A stretch of 64,000 bases of DNA from an uncultured Thermomicrobiales bacterium (GTDB lineage: Bacteria; Chloroflexota; Chloroflexia; Thermomicrobiales; UBA6265), in NCBI GenBank assembly GCA_902806335.1, contig CADCWG010000014.1:1-64000 (forward strand). Direction: 5' to 3'. Below are positions 1 to 64,000 of this stretch, piece after piece (positions within the stretch are counted from its first letter, which is position 1; every line of letters starts with the position of its first letter). The position numbers and the translations under genes were made by a program. Below the pieces are notes generated by a model. That model was not told the DNA's origin and did no database searches. It was given only the letters and a program-made list of their open reading frames with translations.

Positions 1-467
1 CGGACGAGGTAGGCGGGCTGACCGTTGGTAGCCGCGTCGAGGTCGTGGCGGGTGGGGTGCCGGCCGGTGTCGAGCCGGGTGTCGTCGTAGCCGCGGCCGA
101 GCAGCCAGCCGTCGGGGCCACGGCCCGGCCCGTCGCCGGCCGCCGCGGCCCGAAACCCGGCCTGGAGGTCGGCCAGGGTGAGGGCCGCTCGCGGCGTGGC
201 GTCGACCCAGCCCAGCGACTGGCCGAAGGCCATGGGGTGGGTGTGGTTGTCGTTCAGGCCCGGCAGCAACGCCCGCCCGCCCAGGTCGACCGCGCGGGCG
301 CCCGGTCCCGCCGCGGCCCGCGCCTCGTCGAGGGATCCGACCCACGCGATCCGCTCGCCGACGACGGCGACCGCTTCGGCGGCGGGCGCCGCATCGTCGA
401 CGGTGATGATCGGCCCACCGCTGAAGAGCAGCCCGGGCTGCGCGGCGGGGTGACGGCGTGGGTCCAT
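1..467 (-). CDS. Amidohydrolase (YtcJ-like), N-terminal part, runs off the window edge
   Basis: Reverse-strand reading from ATG at 467 gives MDPRRHPAAQPGLLFSGGPIITVDDAAPAAEAVAVVGERIAWVGSLDE..., later GPDGWLLGRGYDDTRLDTGRHPTRHDLD, parallel to the complete amidohydrolase at 4936-6546. Not in the ORF track because it is truncated. Confidence 0.8.
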   Translation of the reverse strand, partial: MDPRRHPAAQPGLLFSGGPIITVDDAAPAAEAVAVVGERIAWVGSLDEARAAAGPGARAVDLGGRALLPGLNDNHTHPMAFGQSLGWVDATPRAALTLADLQAGFRAAAAGDGPGRGPDGWLLGRGYDDTRLDTGRHPTRHDLDAATNGQPAYLV

Positions 468-504
468 GCTGGGGCATCCCTGTGGTCGTGGGCGGCGCCG
501 CCAC

Positions 505-1629
505 TCATGGCGCCGCGTCGCCCTGGTCCTGGCCGTCCCAGTGTTGGCGCGGCGCGCGGTCGCCTCCCGTCGGTCGGTCTCCCCGGAGGGTACCACCGCC
601 GTCCTCCCGTGGCGCCGGCGATGACGGCCCCGCGTCGGACCACCGCGCCGCCCCGACCAGGATGTCCCGCTCGGGCGCGAGCCGGCGCCGGTCCGCGTCC
701 TCCACCGGCGGCTGATGCGGACGCGCCGGCGGGCGTGGCGGGATCGCCTCGTCCCACGCGGCCCAGGCGAAGTCGTCGAACGGGAGCGGCGGGGCGGCCG
801 GCCCGGACGGGACCGTGCGGAGGAACACGATCGCCGACCACGCCGCCGCCATCGCACCCAGAACGGCGAGGATGACGGCCGGGTCATGGACGCTGCCGGC
901 CGGGTCCCAGCGCTCAACGTGGGGCAACGCGTAGAGCGCCAGCGCCAGTGACAGTCCGGCCGTCGCCGCCAGCCAGGCTCGACCGACCGCCGGTCCGCCA
1001 CCTGCCGAGGCCCGCCGGGCCGCGAGGAGCGGGTGCCGGGACGTGGCTCCGGCCCTGCCGTCCATCCCCAGGATGGCGCCGGCGTTGGTCAGCAGGAGGG
1101 CAGCCTGGATCACGATGTAGAACGCGCTGGGGTCCGGCACCCCGGCGAGGACGAAGTTGAGGTTCATGAAGATGCCGCCGAGCAGGGCGGCGTTGGTCAT
1201 CGTTCCGGTCAGGATCGCTAGCCCGGCGAGGAGCTGACCCAGGATGACGATCCAGCCCAGCGCCGTGGCCGCCGGGAGGAAGGCGCCTCGGGTCATCGAC
1301 TCGTAGGCGGGGAGGGCGATCGTCCCGTCGCCGAGCCGGGCGTCGAGGAAGCGGGAGAGGCTCGTCCCGTCCCACCAGCCGGGATCGGTGATCTTCTCCG
1401 CCGAGGCGCGGAGCCAGCCGAGGCCGATGAAGGCCCGGACCGGCACCAGGTGGATGCCGTCCGACGCGGCCTCGGCCCGGACCACCGCCGCGGTCCGTCG
1501 GAGCCGGGGGAGAACCCTTCCGGAGGTCTCCGCTCGCTGGCGTCGTGCCCTGGCAGTGGCGGGAGCGAGGGGCCCGGGTGTCACCCGAGGGGCGTCGGGC
1601 CGGGTGGCGGCTGGCAGACGCTGGGTCAT
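505..1629 (-). CDS. DoxX-like integral membrane protein
   Basis: 374 aa with VRAFIGLGWLRASAEKITDPGWW...LDARL and TM segments LGWIVILGQLLAGLAILTG and FYIVIQAALLLTNAGAILGMDG, typical of the DoxX/DoxD family. Confidence 0.7.
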   Translation of the reverse strand: MTQRLPAATRPDAPRVTPGPLAPATARARRQRAETSGRVLPRLRRTAAVVRAEAASDGIHLVPVRAFIGLGWLRASAEKITDPGWWDGTSLSRFLDARLGDGTIALPAYESMTRGAFLPAATALGWIVILGQLLAGLAILTGTMTNAALLGGIFMNLNFVLAGVPDPSAFYIVIQAALLLTNAGAILGMDGRAGATSRHPLLAARRASAGGGPAVGRAWLAATAGLSLALALYALPHVERWDPAGSVHDPAVILAVLGAMAAAWSAIVFLRTVPSGPAAPPLPFDDFAWAAWDEAIPPRPPARPHQPPVEDADRRRLAPERDILVGAARWSDAGPSSPAPREDGGGTLRGDRPTGGDRAPRQHWDGQDQGDAAP

Positions 1630-1768
1630 CGGTCGTGCGATCTCCTGTCGACGTGGCCGAGTCGGGACGGTGGGACGTGGCCGCGGCCGGCGCGCCAGAC
1701 CCGCGCCGGCGGGTCGTCGGCGATGCCCCGGTAACCATGGTCGGTGTCCCCCCTGACGGTCGCCTCTC

Positions 1769-1812
1769 GGTTCGCTGAGGAGGTGCTGAGGCCTGTCTGA
1801 GGGTTCGCTGAA
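1769..1812. promoter_or_regulatory. Four direct repeats with exact 11-bp period (CTGAGG/CTGAAC), candidate OmpR-type operator
   Basis: CTGAGG at 1775, 1786 and 1797, CTGAAC at 1808; outer GGTTCGCTGA at 1769 and 1802 (33 bp apart). Confidence 0.5.
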
Positions 1813-2171
1813 CGCCGACGGGGGGACGCGCGGTCGTCACCCGGTCGGGGACGCAACGGGCCGGGGCGGCCCTGGGATCGGACTTGCCCCTGAGGTTGGG
1901 ACGATCAGAGAGCCCGTGAGCGCCCTCGAGAAGACATAACATCGACACCCCGAACGAGTGGACGGCGCTCGAGCCGGGCCCGGGTCCCTGGCTTTCCGGC
2001 GGCGGACTGGCGGTGTTAGGGCCGGGGCTGGCGCGGAAGGTGGAGGGGAGGGCGGACGGATCGCGGCGGCTCGGGGGCGTGACCAGTGGAACGAGACGTC
2101 GGCCGGACCGGGTCGCGAGCTGTCCAGTGCGCGGGCGCAGCAGTCCCGCGACGAGCACCCGTGGACCCCCA

Positions 2172-2330
2172 CAGCGAACCACGGTGATCGCTGGACCGTC
2201 GCTCAACGGGAGTGCAGCCGGCTTCGGTCGGCTTCGTCCCTGAGTCTCTGACCTCGGGGCTTGCCCCGGGCGGGCCGAGCCCCCGATCCCCCGGATATCA
2301 CCGCTGATCGGCCGGGTCCGGTCTCGGCCG
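2172..2330 (+). repeat. Dispersed intergenic repeat, copy A
   Basis: Core CTTCGTCCCTGAGTCTCTGACCTCGGGGCTTGCCCCGGGCGGGCC (2232-2276) recurs at 31214-31258 and 61801-61846, with a more diverged copy at about 61640-61676. Confidence 0.75.
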
Positions 2331-2391
2331 GCACGAGCGGCAACCGTCCGTCGACCGCGGTCCTTTCCGGGGGGCGTGGCGCCGGGCGGCG

Positions 2392-4044
2392 CTAGGGATC
2401 GGCCCGCGCCGGATCGGCGTCGGCCGCCGCCGAGATGGCGTCGGGGGAGGAGATGGCCGGCAGGGTGACGCCGAACGTGCTCCCGACCCCCAGCGTGCTG
2501 GTGACCTCGATCGTGCCGCCGTGGGCACGGACGATCTCGTCGGCGATCGCCAGCCCCAGGCCCGCCCCGCCGGTCGCCCGGGTCCGTGCCCGGTCGGCGC
2601 GCCAGAAGCGCTCGAACAGGTGCGGCAGGGCCTCCGGCGCGATGCCCTCGCCGGTGTCGCGCACCTCGAGGCGAACCTTCCCCGCTCCGTCTGAGCCGAC
2701 CGAGACGACCACGTCGCCGCCCGCCGCCGTGTAGCGCAGCGCGTTGTCGACCAGGATCAGCACCAGCTGCAGCAGTTGGTCGGCGTCCCCGGCCACCAGG
2801 ACCGGCGTGTCGGCGTCCACGGTCAGAGCCTGGCCGCGGGCGAGTGCCCGGGCGGTTGGCAGCGCGTCCTGGGCGACCAGGTCGAGTCGGACCGGTCCCG
2901 GCCGTCGCGGCACCAGGGCGGCCGGGGCGTCGGCGCGGGCGAGGAGGAGGAGATCGTCGAGGAGGCGACCCATCCGCGCGCCCTCGCGCTCCATGTCGTC
3001 GAGCGCGCCCGCCAGGTCGTCGCTGCCGAGGCGCAGGTCGCCCGACGCGACGCGGTCGAGCAGCAGCTCGATGTTGCCGCGCAGCGCCGTCAGCGGGGTG
3101 CGGAGCTCGTGCGAGGCGTCGGCGACGAAGCGCCGCTGAGCCATGAAGCTGCCTTCCAGACGCTCCAGCATCGCGTTAAACGTTGCCGCCAGCCGCGCGA
3201 TCTCGTCGCCGGTGGCCGGGACCGCGAGCCGGTTGGCGAGCGCCGCCGGGGAGCCGTCGCTGGCGGCGATCGCCGCGGCGGCGGAGGTGACCCGATCGAC
3301 CGGGCGCAGCGCGCGGCCGGCCAGCAGCCAGCCGCCGGCCACCGTCAGCGTCAGGCCGACGGCCGCGGCGCCGAGCAGGATCCGGCGGAGCAGCCCGACC
3401 GACCGCTGGATCGACGCCAGCGACTCGCCGACGACCACCGAGCCGTAGAGCCGCTTGCCGTCGGTGTCCTTGTCGACGACGTAGATCGGAACCCTGACCG
3501 CCCGGATATCCTCGTCGTCGACCGACGCGGTGTGCTCGGTCGTGCCGCTCCGTCCGGAGACTGACGTGTCCGGGAGCCAGTCCTCGTCGAACGGCGGGGA
3601 GTAGGCGCTGTTCGAGCTCCCGACGACGGTGCCCGCGGTGTCGAGGACTTTGATACCGATGCCGGACGAGGCGAACGCGTTCAGGTCCGGGAGGTCGCCG
3701 CCGTCCAGGGTGCCCGTCTGCTTCTCCGAACGACCGTCGTCGAGCTTGGACTGGACCTCCTTCGCCACCTGGCGGGCGGTCGCGGTCAATCGCCCGTCGA
3801 CGTCTTCGCGAAGTGAGCGGGCGAGGAGGCTCGGCAGCGCGAGTCCGAGACCGAGGAGCACGGCTGCCAGGAGCAGCGAGGAGAGCGCCGCCACCCGGAA
3901 CCGGAGCGAGCCGACCGCCGGGCGCCAGCGCCGCGCCGGGAGGTGCCCGGCCGTGGGCCGAGCGGCCGTCCGCTCGCCGTCGATCGCGCCACCGCGACGG
4001 TCCGGTCGAGTAGGGGCGGTCTCGATCCGCGTCGGCGCGGCCAC
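2392..4044 (-). CDS. Two-component sensor histidine kinase (HAMP, HisKA, HATPase)
   Basis: RRFVADASHELRTPLTALRGNIELLL (H box), VLILVDNALRYTAAGG (N box), RDTGEGIAPEALPHLFERFWR (G box); GTG start next to the response-regulator stop. Confidence 0.95.
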   Translation of the reverse strand: MAAPTRIETAPTRPDRRGGAIDGERTAARPTAGHLPARRWRPAVGSLRFRVAALSSLLLAAVLLGLGLALPSLLARSLREDVDGRLTATARQVAKEVQSKLDDGRSEKQTGTLDGGDLPDLNAFASSGIGIKVLDTAGTVVGSSNSAYSPPFDEDWLPDTSVSGRSGTTEHTASVDDEDIRAVRVPIYVVDKDTDGKRLYGSVVVGESLASIQRSVGLLRRILLGAAAVGLTLTVAGGWLLAGRALRPVDRVTSAAAAIAASDGSPAALANRLAVPATGDEIARLAATFNAMLERLEGSFMAQRRFVADASHELRTPLTALRGNIELLLDRVASGDLRLGSDDLAGALDDMEREGARMGRLLDDLLLLARADAPAALVPRRPGPVRLDLVAQDALPTARALARGQALTVDADTPVLVAGDADQLLQLVLILVDNALRYTAAGGDVVVSVGSDGAGKVRLEVRDTGEGIAPEALPHLFERFWRADRARTRATGGAGLGLAIADEIVRAHGGTIEVTSTLGVGSTFGVTLPAISSPDAISAAADADPARADP

Positions 4045-4045
4045 G

Positions 4046-4816
4046 TCAGCCCGCCGCCCGGAGCACGTAGCCGACGCCGCGGACGGTCTGGATCAGGCGC
4101 GGCTCGCCGCCGGCCTCGAGCGCCCGGCGGAGGTTGGCGACGAGGACCTCGAGCACGTTCGAGTCGCCGAAGAAGTCGGAGCCCCAGATCCGCTCCATCA
4201 GCAGCGCGCGGGGCAGCACCTGGTTGGGGTGGCGCAGGAACAGCGTCAGCAGGTTGAACTCGCGCGTCGTCAGGCGGACCGGGCGGCCGGCGCGGCTGGC
4301 CGTCCGCCGGGCGAGGTCGAGCACCAGGTCCGCGAAGGAGAGGACCTCCGCCGGGGGCACATCGGCGGTCGCCGGCTGCGACCGCCGCAGGAGGGCGCGG
4401 ATCCGCGCCGCGAGTTCCTTGAGCGCGAACGGCTTGACCAGGTAGTCGTCGGCGCCCACCTCCAGCCCGTCGACCCGATCCTCGACCGCGTCGCGGGCGG
4501 TTAGCATCAGGATCGGCACACTTGGGCCGCCCTCGGCCCGCTCGGCGCGGCGGATCCGTCTCGCGACCTCCAGCCCATCGACCCCGGGCAGCATCACGTC
4601 GAGGACGACCACGTCGGGGGGGCGGTCGCGGACCGCGTCGAGGGCCGCCAGGCCGTGCCCGACGACATCGACGGCAAAGCCCTCGTAGATCAGCCCCCGG
4701 CGGACGAAGCTGGCGATGCTCGGCTCGTCCTCGACCACGAGCACGCGCGCGGACGGAGCGTCGGACCAGACGAGACGATCGGTGGTGCCGGCACCCTGGG
4801 AGCCCGTCGACGTCAT
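4046..4816 (-). CDS. OmpR-family response regulator
   Basis: VLVVEDEPSIASFVRRGLIYEG...VVVLDVMLPGVDG...ILMLTARDAVEDRV...GADDYLVKPF plus a winged-helix C-terminus (LTTREFNLLTLFLRHPNQVLPRALLMERIWG); upstream alternative start at 4876. Confidence 0.95.
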   Translation of the reverse strand: MTSTGSQGAGTTDRLVWSDAPSARVLVVEDEPSIASFVRRGLIYEGFAVDVVGHGLAALDAVRDRPPDVVVLDVMLPGVDGLEVARRIRRAERAEGGPSVPILMLTARDAVEDRVDGLEVGADDYLVKPFALKELAARIRALLRRSQPATADVPPAEVLSFADLVLDLARRTASRAGRPVRLTTREFNLLTLFLRHPNQVLPRALLMERIWGSDFFGDSNVLEVLVANLRRALEAGGEPRLIQTVRGVGYVLRAAG

Positions 4817-4935
4817 GGCCCGCCCTCGCACACCGCGCCCGCCCGGTCCTGGCCAACCGCCCCGTGGGCTCGCCACGGCCCTCGGCGGTGCCCGGTTCGC
4901 CTCTAGCGTAGCCGACGCCGCGCCACGGAGGCGGG

Positions 4936-6546
4936 TCAGTCCCCGCCGTAGACCACCTCGCCGCCCAGGATCGTGAGGTCGATGCCGACCCCGCCGATGT
5001 CTCCGGGCGCGACCTGGGAGAGGTCGGCCCCGAAGACCGTCACGTCGCCGAGCATTCCCGGCGCGAGCGTCCCCTTCGACCGCTCCTCGAAGGTGGCGTG
5101 GGCGCCGTGGACGGTGTAGGCGCGGAGGGCGTCCTCGAGGCCGACCGTCTCCTCGTGCCAGATCGGATCGCCGGCGGCGTCGCGGCGGGTCATCATCGTC
5201 TGGAGCCCGACCGTGGCGCTGGTCGGTACGACCGGCGCGTCGGTGCTGGCGGCGGCGACGATGCCGTGCCGGAGGTAGCTGGCCATGCCGTAGGCGTAGC
5301 GGAGGCGATCGAGCCCCAGGTTCTCCGTGTAGGCCGGGCGGAAGTGGTAGAGGAAGGACGTGCCGGGGATCGGGATCACGCCGAGGCGGGCGATCCGGGC
5401 GAGGATCCGCTCGTCGACGATCGAGCAGTGCTCGATCCGGTGGCGGGGGTCGGGCCGCGGGTCGGCCGCCATCGCCGCCTCGTAGGCGTCGAGGACGAGG
5501 TCGATCGCCGCGTCGCCGATCGCGTGGATCGCGACCTGGAAGCCGGCGCGGTGGGCGCGGAGCACCCTGGCCTTCAGGTCGTCCGGCGGCATCATCCAGA
5601 GCCCGACGTTACCGTCGGCCGGTTCGCCCTCGTAGGGCCGGTGCATCCGCGCCGTCCGCCCGCCGATGCTGCCGTCGGAGAAGAGCTTTGCGGGGCCGAT
5701 CCGGAGCCGGTCGTCGCCCCAGCCGGTCCGGATGCCGAGCGCCTCCAGGGGCTCCAGCGTCTCGTCGATCAGCATCATCAGGGTGGTGCGCACCGGTAGC
5801 CGGCCGGCCCGCCAGAGGTCCTGGTAGGCCCGCAGCTGGTCGGCGTTGGCGATCCCCGCCTCGGCGGTGCTGGTCACGCCGCTGGCGAGGAACGCCCGTC
5901 CACCCCGCTCGAGCGCCGCCGCCAGGTCGGCGACGGTCGGCGGCGGGATCGCGGCCTGGACCAGACCGAGCGCGGTCTCCCGGACCACGCCGGTGGGGGC
6001 GCCGTGCTCGTCCCGGTCGATCGCGCCGCCGGGCGGGTCGGGCGTGCCGGGGCCGATGCCGGCGAGGGCCAGCGCGCGGCCGTTGGCGACGCCGACGTGA
6101 TGGCACGCCCGGATCAGCAGCACCGGGTGGTCGGGGCTGACCGGGTCGAGGTCGTGCCGGGTCGGGTGGCGGTGGTCGGCCAGCCGCGCGTCGTCGTAGC
6201 CGCGGCCGATCACCCAGCTCCCCGGCGGCCGACCGGGCGCCGCCGCCGCGACCAGGCCGGCGAGGTCGGCCACGCCGCCGTTCGGCGGGGAGGAGAGGTT
6301 TAGGTCGCCGAGCGCCTGGCCGACGAGGAACGGGTGGCTGTGGGCGTCGTTGAGCCCCGGTGTGGCGGTCCGCCCCCGCAGGTCGACGTGGGGCGAGCCG
6401 GGCGCGGCCGCCGCGCTCGCCTCCCGGTCGTCGCCGACGGCGGCGACCCGGCCGCCACGGATCGCGACCGCGGTCGCCGCGGGCCGCCCCGGGTCCATCG
6501 TCATCACCCGTCCGTTGGTCAGCAGCAGGTCTCCGGTGGCGGGCAT
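4936..6546 (-). CDS. Amidohydrolase, YtcJ-like
   Basis: MPATGDLLLTNGRVMTMDPGRPAATAVAIRGGRVAAVG, TPGLNDAHSHPF, IHAIGDAAIDLVLDAYEAA, HRIEHCSIVDERILARIARLGVIPI, SAASTDAPVVPTSATVGLQ-like C-terminal region. Confidence 0.9.
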   Translation of the reverse strand: MPATGDLLLTNGRVMTMDPGRPAATAVAIRGGRVAAVGDDREASAAAAPGSPHVDLRGRTATPGLNDAHSHPFLVGQALGDLNLSSPPNGGVADLAGLVAAAAPGRPPGSWVIGRGYDDARLADHRHPTRHDLDPVSPDHPVLLIRACHHVGVANGRALALAGIGPGTPDPPGGAIDRDEHGAPTGVVRETALGLVQAAIPPPTVADLAAALERGGRAFLASGVTSTAEAGIANADQLRAYQDLWRAGRLPVRTTLMMLIDETLEPLEALGIRTGWGDDRLRIGPAKLFSDGSIGGRTARMHRPYEGEPADGNVGLWMMPPDDLKARVLRAHRAGFQVAIHAIGDAAIDLVLDAYEAAMAADPRPDPRHRIEHCSIVDERILARIARLGVIPIPGTSFLYHFRPAYTENLGLDRLRYAYGMASYLRHGIVAAASTDAPVVPTSATVGLQTMMTRRDAAGDPIWHEETVGLEDALRAYTVHGAHATFEERSKGTLAPGMLGDVTVFGADLSQVAPGDIGGVGIDLTILGGEVVYGGD

Positions 6547-6842
6547 CGGCGGGCGGTCCTCTCAGCGGCGGTTCGGCGGCCAGGCACTCGGCCGATTATA
6601 GGAGCCGGCCTCCGAGCTTGGGCCGGGCGCCCCCCGTCATCACGGCACGGGCCACCGGTTCGGCCGTGGGGTGGCGGGGCGCCCGTCGCGCCGTGTGCCG
6701 TCGGCAGGCCCTCGGGTCGCCCGACGACGGACCCAGGAGGACGATCCTCCCCGAGCAGGCCCGCCGGGCCGGTTGCCATGACCGACGGAGCCGACCGGCC
6801 GGGGCGCCGTGGCCGCCGACGCTCGAGCTGGGGAACCGCGGG

Positions 6843-8048
6843 TCAGGCGGTCGACGCCGCGTGGGCCAGCTCGCCGATCGCGGCGACGAGGGCGTCGATC
6901 TCGTCCTCGGTGTTCCACCACCCGCACGACACCCGGGCGACCGACGGGCCCGGCGGGTAGACCACGTACCGGATGGTCATGCCCTGCTCGTAGAGCCTCG
7001 CGGTGACGTCTGGCGGGGCCATGCCGGCGACCTGGAAGCAGACCAGGCCGGCCATCCGGTCGGCGGGCGAGGCCACGGTGACGCCGCCCAGGGCGGCGAG
7101 ACCGGCGCGGCAGCGCTGGCCGAGCGCCGCGACCCGCGCGTAGGCCCAGTCCAGCCCCACCTCGTCCCGCTGCCACAGGAGCGACGCCTCGAGGGCCAGC
7201 ACGGCCGGACCGTAGAACTCGCCGATCTCGTAGCGCTGCGCGCCGGCCCACGGGGTGAGGAAGCCGCTGACGTCATACGTGGCGTACCGGAGGTACGTCG
7301 GCTTCACGTCGGCGAGGCGATCGCGGCGGAGGAAGAGGGCGCCGGTCGCCTCCGGCCCGCAGAGCCACTTCTGGCCCGGCATCGCGTAGGCGTCGATGCC
7401 CGACGCGTGGAGGTCGAGCGCCACCTGGCCCGTGCCCTGGGCACCGTCGACCACCGAGAGGACGCCGCGACGTCGGGCCATCGCCCCCACCTCGGCCAGC
7501 GGCACCACCGCGCCGGTCGACCACATGACGTGGGAGAGGGCCACGGCGCGGGTGCGCGGCCCAACGTGGGCTTCGAGCGCGCCGGGGACGTCCCCCCCGC
7601 CATCGCCGATGTCCGCCATCCGGACGATCACGCCGAATCGGTGGGCAAGCAGCATCAGCGGCGCGAAGAGCCCCGGGTGCTCCAGCTGGGTGGTGACGAC
7701 CTCGTCGCCCCGCTGCCAGTCGATGCCCATCAGGACCGCGTTGAGACCCTCGTTGGTGCTGTGGGTCAGCGCGAGCTCGTCGGCGTCGGCGCCGACCATC
7801 CCGGCCAGAACCCCCTTGACCCGCGCGTTGCGCTCCCAGCCGCCCTCGTAGACCCCTGGCACGATCCGGCCGACCTCGAGCTCCTTGCTCGCCGCCGCGA
7901 CCAGGGCGTCCTGGGCGACCCGTGGCAGTGGCCCGTTGGTGCCGGCGTTGAAGTAGGCCGTGCGCGCGGTGGCCGGCAGTTGCGCCCGCAGCGCCGCCAC
8001 CTTCGCGGCGTCCACCGTGGTCGCCGCGCTCTCGAGAGTGGTCGCCAT
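6843..8048 (-). CDS. Class V aminotransferase-fold PLP enzyme
   Basis: TAYFNAGTNGPLPR, LTHSTNEGLN, LSHVMWSTGAVVPL, VDGAQGTGQ, AYAMPGQKWLCGPEATGAL (PLP lysine). Confidence 0.85.
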   Translation of the reverse strand: MATTLESAATTVDAAKVAALRAQLPATARTAYFNAGTNGPLPRVAQDALVAAASKELEVGRIVPGVYEGGWERNARVKGVLAGMVGADADELALTHSTNEGLNAVLMGIDWQRGDEVVTTQLEHPGLFAPLMLLAHRFGVIVRMADIGDGGGDVPGALEAHVGPRTRAVALSHVMWSTGAVVPLAEVGAMARRRGVLSVVDGAQGTGQVALDLHASGIDAYAMPGQKWLCGPEATGALFLRRDRLADVKPTYLRYATYDVSGFLTPWAGAQRYEIGEFYGPAVLALEASLLWQRDEVGLDWAYARVAALGQRCRAGLAALGGVTVASPADRMAGLVCFQVAGMAPPDVTARLYEQGMTIRYVVYPPGPSVARVSCGWWNTEDEIDALVAAIGELAHAASTA

Positions 8049-8475
8049 CGTTCCTCCGAAGCGGTGCGCCGTTGGCCGGTCGCCACGGGCGGTCGGCGCT
8101 CCTCGCGTGTGTCAAGCCCCGTGATCCACCGGGCACCCTCGCCGATCCACCCTCTGACCGCGTGTCTCGAGCGAGCACGATCGTGCCCGGGCGCCACGCT
8201 CCACCTATTCGCGCTCGAGCGACATGGCCCACGGTGACGCCGGGCGAGACCCAGGCAAGGTACCCCTGGGGGCCGGGCGAGTCTAGGGGCGGTCGGGACG
8301 GCGGTCAATCGCGCCGTCCTGGCGGACGCGCCGCGGAACTCCCCCTGTTTCCATCTTCAGACCCCTCAGGGTATTGACAGAACAGACGATCGGGTGTGTG
8401 CTGGGCATAACGATCTCTTGACGCTTCCGATCTGCTGCTGCTCGACCCGCCTCTGGCGGGAGGGCCGCTGCCGTC

Positions 8476-9387
8476 GTGCAGCCGGGGAGTGGTCTCATGC
8501 CGATCGCCCGTGGGAGCGCGAGGCGCCCCCTGCCGGTGCTGGGTGCCGTCCGTCCTCCCGGCCGGACCCTTGTTGGTCTCGCCGCGGCAGGCGTGTTCCT
8601 GGCGACGCTGGTGGACGCGCTGCGCCATCCCCCCGCCGGCTGGGAGCTCAGCGTGCTCAAAGCCGCGCAGCGCGTCGAGCCGCCGGGCATCGGCGAGGCC
8701 CTCGAAGCGTCGGACCTGCTCACGGACTCCTCCGGGGCGGTCGTGATGTGGGCGATCGTCTCGCTCGCGTTCGCCGCGGCGCGGTGGTGGTGGCCGCTGA
8801 TCGCGGCGCTGGCGCTGCCGCTCGGTGGCGTCGTCAACGAGGGGATCGGGATCTGGCTGGTGACCCGCGCCCGGCCGCACTCGCCCGAGCTTGCCCGCGG
8901 CAGCCTGAACTGGGAAGAGCGTTCCTACCCCAGTGGGCACGTCACCGGCGCGGTCTTGCTCTACGGGCTGCTCTTCCTGGTCGCGGGTCGGCTCCGCCGC
9001 CGCTGGCAGCGGGTCGCGGTGCGGTCGGCGTCCGCGGTGGTGATGGCGGTCACCGGCTTCGATCGGCTCTGGGGCGGTGCCCACTGGCCCACCGACGTCC
9101 TCGGTTCCTACGCGCTCGGCACGTTGCTGCTGGTGTTCCTGGTGGTGGGCTGCGCCCGGCTGCGGCGCGAGGTCCCGCTCCTCGCCGCCGTCGCCGCCGC
9201 GATCGCCATTCGTCTCGCGTCCGCACCCGCAGGAGCCGTCGAGAGTCGGCGCGTGACCCCGACCCTGGCTGCCAGCGCACGGCTGGCCGCCCGCGGCCTG
9301 GCGTTGCTCGCGGCGGACCCGCCCCTGGCAGCGGCGTCAACTGGGTCGGTGCGCCAGCGGGTCCCCGCCGTCTCGTCCGCCGCCTAG
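8476..9387 (+). CDS. PAP2-family (phosphatidic acid phosphatase-like) membrane phosphatase
   Basis: Signature blocks RARPHSPE, YPSGHVTGA and GFDRLWGGAHWPTDVLGSYALG; hydrophobic segments; start uncertain. Confidence 0.85.
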   Translation: MQPGSGLMPIARGSARRPLPVLGAVRPPGRTLVGLAAAGVFLATLVDALRHPPAGWELSVLKAAQRVEPPGIGEALEASDLLTDSSGAVVMWAIVSLAFAAARWWWPLIAALALPLGGVVNEGIGIWLVTRARPHSPELARGSLNWEERSYPSGHVTGAVLLYGLLFLVAGRLRRRWQRVAVRSASAVVMAVTGFDRLWGGAHWPTDVLGSYALGTLLLVFLVVGCARLRREVPLLAAVAAAIAIRLASAPAGAVESRRVTPTLAASARLAARGLALLAADPPLAAASTGSVRQRVPAVSSAA

Positions 9388-9551
9388 GCCCGCTCGCGGA
9401 GCGGTGCTGCGGCGGGGCCGGGTGGCCACGGTTTGACACCCCCCGGTCTCGGTCCTAGAGTCGCCGGACGCCGCCGGCGCCGACCTCGGCGCCGCTCGAC
9501 CGCGACGCGCCTTCCCTCGCCGAGGAGGCACCAGGACGGAGAGATCGCCCC

Positions 9552-11297
9552 ATGGCCCAGCCGGCCGTCGGAAAAGCGAACGAGACCCCTGATCGCTACG
9601 TCGCCCCCTCCGCCGAGTTCCGCGCCGACCGCTACTACCGCTACGCGGAGTTGACCGATCTGCTCCACAGCTGGGCCGCGGCATACCCGGAGCTGGCCGC
9701 GGTCGAGAGCATCGGCAAGAGCTACGAGGGGCGCGACATCTGGGCCCTCACCCTGACCAACCGCGCGACGGGGCCCGACGCCGAGAAGCCGGCCTACTAC
9801 GTCGACGCGAACATCCACGCCGGCGAGGTGACCGGCTCGGCGGTGGCGCTCTTCACCGCCCACCACCTGCTCACCGGGTACGGCGACGACCCGCGGGCGA
9901 CGCGCCTGCTCGATGAGACCGCCCTCTACGTCGTCCCGCGGATCGGCGTCGACGGGGCCGAGCGCTACCTCGCCTCGCCGGAGCAGATGCGCTCCTCCGT
10001 CCGGCCCTGGCCCGAGCCGGAGCCGCAGGACGGCGTCCAGCGGGAGGATCTCGACGGCGACGGCTGGGTAACCCAGATGCGCGTCCGCGACCCCCACGGG
10101 CCGTGGAAGGTCTCGACCAGGGACCCGCGCCTGATGGTCCGCCGCGGTCCGGACGAGACCGGCGGCGAGTACTACTTCGTCTTCCCCGAGGGGACGATCA
10201 AGGATTACGACGGCGGCGAGGTCAAGGTCGCGCCGCCGCTCTGGGGGCTGGACAACAACCGCAACTTCCCGGCGCGCTGGGGACCCGAGTGGGAGCAGCG
10301 CGGGGCCGGCGCCTACCCGCTCTCGGAGCCGGAGACGCGGGCGGTCGCCGACTTCATGCTCGCCCACCCCAACATCCACGGCACCCAGCATTACCACACC
10401 TTCTCGGGCGTGATCCTCCGCGCCTCGGCGCTGCGCGCCGACGAGGACCTCGCGAAGGCCGACCTCAAGACCTACAAGGCCCTCGCCGAGCTGGGGACCG
10501 AGGAGACCGGCTACCGGGTCGTCTCGATCTTCCACGACTTCGCCTACGACAAGAAGAAGCCGATGATGGGCAACCACCTCGACTGGGTCTTCGACTCGCT
10601 CGGCTGCTTCGGCTTCGCGACCGAGCTCTGGAGCTTGCCGGCGAAGGCGGGGATCGAGGTCGTCGACTTCCTCAAGTTCTTCGACGAGCGGTCCGAAGAC
10701 GACGACCTCGCGATGCTGAAGGTGCTCGACCAGCAGCTGGGCGGCAGCGGGTACAAGCCCTGGGTGCCGTTCGAGCACCCGCAGCTGGGTCCGGTCGAGA
10801 TCGGGGGCTGGGAGTTCAAGTTCACCTTCCAGAATCCCCCCGGGCCGTTCCTCGAGGAGGAGTGCCGCCGGAACGCCGGCTTCACCCTCCGCGCGATGGG
10901 CACCGCGCCGCGCCTCGAGTTGGTCGAGGCCTCGACCGAGCCGCTCGGGGGCGACCTCCACAAGGTGGCGGCGGTGGTCGGGAACGCCGGATTCCTCCCC
11001 ACCTACGTCAGCGAGTCGGGTAAGGCGACGGGAAGGATCAAGCCGGTCAGCGCCACGCTCGGGCTCGGCGACGGGATGGCCCTGGTCGGCGGCGAGGAGG
11101 AGACGGAACTCGGCCACCTGATGGGTCGCGCCGACCAGTACGAGGCCTTCAGCGTCTTCCCGGCCTACGGCAACAGCACGCGGCGCCGGGTCGAGTGGAT
11201 CGTCCGCGCCCCCGACGCCGGGACGGTAACGGTGACCGCCACCTCGCCCAAGGGCGGGGTCGTCCGGCGGGAGTTGACGCTGGGGACGGTGGGCTGA
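9552..11297 (+). CDS. M14-family zinc carboxypeptidase
   Basis: YYVDANIHAGEVTGSAV (HxxE zinc motif), LDNNRNFPARWG, HGTQHYHTFSGVILR, CFGFATELWSLP. Confidence 0.88.
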   Translation: MAQPAVGKANETPDRYVAPSAEFRADRYYRYAELTDLLHSWAAAYPELAAVESIGKSYEGRDIWALTLTNRATGPDAEKPAYYVDANIHAGEVTGSAVALFTAHHLLTGYGDDPRATRLLDETALYVVPRIGVDGAERYLASPEQMRSSVRPWPEPEPQDGVQREDLDGDGWVTQMRVRDPHGPWKVSTRDPRLMVRRGPDETGGEYYFVFPEGTIKDYDGGEVKVAPPLWGLDNNRNFPARWGPEWEQRGAGAYPLSEPETRAVADFMLAHPNIHGTQHYHTFSGVILRASALRADEDLAKADLKTYKALAELGTEETGYRVVSIFHDFAYDKKKPMMGNHLDWVFDSLGCFGFATELWSLPAKAGIEVVDFLKFFDERSEDDDLAMLKVLDQQLGGSGYKPWVPFEHPQLGPVEIGGWEFKFTFQNPPGPFLEEECRRNAGFTLRAMGTAPRLELVEASTEPLGGDLHKVAAVVGNAGFLPTYVSESGKATGRIKPVSATLGLGDGMALVGGEEETELGHLMGRADQYEAFSVFPAYGNSTRRRVEWIVRAPDAGTVTVTATSPKGGVVRRELTLGTVG

Positions 11298-11342
11298 CGT
11301 CGCCGGTCGCGACAGTCACGCCGGCGGCACCGGGCGGCCCCG

Positions 11343-12311
11343 ATGCCGATCCCGGCGTCCATGCGTAAGCCGGACGTCGATCCCGCCGCCGTCCGCGCCG
11401 TCCTCGGCCGCGTCTTCGGCTCGGCGGATGGGCTCATTATCGCGCGCACGCCGGACGGCACCTCGACCAAGGTCTATCGCGTCCAGCGGGGCGAGGAGAC
11501 GTTCTATCTCCGGGGCGCCGAGACCGAGTGCGCGAGCCTGGCGCTGGAGGCCCTGGCCCACCGGCTACTGCGGGCGCACGGGGTCAGGGTGCCCGAGGTC
11601 GTGCACCTCGAACCGTTCGACGCGGGGCTCCGCCGCTCGGTGATGGTGACCACTGCGATCCCCGGTCAGGCGCTGGCGCGGTTGCCGCCGGGGCGTCCCG
11701 TCGGGTCGATCCTGGCCGAGGCGGGACGGGACCTCGCGCTCCTCAACGGCGTCCCGGTCGCCGGGTTCGGCTGGGTGCGCCGGGACGACCCTGCGGCGAC
11801 CTCACTGCGTGCCGAGTTGCCGTCCCTCGCGGCCTTCGCCCTGGGCGGCCTCGACGATCAGCTCCGTCGGGTGCGCGGCCGCTTCTTCCCCCCTGCCGAG
11901 GTCGCGGCGATTGGGCGCGCGGTGGCCGCCCACCGCGCGCTCCTCGATCTCGAAGCCGGAGTTGGATCGCTCGCGCATGGCGACCTCGACCTTACCCACG
12001 TCTTTCAGCGTGACGGCGTCTACACCGGCCTGATCGACCTGGGCGAGATCCGCGGCGCCGAGCCGACCTACGACCTGGGGCACGTCGCCCTCCACGACGG
12101 CGAGACGCTCCCGGTCCCGGGTCTCCCCGCGCTGCTCGCCGGCTACCGGGAGGTCTCGCCGCTCTCGGATGACCACCTTCGGCGGATCCACCTCTCCGCG
12201 CTGCTGATCGGCGTCCGGGCCCTGGCCCGGGCCTCGGAGCGGCCGCCCGCCGCGCACCACCGAGGGAACGTCGCGGCGACGAGGCGGATGCTCGCGGCAC
12301 TCGCCGCCTGA
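11343..12311 (+). CDS. Aminoglycoside phosphotransferase (APH)-fold kinase
   Basis: SLAHGDLDLTHVFQRDGVYTGLIDLGEIRGAEPTYDLGHVALHDG matches the APH catalytic HGD...D pattern. Confidence 0.8.
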   Translation: MPIPASMRKPDVDPAAVRAVLGRVFGSADGLIIARTPDGTSTKVYRVQRGEETFYLRGAETECASLALEALAHRLLRAHGVRVPEVVHLEPFDAGLRRSVMVTTAIPGQALARLPPGRPVGSILAEAGRDLALLNGVPVAGFGWVRRDDPAATSLRAELPSLAAFALGGLDDQLRRVRGRFFPPAEVAAIGRAVAAHRALLDLEAGVGSLAHGDLDLTHVFQRDGVYTGLIDLGEIRGAEPTYDLGHVALHDGETLPVPGLPALLAGYREVSPLSDDHLRRIHLSALLIGVRALARASERPPAAHHRGNVAATRRMLAALAA

Positions 12312-12323
12312 CCGCGCCGCGGG

Positions 12324-13220
12324 TCAGCCGACGTCCTCGGGCACGTCGCCCGAGACGGCCCCCAGCTTGTCGGGGTTGACCACCAGGCGGATGCCGACGA
12401 TCCGCTCGCCGGCGAAGTCGAGCGTTACCGCCCCGAACGGCATCCCCTCGACGACGGAGACGAAGCCAGCCTGACCGTTGAGGCGGGTCGGGAGCGACGA
12501 GATCGGAACCTTCGCGCTGGACGCGAGACCGACCAGGGCTCGTGCGACCCGGTCGGCTCCGGTGATCGGGCGCCGGGGGGCAGGGGCGCGTCCGCCGCCG
12601 TCCGACCAGAACGTCACATCGTCGGCGAGGAGGGTTCGGAGCGCGTCGAGGTCGCCGGACGTGCAGGCCCGGATGAACGACGCGGTCAGGCGCTCGGCGG
12701 CGGCCGGCGGCGGCGCGAAGCGGGGCCGACGCTCGGCGATCCGCGCCCGGGCTCGCCGGGCGAGTTGGCGGCAGGTGGACTCCGGCATGCCTACCACGTC
12801 GGCCACCTCCGCGTACGGGTAGGCGAAGACGTCGTGGAGGAGGAAGGCGGCCCGCTCGGTCGGCGTCAGCGTCTCGAGCAGGACGAGGAAGGCCACCGAG
12901 AGCGACTCGGCCAGCGCCACCGACTCGCCGGGGTCGAGCGCCGCTTCGCCGTCGGTGGCCACCGGCTCCGGGAGCCAGGGGCCGACGTAGGTCTCCCGCC
13001 GGACCCGCGCGTCCCGCAGCACGTCGATCGCCAGCCGGGTGGTGACCGTCGTCAGCCAGGCCCGCGGCTCGCGGACCTCCGTGCCTTCCGCGATCGCGGT
13101 GGACCAGCGGACGAACGCTTCCTGGACGACGTCTTCCGCCTCGGCGGCGCTGCCGAGCATCCGGTAGGCGATCGCGAACAGCCGGCCGCGGTTCTCGGCG
13201 TAGGTCTCTTCCGTGGTCAT
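12324..13220 (-). CDS. sigJ: ECF41-type (SigJ-like) RNA polymerase sigma factor with SnoaL-like C-terminal extension
   Basis: Sigma-2 FAIAYRMLGSAAEAEDVVQEAFVRW, sigma-4 YPYAEVADVVGMPESTCRQLARRARARI, ECF41 hallmarks GPWLPEP and VVNPDKL. Confidence 0.9.
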   Translation of the reverse strand: MTTEETYAENRGRLFAIAYRMLGSAAEAEDVVQEAFVRWSTAIAEGTEVREPRAWLTTVTTRLAIDVLRDARVRRETYVGPWLPEPVATDGEAALDPGESVALAESLSVAFLVLLETLTPTERAAFLLHDVFAYPYAEVADVVGMPESTCRQLARRARARIAERRPRFAPPPAAAERLTASFIRACTSGDLDALRTLLADDVTFWSDGGGRAPAPRRPITGADRVARALVGLASSAKVPISSLPTRLNGQAGFVSVVEGMPFGAVTLDFAGERIVGIRLVVNPDKLGAVSGDVPEDVG

Positions 13221-13434
13221 CGGGCCTCCAGGTCGTCCATCGGGAATGGCGAAGTTCCGCTCGCCACGCGGCGGGCTCGTGCCGGTTCGGCCGCCCTGCC
13301 GTCCGAATAGTCACGGGCGCCGGTCAGACGCGCGCAGCCGCCCCCGCTTCGAGGCCAGTGGTGTCCAGCAGCCGTTCGCGCCGGCGGCCGGCGGGACCGG
13401 AGAAGGTGCGGGGGCCGAAGTTGCCGAAAGTAGA

Positions 13435-13461
13435 GACGGACGAACCGGTGCCGGCGTGACA
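13435..13461 (-). promoter_or_regulatory. Candidate ECF41-type promoter TGTCACG-N16-CGTC
   Basis: Minus strand TGTCACG CCGGCACCGGTTCGTC CGTC, upstream of and on the same strand as the ECF41 gene. Confidence 0.45.
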
Positions 13462-13768
13462 GCGTCCCGCGAAGCGCCCAGGCGCCCAGGCGCCCGGGCG
13501 TGAACGGGCGGGGTGATCTGGGTGCTGGTCATCACGCGTCCCATCGCGACTGGACCGACGCCTCAGGAGGTCCTGACGAGTAGGATCGATGGCGACCCTT
13601 CGAGGCTTCGTCGGGATGGAGCACGGTGTGGAATGCGTCGCCGCGGATGCCCGACCGCGGGACTGCGGCATGGCAGGTGCGACCCCGGACCTACGGACGG
13701 CGCGGTCCCGGTGCGGTGAGAGGCCCAGTCCCCAAGGGACGGCCGATGTGGCATGCGAGGGACAGCGA

Positions 13769-14833
13769 ATGGACGCGGTACGACCTGGTCCGGATCAACC
13801 CAACTACTCGGCGGCCAACGAGGACCGGTTTCTCGGCGGGCTGCTCGGACTGGCTATCGGCGACGCGCTCGGGATGCCGGTCGAAGGCTGGTCGCGAGAC
13901 CGCATCGCGGCCGAGTTCGGCCGGATCGAGGGCTACCACCCGCGCCGCCAGCCGGGGCGCGACGAGGTCGCGGCGGGCGAGTTCACCGACGAGACCGAGT
14001 TCGCGCTCTGCGTGGTCGAGTCGGTCACCACCAACCGCGGCACGATCGACGTCGACAACATCGGCGCCCGGCTGCTGTACCTGGCTCGGGGCGAGTCGCG
14101 GCGCTGGCTCGGCGCGGCGACCGCGGCCGCGCTGGACCGCGCCGACGAGACGGGCGAGTTCCGGGTCGCACTTGACGAGGACGGCCCCGCGACCGGTGAC
14201 GTCGCCACCCGTGGCGTGCCGATCGGACTCCTCCACGCGGTCGGCCGCTTCGACGCGGCGTCGCTGCGGGCAGCCGCCGAGGTCGTCACCCGCCTCACCC
14301 ACGGCAGCCCGGCGGCGATCGCGGCCACGACCGCCGTTGCCTACGGGGTCAACCTGGCCGCGCGCGGCGAGGTGCCCCCGACCCGGTGGGCCCGGGACAC
14401 CGCCGAGTTCCTGGGCGGCGGCGCGCTGAGCGAGTCCCTCGCCCAGGCGGCGGACCTCGCGGACGCGACGACGCCGGTGGCCGATGCGCTGGCCGCCCTT
14501 GGCACGGGCGAGGACGCGCGGGAGTCCGTCGCCGCCGGGTTCTACGCGGCGATCGTGGCGCCGGTCTTCGAGGCGGCGGTCTTCACCGCGGTCGAGGCGG
14601 GCGGCGATACCGACACCGTCGCCGCCGTCGCCGGGGCCCTGGCGGGCTCGACGCGGGGCGCGAGCGGGATCCCCCAGGGGCTGATCGACGGGCTCGGGGG
14701 GCGGATCTACGTCTCGCTCGCCGCGCCCTGGTTCCACCGCACGGCGCTCGGCCGGGCCGGCCTGATCATCGACCTCCGGCCCGAGGACGCCACCAGTCCC
14801 CCGCCCCGCCCCGATCTGCCGCCGCGGTACTGA
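13769..14833 (+). CDS. ADP-ribosylglycohydrolase family protein
   Basis: RFLGGLLGLAIGDALGMPVEGW, GEFTDETEFALCVVES, VEAGGDTDTVAAVAGALAGSTRGASGIP; start taken at MDAVRPGPDQP. Confidence 0.88.
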   Translation: MDAVRPGPDQPNYSAANEDRFLGGLLGLAIGDALGMPVEGWSRDRIAAEFGRIEGYHPRRQPGRDEVAAGEFTDETEFALCVVESVTTNRGTIDVDNIGARLLYLARGESRRWLGAATAAALDRADETGEFRVALDEDGPATGDVATRGVPIGLLHAVGRFDAASLRAAAEVVTRLTHGSPAAIAATTAVAYGVNLAARGEVPPTRWARDTAEFLGGGALSESLAQAADLADATTPVADALAALGTGEDARESVAAGFYAAIVAPVFEAAVFTAVEAGGDTDTVAAVAGALAGSTRGASGIPQGLIDGLGGRIYVSLAAPWFHRTALGRAGLIIDLRPEDATSPPPRPDLPPRY

Positions 14834-14975
14834 CCGGGGCGGCGGGTCGGATCTGGGGAGGAGACGGGCAGGGGAGAGCCGGGCCGGCCCCGTTGGACCG
14901 GGACGAGCGGTCGGCCGAGTCGCGTCCCGGATGCGGCGCGTGGGGAGTTCCTCCCCGTCGGCTGTCTTGTCGCCC

Positions 14976-15587
14976 CTACTCGTCAGCGAACCGTTCTTCC
15001 CGCCAGGGGTCGGCGCTGTTGCTGTAGCCGTAGCGCTCCCAGAACCCCTGGCGATCCTCGGCCAGGAACTCGACGCCACGGACCCACTTCGCGCTCTTCC
15101 AGCCGTAGCGCTTGGGGACGACCACCCGCACGGGGTAGCCGTGCTCGGGCGTCAGCACCGCGCCGTCGTGCTTTAGGGCGAAGAGCACGTCGTCGTCTTC
15201 GAAGACCGCCAGCGGGATGTTGGCGGTGTAGCCGCCGTCGCAGTGGAAGACGACGAACCGCGCCGCCGGCCTCACCCCGGCCGCCTCCGCGACGGATCGA
15301 CCGGAGACGCCCTCCCAGTCGTTGTCGAGCTTGCTCCAGCGCGTCACGCAGTGCATGTCGGCGTGGACCGTCGTCCGGGGCAGGGCCTGGAAGGCCGCCC
15401 AGTCGTAGCGGAGCTCGCGCTCGACCACGCCGAAGACCCGGAAGTCCCAGGTGGTCGGGTCGAACGCGGGGATGTCACCGTAGTGGAGAACGGGCCAGCG
15501 CCGGGTGAGGTGCTGGCCGGGCGGCGTCCGCTCTGCCAGCTCCGGGTCGACCTGCGGGCGCTTGAGGCCCATCGAGCGGAAGACCAT
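14976..15587 (-). CDS. Sulfite-oxidase-like molybdopterin oxidoreductase
   Basis: LTRRWPVLHYGDIPAFDPTTWDFRVFGVV, HADMHCVTRWSKLDNDWEGVSG, HCDGGYTANIPL, LTPEHGYPVRVVVPKRYGWKSAKWVRGVEF. Confidence 0.88.
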   Translation of the reverse strand: MVFRSMGLKRPQVDPELAERTPPGQHLTRRWPVLHYGDIPAFDPTTWDFRVFGVVERELRYDWAAFQALPRTTVHADMHCVTRWSKLDNDWEGVSGRSVAEAAGVRPAARFVVFHCDGGYTANIPLAVFEDDDVLFALKHDGAVLTPEHGYPVRVVVPKRYGWKSAKWVRGVEFLAEDRQGFWERYGYSNSADPWREERFADE

Positions 15588-15778
15588 CGGGAACAACCTC
15601 CGGGCGGAGCCGTGGATTCGGACGGGGGAGGAACCAGGGAGGAAGCATCGGGAGCCGCCCGGCCGCATCGCCGCCCAGCCGTGCCCCGCACGGGAGCATG
15701 AGGCATGCCAGTCTGCGGGCCGTGGTGGCTGGGACGACCGTGCCCCGGACCAAGGCGCGACGGCCCAGCGAGGCTGCT

Positions 15779-15805
15779 CTAGCACTCTCGCGACGAGAGT
15801 GCCAG
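15779..15805. promoter_or_regulatory. CIRCE-like (HrcA operator) inverted repeat
   Basis: CTAGCACTC-TCGCGACGA-GAGTGCCAG; arms pair 8/9 with the canonical N9 spacer. Confidence 0.85.
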
Positions 15806-15810
15806 CCGCG

Positions 15811-15839
15811 CTTGACGGGGTAGGGGCGGCCGCTATACT
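15811..15839 (+). promoter_or_regulatory. Sigma-70-type promoter for dnaJ
   Basis: CTTGAC (15811-15816) - N17 - TATACT (15834-15839). Confidence 0.8.
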
Positions 15840-15956
15840 TCGGGAACCGGCTCCGCGCGCCGCCGCGACGAGGGGGGAAGCCTCCGCGCGGCACGGCCGC
15901 GTGTCCCGCGCCACCCAGCCCTCGCCGCCCCGGCGGCCCCCAGCGACCGAACCGTC

Positions 15957-17114
15957 ATGCCCACCGACCAGGACACCATGAGCGAGAAGCGCGACTACTA
16001 CGACGTGCTCGGCGTGGCCCGCGCCGCCACGGCCGACGAGATCAAGCGTGCCTACCGCGCCCTCGCTCGTCAGTACCACCCCGACGTCAACCGCGAGGAC
16101 GGCGCCGAGGAGCGATTCAAGGAGATCAACGAGGCCTACGAGGTCCTCGCCGACGGCGACCGTCGGGCCGTCTACGATCGCTTCGGGCACGCCGCGGCCG
16201 GCATGAACGGCGGGGGCGGCGACCCGTTCGGCGGCTTCGGGGCCTCCCCGTTCGGCGACCTGTTCGAGACCTTCTTCGGCGGCACCGCCGCCGGTCCCCA
16301 GCGGCGGCGGGCCGCCCCGGCACGCGGGGCGGACCTCGAGGTTGCGGTCACGCTGACGTTCGAGGAGGCGGTCTTCGGCGCCGCGAAGGACGTCGAGCTG
16401 ACCCGCTTCGAGACCTGCGAGGCCTGCCACGGGTCACGGATGCGCGACGGCCAGACGCCCCCGCGCTGCCAGACGTGCGGTGGCTCGGGCGAGGTGCGGC
16501 GGGTCCAGCAGACCATCCTCGGCCAGTTCATGACCTCCGCGCCGTGCTCCACCTGCCGCGGCGAGGGCGTGACCATCACCGACCCCTGCCCCTCCTGCAA
16601 GGGGCGGGGCCGCTCGTCCCACGCGCGGTCGATCACCGTCACGATCCCGCCCGGGATCGACGAGAGCGCCACGCTTCGACTCAGCGGCCAGGGCGAGGCG
16701 AGCGCCCAGGGTGGCCCGGCGGGCAACCTGTACGTCAAGGTCCGGGTCCAGCCGCACCCGCTGTTTACCCGGAACAACAAGACCATCCAGCTCGAGGTCG
16801 GGGTCAACGTCGCCCAGGCCGCGCTCGGCGACGAGATCGAGGTCGAGACGCTCGATGGCCCGGTGGCGCTTCGGGTCCCCGCCGGGACGCAGTCGGGGCA
16901 GCAGTTCCGCCTCCGCGGCCGGGGCGTGCCCGACCTCCGCGGCGGCGACCGTGGCGACCAGCTGGTCACGGTCCAGGTGATGACGCCGCGCGACCTGACC
17001 GACGAGCAGCGCGAACTGTTCGAGGCGCTGGCCGACAGCCTGGGCAGCGAGGTGACCCAGCAGCCGGTGCACCGCGGCTTCTTCGACAAGGTCAAGGACG
17101 TCCTCGGCGTCTAG
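15957..17114 (+). CDS. dnaJ: Chaperone DnaJ
   Basis: RDYYDVLGVARAATADEIKRAYRALARQYHPDVN (HPD), G/F region, four CxxCxGxG-type repeats (CEACHGSR, CQTCGGSG, CSTCRGEG, CPSCKGRG); MSEKRDYYD at 15978 is an alternative start. Confidence 0.97.
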   Translation: MPTDQDTMSEKRDYYDVLGVARAATADEIKRAYRALARQYHPDVNREDGAEERFKEINEAYEVLADGDRRAVYDRFGHAAAGMNGGGGDPFGGFGASPFGDLFETFFGGTAAGPQRRRAAPARGADLEVAVTLTFEEAVFGAAKDVELTRFETCEACHGSRMRDGQTPPRCQTCGGSGEVRRVQQTILGQFMTSAPCSTCRGEGVTITDPCPSCKGRGRSSHARSITVTIPPGIDESATLRLSGQGEASAQGGPAGNLYVKVRVQPHPLFTRNNKTIQLEVGVNVAQAALGDEIEVETLDGPVALRVPAGTQSGQQFRLRGRGVPDLRGGDRGDQLVTVQVMTPRDLTDEQRELFEALADSLGSEVTQQPVHRGFFDKVKDVLGV

Positions 17115-17232
17115 CGGCGCCGGTCGCGAAGGGGCCGCCCCTGGGCCGGCCGGGGAGCGACTTGTGCCTTCGACCTTCCCGCCCGACCCCGGGCGGAACG
17201 CCCCAACGGGACCGTACGAACGCGCCTCCGGC

Positions 17233-17262
17233 TTGACAGCCCGGTCGGCGCGACCGTAGCAT
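17233..17262 (+). promoter_or_regulatory. Promoter for tRNA-Gln
   Basis: TTGACA (17233-17238) - N18 - TAGCAT (17257-17262), about 20 nt before the tRNA. Confidence 0.65.
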
Positions 17263-17282
17263 GACGTTGATCATAGGACCGA

Positions 17283-17353
17283 TGGCGGGTGGTGAAATGG
17301 TATCACAAGGGTCTTTGGAACCTTTGTTTCAGGTTCGAATCCTGGCCCGCCAG
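17283..17353 (+). tRNA. tRNA-Gln (anticodon TTG)
   Basis: Acceptor TGGCGGG/CCCGCCA plus G discriminator, anticodon arm AGGGT-CTTTGGA-ACCTT, T-arm CAGG-TTCGAAT-CCTG; U1-A72 pair is typical of tRNA-Gln. Confidence 0.95.
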
Positions 17354-17436
17354 CCCGCCATTGCATATGTGGCCGTCGCCCCAGAGTCACAGTGTCGGAT
17401 GCCCCTCCCGGTGACCGTACCCCGGCCGACAATCTC

Positions 17437-18948
17437 ATGACCTTGCCCCATTCGTCGTCGCGACCGCCGTCCACTCCCGCTGTCCCGGGAGGCGCGGACC
17501 CGCTCGCCCTGGTCGTCCTCGCGGCGGGCGGTGGCACCCGGATGCGGTCCCTGCTGCCCAAGCCCCTCCACCCCGTCGCCGGGCTGCCGATGGCGAGCCA
17601 TGTGCTCCGAGCCGGCGCGGCCGCGAACCCGGCGACCACGGTCCTCGTCGTGGGCAACGCCGCGCCGGACCTCGCCGACCGCCTCGGCGTCGGCGACACG
17701 GTCGTCAGCGTGCGGCAGGATCCGCCCCGTGGCACCGGCGACGCCGTCGCCCGTGCGCTGGCCGCGGTCGGGCGGGCCCGGTGGGTGCTGGTCCTCTACG
17801 CCGATCATCCCCTGCTCGACGCCGGGACGGTCACGGCGCTCGTCGCCGGCGCCCGAGCGGCCGAGGCGCGGGTCACGGTCCTCACCTGCGCCCTCCCCGA
17901 TGCCGGGTCCTACGGGCGGATGGTGCGGGACGGGGCCGGTCGGGTGACGGGAATCGTCGAGAAGGCCGACGACGACCCGGACGCCCGGCGGGGCGCGGCC
18001 GAGATCAACAGCGGGATGATGGTCCTCGACGCGGCCTGGGCACGGGAGGCGCTGGCCGGTCTGGCGCCGAGCCCGGCGACCGGCGAGTACTACCTGACCG
18101 ACCTCGTCGGCCTGGCGGTGGCCGGCCACGCCAAGGGCGAGCCGTGGCCGGTGGCGACCGTCGCCGCGCCGCCGGAGGTCGCCACCGGCGTCAACGACCT
18201 GACCCAGCTCGCGGCCGCCGAGGCGGTGGTCCTTGCCCGGGTCCGGCGCCGGCTGATGCTCGGCGGGGTCACGCTGCGCGGGCCGGAGACGATCTTCGTC
18301 GACGAGGATGTGGTCGTCGGGCCCGACACGACCATCCTGCCCTTTACCACCCTGCTCGGGGGGACCCGGATCGGCGCCGGGTGCACGGTCGGCCCCCACG
18401 CGACGCTGGAGCGGTCCACCCTCGGTGACGGGGTGACGGTCCGGGCCTCGACGCTGACCGACGCGACGGTCGCCGATGGGGCGGACGTCGGGCCCTACGC
18501 CCACCTCCGGGCCGGGGCGGTGATCGGGCCGCGGGCGCACATCGGCAACTACGCCGAGTTGAAGAACGCCCGGGTCGGCGCGGCGGCCAAGATCGGCCAC
18601 GTCAGCTACGTTGGCGACGCGTCGGTCGGCGAGCGCGCCAACATCGGCGCCGGCACGATCGTCGCCAACTACGACGGCCGGGCCAAGCACCACACCGAGA
18701 TCGGCGACGACGCCTTCATCGGCAGCAACACCGTGCTCCGGGCGCCGGTCCGGGTCGGCGCCCGGAGCACGACCGGCGCAAGTTCCTTCGTCAACCGCGA
18801 CGTTCCGGACGACACGCTCGTCGTCGGCGTTCCGGCCCGGCCCGCGCGCCGGGTGCGCTCGGCGCCGCCCGACGGCGACGGCCACGCCACGGCACACGGC
18901 ACGACCGCGGCAGCGGTCGACGAGACATCGGTGGAGGGCAACACCTAG
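17437..18948 (+). CDS. glmU: Bifunctional N-acetylglucosamine-1-phosphate uridyltransferase/glucosamine-1-phosphate acetyltransferase
   Basis: LALVVLAAGGGTRMRSLLPKPLHPVAGLPM plus left-handed beta-helix repeats (GPYAHLRAGAVIGPRAHIGNYAELKNARVGAAAKIGHVSYVGDA). Confidence 0.93.
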   Translation: MTLPHSSSRPPSTPAVPGGADPLALVVLAAGGGTRMRSLLPKPLHPVAGLPMASHVLRAGAAANPATTVLVVGNAAPDLADRLGVGDTVVSVRQDPPRGTGDAVARALAAVGRARWVLVLYADHPLLDAGTVTALVAGARAAEARVTVLTCALPDAGSYGRMVRDGAGRVTGIVEKADDDPDARRGAAEINSGMMVLDAAWAREALAGLAPSPATGEYYLTDLVGLAVAGHAKGEPWPVATVAAPPEVATGVNDLTQLAAAEAVVLARVRRRLMLGGVTLRGPETIFVDEDVVVGPDTTILPFTTLLGGTRIGAGCTVGPHATLERSTLGDGVTVRASTLTDATVADGADVGPYAHLRAGAVIGPRAHIGNYAELKNARVGAAAKIGHVSYVGDASVGERANIGAGTIVANYDGRAKHHTEIGDDAFIGSNTVLRAPVRVGARSTTGASSFVNRDVPDDTLVVGVPARPARRVRSAPPDGDGHATAHGTTAAAVDETSVEGNT

Positions 18949-19887
18949 ATGGACGGCCGGCTCCAGGTCTTCGCGGGCAATTCTCACCCACGGCTGGCCG
19001 CCCAGATCATGGAGACGCTGGAGGCCCCCCTCGGGCGGGCCGTGGTCGGCACCTACCGCAACGGCGAGACGCGGGTCAAGCTCGACGAGAACGTGCGGGG
19101 CTCGGACTGCTTCGCGATCCAGTCGATCTGTGCCCCGTACGACCACCACCTGATGGAACTACTGCTGATGTGCGACGCGCTGCGGCGCGCCTCGGCCGCT
19201 CGGATCACGGCGGTGATTCCCTACTACGGCTACGCGAAGCAGGAGAAGAAGACGACCGGCCGCGAGCCGATCTCGGCCAAGCTGGTGGCGAACCTGCTCT
19301 GCACCGCGGGGGTCGACCGGGTGCTGACCGTCGACCTCCACGCGCCGGCGATCGAAGGCTTCTTCGATATCCCGGTCGACCACCTGCGGGCGACCCCGCT
19401 GCTGGCCCGCCACTTTCGGCGGGAGGTGATGGAATCGGCCGTGGTGGTCAGCCCCGACTCGGGCGGCGTGGCCCGGGCCGAGGACTTCCGGGTCCGCGCC
19501 GGCGGGGCGCTGGCGATCATCTCCAAGCGGCATCCCGAGCCCGACGCGACCGAGACGCTGGAGATGGTCGGCGATGTCGACGGCAAGGTGGCGGTGATCG
19601 TCGACGACATGATCTCGACCGGCGGCACGCTGGTCGCCGCGGCGGAGCTGCTGAAGGAGCGCGGCGCCGCGGAGATCCACGCGGCCGCCTCCCACGGGAT
19701 CTTCGCGGGCGACGCCCTCAACGCGCTCGCGGCCTCGCCGGTCTCGCGGCTCTTCCTCTGCGACACGATCCCGCTCCCCGATGCCGCGCCGCGGCAGAAG
19801 CTGGAGACGATCACCGTCGCCCCCCTCCTCGCGGAGGCGATCATGCGGATCCACAAGGATCTCAGCATCAGCGCCCTGTTCACGTGA
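18949..19887 (+). CDS. prs: Ribose-phosphate pyrophosphokinase
   Basis: LQVFAGNSHPRLA, RITAVIPYYGYAKQEKKTTGREPISAKLVANLL, VVVSPDSGGVARA, VIVDDMISTGGTL (PRPP motif). Confidence 0.97.
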   Translation: MDGRLQVFAGNSHPRLAAQIMETLEAPLGRAVVGTYRNGETRVKLDENVRGSDCFAIQSICAPYDHHLMELLLMCDALRRASAARITAVIPYYGYAKQEKKTTGREPISAKLVANLLCTAGVDRVLTVDLHAPAIEGFFDIPVDHLRATPLLARHFRREVMESAVVVSPDSGGVARAEDFRVRAGGALAIISKRHPEPDATETLEMVGDVDGKVAVIVDDMISTGGTLVAAAELLKERGAAEIHAAASHGIFAGDALNALAASPVSRLFLCDTIPLPDAAPRQKLETITVAPLLAEAIMRIHKDLSISALFT

Positions 19888-20041
19888 GCCGACCGGGGCG
19901 GCCAGGGACGCGGGGGGGACCGATGGGATCCGACGAGCGGGAATCGCTGGCTCACTGGCCGCGCCCCGCGGGCCGTCGGCCCGCGGACCAAGCCGCCCGG
20001 ACCCCCGGCCGGTCGACGCGCCTCGGACACCCGGCGGCCTC

Positions 20042-21412
20042 ATGAGCGGCGAGTCCTGGGGCGAGTTGGCGCTCGCGCTGCTGATGGTCGGGGTCGTCAC
20101 GGCGGCCGCGGCGCTGGACACCCTGTCGGCGCTGGTCAGCCGGCAACGACTCCGCCAGCTGGCCGACGGCGGCAGCCGGCGGCGGTCGGTCCAGGCGCTG
20201 CTTGACCCGCGGCGCCTGCTCTCCGCCTCCCTGCTGACCGTGCAGGTGGCCGCCGTCGCGGCGGGGGCGAGCCTGCTCACGACCACCATCCGGCGGGAGC
20301 TCGGCGCCTTCGACCATCTGCTCAGCGTGGTGGCGATCGTCCTCGCCTTCCTGGTGCTCGGCCAGGCGCTGCCGCGGGCGCTGGCCCGGAACCGGCCGGA
20401 CGCGACGGCGGACGTGGTCCTGGCGGCGGCCGGGTGTGTCGCCCTTCTGGTGCGGCCGTTCGGCGCCGCGGTCGAGGCGATCGGCCGCCTCTTCGACCGC
20501 CTCCTCCCCGGCTCGCCCGACGACCCGATGCCCGCGGGCACGGAGGAGGAGTTGCGGACGATCACCCTCGACGACACCGACTCCGGGGTGATCGAGGCGG
20601 ACGAGCGGGAGATGATCGACGGCGTCCTCCACCTCGAAGAGATCCGCGTTCGCGACATCATGGTGCCGCGGGTCGACATCGTCGCGGTCGAGCGCTCGGT
20701 GCCGCCCCGTGAGCTGCTGGAGACGATCGTCGGCAAGGGGCACTCCCGGATCCCGGTCTACCAGGAGACCATCGACCGGATCATCGGCGTCGTCTACGCC
20801 AAAGACTTGCTCCAGTTCGTGATCGGCACCACGGAGGCGCTGCCGCTCGTGAGCCTCCTCCGTCCGCCCTACGTGGTGCCGGAGTCGAAGCGGATCGACG
20901 ACCTGCTGAAGGAGCTGCGGCGGGCCAAGGTCCACATCGCGATCGTCGCCGACGAGTACGGCGGCACCGCGGGCCTGGTGACCATCGAGGACATCCTCGA
21001 GGAGATCGTCGGCGAGATCCAGGACGAGTACGACACCGAGGTCCCGCTCTTCGAGATCGTCGGCCCGGGCGAGTTGGTCGCCGACGGCCGGCTCGCGCTG
21101 GAGGACGTCGAGGACAGCCTCGAGGTCGCGTTCGAGGAAGACGACTACGGGACCCTCGGCGGGTTCGTCCAGAAGCACCTCGGCCGGCTGCCCGAACAGG
21201 GCGACCGGTTCGAGGCCGAAGGCGTGGCCGTGGCCATCCTCGAGGTGGAGCGCCACCGGGTCCGCCGGCTCCGCGTGACCAAGCTCGCCCCGTCGTCGCC
21301 TGAGGGGGCCGCCGACGGCGACCATAGCGGCGAGCCGCTGCCGCTGGTCGTCGGCGATATCGACCGCCCCGCCCCCGCCGAGGTCTCCCCGGGGCGGGAA
21401 CCGGGCGCGTGA
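20042..21412 (+). CDS. CNNM/CorC (HlyC) family CBS-domain membrane protein
   Basis: N-terminal TM domain; EADEREMIDGVLHLEEIRVRDIMVPRVDIVAVE, GHSRIPVYQETIDRIIGVVYAKDLL, VADEYGGTAGLVTIEDILEEIVGEIQDEYD. Confidence 0.93.
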   Translation: MSGESWGELALALLMVGVVTAAAALDTLSALVSRQRLRQLADGGSRRRSVQALLDPRRLLSASLLTVQVAAVAAGASLLTTTIRRELGAFDHLLSVVAIVLAFLVLGQALPRALARNRPDATADVVLAAAGCVALLVRPFGAAVEAIGRLFDRLLPGSPDDPMPAGTEEELRTITLDDTDSGVIEADEREMIDGVLHLEEIRVRDIMVPRVDIVAVERSVPPRELLETIVGKGHSRIPVYQETIDRIIGVVYAKDLLQFVIGTTEALPLVSLLRPPYVVPESKRIDDLLKELRRAKVHIAIVADEYGGTAGLVTIEDILEEIVGEIQDEYDTEVPLFEIVGPGELVADGRLALEDVEDSLEVAFEEDDYGTLGGFVQKHLGRLPEQGDRFEAEGVAVAILEVERHRVRRLRVTKLAPSSPEGAADGDHSGEPLPLVVGDIDRPAPAEVSPGREPGA

Positions 21413-22287
21413 GCCGCGAGCCGCGGCGGGCCCTCGTCCCGGACCCCTCCCCCGGACACCGGGGAGGGACGAAGGACGGAGGTGATGTCAGGGCGCCAGC
21501 CACGGCGTCGCCCCTGGGGCGCACTCACCTCGTGCCGCTTCGGTGGCGCGTCGGCTGGCGGGGTGTCGTCGCGAGCACGATGGACGAGGTCGCCGCGCTC
21601 GCGGCGGGCGGGGCGCCGGAGGGGACGGTCGTCGTGGCCGACCACCAGACCGCCGGCCGCGGGCGGGCGGGCCGCGGCTGGTCGGCGCCGCCGGGATCGG
21701 CGCTGCTGCTCTCGGCGCTGCTGCGGCCGCCGCTGCCCCCGGACCGGTTCGGGCCGCTTCCTCTGGTGGTCGGCGTCGCGGTCGCCGAGGCGCTCGAGGC
21801 CGTCGCCCCGGTGACCTGCCGCCTGAAGTGGCCGAACGACGTCTGGATCGGTGACGCCAAGGTCGCGGGGATCCTCGCCGCCGCCCGCACCGGGGACGGC
21901 ACCGAACCGGCTCGCCTCGTCCTCGGCATCGGCGTGAACCTAACGACACCGCCGGCCGACCTGCCGGGCGGCGCGACCAGCCTCGCCACCGCGACCCCGG
22001 GCGCCCCCCCACCCGACCGCGAGGCGGTGCTCGCGGCGCTACTCCCCCGGCTCGGTGACCAGTACGCGGACTTCTTGGGGACCGGTGGCCGCCCCGACCT
22101 CTCACCCTGGCGGGAACGGGCGGCCCTGCTCGGTGAGGCGGTCGCGGTGGTAGACCGTGGGGAGCGTCGCGAGGGACGCTTCGTTGGGGTGGACGACGAC
22201 GGCACCCTGCTGCTCGAGCACGACGATGGCGCCGTTGTCCGCGTCGTGGCCGGCGACCTCACGCGCGGGCCCGCGCCCCTCGGCTGA
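21409..22287 (+). CDS. birA: Biotin--[acetyl-CoA-carboxylase] ligase (no N-terminal HTH evident)
   Basis: ADHQTAGRGRAGRGWSAPPGSALLLSALLRP, LKWPNDVWIGDAKVAGILAA, LVLGIGVNL; GTG start overlaps the upstream TGA. Confidence 0.9.
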   Translation: MSREPRRALVPDPSPGHRGGTKDGGDVRAPATASPLGRTHLVPLRWRVGWRGVVASTMDEVAALAAGGAPEGTVVVADHQTAGRGRAGRGWSAPPGSALLLSALLRPPLPPDRFGPLPLVVGVAVAEALEAVAPVTCRLKWPNDVWIGDAKVAGILAAARTGDGTEPARLVLGIGVNLTTPPADLPGGATSLATATPGAPPPDREAVLAALLPRLGDQYADFLGTGGRPDLSPWRERAALLGEAVAVVDRGERREGRFVGVDDDGTLLLEHDDGAVVRVVAGDLTRGPAPLG

Positions 22288-22620
22288 CCCACCACTCGTC
22301 AGGGAGCGGCGGTCGCCCCACGGTCCTTGCTCTCCTGATCTTGGTCCCACGACGCGCCGGTCGCCGCCGGGGCAGTCGCTGAGGAGGGCTGGGAGCGGCG
22401 TCGCTCGTCGGCTGCCGACACCGCGCCCCGCCGCACGGTCCAGAGGGCGGTCGTGCCGACGTCGTCCCGCGGTCTCCGCGTTCCACCGGCGCACGGCGCC
22501 GGGGTGTCGCTTCCAGACGACCCCCGGGGGGCGCGATCCTCTATACTCCCGCACCTTGACGGCGACGATGACCTCGACAGCGCGGCGGTCCCGCGCGCCC
22601 GGTGGAAGGTGCCCCAGACG

Positions 22621-23841
22621 ATGAACTTCGAGCTCACCGACGAGCAGGTCCAGGTCCGGGACATGGTGCGGGAGTTCGCCCGGCGCGAGGTCGCCCCCCA
22701 CATCCAGGAGTGGGACGCCAAGGGCGAGTTCCACCGCGAGGTGCTCACCAAGATGGGGGAGCTCGGCATCCTCGGGCTGCCGATCCCCGAGGAGTACGGC
22801 GGGTCGGGCTTCGACTACGTCAGCCTGGCGCTGGCCTGCGAGGAGCTCGAGTACGTCGACACCTTCCTCCGGGTGATCATGAGCGTCCACGTCGGGCTGA
22901 ACAGCCTGGCCCTCCTCCAGTGGGGGACGGACGAGCAGAAGCGGCGCTGGCTGGTCCCGCAGGCGCTCGGCGAGAAGATCGCGACCTTCGGCCTGACCGA
23001 GCCGAACGCCGGCTCCGATGCCGGCGCGATCGAGACGACGGCGACCCTGGACGGCGACGAGTACGTCCTCAACGGCGCCAAGATGTGGATCTCGCTCGCC
23101 GATGTCGCCGACCACTTCCTCGTCTTCGCCAGCGTCGACCGCGGTCTGAAGCACAAGGGCCTGACCGCCTTCGTCGTCGAGCGGGGGATGGAGGGCTTCA
23201 CCACCGCGAGCATCAAGGGCAAGCTCGGCGTCCGCGCCGGCAACACCGGCGAGCTGGCCTTCAGCAACGTCCGCGTCCCCGCCTTCAACCGGATCGGCGA
23301 GGAGGGCGAAGGCTTCAAGATCGCGATGAGCTGCATCGACCAGGGCCGGTTCACCGTCGGTGCCGGCGCGGTCGGCCTGACGCGGGCCTGCCTCGACGCG
23401 AGCGTCAAGTACGCCAACGAGCGGCAGACATTCGGCGTCCCGATCGGCAAGCACCAGCTCGTCCAGCAGATGGTCGCCAAGATGGTGGCCGGCCTCGAGG
23501 CCTCCCGGCTGCTGACGATGCAGGCGGCGGAGTGCAAGAACCGCGGCGGCCGCAACACCCGCGAGACGTCGCTGATGAAGTGGTACGCCTGCGACGTGGC
23601 GCTGCAGTCCGCCGACGACGCGATCCAGGTCCACGGTTCCTACGGGTTCTCCAACGAGTACCCGGTCGAGCGCTTCTGGCGCAACGCCCGCGGCGCGGTG
23701 ATCTACGAGGGGACCCGGGAGGTCCACACGATCCTCCAGGCCGAGTACGCCCTCGGCTTCCGGGAGGACCGGCCGCTGCGCTGCCCGCAGCCGCCCGCGG
23801 TCGGCTACGAGCCGGCCGAGGACCTGGTCGCCGCCGGGTGA
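22621..23841 (+). CDS. Acyl-CoA dehydrogenase
   Basis: FELTDEQVQVRDMVREFARREVAP, FGLTEPNAGSDAGAIETTA, QVHGSYGFSNEYPVERFWRNARGAVIYEGTREV. Confidence 0.96.
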   Translation: MNFELTDEQVQVRDMVREFARREVAPHIQEWDAKGEFHREVLTKMGELGILGLPIPEEYGGSGFDYVSLALACEELEYVDTFLRVIMSVHVGLNSLALLQWGTDEQKRRWLVPQALGEKIATFGLTEPNAGSDAGAIETTATLDGDEYVLNGAKMWISLADVADHFLVFASVDRGLKHKGLTAFVVERGMEGFTTASIKGKLGVRAGNTGELAFSNVRVPAFNRIGEEGEGFKIAMSCIDQGRFTVGAGAVGLTRACLDASVKYANERQTFGVPIGKHQLVQQMVAKMVAGLEASRLLTMQAAECKNRGGRNTRETSLMKWYACDVALQSADDAIQVHGSYGFSNEYPVERFWRNARGAVIYEGTREVHTILQAEYALGFREDRPLRCPQPPAVGYEPAEDLVAAG

Positions 23842-23871
23842 CGGCCGACCGTTCGGGGTGGCGGCGGGCAG

Positions 23872-23903
23872 GACGGCCGGGGTGGTTCGCCGCCCCGGCC
23901 GTC
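23872..23903 (+). terminator. Terminator-like hairpin with TTCG tetraloop after the acyl-CoA dehydrogenase gene
   Basis: GACGGCCGGGGTGG-TTCG-CCGCCCCGGCCGTC, 14-bp stem with one G-T wobble; no T-tract. Confidence 0.65.
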
Positions 23904-23994
23904 GTCGGAGAGGCGCCCGCTATCGCGACGGCCGGCCATGTGCCGCGCCGGACGCTGATCCGCCGCGCGGCGCGCTGAGGGAGTAGGAGCTGCG

Positions 23995-25221
23995 GTGGGA
24001 CAGGCAAAGGCACAGGGTCAGGGCCGGGACCGGACGGTGATCCTGGGTGGGGCGCGGACGCCGATCGGCAAGCTCAACGGCTCGCTCGGCAGCAAGACGG
24101 CGGTCGAGCTCGGCGCCCACGCGATCGGCTGCGCGCTCGACCGGGCGGGTGTCGCCGCGGAGGACGTCGAGCACGTCGTCATGGGCCAGGTGCTCCAGGC
24201 GGGTGCCGGTCAGGTTCCCGCGCGCCAGGCCGCCTTCGCCGCCGGGCTCGCCCACACCGTGACCGCCGAGACCGTGAACCGGGTCTGCGGCTCGGGCTCG
24301 CGGGCGGTCGAGGTGGCCGACCTGCTGATCGGCGCCGGCCACCACCGGGTCGTCGTCGCCGGCGGCATGGAGAGCATGACCAACGCCCCCTACCTGCTCC
24401 GCAAGGCGCGCGGCGGCTACCGGATGGGCGACGGCGTGCTCGAGGACGCGATGCTCACCGACGGCCTCACCTGGCCCGTCGCGGGCGGGCACGGCGAGCG
24501 GATCCACATGATCATCCAGAGCGGCCAGGTCGCCGCCCAGGAGGGCGTCGGCCGGGAGGAGCAGGACGCCTGGGCGCTGCGCTCCCACGAGCGCTACTTC
24601 GCCAGCAAGGCCCGCGACGTCCCGCAGGAGGAGATCGCCCCGGTCCAGATCAAGAACCGGAAGGGCGACGCGGTCATCGACCGCGACGAGGCGCCGCGGC
24701 GCGACACGAGCATGGAGGCGCTGGCCGGCCTCAAGCCGGTGATGGACCCGACCGGCACCGTCACCGCCGGCAACGCCTCCGGCGTCAACGACGGCGCCGC
24801 GGCGATGGTCCTGGCCTCCGCCGCGTGGGCCGAGCAGCGGGGGCTGCGGCCGCTGGCGACTGTGCTCGGACACGGCAGCGCCGCCTGGGAGGTGCCCTAC
24901 CTGGCATACACCCCCGAGCTCGCCTCACGGGTCGCGCTGGCGCGGGCCGGGCTCGCGGTCGAGGACGTCGACGTCTGGGAGATCAACGAGGCGTTCGCGA
25001 GCGTTCCCTTGATCGCGGCGCGGCGGCTCGGCGTCGACCCCGAACGGGTGAATATCAACGGCGGGGCGGTCGCGCTCGGCCACCCGATCGGCGCCAGCGG
25101 CGCCCGCCTGGTGCTCTCCCTCGCGCTCGAGTTGCGGCGCCGTGGCGGGGGCATCGGCTGCGCGGCGATCTGCTCCGGCGGCGGCCAGGGCGACGCGATC
25201 GTGCTCCGGGTCGAGGGTTAG
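23995..25221 (+). CDS. Acetyl-CoA C-acyltransferase (thiolase)
   Basis: NRVCGSGSRAVEVADLL (nucleophilic Cys), INGGAVALGHPIGASGARLVLSL, CAAICSGGGQGDAIVL; GTG start. Confidence 0.96.
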   Translation: MGQAKAQGQGRDRTVILGGARTPIGKLNGSLGSKTAVELGAHAIGCALDRAGVAAEDVEHVVMGQVLQAGAGQVPARQAAFAAGLAHTVTAETVNRVCGSGSRAVEVADLLIGAGHHRVVVAGGMESMTNAPYLLRKARGGYRMGDGVLEDAMLTDGLTWPVAGGHGERIHMIIQSGQVAAQEGVGREEQDAWALRSHERYFASKARDVPQEEIAPVQIKNRKGDAVIDRDEAPRRDTSMEALAGLKPVMDPTGTVTAGNASGVNDGAAAMVLASAAWAEQRGLRPLATVLGHGSAAWEVPYLAYTPELASRVALARAGLAVEDVDVWEINEAFASVPLIAARRLGVDPERVNINGGAVALGHPIGASGARLVLSLALELRRRGGGIGCAAICSGGGQGDAIVLRVEG

Positions 25222-25224
25222 GCG

Positions 25225-25869
25225 GTGGCGGATACGGGTGCTCCCGCGACCGTGGGGGCGCCGGCGGGGCTCGCCCCGCTCGTGCTGGCCTACGGCGGCC
25301 AGATGCCGCGGATCGCCGAGGACGTCTTTCTGGCCCCCGGCGCGGTGGTCGTGGGCGACGTCGAGATCGGGTCCGGTTCCAGCGTCTGGTTCCACGCCGT
25401 GATCCGGGGCGATGTCGCGCCGGTCCGGATCGGGGCCCGGACCAACGTCCAGGACGGGGCCGTGATCCACGTCGATGCCGGGTCACCGTGCTACGTCGGC
25501 GACGACGTGACCATCGGCCACCGGGCGATCGTCCACGGCTGCACCGTCGGCGACGGGGCGACGATCGGGATGGGAGCGACGGTGATGTCGAAGGCCCGCG
25601 TCGGCCACCGGGCGGTCGTCTCGGCCGGCGCGGTGGTGGTCGGCGGCGCCGAGATCCCGCTCGGCACGCTGGCCCTCGGGGTGCCGGCCCGGGTGCGCCA
25701 GACCCTCGACCCGGCCCGGCAGCAGGCCGCCGTCGCGGGCGCGGCGCGGTACGTGGGCTATGCCGCCAGGTACAGGACGGCGCTGGCCCGCCATGGTCGG
25801 CCCGACCCGATCGCGGAGCCCGAGTCCGCCGACGCCTACGAGCCCGGGGATGACGCCGATGCCGATTGA
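25225..25869 (+). CDS. Gamma-carbonic-anhydrase/PaaY-like hexapeptide-repeat protein
   Basis: AEDVFLAPGAVVVGDVEIGSGSSVWFHAVIRGDVAPVRIGARTNVQDGAVIHVD, GDDVTIGHRAIVHGCTVGDGATIGMGA. Confidence 0.9.
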   Translation: MADTGAPATVGAPAGLAPLVLAYGGQMPRIAEDVFLAPGAVVVGDVEIGSGSSVWFHAVIRGDVAPVRIGARTNVQDGAVIHVDAGSPCYVGDDVTIGHRAIVHGCTVGDGATIGMGATVMSKARVGHRAVVSAGAVVVGGAEIPLGTLALGVPARVRQTLDPARQQAAVAGAARYVGYAARYRTALARHGRPDPIAEPESADAYEPGDDADAD

Positions 25870-26641
25870 CGTCGACCGCGACGACGCGGTCGCGACCGTC
25901 ACGATCAACCGCCCGCAGGCACTCAATGCCTTCGACGACGCCCAGTTGCGAGACCTGCTGGACGCGCTCCGCGCGCTCCGGGACGACCGATCGGTGCGCT
26001 CGGTCGTCCTGACCGGGGCGGGAGACCGCGCGTTCGCCGCGGGGGCCGATATCAAAGCGATGGCGATGATGGGGCGGCCGGAGGCGCTGGCCTTCGGGCG
26101 GCGTGGCCACGCGGTCGCCTCAGCGCTGGAGGCGCTCCCGCAGCCGGTGATCGCCGCGATCAACGGCTTCGCGTTCGGCGGCGGCTGCGAGCTGGCGCTG
26201 GCCTGCGACCTCCGGCTGGCATCGGAGCGGGCCGTCTTCGCCCAGCCGGAGGTCTCGCTCGGGATCCCGCCGGGTTGGGGCGGGACGCAGCGGCTGCCTC
26301 GCCTGGTCGGGCCGGGGCTCGCCGCCGACCTGATCTTCACCGGTCGCCGGGTCGCGGCCGAGGAGGCGCTCCGGATCGGCCTGGTCAACGCCGTCTACCC
26401 GCCCGACCGGCTCCTGCCGGAGGCGCTAGCCCTGGCCGGGCGGATCGCGGCTAACAGCCCGACCGCGCTCGCGGCGTCCAAGCGGGCGCTGACCCTCGCG
26501 CTCGCGGGTCATCCCGACGCGGGGCTGGCGGCGGAGGTCGAGCTCTTCGCCGACGCCTTCGGCACGCCCGACCAACGCGAAGGGATGGCGGCCTTCGTCG
26601 AGAAGCGGCCGCCCGTCTTCGGCGCGGCGGGCGGCGCGTAG
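25859..26641 (+). CDS. Enoyl-CoA hydratase/isomerase (crotonase) family
   Basis: ATVTINRPQALNAFDDAQL, DRAFAAGADIKAMAMM, INGFAFGGGCELALACDLRLASERAVFAQPEVSLGIPPGWGGTQRL. Confidence 0.95.
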   Translation: MPIDVDRDDAVATVTINRPQALNAFDDAQLRDLLDALRALRDDRSVRSVVLTGAGDRAFAAGADIKAMAMMGRPEALAFGRRGHAVASALEALPQPVIAAINGFAFGGGCELALACDLRLASERAVFAQPEVSLGIPPGWGGTQRLPRLVGPGLAADLIFTGRRVAAEEALRIGLVNAVYPPDRLLPEALALAGRIAANSPTALAASKRALTLALAGHPDAGLAAEVELFADAFGTPDQREGMAAFVEKRPPVFGAAGGA

Positions 26642-26705
26642 ACAAGCCGGCGGGCGGCTGACACTCCGGCACGGGCCACGAGAGCCGAGGAGACGAACCC
26701 AGGAT

Positions 26706-27473
26706 ATGGCGCTCACCATTGCCGTGCTGATCAAGCAGGTTCCGGACATGGGCACGGTCAAGATCGACCGCGCCACCGGCCGGCCGAGCTTCGGCGGCCA
26801 GCAGGTTGTCAGCTCTTACGACGAGATCGCCGTCGAGGAGGCGATCCGTCTCAAGGAGGCCCACGGCGGCGAGGTGGTGGTCCTCTGCGCGGGCGGACCC
26901 TCCGCCAAGGACGCGATCACCCGGTCGCTGGCGATGGGCGCCGACCGCGGCGTCCACCTCGCCCTGGCCGACCCGAACGCCGCCGACACGCTCACCGTCG
27001 CCGGCGTGCTCGCCGCCCAGCTGCGGGCGCTGTCTCCCTCCCCGGACGTCGTGCTCGCCGGCCAGGCGTCGGACGACTACGCGACGGGCCAGGTCGGCGC
27101 CCAGGTCGCCGAGCTGCTGGGGTGGCCGCACCTCTCGGCGGTGACCGATGTCGCGGTGGCCGACGGCGAGCTGACCGTGGAGCGCGACACCGAGGACGGC
27201 AAGCAGGTCTGCGCCGTCGCCCCGCCGGTTGTGCTGCTGGCGCTGACCGGGCTCAACGAGCCGCGGCTGCCGTCCCTGAAGGGCATCATGGCCGCGAAGC
27301 GGAAGCCGGTCGAGGCCGTCACGCCGCCCGCGCCGCCGGCCGAGGACCGCGTTAATTGGGACGACCCCTACGTGCCCGAGCGGGGCGCCGCAGGGGTCAT
27401 CGTCCAGGACGTCCCGCCGGCCGAGGCCGCCGAGCGCCTCGTCGCGTGGCTCCGCGAGCAGCGGCTGGTGTAG
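26706..27473 (+). CDS. etfB: Electron transfer flavoprotein beta subunit
   Basis: IAVLIKQVPDMGTVKID...SSYDEIAVEEAIRLKEAHGGEVVVLCAG, VLAGQASDDYATGQVGAQVAELLGWP. Confidence 0.95.
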   Translation: MALTIAVLIKQVPDMGTVKIDRATGRPSFGGQQVVSSYDEIAVEEAIRLKEAHGGEVVVLCAGGPSAKDAITRSLAMGADRGVHLALADPNAADTLTVAGVLAAQLRALSPSPDVVLAGQASDDYATGQVGAQVAELLGWPHLSAVTDVAVADGELTVERDTEDGKQVCAVAPPVVLLALTGLNEPRLPSLKGIMAAKRKPVEAVTPPAPPAEDRVNWDDPYVPERGAAGVIVQDVPPAEAAERLVAWLREQRLV

Positions 27474-27481
27474 GACGAGGC

Positions 27482-27509
27482 GTCAGCGGTCAGCGGTCAG
27501 CGCTCAGCT
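27482..27509 (+). repeat. 7-bp tandem repeat (GTCAGCG x3 + CTCAGCT) between etfB and etfA
   Basis: Direct reading of 27481-27510. Confidence 0.8.
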
Positions 27510-27681
27510 AACTGTGGTCGGGCTATTGGTGTGGGAGACCGGGACGGGCGTGGCTCGTCCCGCTCGGGCGCCAGGTTCCGGGGGCGGGGCGGTGACGATG
27601 CCGGGCGGGCGCCCGCGCACCGTGGTCGAAGGCCAACAGAGCCCGCCGAGGGTACGCGAACCAAGCGCGAGAGGAGCGACT

Positions 27682-28683
27682 GTGGCTGAGGCCGGAACCG
27701 GTGGGGTCCTGATCGTCGGGGAGATGGCCGCGGCCTCGGCGGGAGGCGGGCTCCGACCGGCGGCGTTCGAACTGGTCACCGCCGGGCGGGCGGTCGCCGC
27801 GGGGCTGGGAACGTCCCTGATCGGGCTGCTGTTCGGCACGGGCGCCGGTGACGCGGCGCGGGCCTGGGGTGCGGCGGGAATCGACCGGGTGCTCGTGGTC
27901 GAGGACGACCGGCTCGACGGCGCCCCCGCCCAGGCGGCGACGGTCGCGGTCGCCCGGGCGGTGGCGGAGACCCAGCCGCGGGTCGTGCTGATCCCGGGCA
28001 CCACCGCTGGGCGCGATTACGCGCCGCGCCTCGCCGCCCGGCTCGACGTCGGACTCGCGGCCGACTGCATCGCCCTCGCCGTCGACGCCAGCGGTCTGGT
28101 GGCCACCCGCCCCATCTTCGGCGGGCGGGTGCAGACCGATGTCCGGTTCCCCGAGAGTCGGCCGCAGGTCGCGACGGTGCGACCCGGCAGCTTCGACAAG
28201 GCGGATGCCTCCGCGGGCGCCGGGCCCGAGCCCGAGCCGCTCGACGTCGAGCTCGGGCCCGACGACCTTCACGTCACGATCCGCGAGTTGCGGGCGGCGG
28301 ACCGCGGGGCGGCTGGACTGGCCGACGCCCGGACCGTCGTCGCGGGTGGACGGGGGCTCAAGGAGCCCGACAACTTCCGGCTGGTCGAAGACCTGGCCGG
28401 GGTGCTGGGCGCGGCGGTCGGCGCGTCGCGGGCGGTGGTCGACGCTGGCTGGCGGCCGCACCACGAGCAGGTCGGCCAGACCGGGCAGACGGTCGCGCCA
28501 CGCCTCTACGTCGCGGTCGGCATCAGCGGCGCCGTCCAGCACCTGGTCGGGATGCAGGGCGCCGACTACATCGTGGCGGTCAACCGCGATCCGGACGCCC
28601 CGATCTTCAAGACCGCGTCGTTCGGCATCGTGGGCGACCTGTTCGAGGTCGTCCCGGCGATCACCCAGGCGCTGCGGGGATAG
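27682..28683 (+). CDS. etfA: Electron transfer flavoprotein alpha subunit
   Basis: VLIPGTTAGRDYAPRLAARLDVGLAADC, VVAGGRGLKEPDNFRLVEDLAGVLGAAVGASRAVVDAGW, YVAVGISGAVQHLVGMQGADYIVAVNRDPDAPIFKTASFGIVGD. Confidence 0.96.
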   Translation: MAEAGTGGVLIVGEMAAASAGGGLRPAAFELVTAGRAVAAGLGTSLIGLLFGTGAGDAARAWGAAGIDRVLVVEDDRLDGAPAQAATVAVARAVAETQPRVVLIPGTTAGRDYAPRLAARLDVGLAADCIALAVDASGLVATRPIFGGRVQTDVRFPESRPQVATVRPGSFDKADASAGAGPEPEPLDVELGPDDLHVTIRELRAADRGAAGLADARTVVAGGRGLKEPDNFRLVEDLAGVLGAAVGASRAVVDAGWRPHHEQVGQTGQTVAPRLYVAVGISGAVQHLVGMQGADYIVAVNRDPDAPIFKTASFGIVGDLFEVVPAITQALRG

Positions 28684-28771
28684 CCTTCCCACGCGACCAC
28701 GTCGTGGAGCGTCAGCACGGCAGAGACGAGTCCCGGCGCGCGGTCGTCGGCTCGGTGGATGAGGAGACGGG

Positions 28772-30070
28772 ATGGCCGACGGCGACCGGATGGACGCGAT
28801 CGTGGTCGGGGCCGGGCCGGCCGGGGTGACCGCGGCGCGCGAGCTGGCCGGGGCCGGGCTCGCGGTGGTCGTGCTCGAGCGCGGGCCCTACCCCGGCGCC
28901 AAGAACGTCTGGGGCGGCATCCTCTACCACCGGCCGACCGAGGACCTGCTGCCGGGCTACGCCGATCAGGCGCCCCTCGAGCGCCCGATCATCGAGCAGC
29001 GCTACCAGGTGCTCACCGACGACGCGCTGCTGGGGGTCACCTACCGCTCGCAGCGCTTCGCCGAGCCGCCCCACAACGCCTATTCGGTCCTCCGCGCGGA
29101 GTTCGACCGCTGGCACGCGGGGACCGCCGAGGCCGCCGGCGCGGAGGTCTACCCCGAGTTCACCGTCACCGACCTCCTCTGGGAGGACGGCCGCGTCGTC
29201 GGCGTGACCACCGGCGATCCAGAGGGCGAGCTCTACGCCAACGTGGTCGTGCTTGCCGACGGCGCCAACTCGCTGCTGGCGCAGAAGGTCGGGCTGCACC
29301 GGGAGTGGGCGCCGCTCGAGCAGGCCCTGATCGCCAAGGAGCTGATCGCGCTCCCCCCCGGCACGATCGAGGACCGCTTCAACCTGCCCACGGGGATGGG
29401 CTCCGCGCTCGAGATCTTCGGCGAGTCGACCTGGGGACTGCTCGGCTACGGGTTCATCTACACCAACAAGGAGAGCCTCTCGGTCGGCACCGGCGCCCTC
29501 CTCCACGACCTGATCGACAGCGGTCGCAACGTCAATGACATGCTCGACCGCTTCAAGCGCCACCCGGCGATCGCGCCCCTGCTGGCGGGGGGCGAGACCG
29601 TCGAGTACTCCGCCCACCTGATCCCCGAGGGCGGCTACAACCGGATGCCCCAGGTCTACGCCGACGGCGTGGTGGTGGTCGGCGACGCCGCCGGGTTCGT
29701 CAACCCGCTCAACCGTGAGGGGGTCAACCTGGCGATGCTCTCGGGGAAGTTCGCCGCCCAGGCGATCGCCGAGGCGACCGAGCGCGACGACTTCTCGGCC
29801 GCCTCGCTGGCGCGGTACCGGGAGTTGCTCGACGAGAGCATCGTGATCCAGGACCTCTACAAGATCCGCAACGTGACCGACTTCGCCCACGCGCGACCGC
29901 ACCTGCTCCGCGACTACCCGGCCCTCGCATCGGACATGGCCCGCGAGTACCTGTCGGTGGACGGGCTGTCGAAGAAGGAGAAGCAGCGCAAGATGGCCCG
30001 GATGGCCCGCGGGCTGCCGAAGGGGCGGCTCCTCCGCGATGCCGTCGGCGCGCTGCGGGCGCTGACCTAG
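28772..30070 (+). CDS. fixC: FixC-like flavoprotein (ETF:quinone oxidoreductase family)
   Basis: DAIVVGAGPAGVTAARELAGAGLAVVVLERG, VWGGILY, YTNKESLSVGTGALL, VVGDAAGFVNPLNREGVNLAMLSG; no C-terminal 4Fe-4S domain visible. Confidence 0.88.
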   Translation: MADGDRMDAIVVGAGPAGVTAARELAGAGLAVVVLERGPYPGAKNVWGGILYHRPTEDLLPGYADQAPLERPIIEQRYQVLTDDALLGVTYRSQRFAEPPHNAYSVLRAEFDRWHAGTAEAAGAEVYPEFTVTDLLWEDGRVVGVTTGDPEGELYANVVVLADGANSLLAQKVGLHREWAPLEQALIAKELIALPPGTIEDRFNLPTGMGSALEIFGESTWGLLGYGFIYTNKESLSVGTGALLHDLIDSGRNVNDMLDRFKRHPAIAPLLAGGETVEYSAHLIPEGGYNRMPQVYADGVVVVGDAAGFVNPLNREGVNLAMLSGKFAAQAIAEATERDDFSAASLARYRELLDESIVIQDLYKIRNVTDFAHARPHLLRDYPALASDMAREYLSVDGLSKKEKQRKMARMARGLPKGRLLRDAVGALRALT

Positions 30071-30088
30071 GGCGACGCCAGCCGCCCG

Positions 30089-31021
30089 TTACGCCTGCCC
30101 CGGGTGCGTCAGGCGCGCTCGCACGGCGGGCGCGACCTCGCGGGCGAAGCGCTCGATCTGGGCCCGCTCGTCGCCGGCGACGGGCCAGAAGGTGAACGTG
30201 TCCTGCCGGTAGTCCTCGTAGAAGCGGACGATCTCGTCCACCCAGCGCCCCGCCGGGCCGACGATCATCCCCGGCCGGCGCGACCGGACCCGCCCCTCCC
30301 CCGTGCCCGTCTCCAGAACTCCCATCAGGTTGTAGCCCCGGCGGATGGCCGACGGCGCACGGCCCGCCGCCGCCGCGCCCTCGTCGACCAGCCGATTGAT
30401 CTCGGGGAGTTGGTCCGTCGGGACGTAGCTGGAGGAGATGAGGAGCCCGTCGGCCACCGCGCCGGTCAGGCGGAGGGCCCGTGGCCCGAGGACGCCCGTC
30501 CAGATCCGGATCGGGTGGGCCGGGGATGGTCCGAAGGTCGCGCCGTCGATCTGGTGGAACTCCCCCACGAACGTGAAGGGCTGGCCGCCGCTCGCCCAGA
30601 GCCCGCGGATGACCTCGATCGACTCCCGGAACGCGCGGAAGCGCTCGCCCGGGTCGACGAGTCGTGGGCCGCCGAGGGCCGCGATGCCCTCCGGCGAGGC
30701 GCCCGCGCCGAGCCCCAGTTCGACCCGGCCGCCGGTGAGGACGTCCAGCGAGGCGGCCGCCTTGGCCAGCATCGCCGGGGGGTGGAGGGGAGTCGAGAGG
30801 ACGTTGGCGCCGACGTGGACACGTTGGGTGCTCGCGCCGAGCGCGGCGAGCAGGGTCCAGGTGTCGAGGAAGTCAGGGTTATAGGGGTGGTCCTGGACCG
30901 CGACCAGGTCGAGCCCGTGCTCGTCCGCCAGCCGCGCCCGGGCGAACGCCTCGTCGATGTTCGCCACACCCGGGTCGATGTTGGCCCCGAACAGGGGGGC
31001 GAGTCGGGCACCGTCGTCCAT
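30089..31021 (-). CDS. LLM-class (luciferase-like) flavin-dependent oxidoreductase
   Basis: DLVAVQDHPYNPDFLDTWTLLAALGASTQRVHVGANVLSTPLHPPAMLAKAAASLDVLTGGRVELGLGAGASPEGIAALGG. Confidence 0.92.
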   Translation of the reverse strand: MDDGARLAPLFGANIDPGVANIDEAFARARLADEHGLDLVAVQDHPYNPDFLDTWTLLAALGASTQRVHVGANVLSTPLHPPAMLAKAAASLDVLTGGRVELGLGAGASPEGIAALGGPRLVDPGERFRAFRESIEVIRGLWASGGQPFTFVGEFHQIDGATFGPSPAHPIRIWTGVLGPRALRLTGAVADGLLISSSYVPTDQLPEINRLVDEGAAAAGRAPSAIRRGYNLMGVLETGTGEGRVRSRRPGMIVGPAGRWVDEIVRFYEDYRQDTFTFWPVAGDERAQIERFAREVAPAVRARLTHPGQA

Positions 31022-31086
31022 CGTTTCCTCCAACGAGTCCCACCGCGGAAGACAGGCACGCCCCTCTCGGCGGGCATGGCCAATCA

Positions 31087-31127
31087 TTACGATTCGTAAG
31101 TATAGGGATCGATCGTTTCGGTGTCCC
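31087..31127 (-). promoter_or_regulatory. Promoter with abutting 13-bp palindrome upstream of the LLM oxidoreductase gene
   Basis: Minus strand GGGACA-N17-TATACT followed by TTACGAATCGTAA (31087-31099). Confidence 0.55.
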
Positions 31128-31158
31128 GGCACCCGGCCAGGTATGGTCGTCCCACCCT

Positions 31159-31262
31159 GGACCCGGTGATCGCCGCGCCTCGGCCCGGCGGGCCATCAGC
31201 CGGCTCAAGCCGGCTTCGAGCCTGAGCCTCTGACAAGGGGGTCTGCCCCGGGCGGGTCAGTC
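31159..31262 (+). repeat. Dispersed intergenic repeat, copy B
   Basis: GGACCCGGTGATCGCCG ... CTTCGAGCCTGAGCCTCTGACAAGGGGGTCTGCCCCGGGCGGGTC; right end unclear. Confidence 0.7.
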
Positions 31263-31629
31263 CGCCCGCGTCCCTCATCCACTACGGACCGGTCGTGTTC
31301 CAGTTCGCACGGTTCCGCACGGTCTGCCCCTTTGCCGCCTGCCGTCGGGCGAGTGCATCGAACACCGGCGGTTGACCGCCCTCCGCTGTGACGCGGCCAA
31401 GCCAGGACAGGTGTGCTAGAGGAGGCGAGAGCAGTGTCTCCCCGAAGCAGCGCAACTCCCGCTGGGTGCCGGAATCGAGTACTGTTCGCGCGACACGTGA
31501 CATTCGACGAAATGTGCTCGGCGCCGCCTGGCTCCCGGCGATGAGGTCCCGACCCCGGGGCTCCCGCTGGTGTCCCGCCGGCGGCCGGCGAGACGGACGG
31601 CGGCGGGGTAGGTCGCCGGGGGACAGGCG

Positions 31630-34600
31630 ATGGGGCAGGTCGCGGGTGGTGCTCTTGGTCCGGCGGGCGACGTGCTGACCGTGCCGCCGGACGGACACGG
31701 CGTCCGGCGTCTCTCGCCGACCGACGTCTCGCAGTTCGTCCGGCTGGAGCAGTGCCGGCGCTACCTCCGGCTCCGTCTCCACGAGCGGGCGGTGGGTCGC
31801 GATTTCCTCTCCGACCTCGGCGTCACGGCGCAGGCCATTCCGCCGCTGCTGACCCGCTCGGGCGTCGAGTACGAGCGGCGGATCGAGACCGCCGTCGCCC
31901 GCCGCTACCCGGTCTGGGACTTCGGTGGCGAAGGCAAGGCGTCCAAGACGCGCACCGACGACAACGCCGAGCTGGTCGAGGCCGCCGTCGACCTGCCGCC
32001 CGGGGCCTCGATCGTTCTCCTCCAGCCCCGCCTTCGCGTCCAGCTCGACGGGTGGCTGGTGGTCGGCGACGTGGACCTGCTCCGCCTGGAGCGCGACCGC
32101 GAGGGGACCCTTCGGGCGCTGGTGGCGGACGTCAAGAGTTCGAACTCGGCCAAGGTCGAGCACCGGCTCCAGGTCGCCTTCTACCAGGCGATGCTGGCCG
32201 CCCTCTTCGCGGAGTCCGGCGTCGCCTGCGCGGAGATCGCCCTGTCGATCCTCTACCGGGGGCCGCTCAGCGACCCGGAACCGGCCGACGCCGCCGACGT
32301 CGCGCGCCTCGCCGCCGAGCGGGCCGCTGCGCTGGATCACTTTGGCGTCGACGAGGGGTACCTCGAGATCGTCGCGGACCCCGACGCCTACGCCGGGGCG
32401 GTCCACGACCTGGTCACGGGACCGACGTCGGTCGCCCGGACCGCCGCCGAGGCCCCGTTCGAGGCCATCCCCTTCCACCTCACCTACAAGTGCGATGGCT
32501 GCCTCTACAACGAGTTCTGCATGAAGCGGAGCGTCGAGGGGGACGACCTCTCGCTACTGCCGCACCTGGCCGAGCAGGAGAAGGCGGCGCTGCGCCGGGC
32601 GGGGATCGAGACCACCAGGGACCTCGCGGCGTTGAAGGTTCTCCGCCAGCCGGGCGCCGGTGGTGCGACGCCGGGCCCGACCGAAGCCGACGACCCGCCC
32701 GAGTTGGGACGCTCCAGGCGGAGCTGGGATCTCGTGCCGGCGCCCGGTCGGGAAGCCGACGTGCGCGCCCTCGCGGGCACGTGGCGGCTCGGGCCACGGC
32801 TCGACACGCTGGTCCACCGGGCCCACCGCTACCGCAAGTACCTGGGTGAGCCGGTCGAGGCCCCGCCGTGGATCCCGGGGACGGGCTACTCGTCGCTGCC
32901 CTACACCGACGCCGAGCACGACCCGAACCTGGTCCGCGTCTACCTGGACGCCCAGCACGACCACCTCACCGACCGGGTCTACCTCCTCGGGGCGCTCGTC
33001 GTCGGCTGCGAGGGCGGGCGCGAGGTGCCCACCCGGCGGCGGTCGGTCGTCCGCATGGCCGACGGCGCGCCCGACGCCGCGGCCGAGGCCGCGCTCTTCC
33101 TCCGCTGGGTCTGGGACACGCTCCGGGCGATCAACGACGTCGCCGCCCCGGACGCGGCCGGGCAGCCACGGGCGCCGATCCACCTGATCTTCGCGCGCGA
33201 CGTCGAGCAGCGCCGCCTCCTCGACGGCCTGGCCCGGCACGCTGGCGAAGTCCTGGGTGCGACGCCCCTCTACGACTTCGTGACCCAGCTCGCCGGGTTC
33301 GACTCGTCGCTCGTCTCCTACCTCGACCAGGAGGTCCGCGACCACAAGAACCTGCCGATCGTCTGCCAGTCGCTCTATTCCGTGTCGGCCCACCTTGGCT
33401 TCCAGTGGAACCAGCCGGAGCCCTTCCGCCGGGTCTTCCGGGAGCGCATCTTCGACTCGCAGGGCCGGCTCGACGGGACCGCCGGTTCGGTCGCGCCCGA
33501 CGACGGCGCCGTCTGGTACACCCGCCGGGCGCGGTTCGATAGCCAGCTCCCTCTGGAGTACGCCTACGCTTCCTGGGGCGACCTCGGTCCCCCACGGCAC
33601 GGGGCGAAGGACGACCTCGCGCCGTACCGGGAGGTGACCCGCGACCAGCTCGTGGCCTTCGAGGCCCGGCGCCTCGAGGCGATAGAGCACATCGCGCGTC
33701 AGTTCAAGGGCAACCGGGACACGAGCAAGACCCCCTTCCTGCTTCCCGACCTCGCCACGTTCGACGGCCGCGCGCGTTCCCTCGCGGGCGCGCTCGACGA
33801 GTTCCTGACCATCGAGCGGCACGTCGCCCTCCAGGCCTGGAAGCGTCTGCGCCTCGCGGCTCCCGAGCGGCGCGTTCTCGCCGGGCAGACGCTGATCGTC
33901 CGCTACCACGAGGCCGATCAGGATCCCGAGGTCGTCGAGCGCAACCGGGACAATCTCGAGCGGCAGGCTCAGCGGGACGCCTTCTATGCCGAGACCGCCG
34001 CCGGTCCGGACGGCAAGGTGAAGCTCTCCAAAGAGGACAGGGACGCCACCAGGTGGAGCCAGGAGGGGATGGCGGTCCGGCTGCGCCTCGACGTCTCCGG
34101 CGTCGACTGTGGCCTGGAGGAGACCGTTGCTCTCTCCACGCTTCGACCGGGCGATTCCCTGATCCTGTTTCCGCGCACAACCGTTGACCGCCGCCTGCCG
34201 CGCGAAGAGCAGGTGCCAAAGATGCCGACCGCCAAGCAGCTCCTGCATGGGGCGCGCGCTTGGCTGACTAGGATCTCGGTCGAGACCGACCCATCGGGTG
34301 CGCGCGTCGCGTTCGCCGAGGTGAGACTCGGCCGCGAGAACGGGCACACCGACTCGCGCGGGTACACGTTCGGTCCGACCTTCACCGCCCCGCTCCACGC
34401 CGAGGAGTGCTACACCCTCGACGAGGACCCGAACGACTACTACGGCTTCTGGCAGGCCAAGGTGGTCGACGGGCTCACCGCCGGCGGCGCGTTGAACGCG
34501 GTCTACGCCCGGCTGACCGGCGCCGCTCCCGGTCGTGCCGACTGGCCCGCGGTCGCCGCCGCCGGCCAGAGCCAGTTCCTCGCCGGGCTCGACGCCCTCA

Positions 34601-36129
34601 AGGCGGCGGGAGCGGCGCCGGGATTCGAGCCGGGCAAGCGGGCATTCATCGGGGGCCACGGCGAGACGCCGACCCTGCTCGTCCAGGGGCCGCCGGGCAC
34701 CGGCAAGAGCTACACGACCGCGTTCGCGGTGCTGGCCCGGCTCCAGGGGGCGATGGCCGCGGGGCGCGACCTCCGGGTCGTGGTCGGTTGCAAGACCCAC
34801 GCGGCCACCGACGTCCTGCTTGCCAAGATCGCCGACGTCCAGGCGGATCTCCGGCGGCAGAAGGCCGCCCACCCCGCCATCTGGGCCGCCCACTTCGACG
34901 ACCGCCTCCTCGACGTCCCCCTCTATCGGCTCCGGCCCCGGGGCGAGCCTCCCGCCGGCACCCGCCCGCTCGTGTTCCGCGACGACCCCGAGACCGACGG
35001 TCGTAAGGTCGTCGAGGTCCTTCGCGGCCATGCGCACGTCGTCGTTGGCGCCACGCCGGGTGGGGTCTACAAGGCGGTCAAGGAGGGCTGGACCAGGGGG
35101 CTCCACGGCCATCACCTCGTCGACTGCGTGGTGCTCGACGAGGCGTCCCAGATGGGGCTGCCGGAGGCGGTGATGGCGGCGCTGCTGCTCCGCCCCGACG
35201 GCCAGCTCGTCGTCGTCGGTGACCACCGCCAGATGCCGCCGATCGTCCAGCACGCCTGGGAGGACGAGCCGCGGCGGACCTTCCAGGAGTATCAGGCCTT
35301 CGCGTCGCTGTTCGAGGCGCTCCAGGGCATCAAGGCACCCACGATCCGGTTCGCCGAGAGCTTCCGCCTCCACGCCGACCTCGCCGAGGTGCTGCGAAGG
35401 GAGATCTACCGGCACGACGGGATCGCCTACCACTCCCGGCGCAGGGACCTGCTGCCCCCGGTCGAGGCCGCCGATCCCTTCGTCGCGGCGACGCTGACCC
35501 CCGAGCACCCGCTCGTCGTCGTGGTCCACGGCGAGGCGTCCAGCCAGCAGCGCAACCCCTTCGAGCAGGACCTGATCGTGCCCCTCCTCGACGCGATGTC
35601 GGGGGGACTGGGGCTCGACCCGAAGGACGGCATGGGGGTGGTCGTGCCCCACCGCGCCCAGCGGGCCGCCCTCCAGGCGGCGCTGCCGCACCTGACGGTC
35701 CTCGACCCGCTCACGGGCGAGCCGGGCCGGTCGGCCGTCGACACCGTCGAGCGCTTCCAGGGTGGGGAGCGGGACGCGATCGTGGTCGGGGCGACCGAGA
35801 GCGACCCGGGGTACCTGCTCCTCGCGGGCGACTTCCTGCTCGACCCGCGGCGGCTGACCGTCGCCCTCAGCCGCGCGAAGCGGAAGATGGTGGTGGTCGC
35901 CGCGCGGTCGGTCTTCTCGCTCTTCAGCGCCGACGAGACGACGTTTGCCCACGCCCAGATGTGGAAGAACCTGCTCCGGCGGACCTGCACCGTGCCGCTC
36001 TGGTCGGGTGAGCGCGACGGGGTGCCGGTCGAGGTCTGGGGGAATGATCCGGCGCTGACGCCGCCGGCGCCACCCGTGCCCGCCGAACCGCCGGCCTCGG
36101 CGGAGAGGCCGGCGGTGCTTGCCCGATAG
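31630..36129 (+). CDS. TM0106-type RecB-like nuclease / RNase H-like / SF1 (Dna2/UPF1-like) helicase fusion
   Basis: RecB nuclease VGDVDLLRLERDREGTLRALVADVKSSNSAKVEHRLQVAFYQAML; Fe-S cysteines LEQC and CDGCLYNEFC; helicase GPPGTGKS, VLDEASQM, VVGDHRQMPP, VERFQGGERDAIVVGATES, LTVALSRAKRKMVVVA. Confidence 0.88.
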   Translation: MGQVAGGALGPAGDVLTVPPDGHGVRRLSPTDVSQFVRLEQCRRYLRLRLHERAVGRDFLSDLGVTAQAIPPLLTRSGVEYERRIETAVARRYPVWDFGGEGKASKTRTDDNAELVEAAVDLPPGASIVLLQPRLRVQLDGWLVVGDVDLLRLERDREGTLRALVADVKSSNSAKVEHRLQVAFYQAMLAALFAESGVACAEIALSILYRGPLSDPEPADAADVARLAAERAAALDHFGVDEGYLEIVADPDAYAGAVHDLVTGPTSVARTAAEAPFEAIPFHLTYKCDGCLYNEFCMKRSVEGDDLSLLPHLAEQEKAALRRAGIETTRDLAALKVLRQPGAGGATPGPTEADDPPELGRSRRSWDLVPAPGREADVRALAGTWRLGPRLDTLVHRAHRYRKYLGEPVEAPPWIPGTGYSSLPYTDAEHDPNLVRVYLDAQHDHLTDRVYLLGALVVGCEGGREVPTRRRSVVRMADGAPDAAAEAALFLRWVWDTLRAINDVAAPDAAGQPRAPIHLIFARDVEQRRLLDGLARHAGEVLGATPLYDFVTQLAGFDSSLVSYLDQEVRDHKNLPIVCQSLYSVSAHLGFQWNQPEPFRRVFRERIFDSQGRLDGTAGSVAPDDGAVWYTRRARFDSQLPLEYAYASWGDLGPPRHGAKDDLAPYREVTRDQLVAFEARRLEAIEHIARQFKGNRDTSKTPFLLPDLATFDGRARSLAGALDEFLTIERHVALQAWKRLRLAAPERRVLAGQTLIVRYHEADQDPEVVERNRDNLERQAQRDAFYAETAAGPDGKVKLSKEDRDATRWSQEGMAVRLRLDVSGVDCGLEETVALSTLRPGDSLILFPRTTVDRRLPREEQVPKMPTAKQLLHGARAWLTRISVETDPSGARVAFAEVRLGRENGHTDSRGYTFGPTFTAPLHAEECYTLDEDPNDYYGFWQAKVVDGLTAGGALNAVYARLTGAAPGRADWPAVAAAGQSQFLAGLDALKAAGAAPGFEPGKRAFIGGHGETPTLLVQGPPGTGKSYTTAFAVLARLQGAMAAGRDLRVVVGCKTHAATDVLLAKIADVQADLRRQKAAHPAIWAAHFDDRLLDVPLYRLRPRGEPPAGTRPLVFRDDPETDGRKVVEVLRGHAHVVVGATPGGVYKAVKEGWTRGLHGHHLVDCVVLDEASQMGLPEAVMAALLLRPDGQLVVVGDHRQMPPIVQHAWEDEPRRTFQEYQAFASLFEALQGIKAPTIRFAESFRLHADLAEVLRREIYRHDGIAYHSRRRDLLPPVEAADPFVAATLTPEHPLVVVVHGEASSQQRNPFEQDLIVPLLDAMSGGLGLDPKDGMGVVVPHRAQRAALQAALPHLTVLDPLTGEPGRSAVDTVERFQGGERDAIVVGATESDPGYLLLAGDFLLDPRRLTVALSRAKRKMVVVAARSVFSLFSADETTFAHAQMWKNLLRRTCTVPLWSGERDGVPVEVWGNDPALTPPAPPVPAEPPASAERPAVLAR

Positions 36130-36219
36130 CGGCCCGCTGTCTCGTCCCGTCGTTGGCTCCGTCTCCTGGACGGCGGGTCCGGACCGGATGCCAGGACTCT
36201 CGGCTCACGCGGGGGCCGC

Positions 36220-37170
36220 TCAGGCGCGCTCCTCGCGGACGTAGGCCTGGCCGAGCGCCGCGGGGGCGCCGATCCGCCGCCGGGCGGCGGGGCGGGACGC
36301 GAGGACGAGCGCCGCGACCGTGAACAGGTAGGGCAGCATGTTCAGGAAGAACGACGAGATCGGCACCCCGGCGCCCTGGAGTCGGAACTGCCCCGCCTCC
36401 ACCGCGCCGAAGAGGTAGGCTCCGAAGGCCGCCCGCAAGGGGTTCCAGCCCGCGAAGATCACCAGGGCGACCGCAATGTAGCCCCGACCGGCGGTCACGT
36501 TCTCGGTCCACCCCGGGTTGGTCGCGAGCGAGATCACCGCGCCGCCGAGCCCCGCGAGGGCCCCGCCCGCCACGACGTAGGCGACGCGGAGCGCCGCCAC
36601 CGGCAGGCCGAGCGCGTCCGCGGTCCCCGGGTTCTCCCCGAGTGCCCGCAGGTGCAGCCCCGGGCGGGTGCGGTAGACGAAGAACCAGAGGGCCGGCACC
36701 AGGGCGTAGGAGAGATAGACCAGCGCGTTTTGCCGAAAGAGGATCGGCCCGAGTTCGGGGAGGTCGCCAAGCAGGGGAACGTGGAGCCGGCCGAAGCTGT
36801 CCGGCGCCGCCCGCCCGACCAGGTCGCGCCCCAGGAACGCCGAGAGGCCGGCCCCGAACAGCGTCAGCGCCAGGCCGCTGACGACCTGGTTCGCGCCGAT
36901 CGGGACCGTCAGCACGGCGTGGAGCGCTCCGAAGGCGGCGCCGATCCCGAGCGCCGCCAGGGCGCCGAGCCAGGCCCGGTCGGTCCAGACGGTGACGGCG
37001 AACCCGCCGAGGGCCCCCATCAGCATCATGCCCTCGACGCCCAGGTTGAGGATCCCGGCCCGCTCGCAGAGCAGCTCGCCGAGGCAGGCGTAGAGGATCG
37101 CCGTCGCGGCGGGGATCGCCGCGGCCAGCACCGACGTCAGGAACGCCAGCGAGGTGACGTCGTCCAACAC
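36220..37170 (-). CDS. ABC transporter permease (BMP/nucleoside-type importer), subunit 2
   Basis: ILYACLGELLCERAGILNLGVEGMMLMGALGGF, VPIGANQVVSGLALTLFGAGLSAFLGR, AFGAYLFGAVEAGQFRLQ. Confidence 0.92.
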   Translation of the reverse strand: MLDDVTSLAFLTSVLAAAIPAATAILYACLGELLCERAGILNLGVEGMMLMGALGGFAVTVWTDRAWLGALAALGIGAAFGALHAVLTVPIGANQVVSGLALTLFGAGLSAFLGRDLVGRAAPDSFGRLHVPLLGDLPELGPILFRQNALVYLSYALVPALWFFVYRTRPGLHLRALGENPGTADALGLPVAALRVAYVVAGGALAGLGGAVISLATNPGWTENVTAGRGYIAVALVIFAGWNPLRAAFGAYLFGAVEAGQFRLQGAGVPISSFFLNMLPYLFTVAALVLASRPAARRRIGAPAALGQAYVREERA

Positions 37171-37188
37171 TCCTCCTAGCCCGGTTCG

Positions 37189-38307
37189 CTAGCCCGGCTC
37201 GACGACGGGTGCCGGTCCGCCGGGGATCGGCGTGGGTCGGCGCCACGTGACCCGGTAGCGGGCAAGCGCCTCACCGCCGAGGAGAAAGAAGAGGATCGCG
37301 CCCTGGAGCATCGGGGCGACGGCGGCCGGCAGCCCCAGCTCCATCTGGAGCGCGTCGCCGCCGACCAGGAGCCCGGCGAGGAGGAACGCGACGAGGGCGA
37401 CCCCGCCCGGGTGGAGGCGTCCGACCCAGGCGACGATGATCGCGGTGTAGCCGTAGCCGGGGGAGAAGCTGCGCTGCAGCTGGTGCCCGATGCCCGCCAC
37501 CTCGCTCATCCCGGCCAGGCCGGCGAGGGCCCCGCTGAGGGCCATCACGAGCAGGATGTTGCGCGCCGTGGGGAGGCCGGCGTACCTGGCCGCCCTCGCG
37601 TTCGTCCCGGCCACCGCGATCTCGTAGCCCCACCGGGTCCGTCCGAGCACGAGCCAGAGGATCCCCGCCGCGGCGAGGCCGAACGCTAGGCCGAGATGGA
37701 CGCGGGTGGTCCCCCACTGGGGCAGCTCGGCGGCGTCGGGGAAGCGGGGGGTCCCCGGGAAGCCGAATCCGACCGGGTCGCGCCACGGGCCGTGGACCAG
37801 GTACTCCGCGAAGAGGATCGCCACGTAGTTGAGCATCAGGCTGGTGATGATCTCGTTGACCTGGAGGCGGGCGCGGAGAAGCGCCGGCACGGCGGCCCAG
37901 ACGGCACCGCCCGCCATCCCGGCCAGGATCATCGCCGGGATCAGCACCGCGGCGGGGGCGTCTGGCAGGACGTAGAGGGCCGTGCCGGACGCGGCGACGG
38001 CACCGAGGTAGAGCTGCCCCTCGGCGCCGATGTTCCAGAGCCGCATCCGGAACGCGACCGCCACGCCGAGCCCGGCGAGGAGCAGCGGGATCGTCTTGAC
38101 CAGGGTCTCGGCGACCCCGTCTCGGGAGCCAACGGCCCCGTCGAGCATCGCCCGGTAGACGGCGACCGGCGGCTCCCCTGCCGCCCAGAGCACGATCCCG
38201 CCGGCCACCAGGGCCAGCGCGACCGCGACGAACGGCACCACCGCCGAGGCCACCGCCGATGGCGCCGCGCGACGCTCCAGGCGGGGGGACGGGATCGCGC
38301 TAGCCAT
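37189..38307 (-). CDS. ABC transporter permease (BMP/nucleoside-type importer), subunit 1
   Basis: TIPLLLAGLGVAVAFRMRLWNIGAEGQLYLGAVAAS, VNEIITSLMLNYVAILFAEYLVHGPWRDP. Confidence 0.92.
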   Translation of the reverse strand: MASAIPSPRLERRAAPSAVASAVVPFVAVALALVAGGIVLWAAGEPPVAVYRAMLDGAVGSRDGVAETLVKTIPLLLAGLGVAVAFRMRLWNIGAEGQLYLGAVAASGTALYVLPDAPAAVLIPAMILAGMAGGAVWAAVPALLRARLQVNEIITSLMLNYVAILFAEYLVHGPWRDPVGFGFPGTPRFPDAAELPQWGTTRVHLGLAFGLAAAGILWLVLGRTRWGYEIAVAGTNARAARYAGLPTARNILLVMALSGALAGLAGMSEVAGIGHQLQRSFSPGYGYTAIIVAWVGRLHPGGVALVAFLLAGLLVGGDALQMELGLPAAVAPMLQGAILFFLLGGEALARYRVTWRRPTPIPGGPAPVVEPG

Positions 38308-39892
38308 CGGCCGCGAGCCCTATCGGTACCCCGTCGAACCCCGCCCGCTCCGTGCCCGGTTGTCCCGTCACGCCGGCCATCAGGAGCCCGAGCTGCTCGT
38401 GGTCGGCCGTGGCCGACTCGACCTCCCCGACGACGCGACCCTCGAAGAGGACGGCGATCCGGTCGCTCAGCGCGAGCAACTCGTCCAGGTCCTCCGAGAT
38501 CAGCAGGGTCGCCGCGCCCGCCGCGCGCTGCTCGCGGAGCAGGCGGTGGATAGTCTCGGTGGCACCGACGTCGACGCCGCGGGCGGGGTGGACGGCGACG
38601 ACGAGCCGTGGCCGGCCGTCGAGCTCCCGCCCGAGCAGCAGCTTCTGCTGGTTGCCGCCGGAGAGCCGGCCCGCCGGCGTCGATCGACCCGGCGCCTGGA
38701 CATCGTTCGCGTCCAGGAGGCGATCGGTGAAGCGGGCGATCGCCCGCCCGGCGAGCAGCGGACCTCGGGTCAGGGGACGGACGCGGTAGCCGCGCAGGAT
38801 CGCGTTCGCCGCCAGGTCCAGACCCCCGACGAGCCCCGTCGCCAGGCGGTCCTCGGGGATGTGGGCGACCCCGGCGGCGGCGACCGCCCGGGGCGAGCGG
38901 TTGGTCAGGTCCTGGCCGCCGATCACGACCCGGCCAGCGGTCGCGCGGCGCAGTCCCGTGACCACCTCGGCGAGCTCGCGCTGGCCGTTGCCCGCCACGC
39001 CGGCGATGCCGAGGCTCTCACCCGCGCCAACCCGGAGGTCGACCCCGTCCAGCGCGGGGCGCCCCCGGTCGCCCTCGGCGCGGAGCCCGACGACCTCGAG
39101 GACGGTCTCCCGCGCCGGGGTGCCCGCGGTCGGCGTCAGCCGACGGTCTTCGGGCAGCAGCTCTCGCCCGACCATCAGGCGGGCCAGCGATCGGCGGTCG
39201 GTCGCTGCGGCGTCGACGGTGCCCACTGAGCGGCCGCGACGAAGGACGGTGACCTGGTCGGCCAGGGCCAGCACCTCGTCGAGCTTGTGGGAGATGAAGA
39301 CGACGCAGAGGCCCTCGTCGGCCAGTCCGCGCAGCGCCGCCGCGAGGCCGGCCGCCTCCCGCGGGGTGAGGACCGCCGTCGGCTCGTCGAGGATCAGGAT
39401 CCGCGCGCCCCGGTGGAGGACGCGGAGGATCTCGACCCGCTGCTGCTCGCCGACCGAGAGCTGCCAGATCCGGGCGCGGGGGTCGACCCGCAACCCGTGC
39501 CGCTCGCCGAGCGCGTCGAGCTCCCGCTCGACGGTCGACGTGTCGAGCCGGAACCCCTGGCCCTGACGCCCCAGGAGGACGTTCTCGGCGACGGTCAGCG
39601 AGTCGACCAGCGTGAAGTGCTGGTGGACCATCCCGATCCCGGCGTCGATGGCGTCGCGGGGGGAGCGGAAGCGGACCGGCCGACCGTCGATCGCGACCGT
39701 GCCTGTGTCCGGGCGGTAGAGGCCGGTGAGCACGCTCATCAGGGTGCTCTTGCCGGCGCCGTTCTCGCCGACGAGCGCGTGCACCTCTCCCGACCGCGCG
39801 GCGAAGTCGACGCCGGCGTTGGCCACGACCTCCCCGAAGCGCTTCGTGATCCCCCGCATCTCCACCGCGGGTGGGGCGGCGTCCCTCGTCAT
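38300..39892 (-). CDS. ABC transporter ATP-binding protein with two ATPase modules
   Basis: MRGITKRFGEVVANAGVDFAARSGEVHALVGENGAGKSTLMSVLTG, LSVGEQQRVEILRVLHRGARILILDEPTAVLT, second module with LSGGNQQKLLLGRELDGRPRLVVAVHPARGVDVGA. Confidence 0.96.
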   Translation of the reverse strand: MTRDAAPPAVEMRGITKRFGEVVANAGVDFAARSGEVHALVGENGAGKSTLMSVLTGLYRPDTGTVAIDGRPVRFRSPRDAIDAGIGMVHQHFTLVDSLTVAENVLLGRQGQGFRLDTSTVERELDALGERHGLRVDPRARIWQLSVGEQQRVEILRVLHRGARILILDEPTAVLTPREAAGLAAALRGLADEGLCVVFISHKLDEVLALADQVTVLRRGRSVGTVDAAATDRRSLARLMVGRELLPEDRRLTPTAGTPARETVLEVVGLRAEGDRGRPALDGVDLRVGAGESLGIAGVAGNGQRELAEVVTGLRRATAGRVVIGGQDLTNRSPRAVAAAGVAHIPEDRLATGLVGGLDLAANAILRGYRVRPLTRGPLLAGRAIARFTDRLLDANDVQAPGRSTPAGRLSGGNQQKLLLGRELDGRPRLVVAVHPARGVDVGATETIHRLLREQRAAGAATLLISEDLDELLALSDRIAVLFEGRVVGEVESATADHEQLGLLMAGVTGQPGTERAGFDGVPIGLAADG

Positions 39893-39934
39893 GCGGTCCC
39901 CGGTGGTGGACTGGCCGCGGTCGCGCTGGGGCCG

Positions 39935-41119
39935 CTACGGAGCCGGGTCGCCCTCGACGCCCTGGACGAACCAGTTCATGTCGGTCCCGAGCAGCTGCTC
40001 GGCGGTGAGGGCGGTACCCGCCGGTACCTTCTCTGCTCCGGCCTGGTCGAGGATCGGGCCGGTGAAGATCGTGAAGATGTCCTTCTCACCGGCCTTGAAC
40101 CGGGCGATCTCCGCCTCGGCCTCGGCGCGCACGGCCTCGGGCACCATCGGTCCGATCGGCGCGAGGTCGACGGTGCCGTCCTTCCAGCCGCCCCAGTACT
40201 GGCCCGCCTCCCAGCTGCCGGCCTGGACCTGCTGGACCGTCTGGACGTAGAAGCCGCCCCAGGTCCAGATCGGCCCGGTCAGCACCGCCTGGGGAGCGAG
40301 CGGGGCCATGTCGGCGTTGTAGCCGACCGCGAGGCGGCCCCGGTCCTGGGCGGCCTGGGCGATGCCCGCGGAGTCCTGGTGCTGGGCGAGTACGTCGGCG
40401 CCGCGGTCGAGGAGGGCTTCGGCGGCCGCCCGCTCTTTAGGGGGGTCGAACCAGGTGTTGGTCCAGATGACCTCGACCGTTGCCGCCGGGTTGGCGGCGC
40501 GGACCCCGAGCGCGAAGGCGTTGATGCCGCGGATCACCTCGGGGATCGGAAAGGCGGCCACGTAACCGAGCCGGTTGGCGGTGCTCATCCGGCCCGCGAT
40601 CAGGCCGGAGACGTAGCGCGGCTCCTCGATCTTGCCGAAGCCGGTGCCCACGTTCTCGGCGGTCTTGTAGCCGGAGATGTGGACGAAGACCGTGTCTGGA
40701 AAGTCCTCGGCGACGCTGATCGTCGGCTCCATGTAGCCGAAGGAGGTCGTGAAGACCACCTTCGCGCCGTCCTGGGCGAAGCCACGGATCACCCGCTCGG
40801 CGTCACCCGGGTTCTCCGGCACGTTCTCCTGGTAGACCGTCTCGACGTTCGGCATCTGCTGGGAGAGGAACAGGCGGCCCTGGTCGTGGGCGTAGGTCCA
40901 GCCGAGGTCACCGACGGGGCCAACGTAGACGAACGCGACCTTGATCGGCGGGCCCGCCGCCGGGGAGGCGTCCTGGGCCCGCGCGTCCCGCGGGCCGAGT
41001 CCGACGGCGAGGGCGAGGCTGGCCGTCGCCGCGCCGCGGAGCAGGTCGCGCCGCGACTGGCGCGCGGCACTTGCCGTCGAGGTCACGTCCCGGTCCGAGC
41101 CAGCCGCCACGTCGCCCAT
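39935..41119 (-). CDS. BMP-family substrate-binding protein with Tat-like signal
   Basis: SRRDLLRGAATASLALAVGLG signal; KVAFVYVGPVGDLGWTYAHDQGR; VVFTTSFGYMEPT; SD-like GGGAGG before ATG 41119. Confidence 0.9.
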   Translation of the reverse strand: MGDVAAGSDRDVTSTASAARQSRRDLLRGAATASLALAVGLGPRDARAQDASPAAGPPIKVAFVYVGPVGDLGWTYAHDQGRLFLSQQMPNVETVYQENVPENPGDAERVIRGFAQDGAKVVFTTSFGYMEPTISVAEDFPDTVFVHISGYKTAENVGTGFGKIEEPRYVSGLIAGRMSTANRLGYVAAFPIPEVIRGINAFALGVRAANPAATVEVIWTNTWFDPPKERAAAEALLDRGADVLAQHQDSAGIAQAAQDRGRLAVGYNADMAPLAPQAVLTGPIWTWGGFYVQTVQQVQAGSWEAGQYWGGWKDGTVDLAPIGPMVPEAVRAEAEAEIARFKAGEKDIFTIFTGPILDQAGAEKVPAGTALTAEQLLGTDMNWFVQGVEGDPAP

Positions 41120-41288
41120 CGTCGCCTCCCTCACCATCGCGTCCATCGTCAGACGTGTCGCCGCGCCCCCGTCCGGTCGGCAGTCGTCACCGACGCTCTG
41201 CCAGACGGGATCCTGGCGCGGTCTCCCTCGGGTTCCCGGCGTCGGGCCGCCGCGCCCGCCAGCCACGGCGCGCGGATCGGCCCCGGCG

Positions 41289-43637
41289 TCAGCTCCCGTC
41301 GTCGCTGCTGGTCGCGGGCGAGGGTGTACGGACTCTAGCAGACGTGCCGGGGGAGTCGTCTAGGGCGAATTGCACACGTTCGGGGGTGAAAGGTTGGTCG
41401 GTCAGCCAAACGCCGACCGCGTCGTGGATCGCGGCGGCGACGGCGGGGAGGAACGGCACTAGCGGCAGCTCGGCCATCCCCCGGGCACCGAACGGGCCGT
41501 TCGGGTCGGCCGTCTCGAGGACGAGGGGCACGATCTCGTCCGGGACGTCGAGCGCGGTCGGGAGGAGGTAGTCGTCCCAGGTCCGGGTGAGGACGAAGCC
41601 GTCGGCCATCCGGAAGTCTTCGAGCAGCGCGTAGCCGAGCGCCTGGGCGACCCCGCCCTCGACCTGACCCTCGATCGCCCGCGGGTTGATCGCTCGCCCG
41701 ACGTCGTGGGCGCTGACGACGCCGAGCACGCGGACCACCCCCGTCGCGGGGTCGACCTCGACCTCGACCGCCTGGGCGGCGTAGCCGTAGCAGTAGTTTG
41801 GGGTTCCCTCCCCCGTGATCGGATCGAGCGGGGTGGTGGCCGGCGGCCGGTAGGTGACGGTCGCCTCGACCCGCTCGTCGTCCGTTTCGGGCCACTTCGC
41901 CCGGGCGGCGGCCACGGCGTCGTGGACGGCTCGGCCCGCGACTAGCGTCAGCCGGGAAGCGGAAGCGCTGCCGGCGTCCGGCGCCTCGGCGCTGTCGTCG
42001 GCGACCAGCGCGACCGCCGCGAGCGGCAGGCGGAGCCCGTCGGCGGCGATCTGGCGCAGGGCGAGGTGGACACCCTGGCCGACGTCGGCCGCGCCGATCC
42101 GGACGGTCGCCCGCTCGACCTCGCCGCGGCCGTAGAGCTCGACGGTGGCGGTCGCCCGCTCGGGGAACCCGAAGGAGTAGCCGAGGTTCTTGATCCCGCA
42201 GGCGATCCCCACCCCCCGCCGCGGCCGTTTCCGGGCTATGCCATCGGTGCCGGCCGACGGCACAGCCTCTCCGGCCTGACGGGGAGCGGAGGACGCACCC
42301 GGGACGCGACCGAGCCCATCCCAGCCGATGCCGAACCGGCGCCGTGCTTCGGCGGCGCAGGCCTCGAGTGTCGCCAGGGCGCCGACGCCCGCCGGCAGCG
42401 GCCGCCCGGTCGGCTCGAGGTCGCCTTCCCGGTAGAGGTTGCGCTGGCGGAACGCGACCGGGTCGTCGCCGATCGCCTCGGCGAGGCGAGCGACCATCGA
42501 CTCGGCCGCGAACTGGGCCTGCGGCGCGCCGAAGCCGCGGAACGCCCCGGTCGGCACGTTGTTCGTCAGCACCGCCCGGCCGTGGAGAGCTACGTTCGGC
42601 ACCCGATAGGCGCCGGTCAGCAGGAGCGTCGCGGCCTTGACGACCTCCTGGCTGGTCGACGCGTAGGCCCCGGCGTCGGCGGTCAGGTCGGCCTCGACGC
42701 CACGGATCCGCCCGTCGCCGTCGACGCCCCAGCGCGCGCGGATGGACATGGGGTGGCGCTTCGGGTGGCCGAGCATCGACTCGGTGCGGTCCCAGACCAG
42801 CGCGACCGGGCGCCGCAGCGTCCAGGCGGCGAGCGCGAGCAGGGGCTGGACCGTGAGGTCCTCCCGCCCGCCAAAGGCGCCGCCGATCGCGGCGTAGCGG
42901 ATCACGACCTGCTCGTCGGGGAGGCCAAGGGTGCTGGCGACCTCGCGGCGGTCGTCGTGGGCCCACTGTCCGGCCGTCTCGACGACGACGCGCCCGTCGT
43001 CCTCGACCCAGGCGACCCCGGCCTCGGGCTGGAGAAAGGCGTGCTCCTGCCAGGTCGTGGTGAAGGTGGCCTCGAGCACCGTCGCCGCCCCGGCGAGCGC
43101 CCCGGCGGCGTCGCCCCGCCGGATCCGCACCTCGGTCAGCAGGTTCCCGTCCGGCCGCCCGGGCTGAACCAGCGGCGTGCCGGGGGCAAGCGCCGTGGCC
43201 GGGTCGGCGACGACGGGCAGGTCCTCGTAGGTGACCTCGACGAGGCGTGCACCCGTGGCGGCCGCCTCCCGCGTCTCGGCGGCGACGAGCGCGACGCGCT
43301 CGCCGACCCAGCGGACGACGCCTTCCGCCAGCACCGGCTGGTCGTCCTCGATCAGGCCGAAGCGGTTGCGTGGGACGTCGGCGGCGGTCAGGACCGCGAC
43401 CACCCCCGGGTGGGCCAGGGCGGGACGCGCGTCGACCCCGAGGATCCGGGCGTGTGGCCGCCCGGCGAGCACCGCCCACAGGTGGAGTTGGCCGGGGCGG
43501 GAGAGGTCGCCCGGGTAACGAGCGGCGCCGGTGACCTTGGCGAGCGCGTCGGGGCGCGGCGGCGACGTGCCGACGACGTCTCGCGGCGCCGGCGGCATCC
43601 CGGCGCGCCGGTGTCCGAGGGTAAGCATTCCCATCAC
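41289..43637 (-). CDS. Xanthine dehydrogenase-type molybdopterin-binding large subunit
   Basis: VTGAARYPGDLSRPGQLHLWAVLAGRPHARIL, AIGGAFGGREDLTVQPLLALAAW, TGAFRGFGAPQAQFAAESMVARLAEAIG, HDVGRAINPRAIEGQVEGGVAQALGYALLED. Confidence 0.93.
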   Translation of the reverse strand: MMGMLTLGHRRAGMPPAPRDVVGTSPPRPDALAKVTGAARYPGDLSRPGQLHLWAVLAGRPHARILGVDARPALAHPGVVAVLTAADVPRNRFGLIEDDQPVLAEGVVRWVGERVALVAAETREAAATGARLVEVTYEDLPVVADPATALAPGTPLVQPGRPDGNLLTEVRIRRGDAAGALAGAATVLEATFTTTWQEHAFLQPEAGVAWVEDDGRVVVETAGQWAHDDRREVASTLGLPDEQVVIRYAAIGGAFGGREDLTVQPLLALAAWTLRRPVALVWDRTESMLGHPKRHPMSIRARWGVDGDGRIRGVEADLTADAGAYASTSQEVVKAATLLLTGAYRVPNVALHGRAVLTNNVPTGAFRGFGAPQAQFAAESMVARLAEAIGDDPVAFRQRNLYREGDLEPTGRPLPAGVGALATLEACAAEARRRFGIGWDGLGRVPGASSAPRQAGEAVPSAGTDGIARKRPRRGVGIACGIKNLGYSFGFPERATATVELYGRGEVERATVRIGAADVGQGVHLALRQIAADGLRLPLAAVALVADDSAEAPDAGSASASRLTLVAGRAVHDAVAAARAKWPETDDERVEATVTYRPPATTPLDPITGEGTPNYCYGYAAQAVEVEVDPATGVVRVLGVVSAHDVGRAINPRAIEGQVEGGVAQALGYALLEDFRMADGFVLTRTWDDYLLPTALDVPDEIVPLVLETADPNGPFGARGMAELPLVPFLPAVAAAIHDAVGVWLTDQPFTPERVQFALDDSPGTSARVRTPSPATSSDDGS

Positions 43638-45100
43638 CGGCGGCTATCCCCGGCAGGCAGAACGTCGTGCCCGTGGCTGACTGGGCCGCCCGGTCCGGCG
43701 CCGCCGGCCTGACCGGCCGCGACCACGGCGTCGACGACCTTGCGGTAGCCGGTGCAGCGGCAGATGTTGCCCGCGAGCGCCTGCCGCACCGTGGTCCGGT
43801 CGGGGCTGGGGTCGGTCGCCAGCAGACCCGCGGCGGCCATCAGCAGTCCCGGCGTGCAGTAGCCGCACTGGACCGCGCCGTGCTCGACGAAGGCACGCTG
43901 GAGCGGGTGGAGCCCATCGTCGGCGGCCCCAGGGGACGACCCGGCCAGGCCCTCGACCGTGACGACCGGGACCCCGTGGGCCTGCGCCGCGGGGACGAGG
44001 CAGCTCAGGACCGCCCGGCCGCCGAGCAGGACCGTGCAGGCGCCGCAGCGGCCGTGGGCACAGCCGTTCTTGGTGCCGGTCAGCCCGAGGTCCTCCCGCA
44101 GCGCGTCGAGCAGCGTCCTGGTGCCGGCACCCGCCAGCGTTCGCGCTTGGCCGTTGACGACGGTGTCGACGCTGCCGTCGTAGGGCGCGAGCGCCGCCGG
44201 TCGCGCCGTGGGCCGCCCAAGCCGAGGCGGAGCGGCCGGCGCGGCGGCGTGTCCCTTCGCCAGGTCGGCGAGCGCGCGCGTCGCGAGCGCCGCCAGCACG
44301 CGCCGCCGGTACCGCTCCGTACCCCGGAGGTCGTCGCCCGCGGGCACGGCGGCCGCCATGTGGTCGGCCACGACGTCGGCGCGTTCGCGACTGAGGGGAC
44401 CGCCGACGAGCGACGCCTCGGCGGCGGGCACCCGCACCGCGAGGGGACCCGGCCCGCCGACGGCCACCCGCGCGTCGACCACGAGTTCGCCGTCGAACGC
44501 GAGCAACACGGCGAGGTTGGCGACCGAGGTCGTCGCCGCGGCGCGGAGCCCGAGCCGCAGGAAACGCCCCCGCCAGGACGCCCCGAGCATTGGCACCCGG
44601 ACGCCGACGATCAACGCTCCGGGGCGAAGCGGCGGGCGCGCCGCGGCCGCCAGGTCGGCGACCGGCAGGACCCGTTGGCCGCCGCTGGAGGCGACGATCG
44701 CCCGGGCGCCGAGCGCGACCAGCGGGGTCGTCGGGTCCCGGACGGGGTACCGGGCCACCAGGCTCCCAACGAGTGTCGCCCGGCTCCGGACCAGCGGCGA
44801 GCCGACGCCGGCGCAGGCTTCGGCGAGCGGCGCGGCCCGCTCCCGGACGAGGGGCGCCGACGCGACATCGTCGTGGGTGACTAGGGCCCCGATGAGCAGG
44901 GCATCGCCGTCGGCGCGGATCCCTCCGAGGTCGGGCAGCCGGCCGAGGTCGACCAGTTCGGCGCGAGGCGGCAGCGCGCCACGCCGGGCGTCGATCAGCA
45001 CGCCCGTCCCCCCGGCGACGGGCACGCCACGCGGCCCGAGCATGGTGAGCAGGTCGAGGGCGTCGCCGAGGTCAGTGGGCTGGTGGAAGGTGTCCCACAT
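43634..45100 (-). CDS. Xanthine dehydrogenase-type FAD-binding domain fused N-terminal to a [2Fe-2S] domain
   Basis: N-terminal FAD domain (VAGGTGVLIDARRG...LVDLGRLPDLGGI...VGSPLVRSRATLVGSLVARYPVRD), then NGCAHGRCGACTVLLGGRAVLSC and [18 protein letters not shown]...GNICRCTGYRKVVDAV; start 45100 or 45163. Confidence 0.93.
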   Translation of the reverse strand: MWDTFHQPTDLGDALDLLTMLGPRGVPVAGGTGVLIDARRGALPPRAELVDLGRLPDLGGIRADGDALLIGALVTHDDVASAPLVRERAAPLAEACAGVGSPLVRSRATLVGSLVARYPVRDPTTPLVALGARAIVASSGGQRVLPVADLAAAARPPLRPGALIVGVRVPMLGASWRGRFLRLGLRAAATTSVANLAVLLAFDGELVVDARVAVGGPGPLAVRVPAAEASLVGGPLSRERADVVADHMAAAVPAGDDLRGTERYRRRVLAALATRALADLAKGHAAAPAAPPRLGRPTARPAALAPYDGSVDTVVNGQARTLAGAGTRTLLDALREDLGLTGTKNGCAHGRCGACTVLLGGRAVLSCLVPAAQAHGVPVVTVEGLAGSSPGAADDGLHPLQRAFVEHGAVQCGYCTPGLLMAAAGLLATDPSPDRTTVRQALAGNICRCTGYRKVVDAVVAAGQAGGAGPGGPVSHGHDVLPAGDSRR

Positions 45101-45215
45101 GGTGTTTGTTCTCGCGATCTCCGCCTCCGCCAACAATCCTCGGGCGGAGGCCCGTTGGACCACGGCGGCCCAAGGCGATTCGGATCGGCGGGCCGTGGGC
45201 GAGGGGCGGCGCGGA

Positions 45216-47942
45216 TCAGGCCGACTGGCGACGGTCCGGTCGGAGCAGGCGACCGATTGGCGGTCCGACCGGCTCGTTCTTGCGGGCGACGGTGATGCCG
45301 CGGAGGACCGTGCGAACCACCCGACCGCGGAACCGGGTCCCGACGAACGGGCTCAGGCGGTGCCGCGACCGGAGGTCCTCGGCCGTGAGATCCCACGCGG
45401 CGCCGAGGTCGACGAGGGCGAAGTCGGCGTCCTGGCCGACGGCGAGCGCACCCTTGCCCGGGAGACAGAAGCGGCGGGCGGCGGCGCCGGACGTGAGGGA
45501 GGCGATGGCGCGGAGCGGGAGCCTACGGCCGTGGTGCCCGGCCGTCAACAGCGCCGGCAGCAGCGTCTGGCAGCCGCCGATGCCACCCCAGGCGGCGAAC
45601 CAGTCGCGACCCGCCTTGAGATCGGCCGGCGACGGGGAGTGGTCGGAGGCGACCCAGTCGATGTCGCCGGCCGCCAGCGCCGCCCAGAGCGCCGCGACCT
45701 CCGCGGCGGGGCGGAGCGGGGGGGCGCACTTGGCGAGCGTGCCGAGGCGCACCGCGTCGTCTTCGTCCAGCAGGAGGTAGTGGGGGCAGGTCTCGCAGGT
45801 GACGTCGACCCCGCGAGCCCGCGCGGCGGCGACGAGCGCGACGCCGGCGCCGGTGCTGACGTGGACGACGTGGAGCGCGCAGCCGGTCTCCTCGGCCAGC
45901 GCGATCGCCCTCGCGATCGCCGTGATCTCGGCCTCCGCCGGCCGCGACGCCCCGTAGTCCCGGGCGCCCGTCCGGCCGGCGGCGACAGCCGCCGCCGCGA
46001 GCCGGCGCGTGAGGCCGTCGTCTTCAGCGTGGACGGCGACGGGCATCCCGAGGCGGGCGGCGCGCTCCATCCCGCGGTGGAGCGTGCGCTCGTCGGCCGC
46101 CGGAAACTCGGGCACGCCGCTGTCGGACATGAAGGCCTTGAAGCCGACCACGCCCCGCTCGGCCAGTTCGTCCAGGCGGTCGAGGTCGCCGGGGACCAGC
46201 CCGCCCCAGAGCGCGAGGTCGATCCGGGCGCCGCCCGCGATGGCCGCCGCCTTGGCGTCGAAGGCCGCCCCGTCCACCGTCGGCGGGAGGCTGTTGAGCG
46301 GCATGTCGCAGGCGGTCGTCGCCCCGCCCGCCGCCAGCGCGGCGGTGCCCGGCGAGATGCCTTCCCAGTCGGCCCGACCGGGGTCGTTCAGGTGGACGTG
46401 GGCGTCGACAACGCCGGGGAAGACGTGGAGGCCCGACGCGTCCACCTCCTCGCGCGCCGGCCCGGCGAGGTCGGGTCCAAGCGCAATCACCCGGCCGTCG
46501 AGCGCGGCGAGGTCGCCCCGCACCGTGCGGTCGGCCAGGACGAGCGTGCCGCCGCGGACGAGCAGGTCGAAGGTCGCCATGCGGGGCTCCGGTGGTCGGC
46601 GAGGGCTGGTTGACGGGGCGCGGCCGCGTCGGGGCGCCGCGGCGAGGTCGGCGAGGAAGCGGTCGGCGACGCCGAGCGCGATGGCGATGTCGGGCGTTGC
46701 GACGTGCTCGGCGGGATGGTGGCTGACACCCCCGGCGCAGCGGACGAAGAGCATCGCGACCGGGCAGATCCCCGCGAGGGCGACCGCGTCGTGGCCGGCA
46801 CCGCTCGGCAGCCGGTGGGCCGGGAGCCCGAGGGACGTCACCGCCGCGGCGAGGCGGTCGGTGAGCCCGGGGTCGCAGGCGACGGCCGGGGCCCGCTGGA
46901 CGACCTCCCACGCCACCGCCACCGCGCGCCGATCCCCGATCGCGCGGGCGGCCTCCCGGAGCGTGGCGACGAGCGTCTCCCGCCCCCGGTCGTCGGGGGC
47001 ACGCGCGTCGAGAGTCAGCGCGACGGAGCCGGGCACCACGTTGCTCGCCCCCGGCGCGACGGCGAGTTGGCCGACCGTCGCGACCAGACCGCGGTCGGCG
47101 CCGTCGGCGGCGGCGGTCTCCACCGCGAGCACAAACTCGGCGGCGGCGCAGAGCGCGTCGCGGCGGGAGCCCATCGGGACCGTCCCCGCGTGGCCGGCCT
47201 CCCCGGCGAAGCGGACCGCGATCCGGCTCTGGCCGGCGATCGCCGAGACCACCCCGACCGGTGCCCCGAGCCGCTCGAGCACGGGGCCCTGCTCCAGGTG
47301 GACCTCGACGTAGCCGATGATGCCCGCCGGTTCGCGCCGGGCCGTCGCCAGCCCAGCCGGAGACGGGTCCCCGCCGTAGTCCCGGATCGCCTCCGCCACC
47401 GACCGGCCCGAGGCGTCCTCGAGCGCCAGCATCGCCGCGTCGATGGTGCCGGCGAGCGCGCGGCTGCCGAGATACGCCGACCGGAACCGGAGTCCCTCCT
47501 CGTCGGCGAACGCCACGACCTCGACCGCGAACGGGCGCCTCACGTCGAGGCGGAGGCGCTCGACGGCGGCGATCGCGAGAAGGACGCCGAGCGCGCCGTC
47601 GAACCGGCCGGCGTCGCGGACGGTGTCGAGGTGGCTCCCCAGGAGAAGTGTCGGCGCGGCCGCCCCGGCGGGGTCACCCGCGTCGACCCGTCCGATCAAG
47701 TTGCCGACCGTGTCGCGCCGGGTCGCCATGCCGGCGGCGCCCATCCAGGCGGCGACCATGTCCCGGGCGGCGCGCAGGGCCGGGCCGCCGTAGGGCCGCG
47801 ACAGGCGGCCCGGCTCGTCGCTCAGCGCCGCCAGCGCTTCGCACCGGGCCGCGACCATTTCGGCGCGGGCGGACGTGTCCCCGGGCCCAGCCGCTTCCGG
47901 CGGCGGATCGGTCCGCGTCACGACGGGAAGCTCACGAGCCAC
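45216..47942 (-). CDS. Fused allantoate amidohydrolase-type M20 hydrolase (N-term) and allantoinase (C-term)
   Basis: M20 part TLLLGSHLDTVRDAGRFDGALGVLLAIAAVE, AFADEEGLRFRSAYLGSRAL, EVHLEQGPVLE, SGAGHDAVALAGICPVAMLFVRCAGGVSHHPAEH; linker RRGRAPSTSPRRPPEPR; allantoinase part MATFDLLVRGGTLVLADR...GLHVFPGVVDAHVHLNDPGRADWEGISPGTAALAAGGATTACDMPLNS. No stop between the domains. Confidence 0.9.
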   Translation of the reverse strand: MARELPVVTRTDPPPEAAGPGDTSARAEMVAARCEALAALSDEPGRLSRPYGGPALRAARDMVAAWMGAAGMATRRDTVGNLIGRVDAGDPAGAAAPTLLLGSHLDTVRDAGRFDGALGVLLAIAAVERLRLDVRRPFAVEVVAFADEEGLRFRSAYLGSRALAGTIDAAMLALEDASGRSVAEAIRDYGGDPSPAGLATARREPAGIIGYVEVHLEQGPVLERLGAPVGVVSAIAGQSRIAVRFAGEAGHAGTVPMGSRRDALCAAAEFVLAVETAAADGADRGLVATVGQLAVAPGASNVVPGSVALTLDARAPDDRGRETLVATLREAARAIGDRRAVAVAWEVVQRAPAVACDPGLTDRLAAAVTSLGLPAHRLPSGAGHDAVALAGICPVAMLFVRCAGGVSHHPAEHVATPDIAIALGVADRFLADLAAAPRRGRAPSTSPRRPPEPRMATFDLLVRGGTLVLADRTVRGDLAALDGRVIALGPDLAGPAREEVDASGLHVFPGVVDAHVHLNDPGRADWEGISPGTAALAAGGATTACDMPLNSLPPTVDGAAFDAKAAAIAGGARIDLALWGGLVPGDLDRLDELAERGVVGFKAFMSDSGVPEFPAADERTLHRGMERAARLGMPVAVHAEDDGLTRRLAAAAVAAGRTGARDYGASRPAEAEITAIARAIALAEETGCALHVVHVSTGAGVALVAAARARGVDVTCETCPHYLLLDEDDAVRLGTLAKCAPPLRPAAEVAALWAALAAGDIDWVASDHSPSPADLKAGRDWFAAWGGIGGCQTLLPALLTAGHHGRRLPLRAIASLTSGAAARRFCLPGKGALAVGQDADFALVDLGAAWDLTAEDLRSRHRLSPFVGTRFRGRVVRTVLRGITVARKNEPVGPPIGRLLRPDRRQSA

Positions 47943-48324
47943 GGTAGGTCGAATAGGCCCAGGGCGAGACGAGCAGCGGCACGTGATAGTGCGCCGCGTC
48001 GGCGACCCCGAAGCGGACCACGACGTCGCCGAGGAAGGGGGGATCCGACACGGCAATGTCGTGGGCGGCGAAGTAGGCGCCGACCCTGAAGGTTAGCTCG
48101 TAGATGCCGGGCTGGAGGCCCTCCGGGGCCAGTGTCCCACGGGAGATCCGCCCGTCGCCGTCGGTCTCCGCCCGGCCGATCGGCGAGCGCCGCCAGCCGA
48201 CCGGGGAGCCGTCATCCCCGCCGGGGAAGACGCGGGCGAGGGCCACCTCGACGCCGGCGGCGGGGCGACCGGCCGCGGTGTCGAGCACGTGGGTCGAGAC
48301 GGTCGCGGTTCGGTGCTCAACCAT
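47932..48324 (-). CDS. 5-hydroxyisourate hydrolase (transthyretin-like)
   Basis: STHVLDTAAGRPAAGVEVALAR ... GIYELTFRVGAYFA ... FGVADAAHYHVPLLVSPWAYSTYRGS C-terminal motif. Confidence 0.96.
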   Translation of the reverse strand: MVEHRTATVSTHVLDTAAGRPAAGVEVALARVFPGGDDGSPVGWRRSPIGRAETDGDGRISRGTLAPEGLQPGIYELTFRVGAYFAAHDIAVSDPPFLGDVVVRFGVADAAHYHVPLLVSPWAYSTYRGS

Positions 48325-48400
48325 CAGTGAGGCTGGCCGTCGCCACGGCCGCCGTCGGGCCGGCCGAGCGCCGTGACGCGTGGCGGATCGCCCCGGCCCG

Positions 48401-49942
48401 TCATGCGCTGACCCCCGTTCGCGACATAACAAGGGTTATCAGGCCGTAAGCCGGGAAGGGATCGGTGTAGACCCTCGGGCCGTCGGGGACGGCGTCCGCG
48501 TCCCCGGCGACCGGGTCGCGGGTCCGGTTCTCGGCGGCGAAGCCGACCTCGGCCAACTGCGGAAAGCGGGCCAGCAGGGCGACGCCCATCTCGTGGACCA
48601 GGTGCTGGATCGACTCGCTGACGAGGCGGTGGAAGACCGCCCGGCAGAGGTCGCCGACCTGCTCGGCGGGGACGTACCGAGCGTGGTCGTGGCCGAGCGC
48701 GTCGCCGGGGTCGGCGTAGCGCCAGTGGACGTCGAGCAGCACGAAGAGGGGCCGGTCGACGCGGTCGGGGAGGGTGGTGTTGCCGTCGCGGACGAAGCGG
48801 GTGAAGGCGCTGCCCGTCGTCTTGAGCAGCTCGATGCCGACTATTCCGCACCGGTGGGTCCGGACCGAGATCTCGCCGCCGTCGCTGGTCGTCTCCAGCT
48901 CGACGACGCTCCGGTCGCCGTGGCCGCGGGCGTAGAGGACGCCGCTCGTCGCGAAGCCGCCGCCCTCGGTCGGAACCGTGACCGGCGCGAAGGGCAGCTC
49001 CCGCGCCTCCAGCCGGAGGTGACGGAGCTGGGTGTAGGCGGCGCCGAAGCGGCGGGCCAGGTGGGCCAGCAGTGCTTCGAGCGTGGCGCCCTCGAACGCC
49101 AGCGCCTCGCGCAGCACCAGATTCTTGATCGAGTCCGTGGCGACAAGCCCGGCGTTGTCGCCGTGGGTGTAGGCGCGCAGCGGACCGTCGCCGAGGACCT
49201 CGACCGTGACCTCGGCGGCGAGGAGCGTGTTGTCCCGGCTGACGAACGGCGACTCCGGGATCGGCGGCACGCCGTGGAGCGGCGCGGCCCGCACCCGATA
49301 GAGCGGCACGGCGCGCTTGCCGTACGAGATCTGGTACCGCACGGCCGGCCCCGCTTCGCCGCCCTCGTCGGCAGCGGTCGGACTCTGCGCCGGTGATGCC
49401 CCGGCCTCCGATCCGAGGAGATCCTGGAGGCGGTAGCGGGTGATCCTGTCGATTTCCGCCAGCGCCGTCGCGAGTTCCTCGCCCTCGGCGTTCCCCAGGC
49501 GCCGCTCGAGGCCGGCGAGGACGCTGTCCCGGTCGCTCTCTCGGGCGCAGACGACGAACGGGAAGCCGAAGCGCTCGCGGTAGGCGGCGTTGAGGCGGTC
49601 GAAGGTCGCCGCGGCCTCGGGCGCGATCCGGTCGGGCGCGAGGCCGGCCGCGGCCTGCTCCGCTCTGGACGCCGCCGAGACCTCTGCGCTGCGCGCCGCC
49701 CGGCCCGCGAGGTCCGGGTGGGCGCGGACGAGGGAGAGCTGCCGGTCGCGGTCGCCCGCCAGGACGGCCGCCGCGAGGGCGGCGCGCAGGTCCTCGCCGG
49801 ACGCGAAGGGGCGCGCGTCCCAGGCCGCGGCGGCGGCCCAGGTCTGACCCTCGTGGAGTGGCGCGAGCGCCGCCGCGAAGGCGTCCCGGTCGAGGAGGTT
49901 CAGGTCGGCGAGGGTCGGGGTCGAGGATGCGACCGTGGCCAT
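48401..49942 (-). CDS. pucL: Fused OHCU decarboxylase (N-term) and uricase (C-term), PucL-like
   Basis: OHCU decarboxylase part LVRAHPDLAGRAARSAEVSAASRAEQAAAGL...FGFPFVVCARESDRDSVLAGLERRLGN; uricase part YQISYGKRAVPLYRV, YTHGDNAGLVATDSIKNLV, LLKTTGSAFTRFVRD. Confidence 0.95.
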   Translation of the reverse strand: MATVASSTPTLADLNLLDRDAFAAALAPLHEGQTWAAAAAWDARPFASGEDLRAALAAAVLAGDRDRQLSLVRAHPDLAGRAARSAEVSAASRAEQAAAGLAPDRIAPEAAATFDRLNAAYRERFGFPFVVCARESDRDSVLAGLERRLGNAEGEELATALAEIDRITRYRLQDLLGSEAGASPAQSPTAADEGGEAGPAVRYQISYGKRAVPLYRVRAAPLHGVPPIPESPFVSRDNTLLAAEVTVEVLGDGPLRAYTHGDNAGLVATDSIKNLVLREALAFEGATLEALLAHLARRFGAAYTQLRHLRLEARELPFAPVTVPTEGGGFATSGVLYARGHGDRSVVELETTSDGGEISVRTHRCGIVGIELLKTTGSAFTRFVRDGNTTLPDRVDRPLFVLLDVHWRYADPGDALGHDHARYVPAEQVGDLCRAVFHRLVSESIQHLVHEMGVALLARFPQLAEVGFAAENRTRDPVAGDADAVPDGPRVYTDPFPAYGLITLVMSRTGVSA

Positions 49943-50005
49943 GGGTGCCCCCGTCTGCGAGGCGCCGCGACGCGCCCGAGGAGCCGCCCCGCTCGGGGAG
50001 GCGGG

Positions 50006-50077
50006 ATCATACCGGACGGCACCCCGCGGCGTTGACGCACTCCATCCCGCGTCGAGAGCCCTCACGATCGGATCGTG
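50006..50077 (-). promoter_or_regulatory. Candidate promoter/operator region upstream of the purine operon
   Basis: Minus-strand -10-like TATGAT (50006-50011); perfect palindrome CACGATC-G-GATCGTG (50063-50077) in the divergent intergenic region. Confidence 0.45.
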
Positions 50078-50276
50078 CTCGGCGGGGCGGAGTACTGAGG
50101 CCGGGCTCCGCCCGTGTCCCCGTGCGCCGGTTGACGCCGCTGGACCCATGATGAAGGGACGAGTCCCGGCGGAGAGGTCATCGTGACCGCGATCTGACGT
50201 TCCCGTGGCGCCCGCGGCGGCCGCCGTGGCGTCGCGGGCCGGGAGCGGCTAGCATCGCCGCTCCGGCGGCGGGCCG

Positions 50277-51551
50277 GTGGGGATGCGGCGGGGGTGCGGG
50301 GTGGAGGACGGGGAACACGGGGCGATACGGATCGCGCCCGACGAGGTCGCGGGCCCGATCGCCGAGCTGGCGCGGTTCGGCGCCCACGGGGAGACCGGCG
50401 TCTGGCGCACGGTCTACTCCCCGGAGTGGGTCGCCGCCGCCGACTGGTACGCCGCCCAGGCCGAGGCGGCCGGGCTCGCGGTCCGCCGCGACGCCGTCGG
50501 CAACGTCTGGGCGCGTCTGGACGGGACCGAGGACGGCAAGTCGATCGCGACCGGGTCGCACCTCGACTCGCAGCGCCCGGGCGGGCAGTACGACGGCGCG
50601 CTGGGCGCCATCGGCGGCCTCGTCGCCCTGCGCAAGCTTCGCGAGCGCTTCGGCCAGCCGCGGCGGACGCTGGAGGCCGTTGCCCTCTGCGAGGAGGAGG
50701 CGAGCCGCTTCCCGACCGCCAACTTCTGGGGCAGCCGGGCGATCATCGGCCAGATCGCGCCCGGCGACCCGGAGGCGACGATCGGCTACGACGGCGAGAC
50801 GATCGCGGCGGCGATGCGCGCGATCGGGCTCGACCCCGACCGCTGCGGCGAGGCCCGGCGGGACGACCTCGACACGTTCGTCGAGCTCCACATCGAGCAG
50901 GGTCCCCTGCTCGAGCAGCAGGGGCTGCCGGTCGGGGTCGTCTCCGCGATCACGGGCCTGCGCCACTACGCGGTCACGCTCCACGGCACCGCCAACCACG
51001 CCGGCGCCTTCCCGATGGACCTCCGGCGCGACCCGATGGCCGGCGCGGCGGAGATCATCTCCGGCGTCGTCAACACCGCCCACCGGATGGGCCGCCCGGC
51101 CGTGACCACGGTCGGCCGGCTGGCCGTCGAGCCGAACGGCGCGGCGATCGTCCCCGAGCGCGTGACCTTCACGGTCGACGCGCGCCACCCCGACCCCGCC
51201 GCCCGCGCCCGGCTCTACGCCAAGCACGAGGCGCTGATCGCCGAGGTCGCCGCCCGCCGCGACCTCGACGTCTCCTGGGAGATCACCCACGAGCAGGACC
51301 CCTGCGTCTGCGACGCGGCCACGGTGGCGACCCTGGAAGCCGCGGCCCGCGCGCTGGGGGTGCCGTTCACGACCATGACCAGCGGCGCGGTCCACGACAC
51401 CCAGCAGATGGCGGCGGTGGCCAAGGTTGCGATGGTCTTTATCCAGAGCCGCGACGGGCGCAGCCACACCCCGGAGGAGTACTCGTCGCCGGAGCACCTC
51501 GCCGCCGGCGTCGAGGTGCTGACCGAGGCGCTGCGGCGGCTCGCCTACTGA
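50277..51551 (+). CDS. M20-family amidohydrolase, allantoate/ureidoglycolate amidohydrolase- or carbamoylase-like
   Basis: [108 protein letters not shown]. Confidence 0.9.
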
Positions 51552-51767
51552 CGTCCGGACGCCATTCCAACCCTATAGCCTCCCGGGGACCGGCGGTCGT
51601 GGAGGCGACGCCGCGGGTCGCCCGAATGGTCCTCCACCGCGCCGTCGCGTCCACCGGGCATGGACCGGCCGTATACTGCGGCGCATCCGAATCTGGCGTC
51701 CCAGAGGAGCCCCCGGCGACGGCGCCGCGGCGTGAGGCAGCGATCGAGCGAAGGAGACCCGGCGACG

Positions 51768-52295
51768 ATGGCGGACACGATGGCGGCCCCGGCGAAGGTG
51801 GCGATCACGCTCACCGTCAACGGCGAGCAGCGGACCGGCCAGGTCGAGCCCCGGACGCTGCTCGTCCACTTTCTGCGCGAGGGGCTCGGCCTGACCGGCG
51901 CCCACGTCGGCTGCGACACCAGCCAGTGCGGCTCCTGCGTGGTCGAGCTCAACGGCGCCAGCGTGAAGAGCTGCACGGTGCTGGCGGTCCAGGCCGACGG
52001 CGCCGAGGTGCTGACGATCGAGGGGCTCGGGCGCGACGGCGCCTACCACCCGATCCAGGAAGGGTTCTGGGAGAAGCACGGGCTCCAGTGCGGGTACTGC
52101 ACCCCGGGCATGATCATGTCGGCCTATGGGCTGCTCAAGCGGAACCCCGACCCCTCCGAGGACGAGATCCGCCACGCCCTCGACGGCAACCTCTGCCGCT
52201 GCACGGGCTACCAGAACATCGTCCGCTCGATCCAGTACGCCGCCCAGCTGATGAAGGACGGCCCCACCGCCCCGGTCGCGACCTCCGCCGACTAG
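51768..52295 (+). CDS. CoxS-like [2Fe-2S] small subunit of a molybdenum hydroxylase
   Basis: [64 protein letters not shown]. Confidence 0.95.
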
Positions 52296-52359
52296 CCACC
52301 ACGCGCGCCCGCCCTCGGAGGCGGTGCGCCGCATCCCCATGGGACCCTGCGAACACGAA

Positions 52360-52421
52360 CCCGCCGCCGGCGAAGGCGGCGGGCCGCCAGGTGAGCGTCA
52401 CGGCGGGCCACGCCGGCCCGC
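52360..52421 (+). other. Two tandem GC hairpins in the S-L intergenic gap
   Basis: CCCGCCGCC-GGCGAA-GGCGGCGGG (52360-52383) and GCGGGCC-ACGCC-GGCCCGC (52403-52421). Confidence 0.6.
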
Positions 52422-52436
52422 GCAGGAGCCGACCCC

Positions 52437-54863
52437 ATGAGCGCCACCCTCGACGCCGCGGCCCCGGTCAAGCTCGTCGGCCAGCCCCTCAAGCGGCGCG
52501 AAGACCCCCGGCTGATCACCGGCGCCGGCGCGTTCCTCGACGACGTCAGACTGCCCGGGCTCTGTCACCTCGGCGTGGTCCGCTCCCCCTATGGCCATGC
52601 CAGGATCCTGGGCATCGACACCACCCGGGCCGCGGCGATGCCCGGCGTGCTCGGGGTCTTCACCGGCGACGACTTCCTCGACCTCAACCCGCTGCCCTGC
52701 GCCTGGCAGGCCGGCAAAGTCCAGAACAACGTCAACACCCCGCGGGTGCTGGCGGTCGGCGAGGTCCACCACGTCGGCGACCCGGTCGCGGTGGTCGTCG
52801 CCGAGACGCCGTCGCAGGCGGTCGACGCCGCCGAGGCGATCGACGTCGAGTACGAGGAGCTGCCGGTCGTCGTCGACGCCCGCAGGGCGACCGAACCCGG
52901 GGCGCCGCAATTGCACGAGAACGCGCCGAACAACGTGGTGCTGCGCTGGTCGTGCGGCAAGGAGGCGGCCGAGGTCGACGCCGCCCTGGCGGCGGCCGAG
53001 GTTCGGATCGACCAGCCGATCGTCAACCAGCGGCTGCTGCCGACCCCCATGGACACCCGCGGCTCGATCGGGCGCTACGACCCGGGTACGGGGGAGTACA
53101 CCCTCTGGGCCACGTCCCAGGCGCCCCACGTCATGCGGCTGCTGATCGCGGCCTTCGTGATGGGGGTGCCGGAGCAGAACATCCGGGTGATCGCGCCGGA
53201 TGTCGGCGGCGGGTTCGGCCAGAAGATCTTCCTCTACTTCGACATGCCGCTGGTGCTCGCGCTCTCGAAGAAGCTCGGTGGCCGCCCGGTCAAGTTCTAC
53301 GAGGACCGCTCCGAGAACTACCTGAGCGCGACCCACGGCCGCGACCACCTGACCGACGTGGCGATCGGCGCGACCCGCGACGGCCAGATCACCGCGCTCA
53401 AGGTCGACACCCACGCCAACCTGGGCGGCTACCTCTCGACGATCGCGCCGGGCATCCCGACCACCCTCTACGCTCGGATGATCGCCGGCTGCTACAAGAT
53501 CCCCAACATCCGCGTCGACGTCACCGGCGTCTACACCAACACGGCGATGGTCGACGCCTACCGCGGCGCCGGCCGGCCGGAGGCGGCCTTCGTCATCGAG
53601 CGGGTCTGCGACCTGGTCGCCGACGCCACCGGGCTGGACCCGGCCGAAGTGCGGCGGCGGAACTTCATCCAGCCGAGCGACTTCCCGTACGACACCGGGA
53701 TCGGCATGCTGCCCTACGACAGCGGCAACTACGAGCCGACCCTCGACCGCGCGCTCGAGCTCGTCGGCTACGACGACCTCAAGGCGGAGCAGGCCGCGCG
53801 GCGCGCCCGCGGCGACCGCAAGCTGCTCGGGATCGGCCTCTCCTCCTACGTCGAGGTCTGCGGCGTGGCGCCGTCGAAGTGGATCGGGCTGCCCGGCGAG
53901 GGCTGGGGCGCCGGACTCTGGGAGAGCGCGAACGTCAAGGTCCACCTCACCGGCAAGGTCGTGGTCACGACCGGCACGCTGCCGCACGGCCAGGGGCACG
54001 AGACCACCTTCGCCCAGCTCGTCGCCGACGAGCTCGGCGTGCCCTACGACGACATCCAGGTCCGGCACTCCGACACGCTCGGGACCCCCTTCGGCTTCGG
54101 CTCCTACGGCAGCCGGTCGCTCTCGGTCGGCGGCACCGCCATCTACAAGAGCGTCGCCAAGGTGCGGGAGAAGGCGAAGCGACTCGCGGCGCACATGCTG
54201 GAGGCCGCGCCCGAGGACATCGTTTGGGAGGACGGCAAGGCGCACGTCCGGGGCGCGCCGGCCAGCCTGAAGACGCTTGGCGAGATCGCGCTCCAGGCGT
54301 CGGTCGCCTACGATCTCCCGGAGGGCATGGAGCCGTACCTCGACGAGACGACCTACTACGACCCGCCGAACTGCACCTTCCCCTTCGGCACCCACGTCTG
54401 CGTGGTCGAGATCGACCGCGAGACCGGCGCCGTCGAGCCGGTCCGCTACGTCGCCGTCGACGACGTCGGCAACGTGGTCAACCCGCTGATCGTCGACGGC
54501 CAGATCCACGGCGGGATCGCCCAGGGTCTGGCCCAGGCACTGTACGAGGCCGCGGTCTACAGCGACGACGGCGAGCTCGTGACCGGCACGCTCAACGACT
54601 ACGCGATCCCCAAGGCGTCGATGGTGCCGACCTACGAGCTGGACCGGACGGTCACCCCGTCGCCGACCAACCCGATGGGCGTCAAGGGGGCCGGCGAGGC
54701 GGGCACGATCGCCTCGACGCCGGCCGTCGCCAACGCCGTGATCGACGCCGTCTCCCACCTCGGCGTTCGCCACCTCGACATGCCGCTCACGCCCGAGCGC
54801 GTCTGGCGCGCGATGCGTGACGCCGAGCGCTCGGACCCGGGCGTCGCGGCGGCGGCGGACTAG
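52437..54863 (+). CDS. CoxL-like large subunit (form II-type molybdenum hydroxylase)
   Basis: [46 protein letters not shown], active-site loop [32 protein letters not shown]. Confidence 0.94.
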
Positions 54864-54946
54864 CGGGTGTGGGTGTCAGCACGGCGCCCCCCTCCCTCCC
54901 TGATTCGTCTCTAGCGTGGCCGCGGGCCAGCGACAGGAGCAAGCGC

Positions 54947-55810
54947 GTGTTTCCGAACCAGTTCGCTTACCACCGCCCGTCGACGCTCGAGGAGGCGGTG
55001 GGCCTGCTCGCCGCCGATCCCGACGCCAAGGTCCTCGCCGGCGGCCACTCGCTGCTGCCGGCGATGAAGCTGCGGCTCGCGGCGCCGGGCGCCCTTGTCG
55101 ACCTCGCCAGCATCGAGGGGCTGCGCGGCATCTCCGCCGACGGGGCGGTGACCATCGGCGCGATGACGACCTACAACCAACTCGTCGACTCGGACGAGCT
55201 GCGCGCGCGGCTGCCGGTGGTGGCCGAGGTGGCCGCCGGCGTGGGCGATCCCCAGGTCCGCTCCCTCGGCACCCTCGGCGGCTCGCTCGCCCACAACGAC
55301 CCCGCGGCGGACTTCACGGCCCTGATGCTCGCGCTCGGCGCCGACGTCACCGCGGTCGGGTCGCAGGGCGAGCGGACCATCCCCGCCGACGAGTTCTTCC
55401 TCGACATCCTGACCACCGCCCTCGGGCCCGACGAGATCCTGACCGCTGTCCGGATCCCGGTCCCGGCCGGCCGGGTCGGGATGGCCTACCAGAAGCACGA
55501 GCACCCGGCCTCGGGCTACGCGGTGGTCGGCATCGCGGCCGTGCTCGCGCTTGGCGACGACGGCACCTGCCGGTCGGCCCGGGTGGCGGTCACCGGCTGC
55601 GCCCCGACCGCCACCCGCGCCGCGGCGGCCGAAGCGGCGCTGGTCGGCCAGGCGCTCACGCCCGAGACCATCGCCGCCGCGGCCCAGGCGGCGCCAGGCG
55701 GCCTCGAGATCACCGGCGACCTCTACGCCTCCGCCGAGTACCGAAGCCACCTCGTGACCGTGGTCGGCCGGCGCGTGCTCGAGCAGGCGGCGGCCCGCGC
55801 CCGGGGCTAG
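54947..55810 (+). CDS. CoxM-like FAD-binding medium subunit
   Basis: FAYHRPSTLEEAVGLLAADPDAKVLAGGHSLLPAMKLRLAAPGALVDLASI, VRSLGTLGGSLAHNDPAADFTA; GTG start. Confidence 0.93.
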   Translation: MFPNQFAYHRPSTLEEAVGLLAADPDAKVLAGGHSLLPAMKLRLAAPGALVDLASIEGLRGISADGAVTIGAMTTYNQLVDSDELRARLPVVAEVAAGVGDPQVRSLGTLGGSLAHNDPAADFTALMLALGADVTAVGSQGERTIPADEFFLDILTTALGPDEILTAVRIPVPAGRVGMAYQKHEHPASGYAVVGIAAVLALGDDGTCRSARVAVTGCAPTATRAAAAEAALVGQALTPETIAAAAQAAPGGLEITGDLYASAEYRSHLVTVVGRRVLEQAAARARG

Positions 55811-55815
55811 CGCGC

Positions 55816-55868
55816 CACCGAGCGGGGGCGGGCGGCGAACTCGGCCCGCCGCCCGCCCCCGCTCGGTG
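55816..55868 (+). terminator. 22-bp perfect hairpin after the coxM-like gene
   Basis: CACCGAGCGGGGGCGGGCGGCG-AACTCGGCC-CGCCGCCCGCCCCCGCTCGGTG; no T-tract. Confidence 0.75.
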
Positions 55869-55907
55869 TGAGATCGGTCCCGTCGGGGGCCGGGACGGAG
55901 CCCGCCC

Positions 55908-57134
55908 GTGACGGAAGCCTTGCCCGTGGGGACGGCGCCGATCTTCCACGACCCCTACCCCGAGTACCACGCGATGCGGGCGGAGGCTCCGCTCCGCTAC
56001 GAGCCGGGCTGGAACGGGTGGTCGGCGACCGGCTACCGCGAGGTCGCCGCGCTGCTGCGGGAGCCCCGGCTGAAGGCCGACCGCTCCGAGCTCTTCTTCG
56101 ACCACCTGGACGACGCTCGGCGGGCGGCGCTCGAGCCGCTCGCCCGCGCCCACGCCGGGATGATGCTCTTCGCGGACCCACCCCGGCATACCCGCCTCCG
56201 TGGGCTGGTCAACCGTGCCTTCACCCCGCGGGTGGTCGATGCGCTCCGCGGGCGCGTCCAGGCCGTGATCGATGGCCTGCTGGACGCGGTCGTCCCGGCG
56301 GGCAGGATGGACGTGGTCGCCGACCTGGCCTATCCCCTGCCCACGGTCGTGATCGCCGAACTGCTCGGCGTGCCGGCCGCGGACCGCGACCTCCTCAAGG
56401 CGTGGTCGGACGACTTCGCCGCGTTCATCGGCGGGCAGGCGGGGGCGCCGGAGATCGCCGAGCGCGCCAACGCCAGCGTCGTCGCCTGGACGTCCTACTT
56501 CCATGCGGTCGTCGAGGAACGTCGCCGGGCGCCGGGGCCGGACCTGATCAGCGCCCTCCTGGCGGCGAGCGAGCGCGGTGACGTGCTCGACGAGGACGAA
56601 CTCGTCGCCACGGCGCTGCTGGTGCTGGTCGCCGGCCACGAGACGACGACCAACCTGATCGGCAACGGGCTGCTCGCGCTGCTCCACCAGCCCAACCAGC
56701 TCGCCCTCGTCCGCGACGACCCCGCCCTCCTCCGCGGTGCGGTCGAGGAGCTGCTCCGGTACGACAGCCCGGTCCAGGTCACCTCGCGGATGGCCGGGGA
56801 GGACTTCGCCTGGGAGGGCCACGGGTTCCGGGCCGGCCAGTTCGTCGACCTCTGGCTGGGGGCGGCCAACCGGGACCCGGCCCAGTTCCCGAACCCAGAC
56901 CGGCTCGACGTGCGGCGCGAGGAGGTCCGGCACCTCGCGTTCGGCTACGGGGCGCACTTCTGCGTCGGCGCGCCGCTGGCCCGGCTGGAAGGGCAGATGG
57001 CGCTCGGGACGCTGCTGCGCCGTTGCCCGGACGTCGCCCTCGACGCGGCCTCGGACGCGCTGACCCACCACGAGACGACGGTCTTCCGGGCGCTCCGGTC
57101 GCTGCCGGTCGTGTTCACCCCGCCCACCGGCTGA
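55908..57134 (+). CDS. Cytochrome P450
   Basis: I-helix LVLVAGHETTTNLIGNG, EELLRYDSPVQ (ExxR), heme loop HLAFGYGAHFCVGAPLARLE. Confidence 0.97.
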   Translation: MTEALPVGTAPIFHDPYPEYHAMRAEAPLRYEPGWNGWSATGYREVAALLREPRLKADRSELFFDHLDDARRAALEPLARAHAGMMLFADPPRHTRLRGLVNRAFTPRVVDALRGRVQAVIDGLLDAVVPAGRMDVVADLAYPLPTVVIAELLGVPAADRDLLKAWSDDFAAFIGGQAGAPEIAERANASVVAWTSYFHAVVEERRRAPGPDLISALLAASERGDVLDEDELVATALLVLVAGHETTTNLIGNGLLALLHQPNQLALVRDDPALLRGAVEELLRYDSPVQVTSRMAGEDFAWEGHGFRAGQFVDLWLGAANRDPAQFPNPDRLDVRREEVRHLAFGYGAHFCVGAPLARLEGQMALGTLLRRCPDVALDAASDALTHHETTVFRALRSLPVVFTPPTG

Positions 57135-57145
57135 CCGCCGGCCCA

Positions 57146-57167
57146 GGCGCGGCGCGCTCGCCGCGCC
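57146..57167 (+). terminator. 9-bp perfect hairpin downstream of P450
   Basis: GGCGCGGCG-CGCT-CGCCGCGCC, 11 nt after the stop; no T-tract. Confidence 0.5.
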
Positions 57168-57273
57168 AATCCGTTCCGGAAGGGTCTGCGGACGGCGAAC
57201 CGAGATGGCCGGGGTCGAGTCGCCGCGCGTCGTCGCGCCCGTGCCGGGCGGCGGACCACACGCGGGTTGGGCA

Positions 57274-57954
57274 CTAGCCGGCGGCGAGGCCGGCGATGAT
57301 CTGCGCCGGGGAGTCGGTGCAGAGCACCGAGCAGCCGTGGAGACGGGCGAGGCGGGCGTCCTCGACCCGGTTCACGGTCCAGACCGCAAGGTCGAGGTCG
57401 GCGGCGAAGCAGCGCCGGGCCACCTCGGGCGTGACCGCCTGGCCGGGCAGCGAGAGGGTCGTCGCCTCGACCTCGGCGCAGAGCGCGAACGCCTCGTCCG
57501 AGGGCTGGACGGCGACCAGCCAGAGCTCGGCATTCGGGGCCGCGCCGCGGGCGGAGCGCAGGGTACCGTGGTCCGACGAGGCGAGCGCCCAGTTGGCCTG
57601 CGGGTAGCGCGCCAGCGCGGCGAGGACGGGCCGCTCGGCGCCCTCCTGCTTGACCTCGACCGCGAGCAGAACCTGCCCGGCGAGGAGGTCGAGCGCCGCC
57701 GTCAGGGTCGGCACCCGTTCGCCCTGGCCGGCGTCGAGGGCCGCGATCCGATCGAGCGGCAGCTGGTCGACGTCACCCCAACCGTCCGTGGTCCGCGCCA
57801 GCTCGCGGTCGCGGATGACGACGGGGACGCCGTCGGCGGTGAGGCGCACGTCGAGGGTCACCCCATCCGCGCCGTCGCTCACGGCCCGGGCGAAGGCGAG
57901 GAGGGTGTTCTCGGGCGCGACCGCGGAGGAGCCGCGGTGGGCGTAGACCAGCAC
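57274..57954 (-). CDS. Glycerophosphodiester phosphodiesterase (GDPD)
   Basis: VYAHRGSSAVAPENTLLAFARAVSDGADGVTLDVRLTADGVPVVIRDRELARTTDGWG; ...VWTVNRVEDARLARLHGCSVLCTDSPAQII; start uncertain. Confidence 0.9.
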   Translation of the reverse strand: MLVYAHRGSSAVAPENTLLAFARAVSDGADGVTLDVRLTADGVPVVIRDRELARTTDGWGDVDQLPLDRIAALDAGQGERVPTLTAALDLLAGQVLLAVEVKQEGAERPVLAALARYPQANWALASSDHGTLRSARGAAPNAELWLVAVQPSDEAFALCAEVEATTLSLPGQAVTPEVARRCFAADLDLAVWTVNRVEDARLARLHGCSVLCTDSPAQIIAGLAAG

Positions 57955-58075
57955 GTCGGTGCTCCTGTCCGTCTGGCGAGGCGGCCGTGCCGCTGAAGGC
58001 TCGGCGTCGGCGATTGTAGGGTCCGCCGGAGGGGAGGGTGACGGCCCGGACAACGCCGACCGGAGCGGCTCTTTG

Positions 58076-58119
58076 TTGACATGATCTGTATCAATGTTTA
58101 TCATGGCGACGGTACAGAT
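58076..58119 (+). promoter_or_regulatory. hspR-clpB promoter with overlapping inverted repeats
   Basis: TTGACA (58076-58081)-N17-TATCAT (58099-58104); CATGAT-N14-ATCATG (58080-58105); ATCTGTA-N22-TACAGAT (58084-58119). Confidence 0.8.
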
Positions 58120-58134
58120 TGTGGAGGCAGCGGT

Positions 58135-58599
58135 ATGACACCCCGGTACAGCGAGCCCCTCTTCGTGATCAGCGTGGCGGCGCGCCTGGTCGAGATGCAC
58201 CCCCAGACGCTCCGCAAGTACGAGCGGGAGGGGCTGGTCGCGCCGTCGCGGACGACCGGCAACCTCCGCCTGTACTCCGACCGTGACATCGAGCGGCTGC
58301 GGCAGGTCAAGTACCTCGTCGAGGAGCGGGGGCTGAACCTGGCAGGCGTCCAGCTCGCCCTCGACCTGACCGCCCAGATCCGCGACCTGCGGAAGCGGAT
58401 CGTGCCGGGGACGGGGACGCCGGGCAACGGTGCGGCCCGCGGCGGCGATGGCGCGATCCGCGGCTCGGGCGATGCCACCGTCGCCCTCCGGCGCGAACTC
58501 GACGGTGTCCTGGCGATGCTCGGCTACGTCGAGGAAGCCGATGTCCGCGCGGTGCGCGAGGCCCAGGCCGGGCGACCCCAGCAGCCCGCGGGGGACTGA
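58135..58599 (+). CDS. hspR: HspR-like MerR-family heat-shock repressor
   Basis: EPLFVISVAARLVEMHPQTLRKYEREGLVAPSRTTGNLRLYSDRDIERLRQVKYLVEERGLNLAGVQLALDL. Confidence 0.92.
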   Translation: MTPRYSEPLFVISVAARLVEMHPQTLRKYEREGLVAPSRTTGNLRLYSDRDIERLRQVKYLVEERGLNLAGVQLALDLTAQIRDLRKRIVPGTGTPGNGAARGGDGAIRGSGDATVALRRELDGVLAMLGYVEEADVRAVREAQAGRPQQPAGD

Positions 58600-58698
58600 C
58601 CTGGTCGCGTCCCGGCGCCCGAACCTTCCTGCGCCATCGGCCGGTGCCACCGGCTCACCGATGCTGTTCAGCCCTATCGACCTTTCTTGAGGATGCCC

Positions 58699-61335
<2,637 letters not shown>

Positions 61336-61369
61336 ACCCGGGGCTCACGGTCGAACCAGGTCTCGTCCA

Positions 61370-61410
61370 GCGCGAACGGCGGCGGGGTATCACCCCGCCG
61401 CCGTTCGCGC
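61370..61410 (+). terminator. 18-bp perfect hairpin terminator downstream of clpB
   Basis: GCGCGAACGGCGGCGGGG-TATCA-CCCCGCCGCCGTTCGCGC followed by TTCCCCC. Confidence 0.8.
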
Positions 61411-61580
61411 TTCCCCCTGGGCCGCCGAATCCGTCGCTCGGAACCCTGCCCCGTTGGCGGTAGGCGCCGGTCGAGCCCCGGCGGATCGCCGCCGCCAGGG
61501 GTGCCCGGCGAGGGCCGGCGTCAACGTCGTCACCAGCCGACGGTGCGGACGGGGACCGACGGGGATGTGCCGGACGGGTC

Positions 61581-61898
61581 GGGCCTGATACCCAATCCGG
61601 GCGATCGCCAGCGCGTCCCCCGCCGGTCCGAGCCGGCCCCGTACCCGAGCCTCCGACCCCAGGGCTCGCCCCGGGCAAAAACGGGGACGACCGAGCGGCC
61701 GATGCCTCCAGCGATGACCCAGATCCGGGACGACGTCTCATATCGGATCCGGGTGATCGCCGGCGCTTCGGCCGGCGGGATCGCGGCCGGCTTCGGCCGG
61801 GTTCGTCCCTGAGCCTCTGACCGCGGGGCTCGGCCCCGGGCGGGCCGTCCCGGCGCCCCCGGGACCACCACCGATCAGCCGGATTCGGTATCAGGCCC
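61581..61898 (+). repeat. Composite dispersed repeat (copies C and D) bounded by 27-bp imperfect terminal inverted repeats
   Basis: Left GGGCCTGATACCCAATCCGGGCGATCG (61581-61607); right CGATCAGCCGGATTCGGTATCAGGCCC (61872-61898), 24/27 inverted match; D core 61801-61846, C core about 61640-61676. Confidence 0.8.
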
Positions 61899-63132
61899 TG
61901 GGGTTCGGCGTGCCGCAGACCGGGCAGGCGCGGTCCACGCGGGCGAGCGCTTCGCCACAGATCCGGCAGCGCTCTCGCGGGCCATCGTTCCCGTTGCCGC
62001 TCGACGACGGCTCCTCGCCGTGGGGGACGTCGGCGTCGGTAGGGGCGTGCCGCGGGTGCCCGTCCCCCCATCGGTGGCTTGCATCGGGGTGCTCCGCGGG
62101 CCGGGTTCCGGCTGCCGCCCGCCGGAGCCAGTCGTCCAGCACCGTCCCCCCTTCGCGCGGTTCATCCTGAGGCCCTGTCTCGTCTCGGGGACGGGACGAA
62201 CGCGCGGGCGGTTCGTCTCCCGTGAGAGCCCCTTCTCGTGTGGGCCCCCCGGGCTGCTCGGGTCGGCGGATCGATTGGGCCCAGGCCGTCTGCCAGCCCT
62301 CAGACCCGTGGGCGACGGGGGGTCGGTGCCCGGCGTCGGGACGCCACGGTCGCGCCCGGTCCTCATCGCCGGGAGACCGGTCCGACGACAGCGTCACCGG
62401 GACCGTCCCACGGGCGATCGGCACCCCACGCGGCGGGGCGGACCGGTCCGGCCGCTCGATCTTGCCCGCGTCGGCCTGGCGCGGGACCCGCACCGGCCGA
62501 GCGCGCGGCGCGACGTGGTCCGGCTCGCCCCGACGATCGGGGGCCGAGCCCCATCCCGACGGCGTCCCGGCGCCGACCGGGACGGGGACGGATGGGTCCT
62601 CGGCCGCGCCGGGGAGGAGGCGTCGGCCGAGCAGCCCGGCGGCGACGGCGATGCCGGCGGCGGTGGCTGTCGCGACCAGGACCCACCCTGTCCCGTGGAG
62701 CAGACCCCGACCGACGATGCCACGCTCGATCGCCTGCCGCGGCGCGCCCTCGAGCAGGAATCGGTCGAGCGCGCCGAGCATAAAGCTCAGCAGCAGCACG
62801 CCGTTGCAGGCGGCGAGGAACGCGCCCGCGGCCCGCTCGCGGAGCGTCGGCCGGTGGTGCCCGAGCAGCACGCCGCCCGGATAGCCGAGCGCGGCGACGG
62901 CGCCGAGCAGCAGTGCGGCCGCGACGAGGAAGCGGGCGGCCTGCGGACGGAGATCGGCAAGGGTGGCCAGGTCGTCGCCCCACGGGCGGGCCCAGGCGCC
63001 CATCAGCGTGGCACCGAGCAAAATCGAGGCGGAGACCACGATCTCGCGGGGACCGCCCCGCCAGGCACCCAGGGGCACCAGGAGCAGCAGCGCGACGAGG
63101 AGGAGGAGGTCGAGGGCGAGCGCGGCGGCCAT
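61891..63132 (-). CDS. CvpA-like membrane protein with C-terminal zinc ribbon
   Basis: Four hydrophobic segments with LDLLLLVALLLLVPLGAWRGGPREIVVSAS at the N-terminus, disordered middle, C-terminal CRICGEALARVDRACPVCGTPN. Confidence 0.7.
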   Translation of the reverse strand: MAAALALDLLLLVALLLLVPLGAWRGGPREIVVSASILLGATLMGAWARPWGDDLATLADLRPQAARFLVAAALLLGAVAALGYPGGVLLGHHRPTLRERAAGAFLAACNGVLLLSFMLGALDRFLLEGAPRQAIERGIVGRGLLHGTGWVLVATATAAGIAVAAGLLGRRLLPGAAEDPSVPVPVGAGTPSGWGSAPDRRGEPDHVAPRARPVRVPRQADAGKIERPDRSAPPRGVPIARGTVPVTLSSDRSPGDEDRARPWRPDAGHRPPVAHGSEGWQTAWAQSIRRPEQPGGPTREGALTGDEPPARSSRPRDETGPQDEPREGGTVLDDWLRRAAAGTRPAEHPDASHRWGDGHPRHAPTDADVPHGEEPSSSGNGNDGPRERCRICGEALARVDRACPVCGTPNPRA

Positions 63133-63329
63133 GGGGCGAACCCTCCACCCGCGCCGGTTCGGTCGCGGCGGGGTTCGCCGGCCGCGCGGCCCGTGGACGT
63201 CGCGGCGGACCGGCGCGAGCCGGGACCGTTGGGCGTGGTTACCCTAAGGCTAGCACAGGGGAAGCGCGGCCCAGAGGCGCGGTTATGGTCAAGAGAAGAG
63301 TCCCATGTGCTACCATACTTCGCAAACGT

Positions 63330-63348
63330 TAGGCCACGTGGTGGCCTA
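63330..63348 (+). promoter_or_regulatory. Leader hairpin upstream of the PHP-domain gene
   Basis: TAGGCCAC-GTG-GTGGCCTA, 8-bp stem and 3-nt loop, overlapping the in-frame ATG at 63348. Confidence 0.55.
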
Positions 63349-63401
63349 TGGGCGTCGGCCGACGATACGTTGCGGTCGCGCCCAAAGAAAGGAGCGTTCC
63401 G

Positions 63402-64000
63402 ATTAGCGACACGCTTTCGCCCAACGGCCCCTCGACCGCCTCGTCGCGGTCCGGGGGGCGCCGCCCGCGTCCCGCACGCGCCCAGGACGCCCGGGCGACG
63501 ACCGCGCCGGTCGAGGCCACCGCCGCGCCGGCCGCGGACAGCCCGACGCGGGCCCCCCGTCCCGTCGCCGCCGCCGCTGTCTCCCAGCACCAGGCCGCGA
63601 CCCATACCTGGCGACGGATGGACCTCCACGTCCATACTCCGGCCTCGGTCGACTACCAGGAGCCTTCGGTCACGCCGCTGCGGCTGCTCCAGCAGGCGGA
63701 AGCCCGCGGGCTGGACATCGTGGCGTTCACCGACCACAACTCGATCCGCGGCTACGCCGACCTCTGGCGCGAGATCGAAGACTTGGAACTGCTCGAGTAC
63801 CTCAAGCGCCTCCAGCCCGTGGAAGAGGAGCGCCTGCGCGAGTACCGGCGCCTGCTCGGCAAGATCCTGCTCCTCCCGGGCTTCGAGTTCACCGCGACGT
63901 TTGGCTTCCACATCCTCGCGATCTTTCCCGAGAGCACGTCGGTGCGAAAGATGGAGCACCTGCTGCTCACGCTCGGCGTGCCCGAGGAGCGGTTCGGGTC
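63402..64000 (+). CDS. PHP-domain protein (partial, runs off the window edge)
   Basis: RRMDLHVHTPASVDYQEPSVTPLRLLQQAEARGLDIVAFTDHNSIRGYADL and LPGFEFTATFGFHILAIFPE; start either ATT 63402 (SD AAAGGAG) or ATG 63348. Confidence 0.85.
   Translation, partial: MSDTLSPNGPSTASSRSGGRRPRPARAQDARATTAPVEATAAPAADSPTRAPRPVAAAAVSQHQAATHTWRRMDLHVHTPASVDYQEPSVTPLRLLQQAEARGLDIVAFTDHNSIRGYADLWREIEDLELLEYLKRLQPVEEERLREYRRLLGKILLLPGFEFTATFGFHILAIFPESTSVRKMEHLLLTLGVPEERFG

Follow-up and report, generated by a model that had tools for sequence, protein, structure and literature searches.

An apparent AllC-AllB fusion in the urate-degradation operon of a draft bacterial genome

Results

A single uninterrupted reading frame in the DNA analysed here (the window, 64,000 nucleotides, most likely from a member of the Thermomicrobiales, Chloroflexota) joins an AllC-like M20 amidohydrolase, a linker and an AllB allantoinase, in that order from the N to the C terminus. 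We consider this to be most likely a real operon fusion, in which adjacent allC and allB genes lost the intervening stop in this lineage and one 93-kDa two-domain protein is made. The fusion is small, lineage-restricted and apparently recent, and it joins two ordinary enzymes. The features discussed below are listed in Table 1.

Table 1. Features of the fused gene and of its surroundings (positions in the window)
Feature	Position	Strand	Evidence or remarks
Fused allC-allB ORF	45216..47942	-	908 aa; GTG start overlaps HIUase stop; TGA stop
AllC-like M20 domain (residues 24-434)	46641..47873	-	NF006775; invariant columns; PDB relatives 3n5f, 4pxe, 1z2l
20-residue Arg/Pro/Ala linker (residues 435-454)	46581..46640	-	zero stops in any frame; predicted disordered
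SD-like GGAG, 6 nt before internal ATG	46587..46590	-	chance level about 8%
AllB allantoinase domain from internal ATG (residues 455-908)	45219..46580	-	TIGR03178; 3hm7, 3e74, 8hfd; invariant columns
5-hydroxyisourate hydrolase (HIUase/PucM type)	47932..48432	-	TIGR02962 above cut-off
OHCU decarboxylase-uricase fusion (PucL type)	48401..50149	-	TIGR03164 and TIGR03383 above cut-off
Xanthine dehydrogenase-like FAD plus 2Fe-2S fusion subunit	43634..45163	-	Pfam/NCBIfam; same fusion in relatives
Xanthine dehydrogenase-like molybdopterin subunit	41289..43637	-	Pfam/NCBIfam
Bmp/PnrA-type ABC importer	36220..41266	-	binding protein 39935-41266, double ATPase 38300-39892, permeases 37189-38307 and 36220-37170
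Second M20 amidohydrolase, divergent from operon	50277..51551	+	Pfam/NCBIfam matches

The fused frame and its two domains

An earlier note on this DNA had described one frame carrying an AllC-type M20 enzyme, an Arg/Pro linker and an allantoinase, and this was confirmed. From a presumed GTG start at 47942 the frame runs on the minus strand to a TGA at 45216-45218 with no internal stop, and encodes 908 residues plus the stop. Pfam and NCBIfam place the M20/allantoate amidohydrolase match at residues ~24-435 and the allantoinase match at ~457-903. The calculated masses are 93 kDa for the full fused protein and 46.9 kDa for AllB made from the internal ATG.

The AllC domain matched the NCBIfam allantoate amidohydrolase model NF006775 over its full length, with 515 bits against a cut-off of 479. 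Residues H104, D115, E148/E149, H215 and H408, which from knowledge of the M20 family we take to form the dinuclear metal site, are invariant among relatives in the alignment columns. The whole domain, a score above the cut-off and the metal-ligand residues are thus shared with known AllC allantoate amidohydrolases (M20; solved structures 1z2l and 4pxd), the difference being that AllB is joined here at the C terminus. The best solved relatives are an N-carbamoyl-L-amino acid hydrolase, a ureidoglycolate hydrolase and an allantoate amidohydrolase, and the sequence of the domain resembles the 3n5f and 4pxe chains more than it does E. coli AllC, so that the substrate assignment rests on context. 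The urate operon and the adjacency of AllB suggest allantoate, rather than another N-carbamoyl compound, as the putative substrate.

Similarly, the AllB domain scored 527 bits with TIGR03178 (cut-off 358), covering positions 1-440 of the 441 in the profile, and its best solved relatives are allantoinases (3hm7, 3e74 and 8hfd). The metal ligands H515, H517, K602, H638, H694 and D767 are invariant among relatives in the alignment columns; we assume their roles (HxH, carboxylated Lys, two His and Asp) from the amidohydrolase superfamily. As for AllC, the whole domain, the score above the cut-off and the metal-ligand residues agree with known AllB allantoinases, which differ in having no AllC joined at the N terminus. 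Judged by sequence, both halves of the fused protein look functional.

The AlphaFold2 model of the fused protein, built from a shallow alignment (9 rows), contains two confident domains, with a mean pLDDT of 82.9 and a pTM of 0.54. The latter would fit two domains held in no fixed mutual arrangement. The pLDDT fell below 50 only in the first 21 residues, across the linker (residues 437-456) and in some short segments, and the linker is accordingly predicted to be disordered.

The internal start

The allantoinase beginning MATFDLLVRGG, with its ATG at 46580, and the GGAG 6 nt 5' of this codon are both present as previously reported. Within the window, 8% of all codons are preceded by an SD-like motif at suitable spacing, as are 15 of the 200 internal ATGs in frame, so the site is weak evidence for initiation. 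Free AllB made from the internal ATG of the fused message is nevertheless plausible on the face of the sequence. The frame could then be real and the working products mostly separate, with the internal ATG yielding free AllB and the long product being minor or cleaved in the linker. We regard this reading as rather unlikely. The ancestral state is that of separate proteins, the internal ATG has kept its GGAG at 6 nt, and a linker predicted to be disordered would be open to proteases; however, GGAG-like motifs are found at the above frequency by chance, and nothing blocks ribosomes starting at the GTG from completing the full protein.

The surrounding operon

The fused gene belongs to a cluster of an ordinary kind for the uptake of purines and the degradation of urate. 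The OHCU decarboxylase-uricase and HIUase genes lie upstream on the same strand, and the xanthine dehydrogenase-like subunits and the ABC importer lie downstream. The core order OHCU decarboxylase, uricase, HIUase, AllC, AllB and xanthine dehydrogenase is kept across the family.

The OHCU decarboxylase-uricase is a second fusion within the same operon; it is fused here and in one other locus (L155, genome G043) and is encoded by two genes in most family members, and in some relatives the two genes share a frame with a single stop between them. The joining of the FAD and 2Fe-2S parts of xanthine dehydrogenase in one ORF is general in the family and recurs in several further phyla. In addition, a separate three-subunit molybdopterin dehydrogenase (2Fe-2S, Mo and FAD genes) adjoins the urate cluster at 51660-55810 on the plus strand. 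The second M20 amidohydrolase is 76% identical to the gene at the same place in another genome (G010, locus L152) and is possibly a ureidoglycolate amidohydrolase.

Comparison with relatives

We scanned 41 genomes of relatives, 32 of the family, 160 of the class and 399 of the phylum, as well as 398 of a second phylum, 299 of a class within it and 287 of a class in a third group, for a total of about 1,600 with some overlap between sets. Junctions were read in Chloroflexota, Actinomycetota, Verrucomicrobiota and others. The search for other full-length two-domain proteins that the earlier note had proposed found none: no second uninterrupted AllC-AllB frame was detected in these genomes, in 80 genome-contig loci or in the plasmid collection. 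Besides the one described here, 54 junctions were readable, or about 53 distinct ones, as loci L011 and L040 are one contig. A stop separates allC from allB in each of them, which bears out the view that the two enzymes are as a rule separate proteins. AllB starts at most about 10 nt past the AllC stop in 25 of the 54, within 150 nt in 15 and further away in 14, and the end of AllC in the relatives is usually no more than about 25 residues from the junction point.

A conserved family of bifunctional AllC-AllB enzymes, under selection for allantoate channelling, would agree with the consecutive activities and the conserved operon, but not with the lack of a single further fused copy in all the material scanned. 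We consider it highly improbable, and rejected it after the scans of the family, class, phylum, other phyla and plasmids. The constant separation in relatives, which the earlier note had named as evidence against its reading, thus speaks against such a family and does not refute the frame itself.

Several candidates for further fusions were dismissed. Eleven close pairs (L130-L133, L139, L140 and L145-L149) share one frame that is broken at the junction by only one or two stops, a single TAG in 7 of the 11. In L141, L166, L142 and L168 AllB lies in a long open frame, but AllC is not part of it: AllC occupies a different frame, lies elsewhere or is missing from the stretch. Finally, the pair gave two separate matches, each under its own annotated gene, in ten Deinococcus plasmid records.

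The comparison also bears on the domain order. The two activities are consecutive pathway steps, as had been noted, but the reversed order of the domains was not upheld as a functional or design clue. It is simply inherited, because allC followed by allB is the widespread and usual gene order in relatives.

Stop loss or sequence error

The eleven same-frame pairs suggest that a fusion can arise by the loss of a single stop. At a GC content of 74%, the next stop lies far downstream once the one at the junction is lost. The adjacent OHCU decarboxylase-uricase junction follows a similar pattern, being fused in frame here and in L155 and separate in most relatives, and this lends support to a real fusion. 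GC by codon position is 0.85/0.95/0.75 in the linker and about 0.8/0.57/0.93 in the domains. This profile would, as expected, fit a non-coding origin of the linker; its Pro and Arg content would raise GC at the second position too.

The fusion is a single instance, read from one draft genome (332 contigs, 92.6% complete), the sole one of its genus in the comparison. We weighed an assembly or consensus artefact, in which allC and allB are separate and the stop is masked by a miscalled base, such as would give CGA in place of TGA. Every relative has a stop at this junction, and a single substitution would turn any of four linker codons (two CGA, one TCA and one GAG) into a stop, so that one of them may be a former stop misread. 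Such codons are, however, expected by chance (102 of 909 across the whole ORF), and a consensus substitution exactly at one stop seems improbable a priori. A one-base indel, in the organism or the assembly, was rejected since no linker frame contains a stop; the alternative frames stay open to residue-equivalents 484 and 638, deep in AllB, far from where AllC of the relatives ends. Overall, we judge an artefact quite improbable.

Discussion

Under the favoured reading, that of a real operon fusion, loss of the stop between adjacent allC and allB would have given the single 93-kDa protein, and former intergenic or tail sequence would have become the flexible linker of 20 residues. The AllB domain would open allantoin to allantoate, which the AllC domain of the same chain would hydrolyse to ureidoglycine, ammonia and CO2. 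The long flexible linker may permit each domain to form its own oligomer still, as the free homologues do, and some free AllB may start at the old internal ATG. The fusion would tether the successive enzymes, from which a gain need not follow; the fused protein is presumably catalytically active and perhaps of benefit to the cell. We are doubtful of a stronger proposal, which we hold unlikely, namely a bifunctional allantoin-to-ureidoglycine enzyme in which tethering matters and in which one message, through additional free AllB from the internal start, sets the activity ratio.

If real, the fusion is a fresh example of the joining of operon neighbours in GC-rich genomes: relatives have overlapping genes, or same-frame genes with one stop, and here there is a fused product. 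It would also be a ready-made two-step ureide enzyme for the study of tethering. Knowledge of the pathway itself is unchanged by it. No description of an AllC-AllB fusion was evident in the open-licence papers searched.

Comparison with known fusions

The PucL-type fusion of OHCU decarboxylase and uricase is widely known. Like the fusion described here it joins two enzymes of the same pathway in frame and within the same operon, but for another pair of steps. The model NF010373 (PRK13799), named "unknown domain/N-carbamoyl-L-amino acid hydrolase", likewise describes an M20 hydrolase joined to a further domain, and the N-terminal region of the model corresponds to OHCU decarboxylase. The partner, unlike here, is not an allantoinase. 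In Cryptococcus, allantoicase and ureidoglycolate hydrolase are fused, with a cDNA spanning the ORF (PMC3646786). This fusion also places consecutive steps of ureide degradation in one ORF, but it is fungal, involves other enzymes and is not homologous. Fusions of ureide-pathway enzymes are thus familiar, and the AllC-AllB pairing is of the same general kind.
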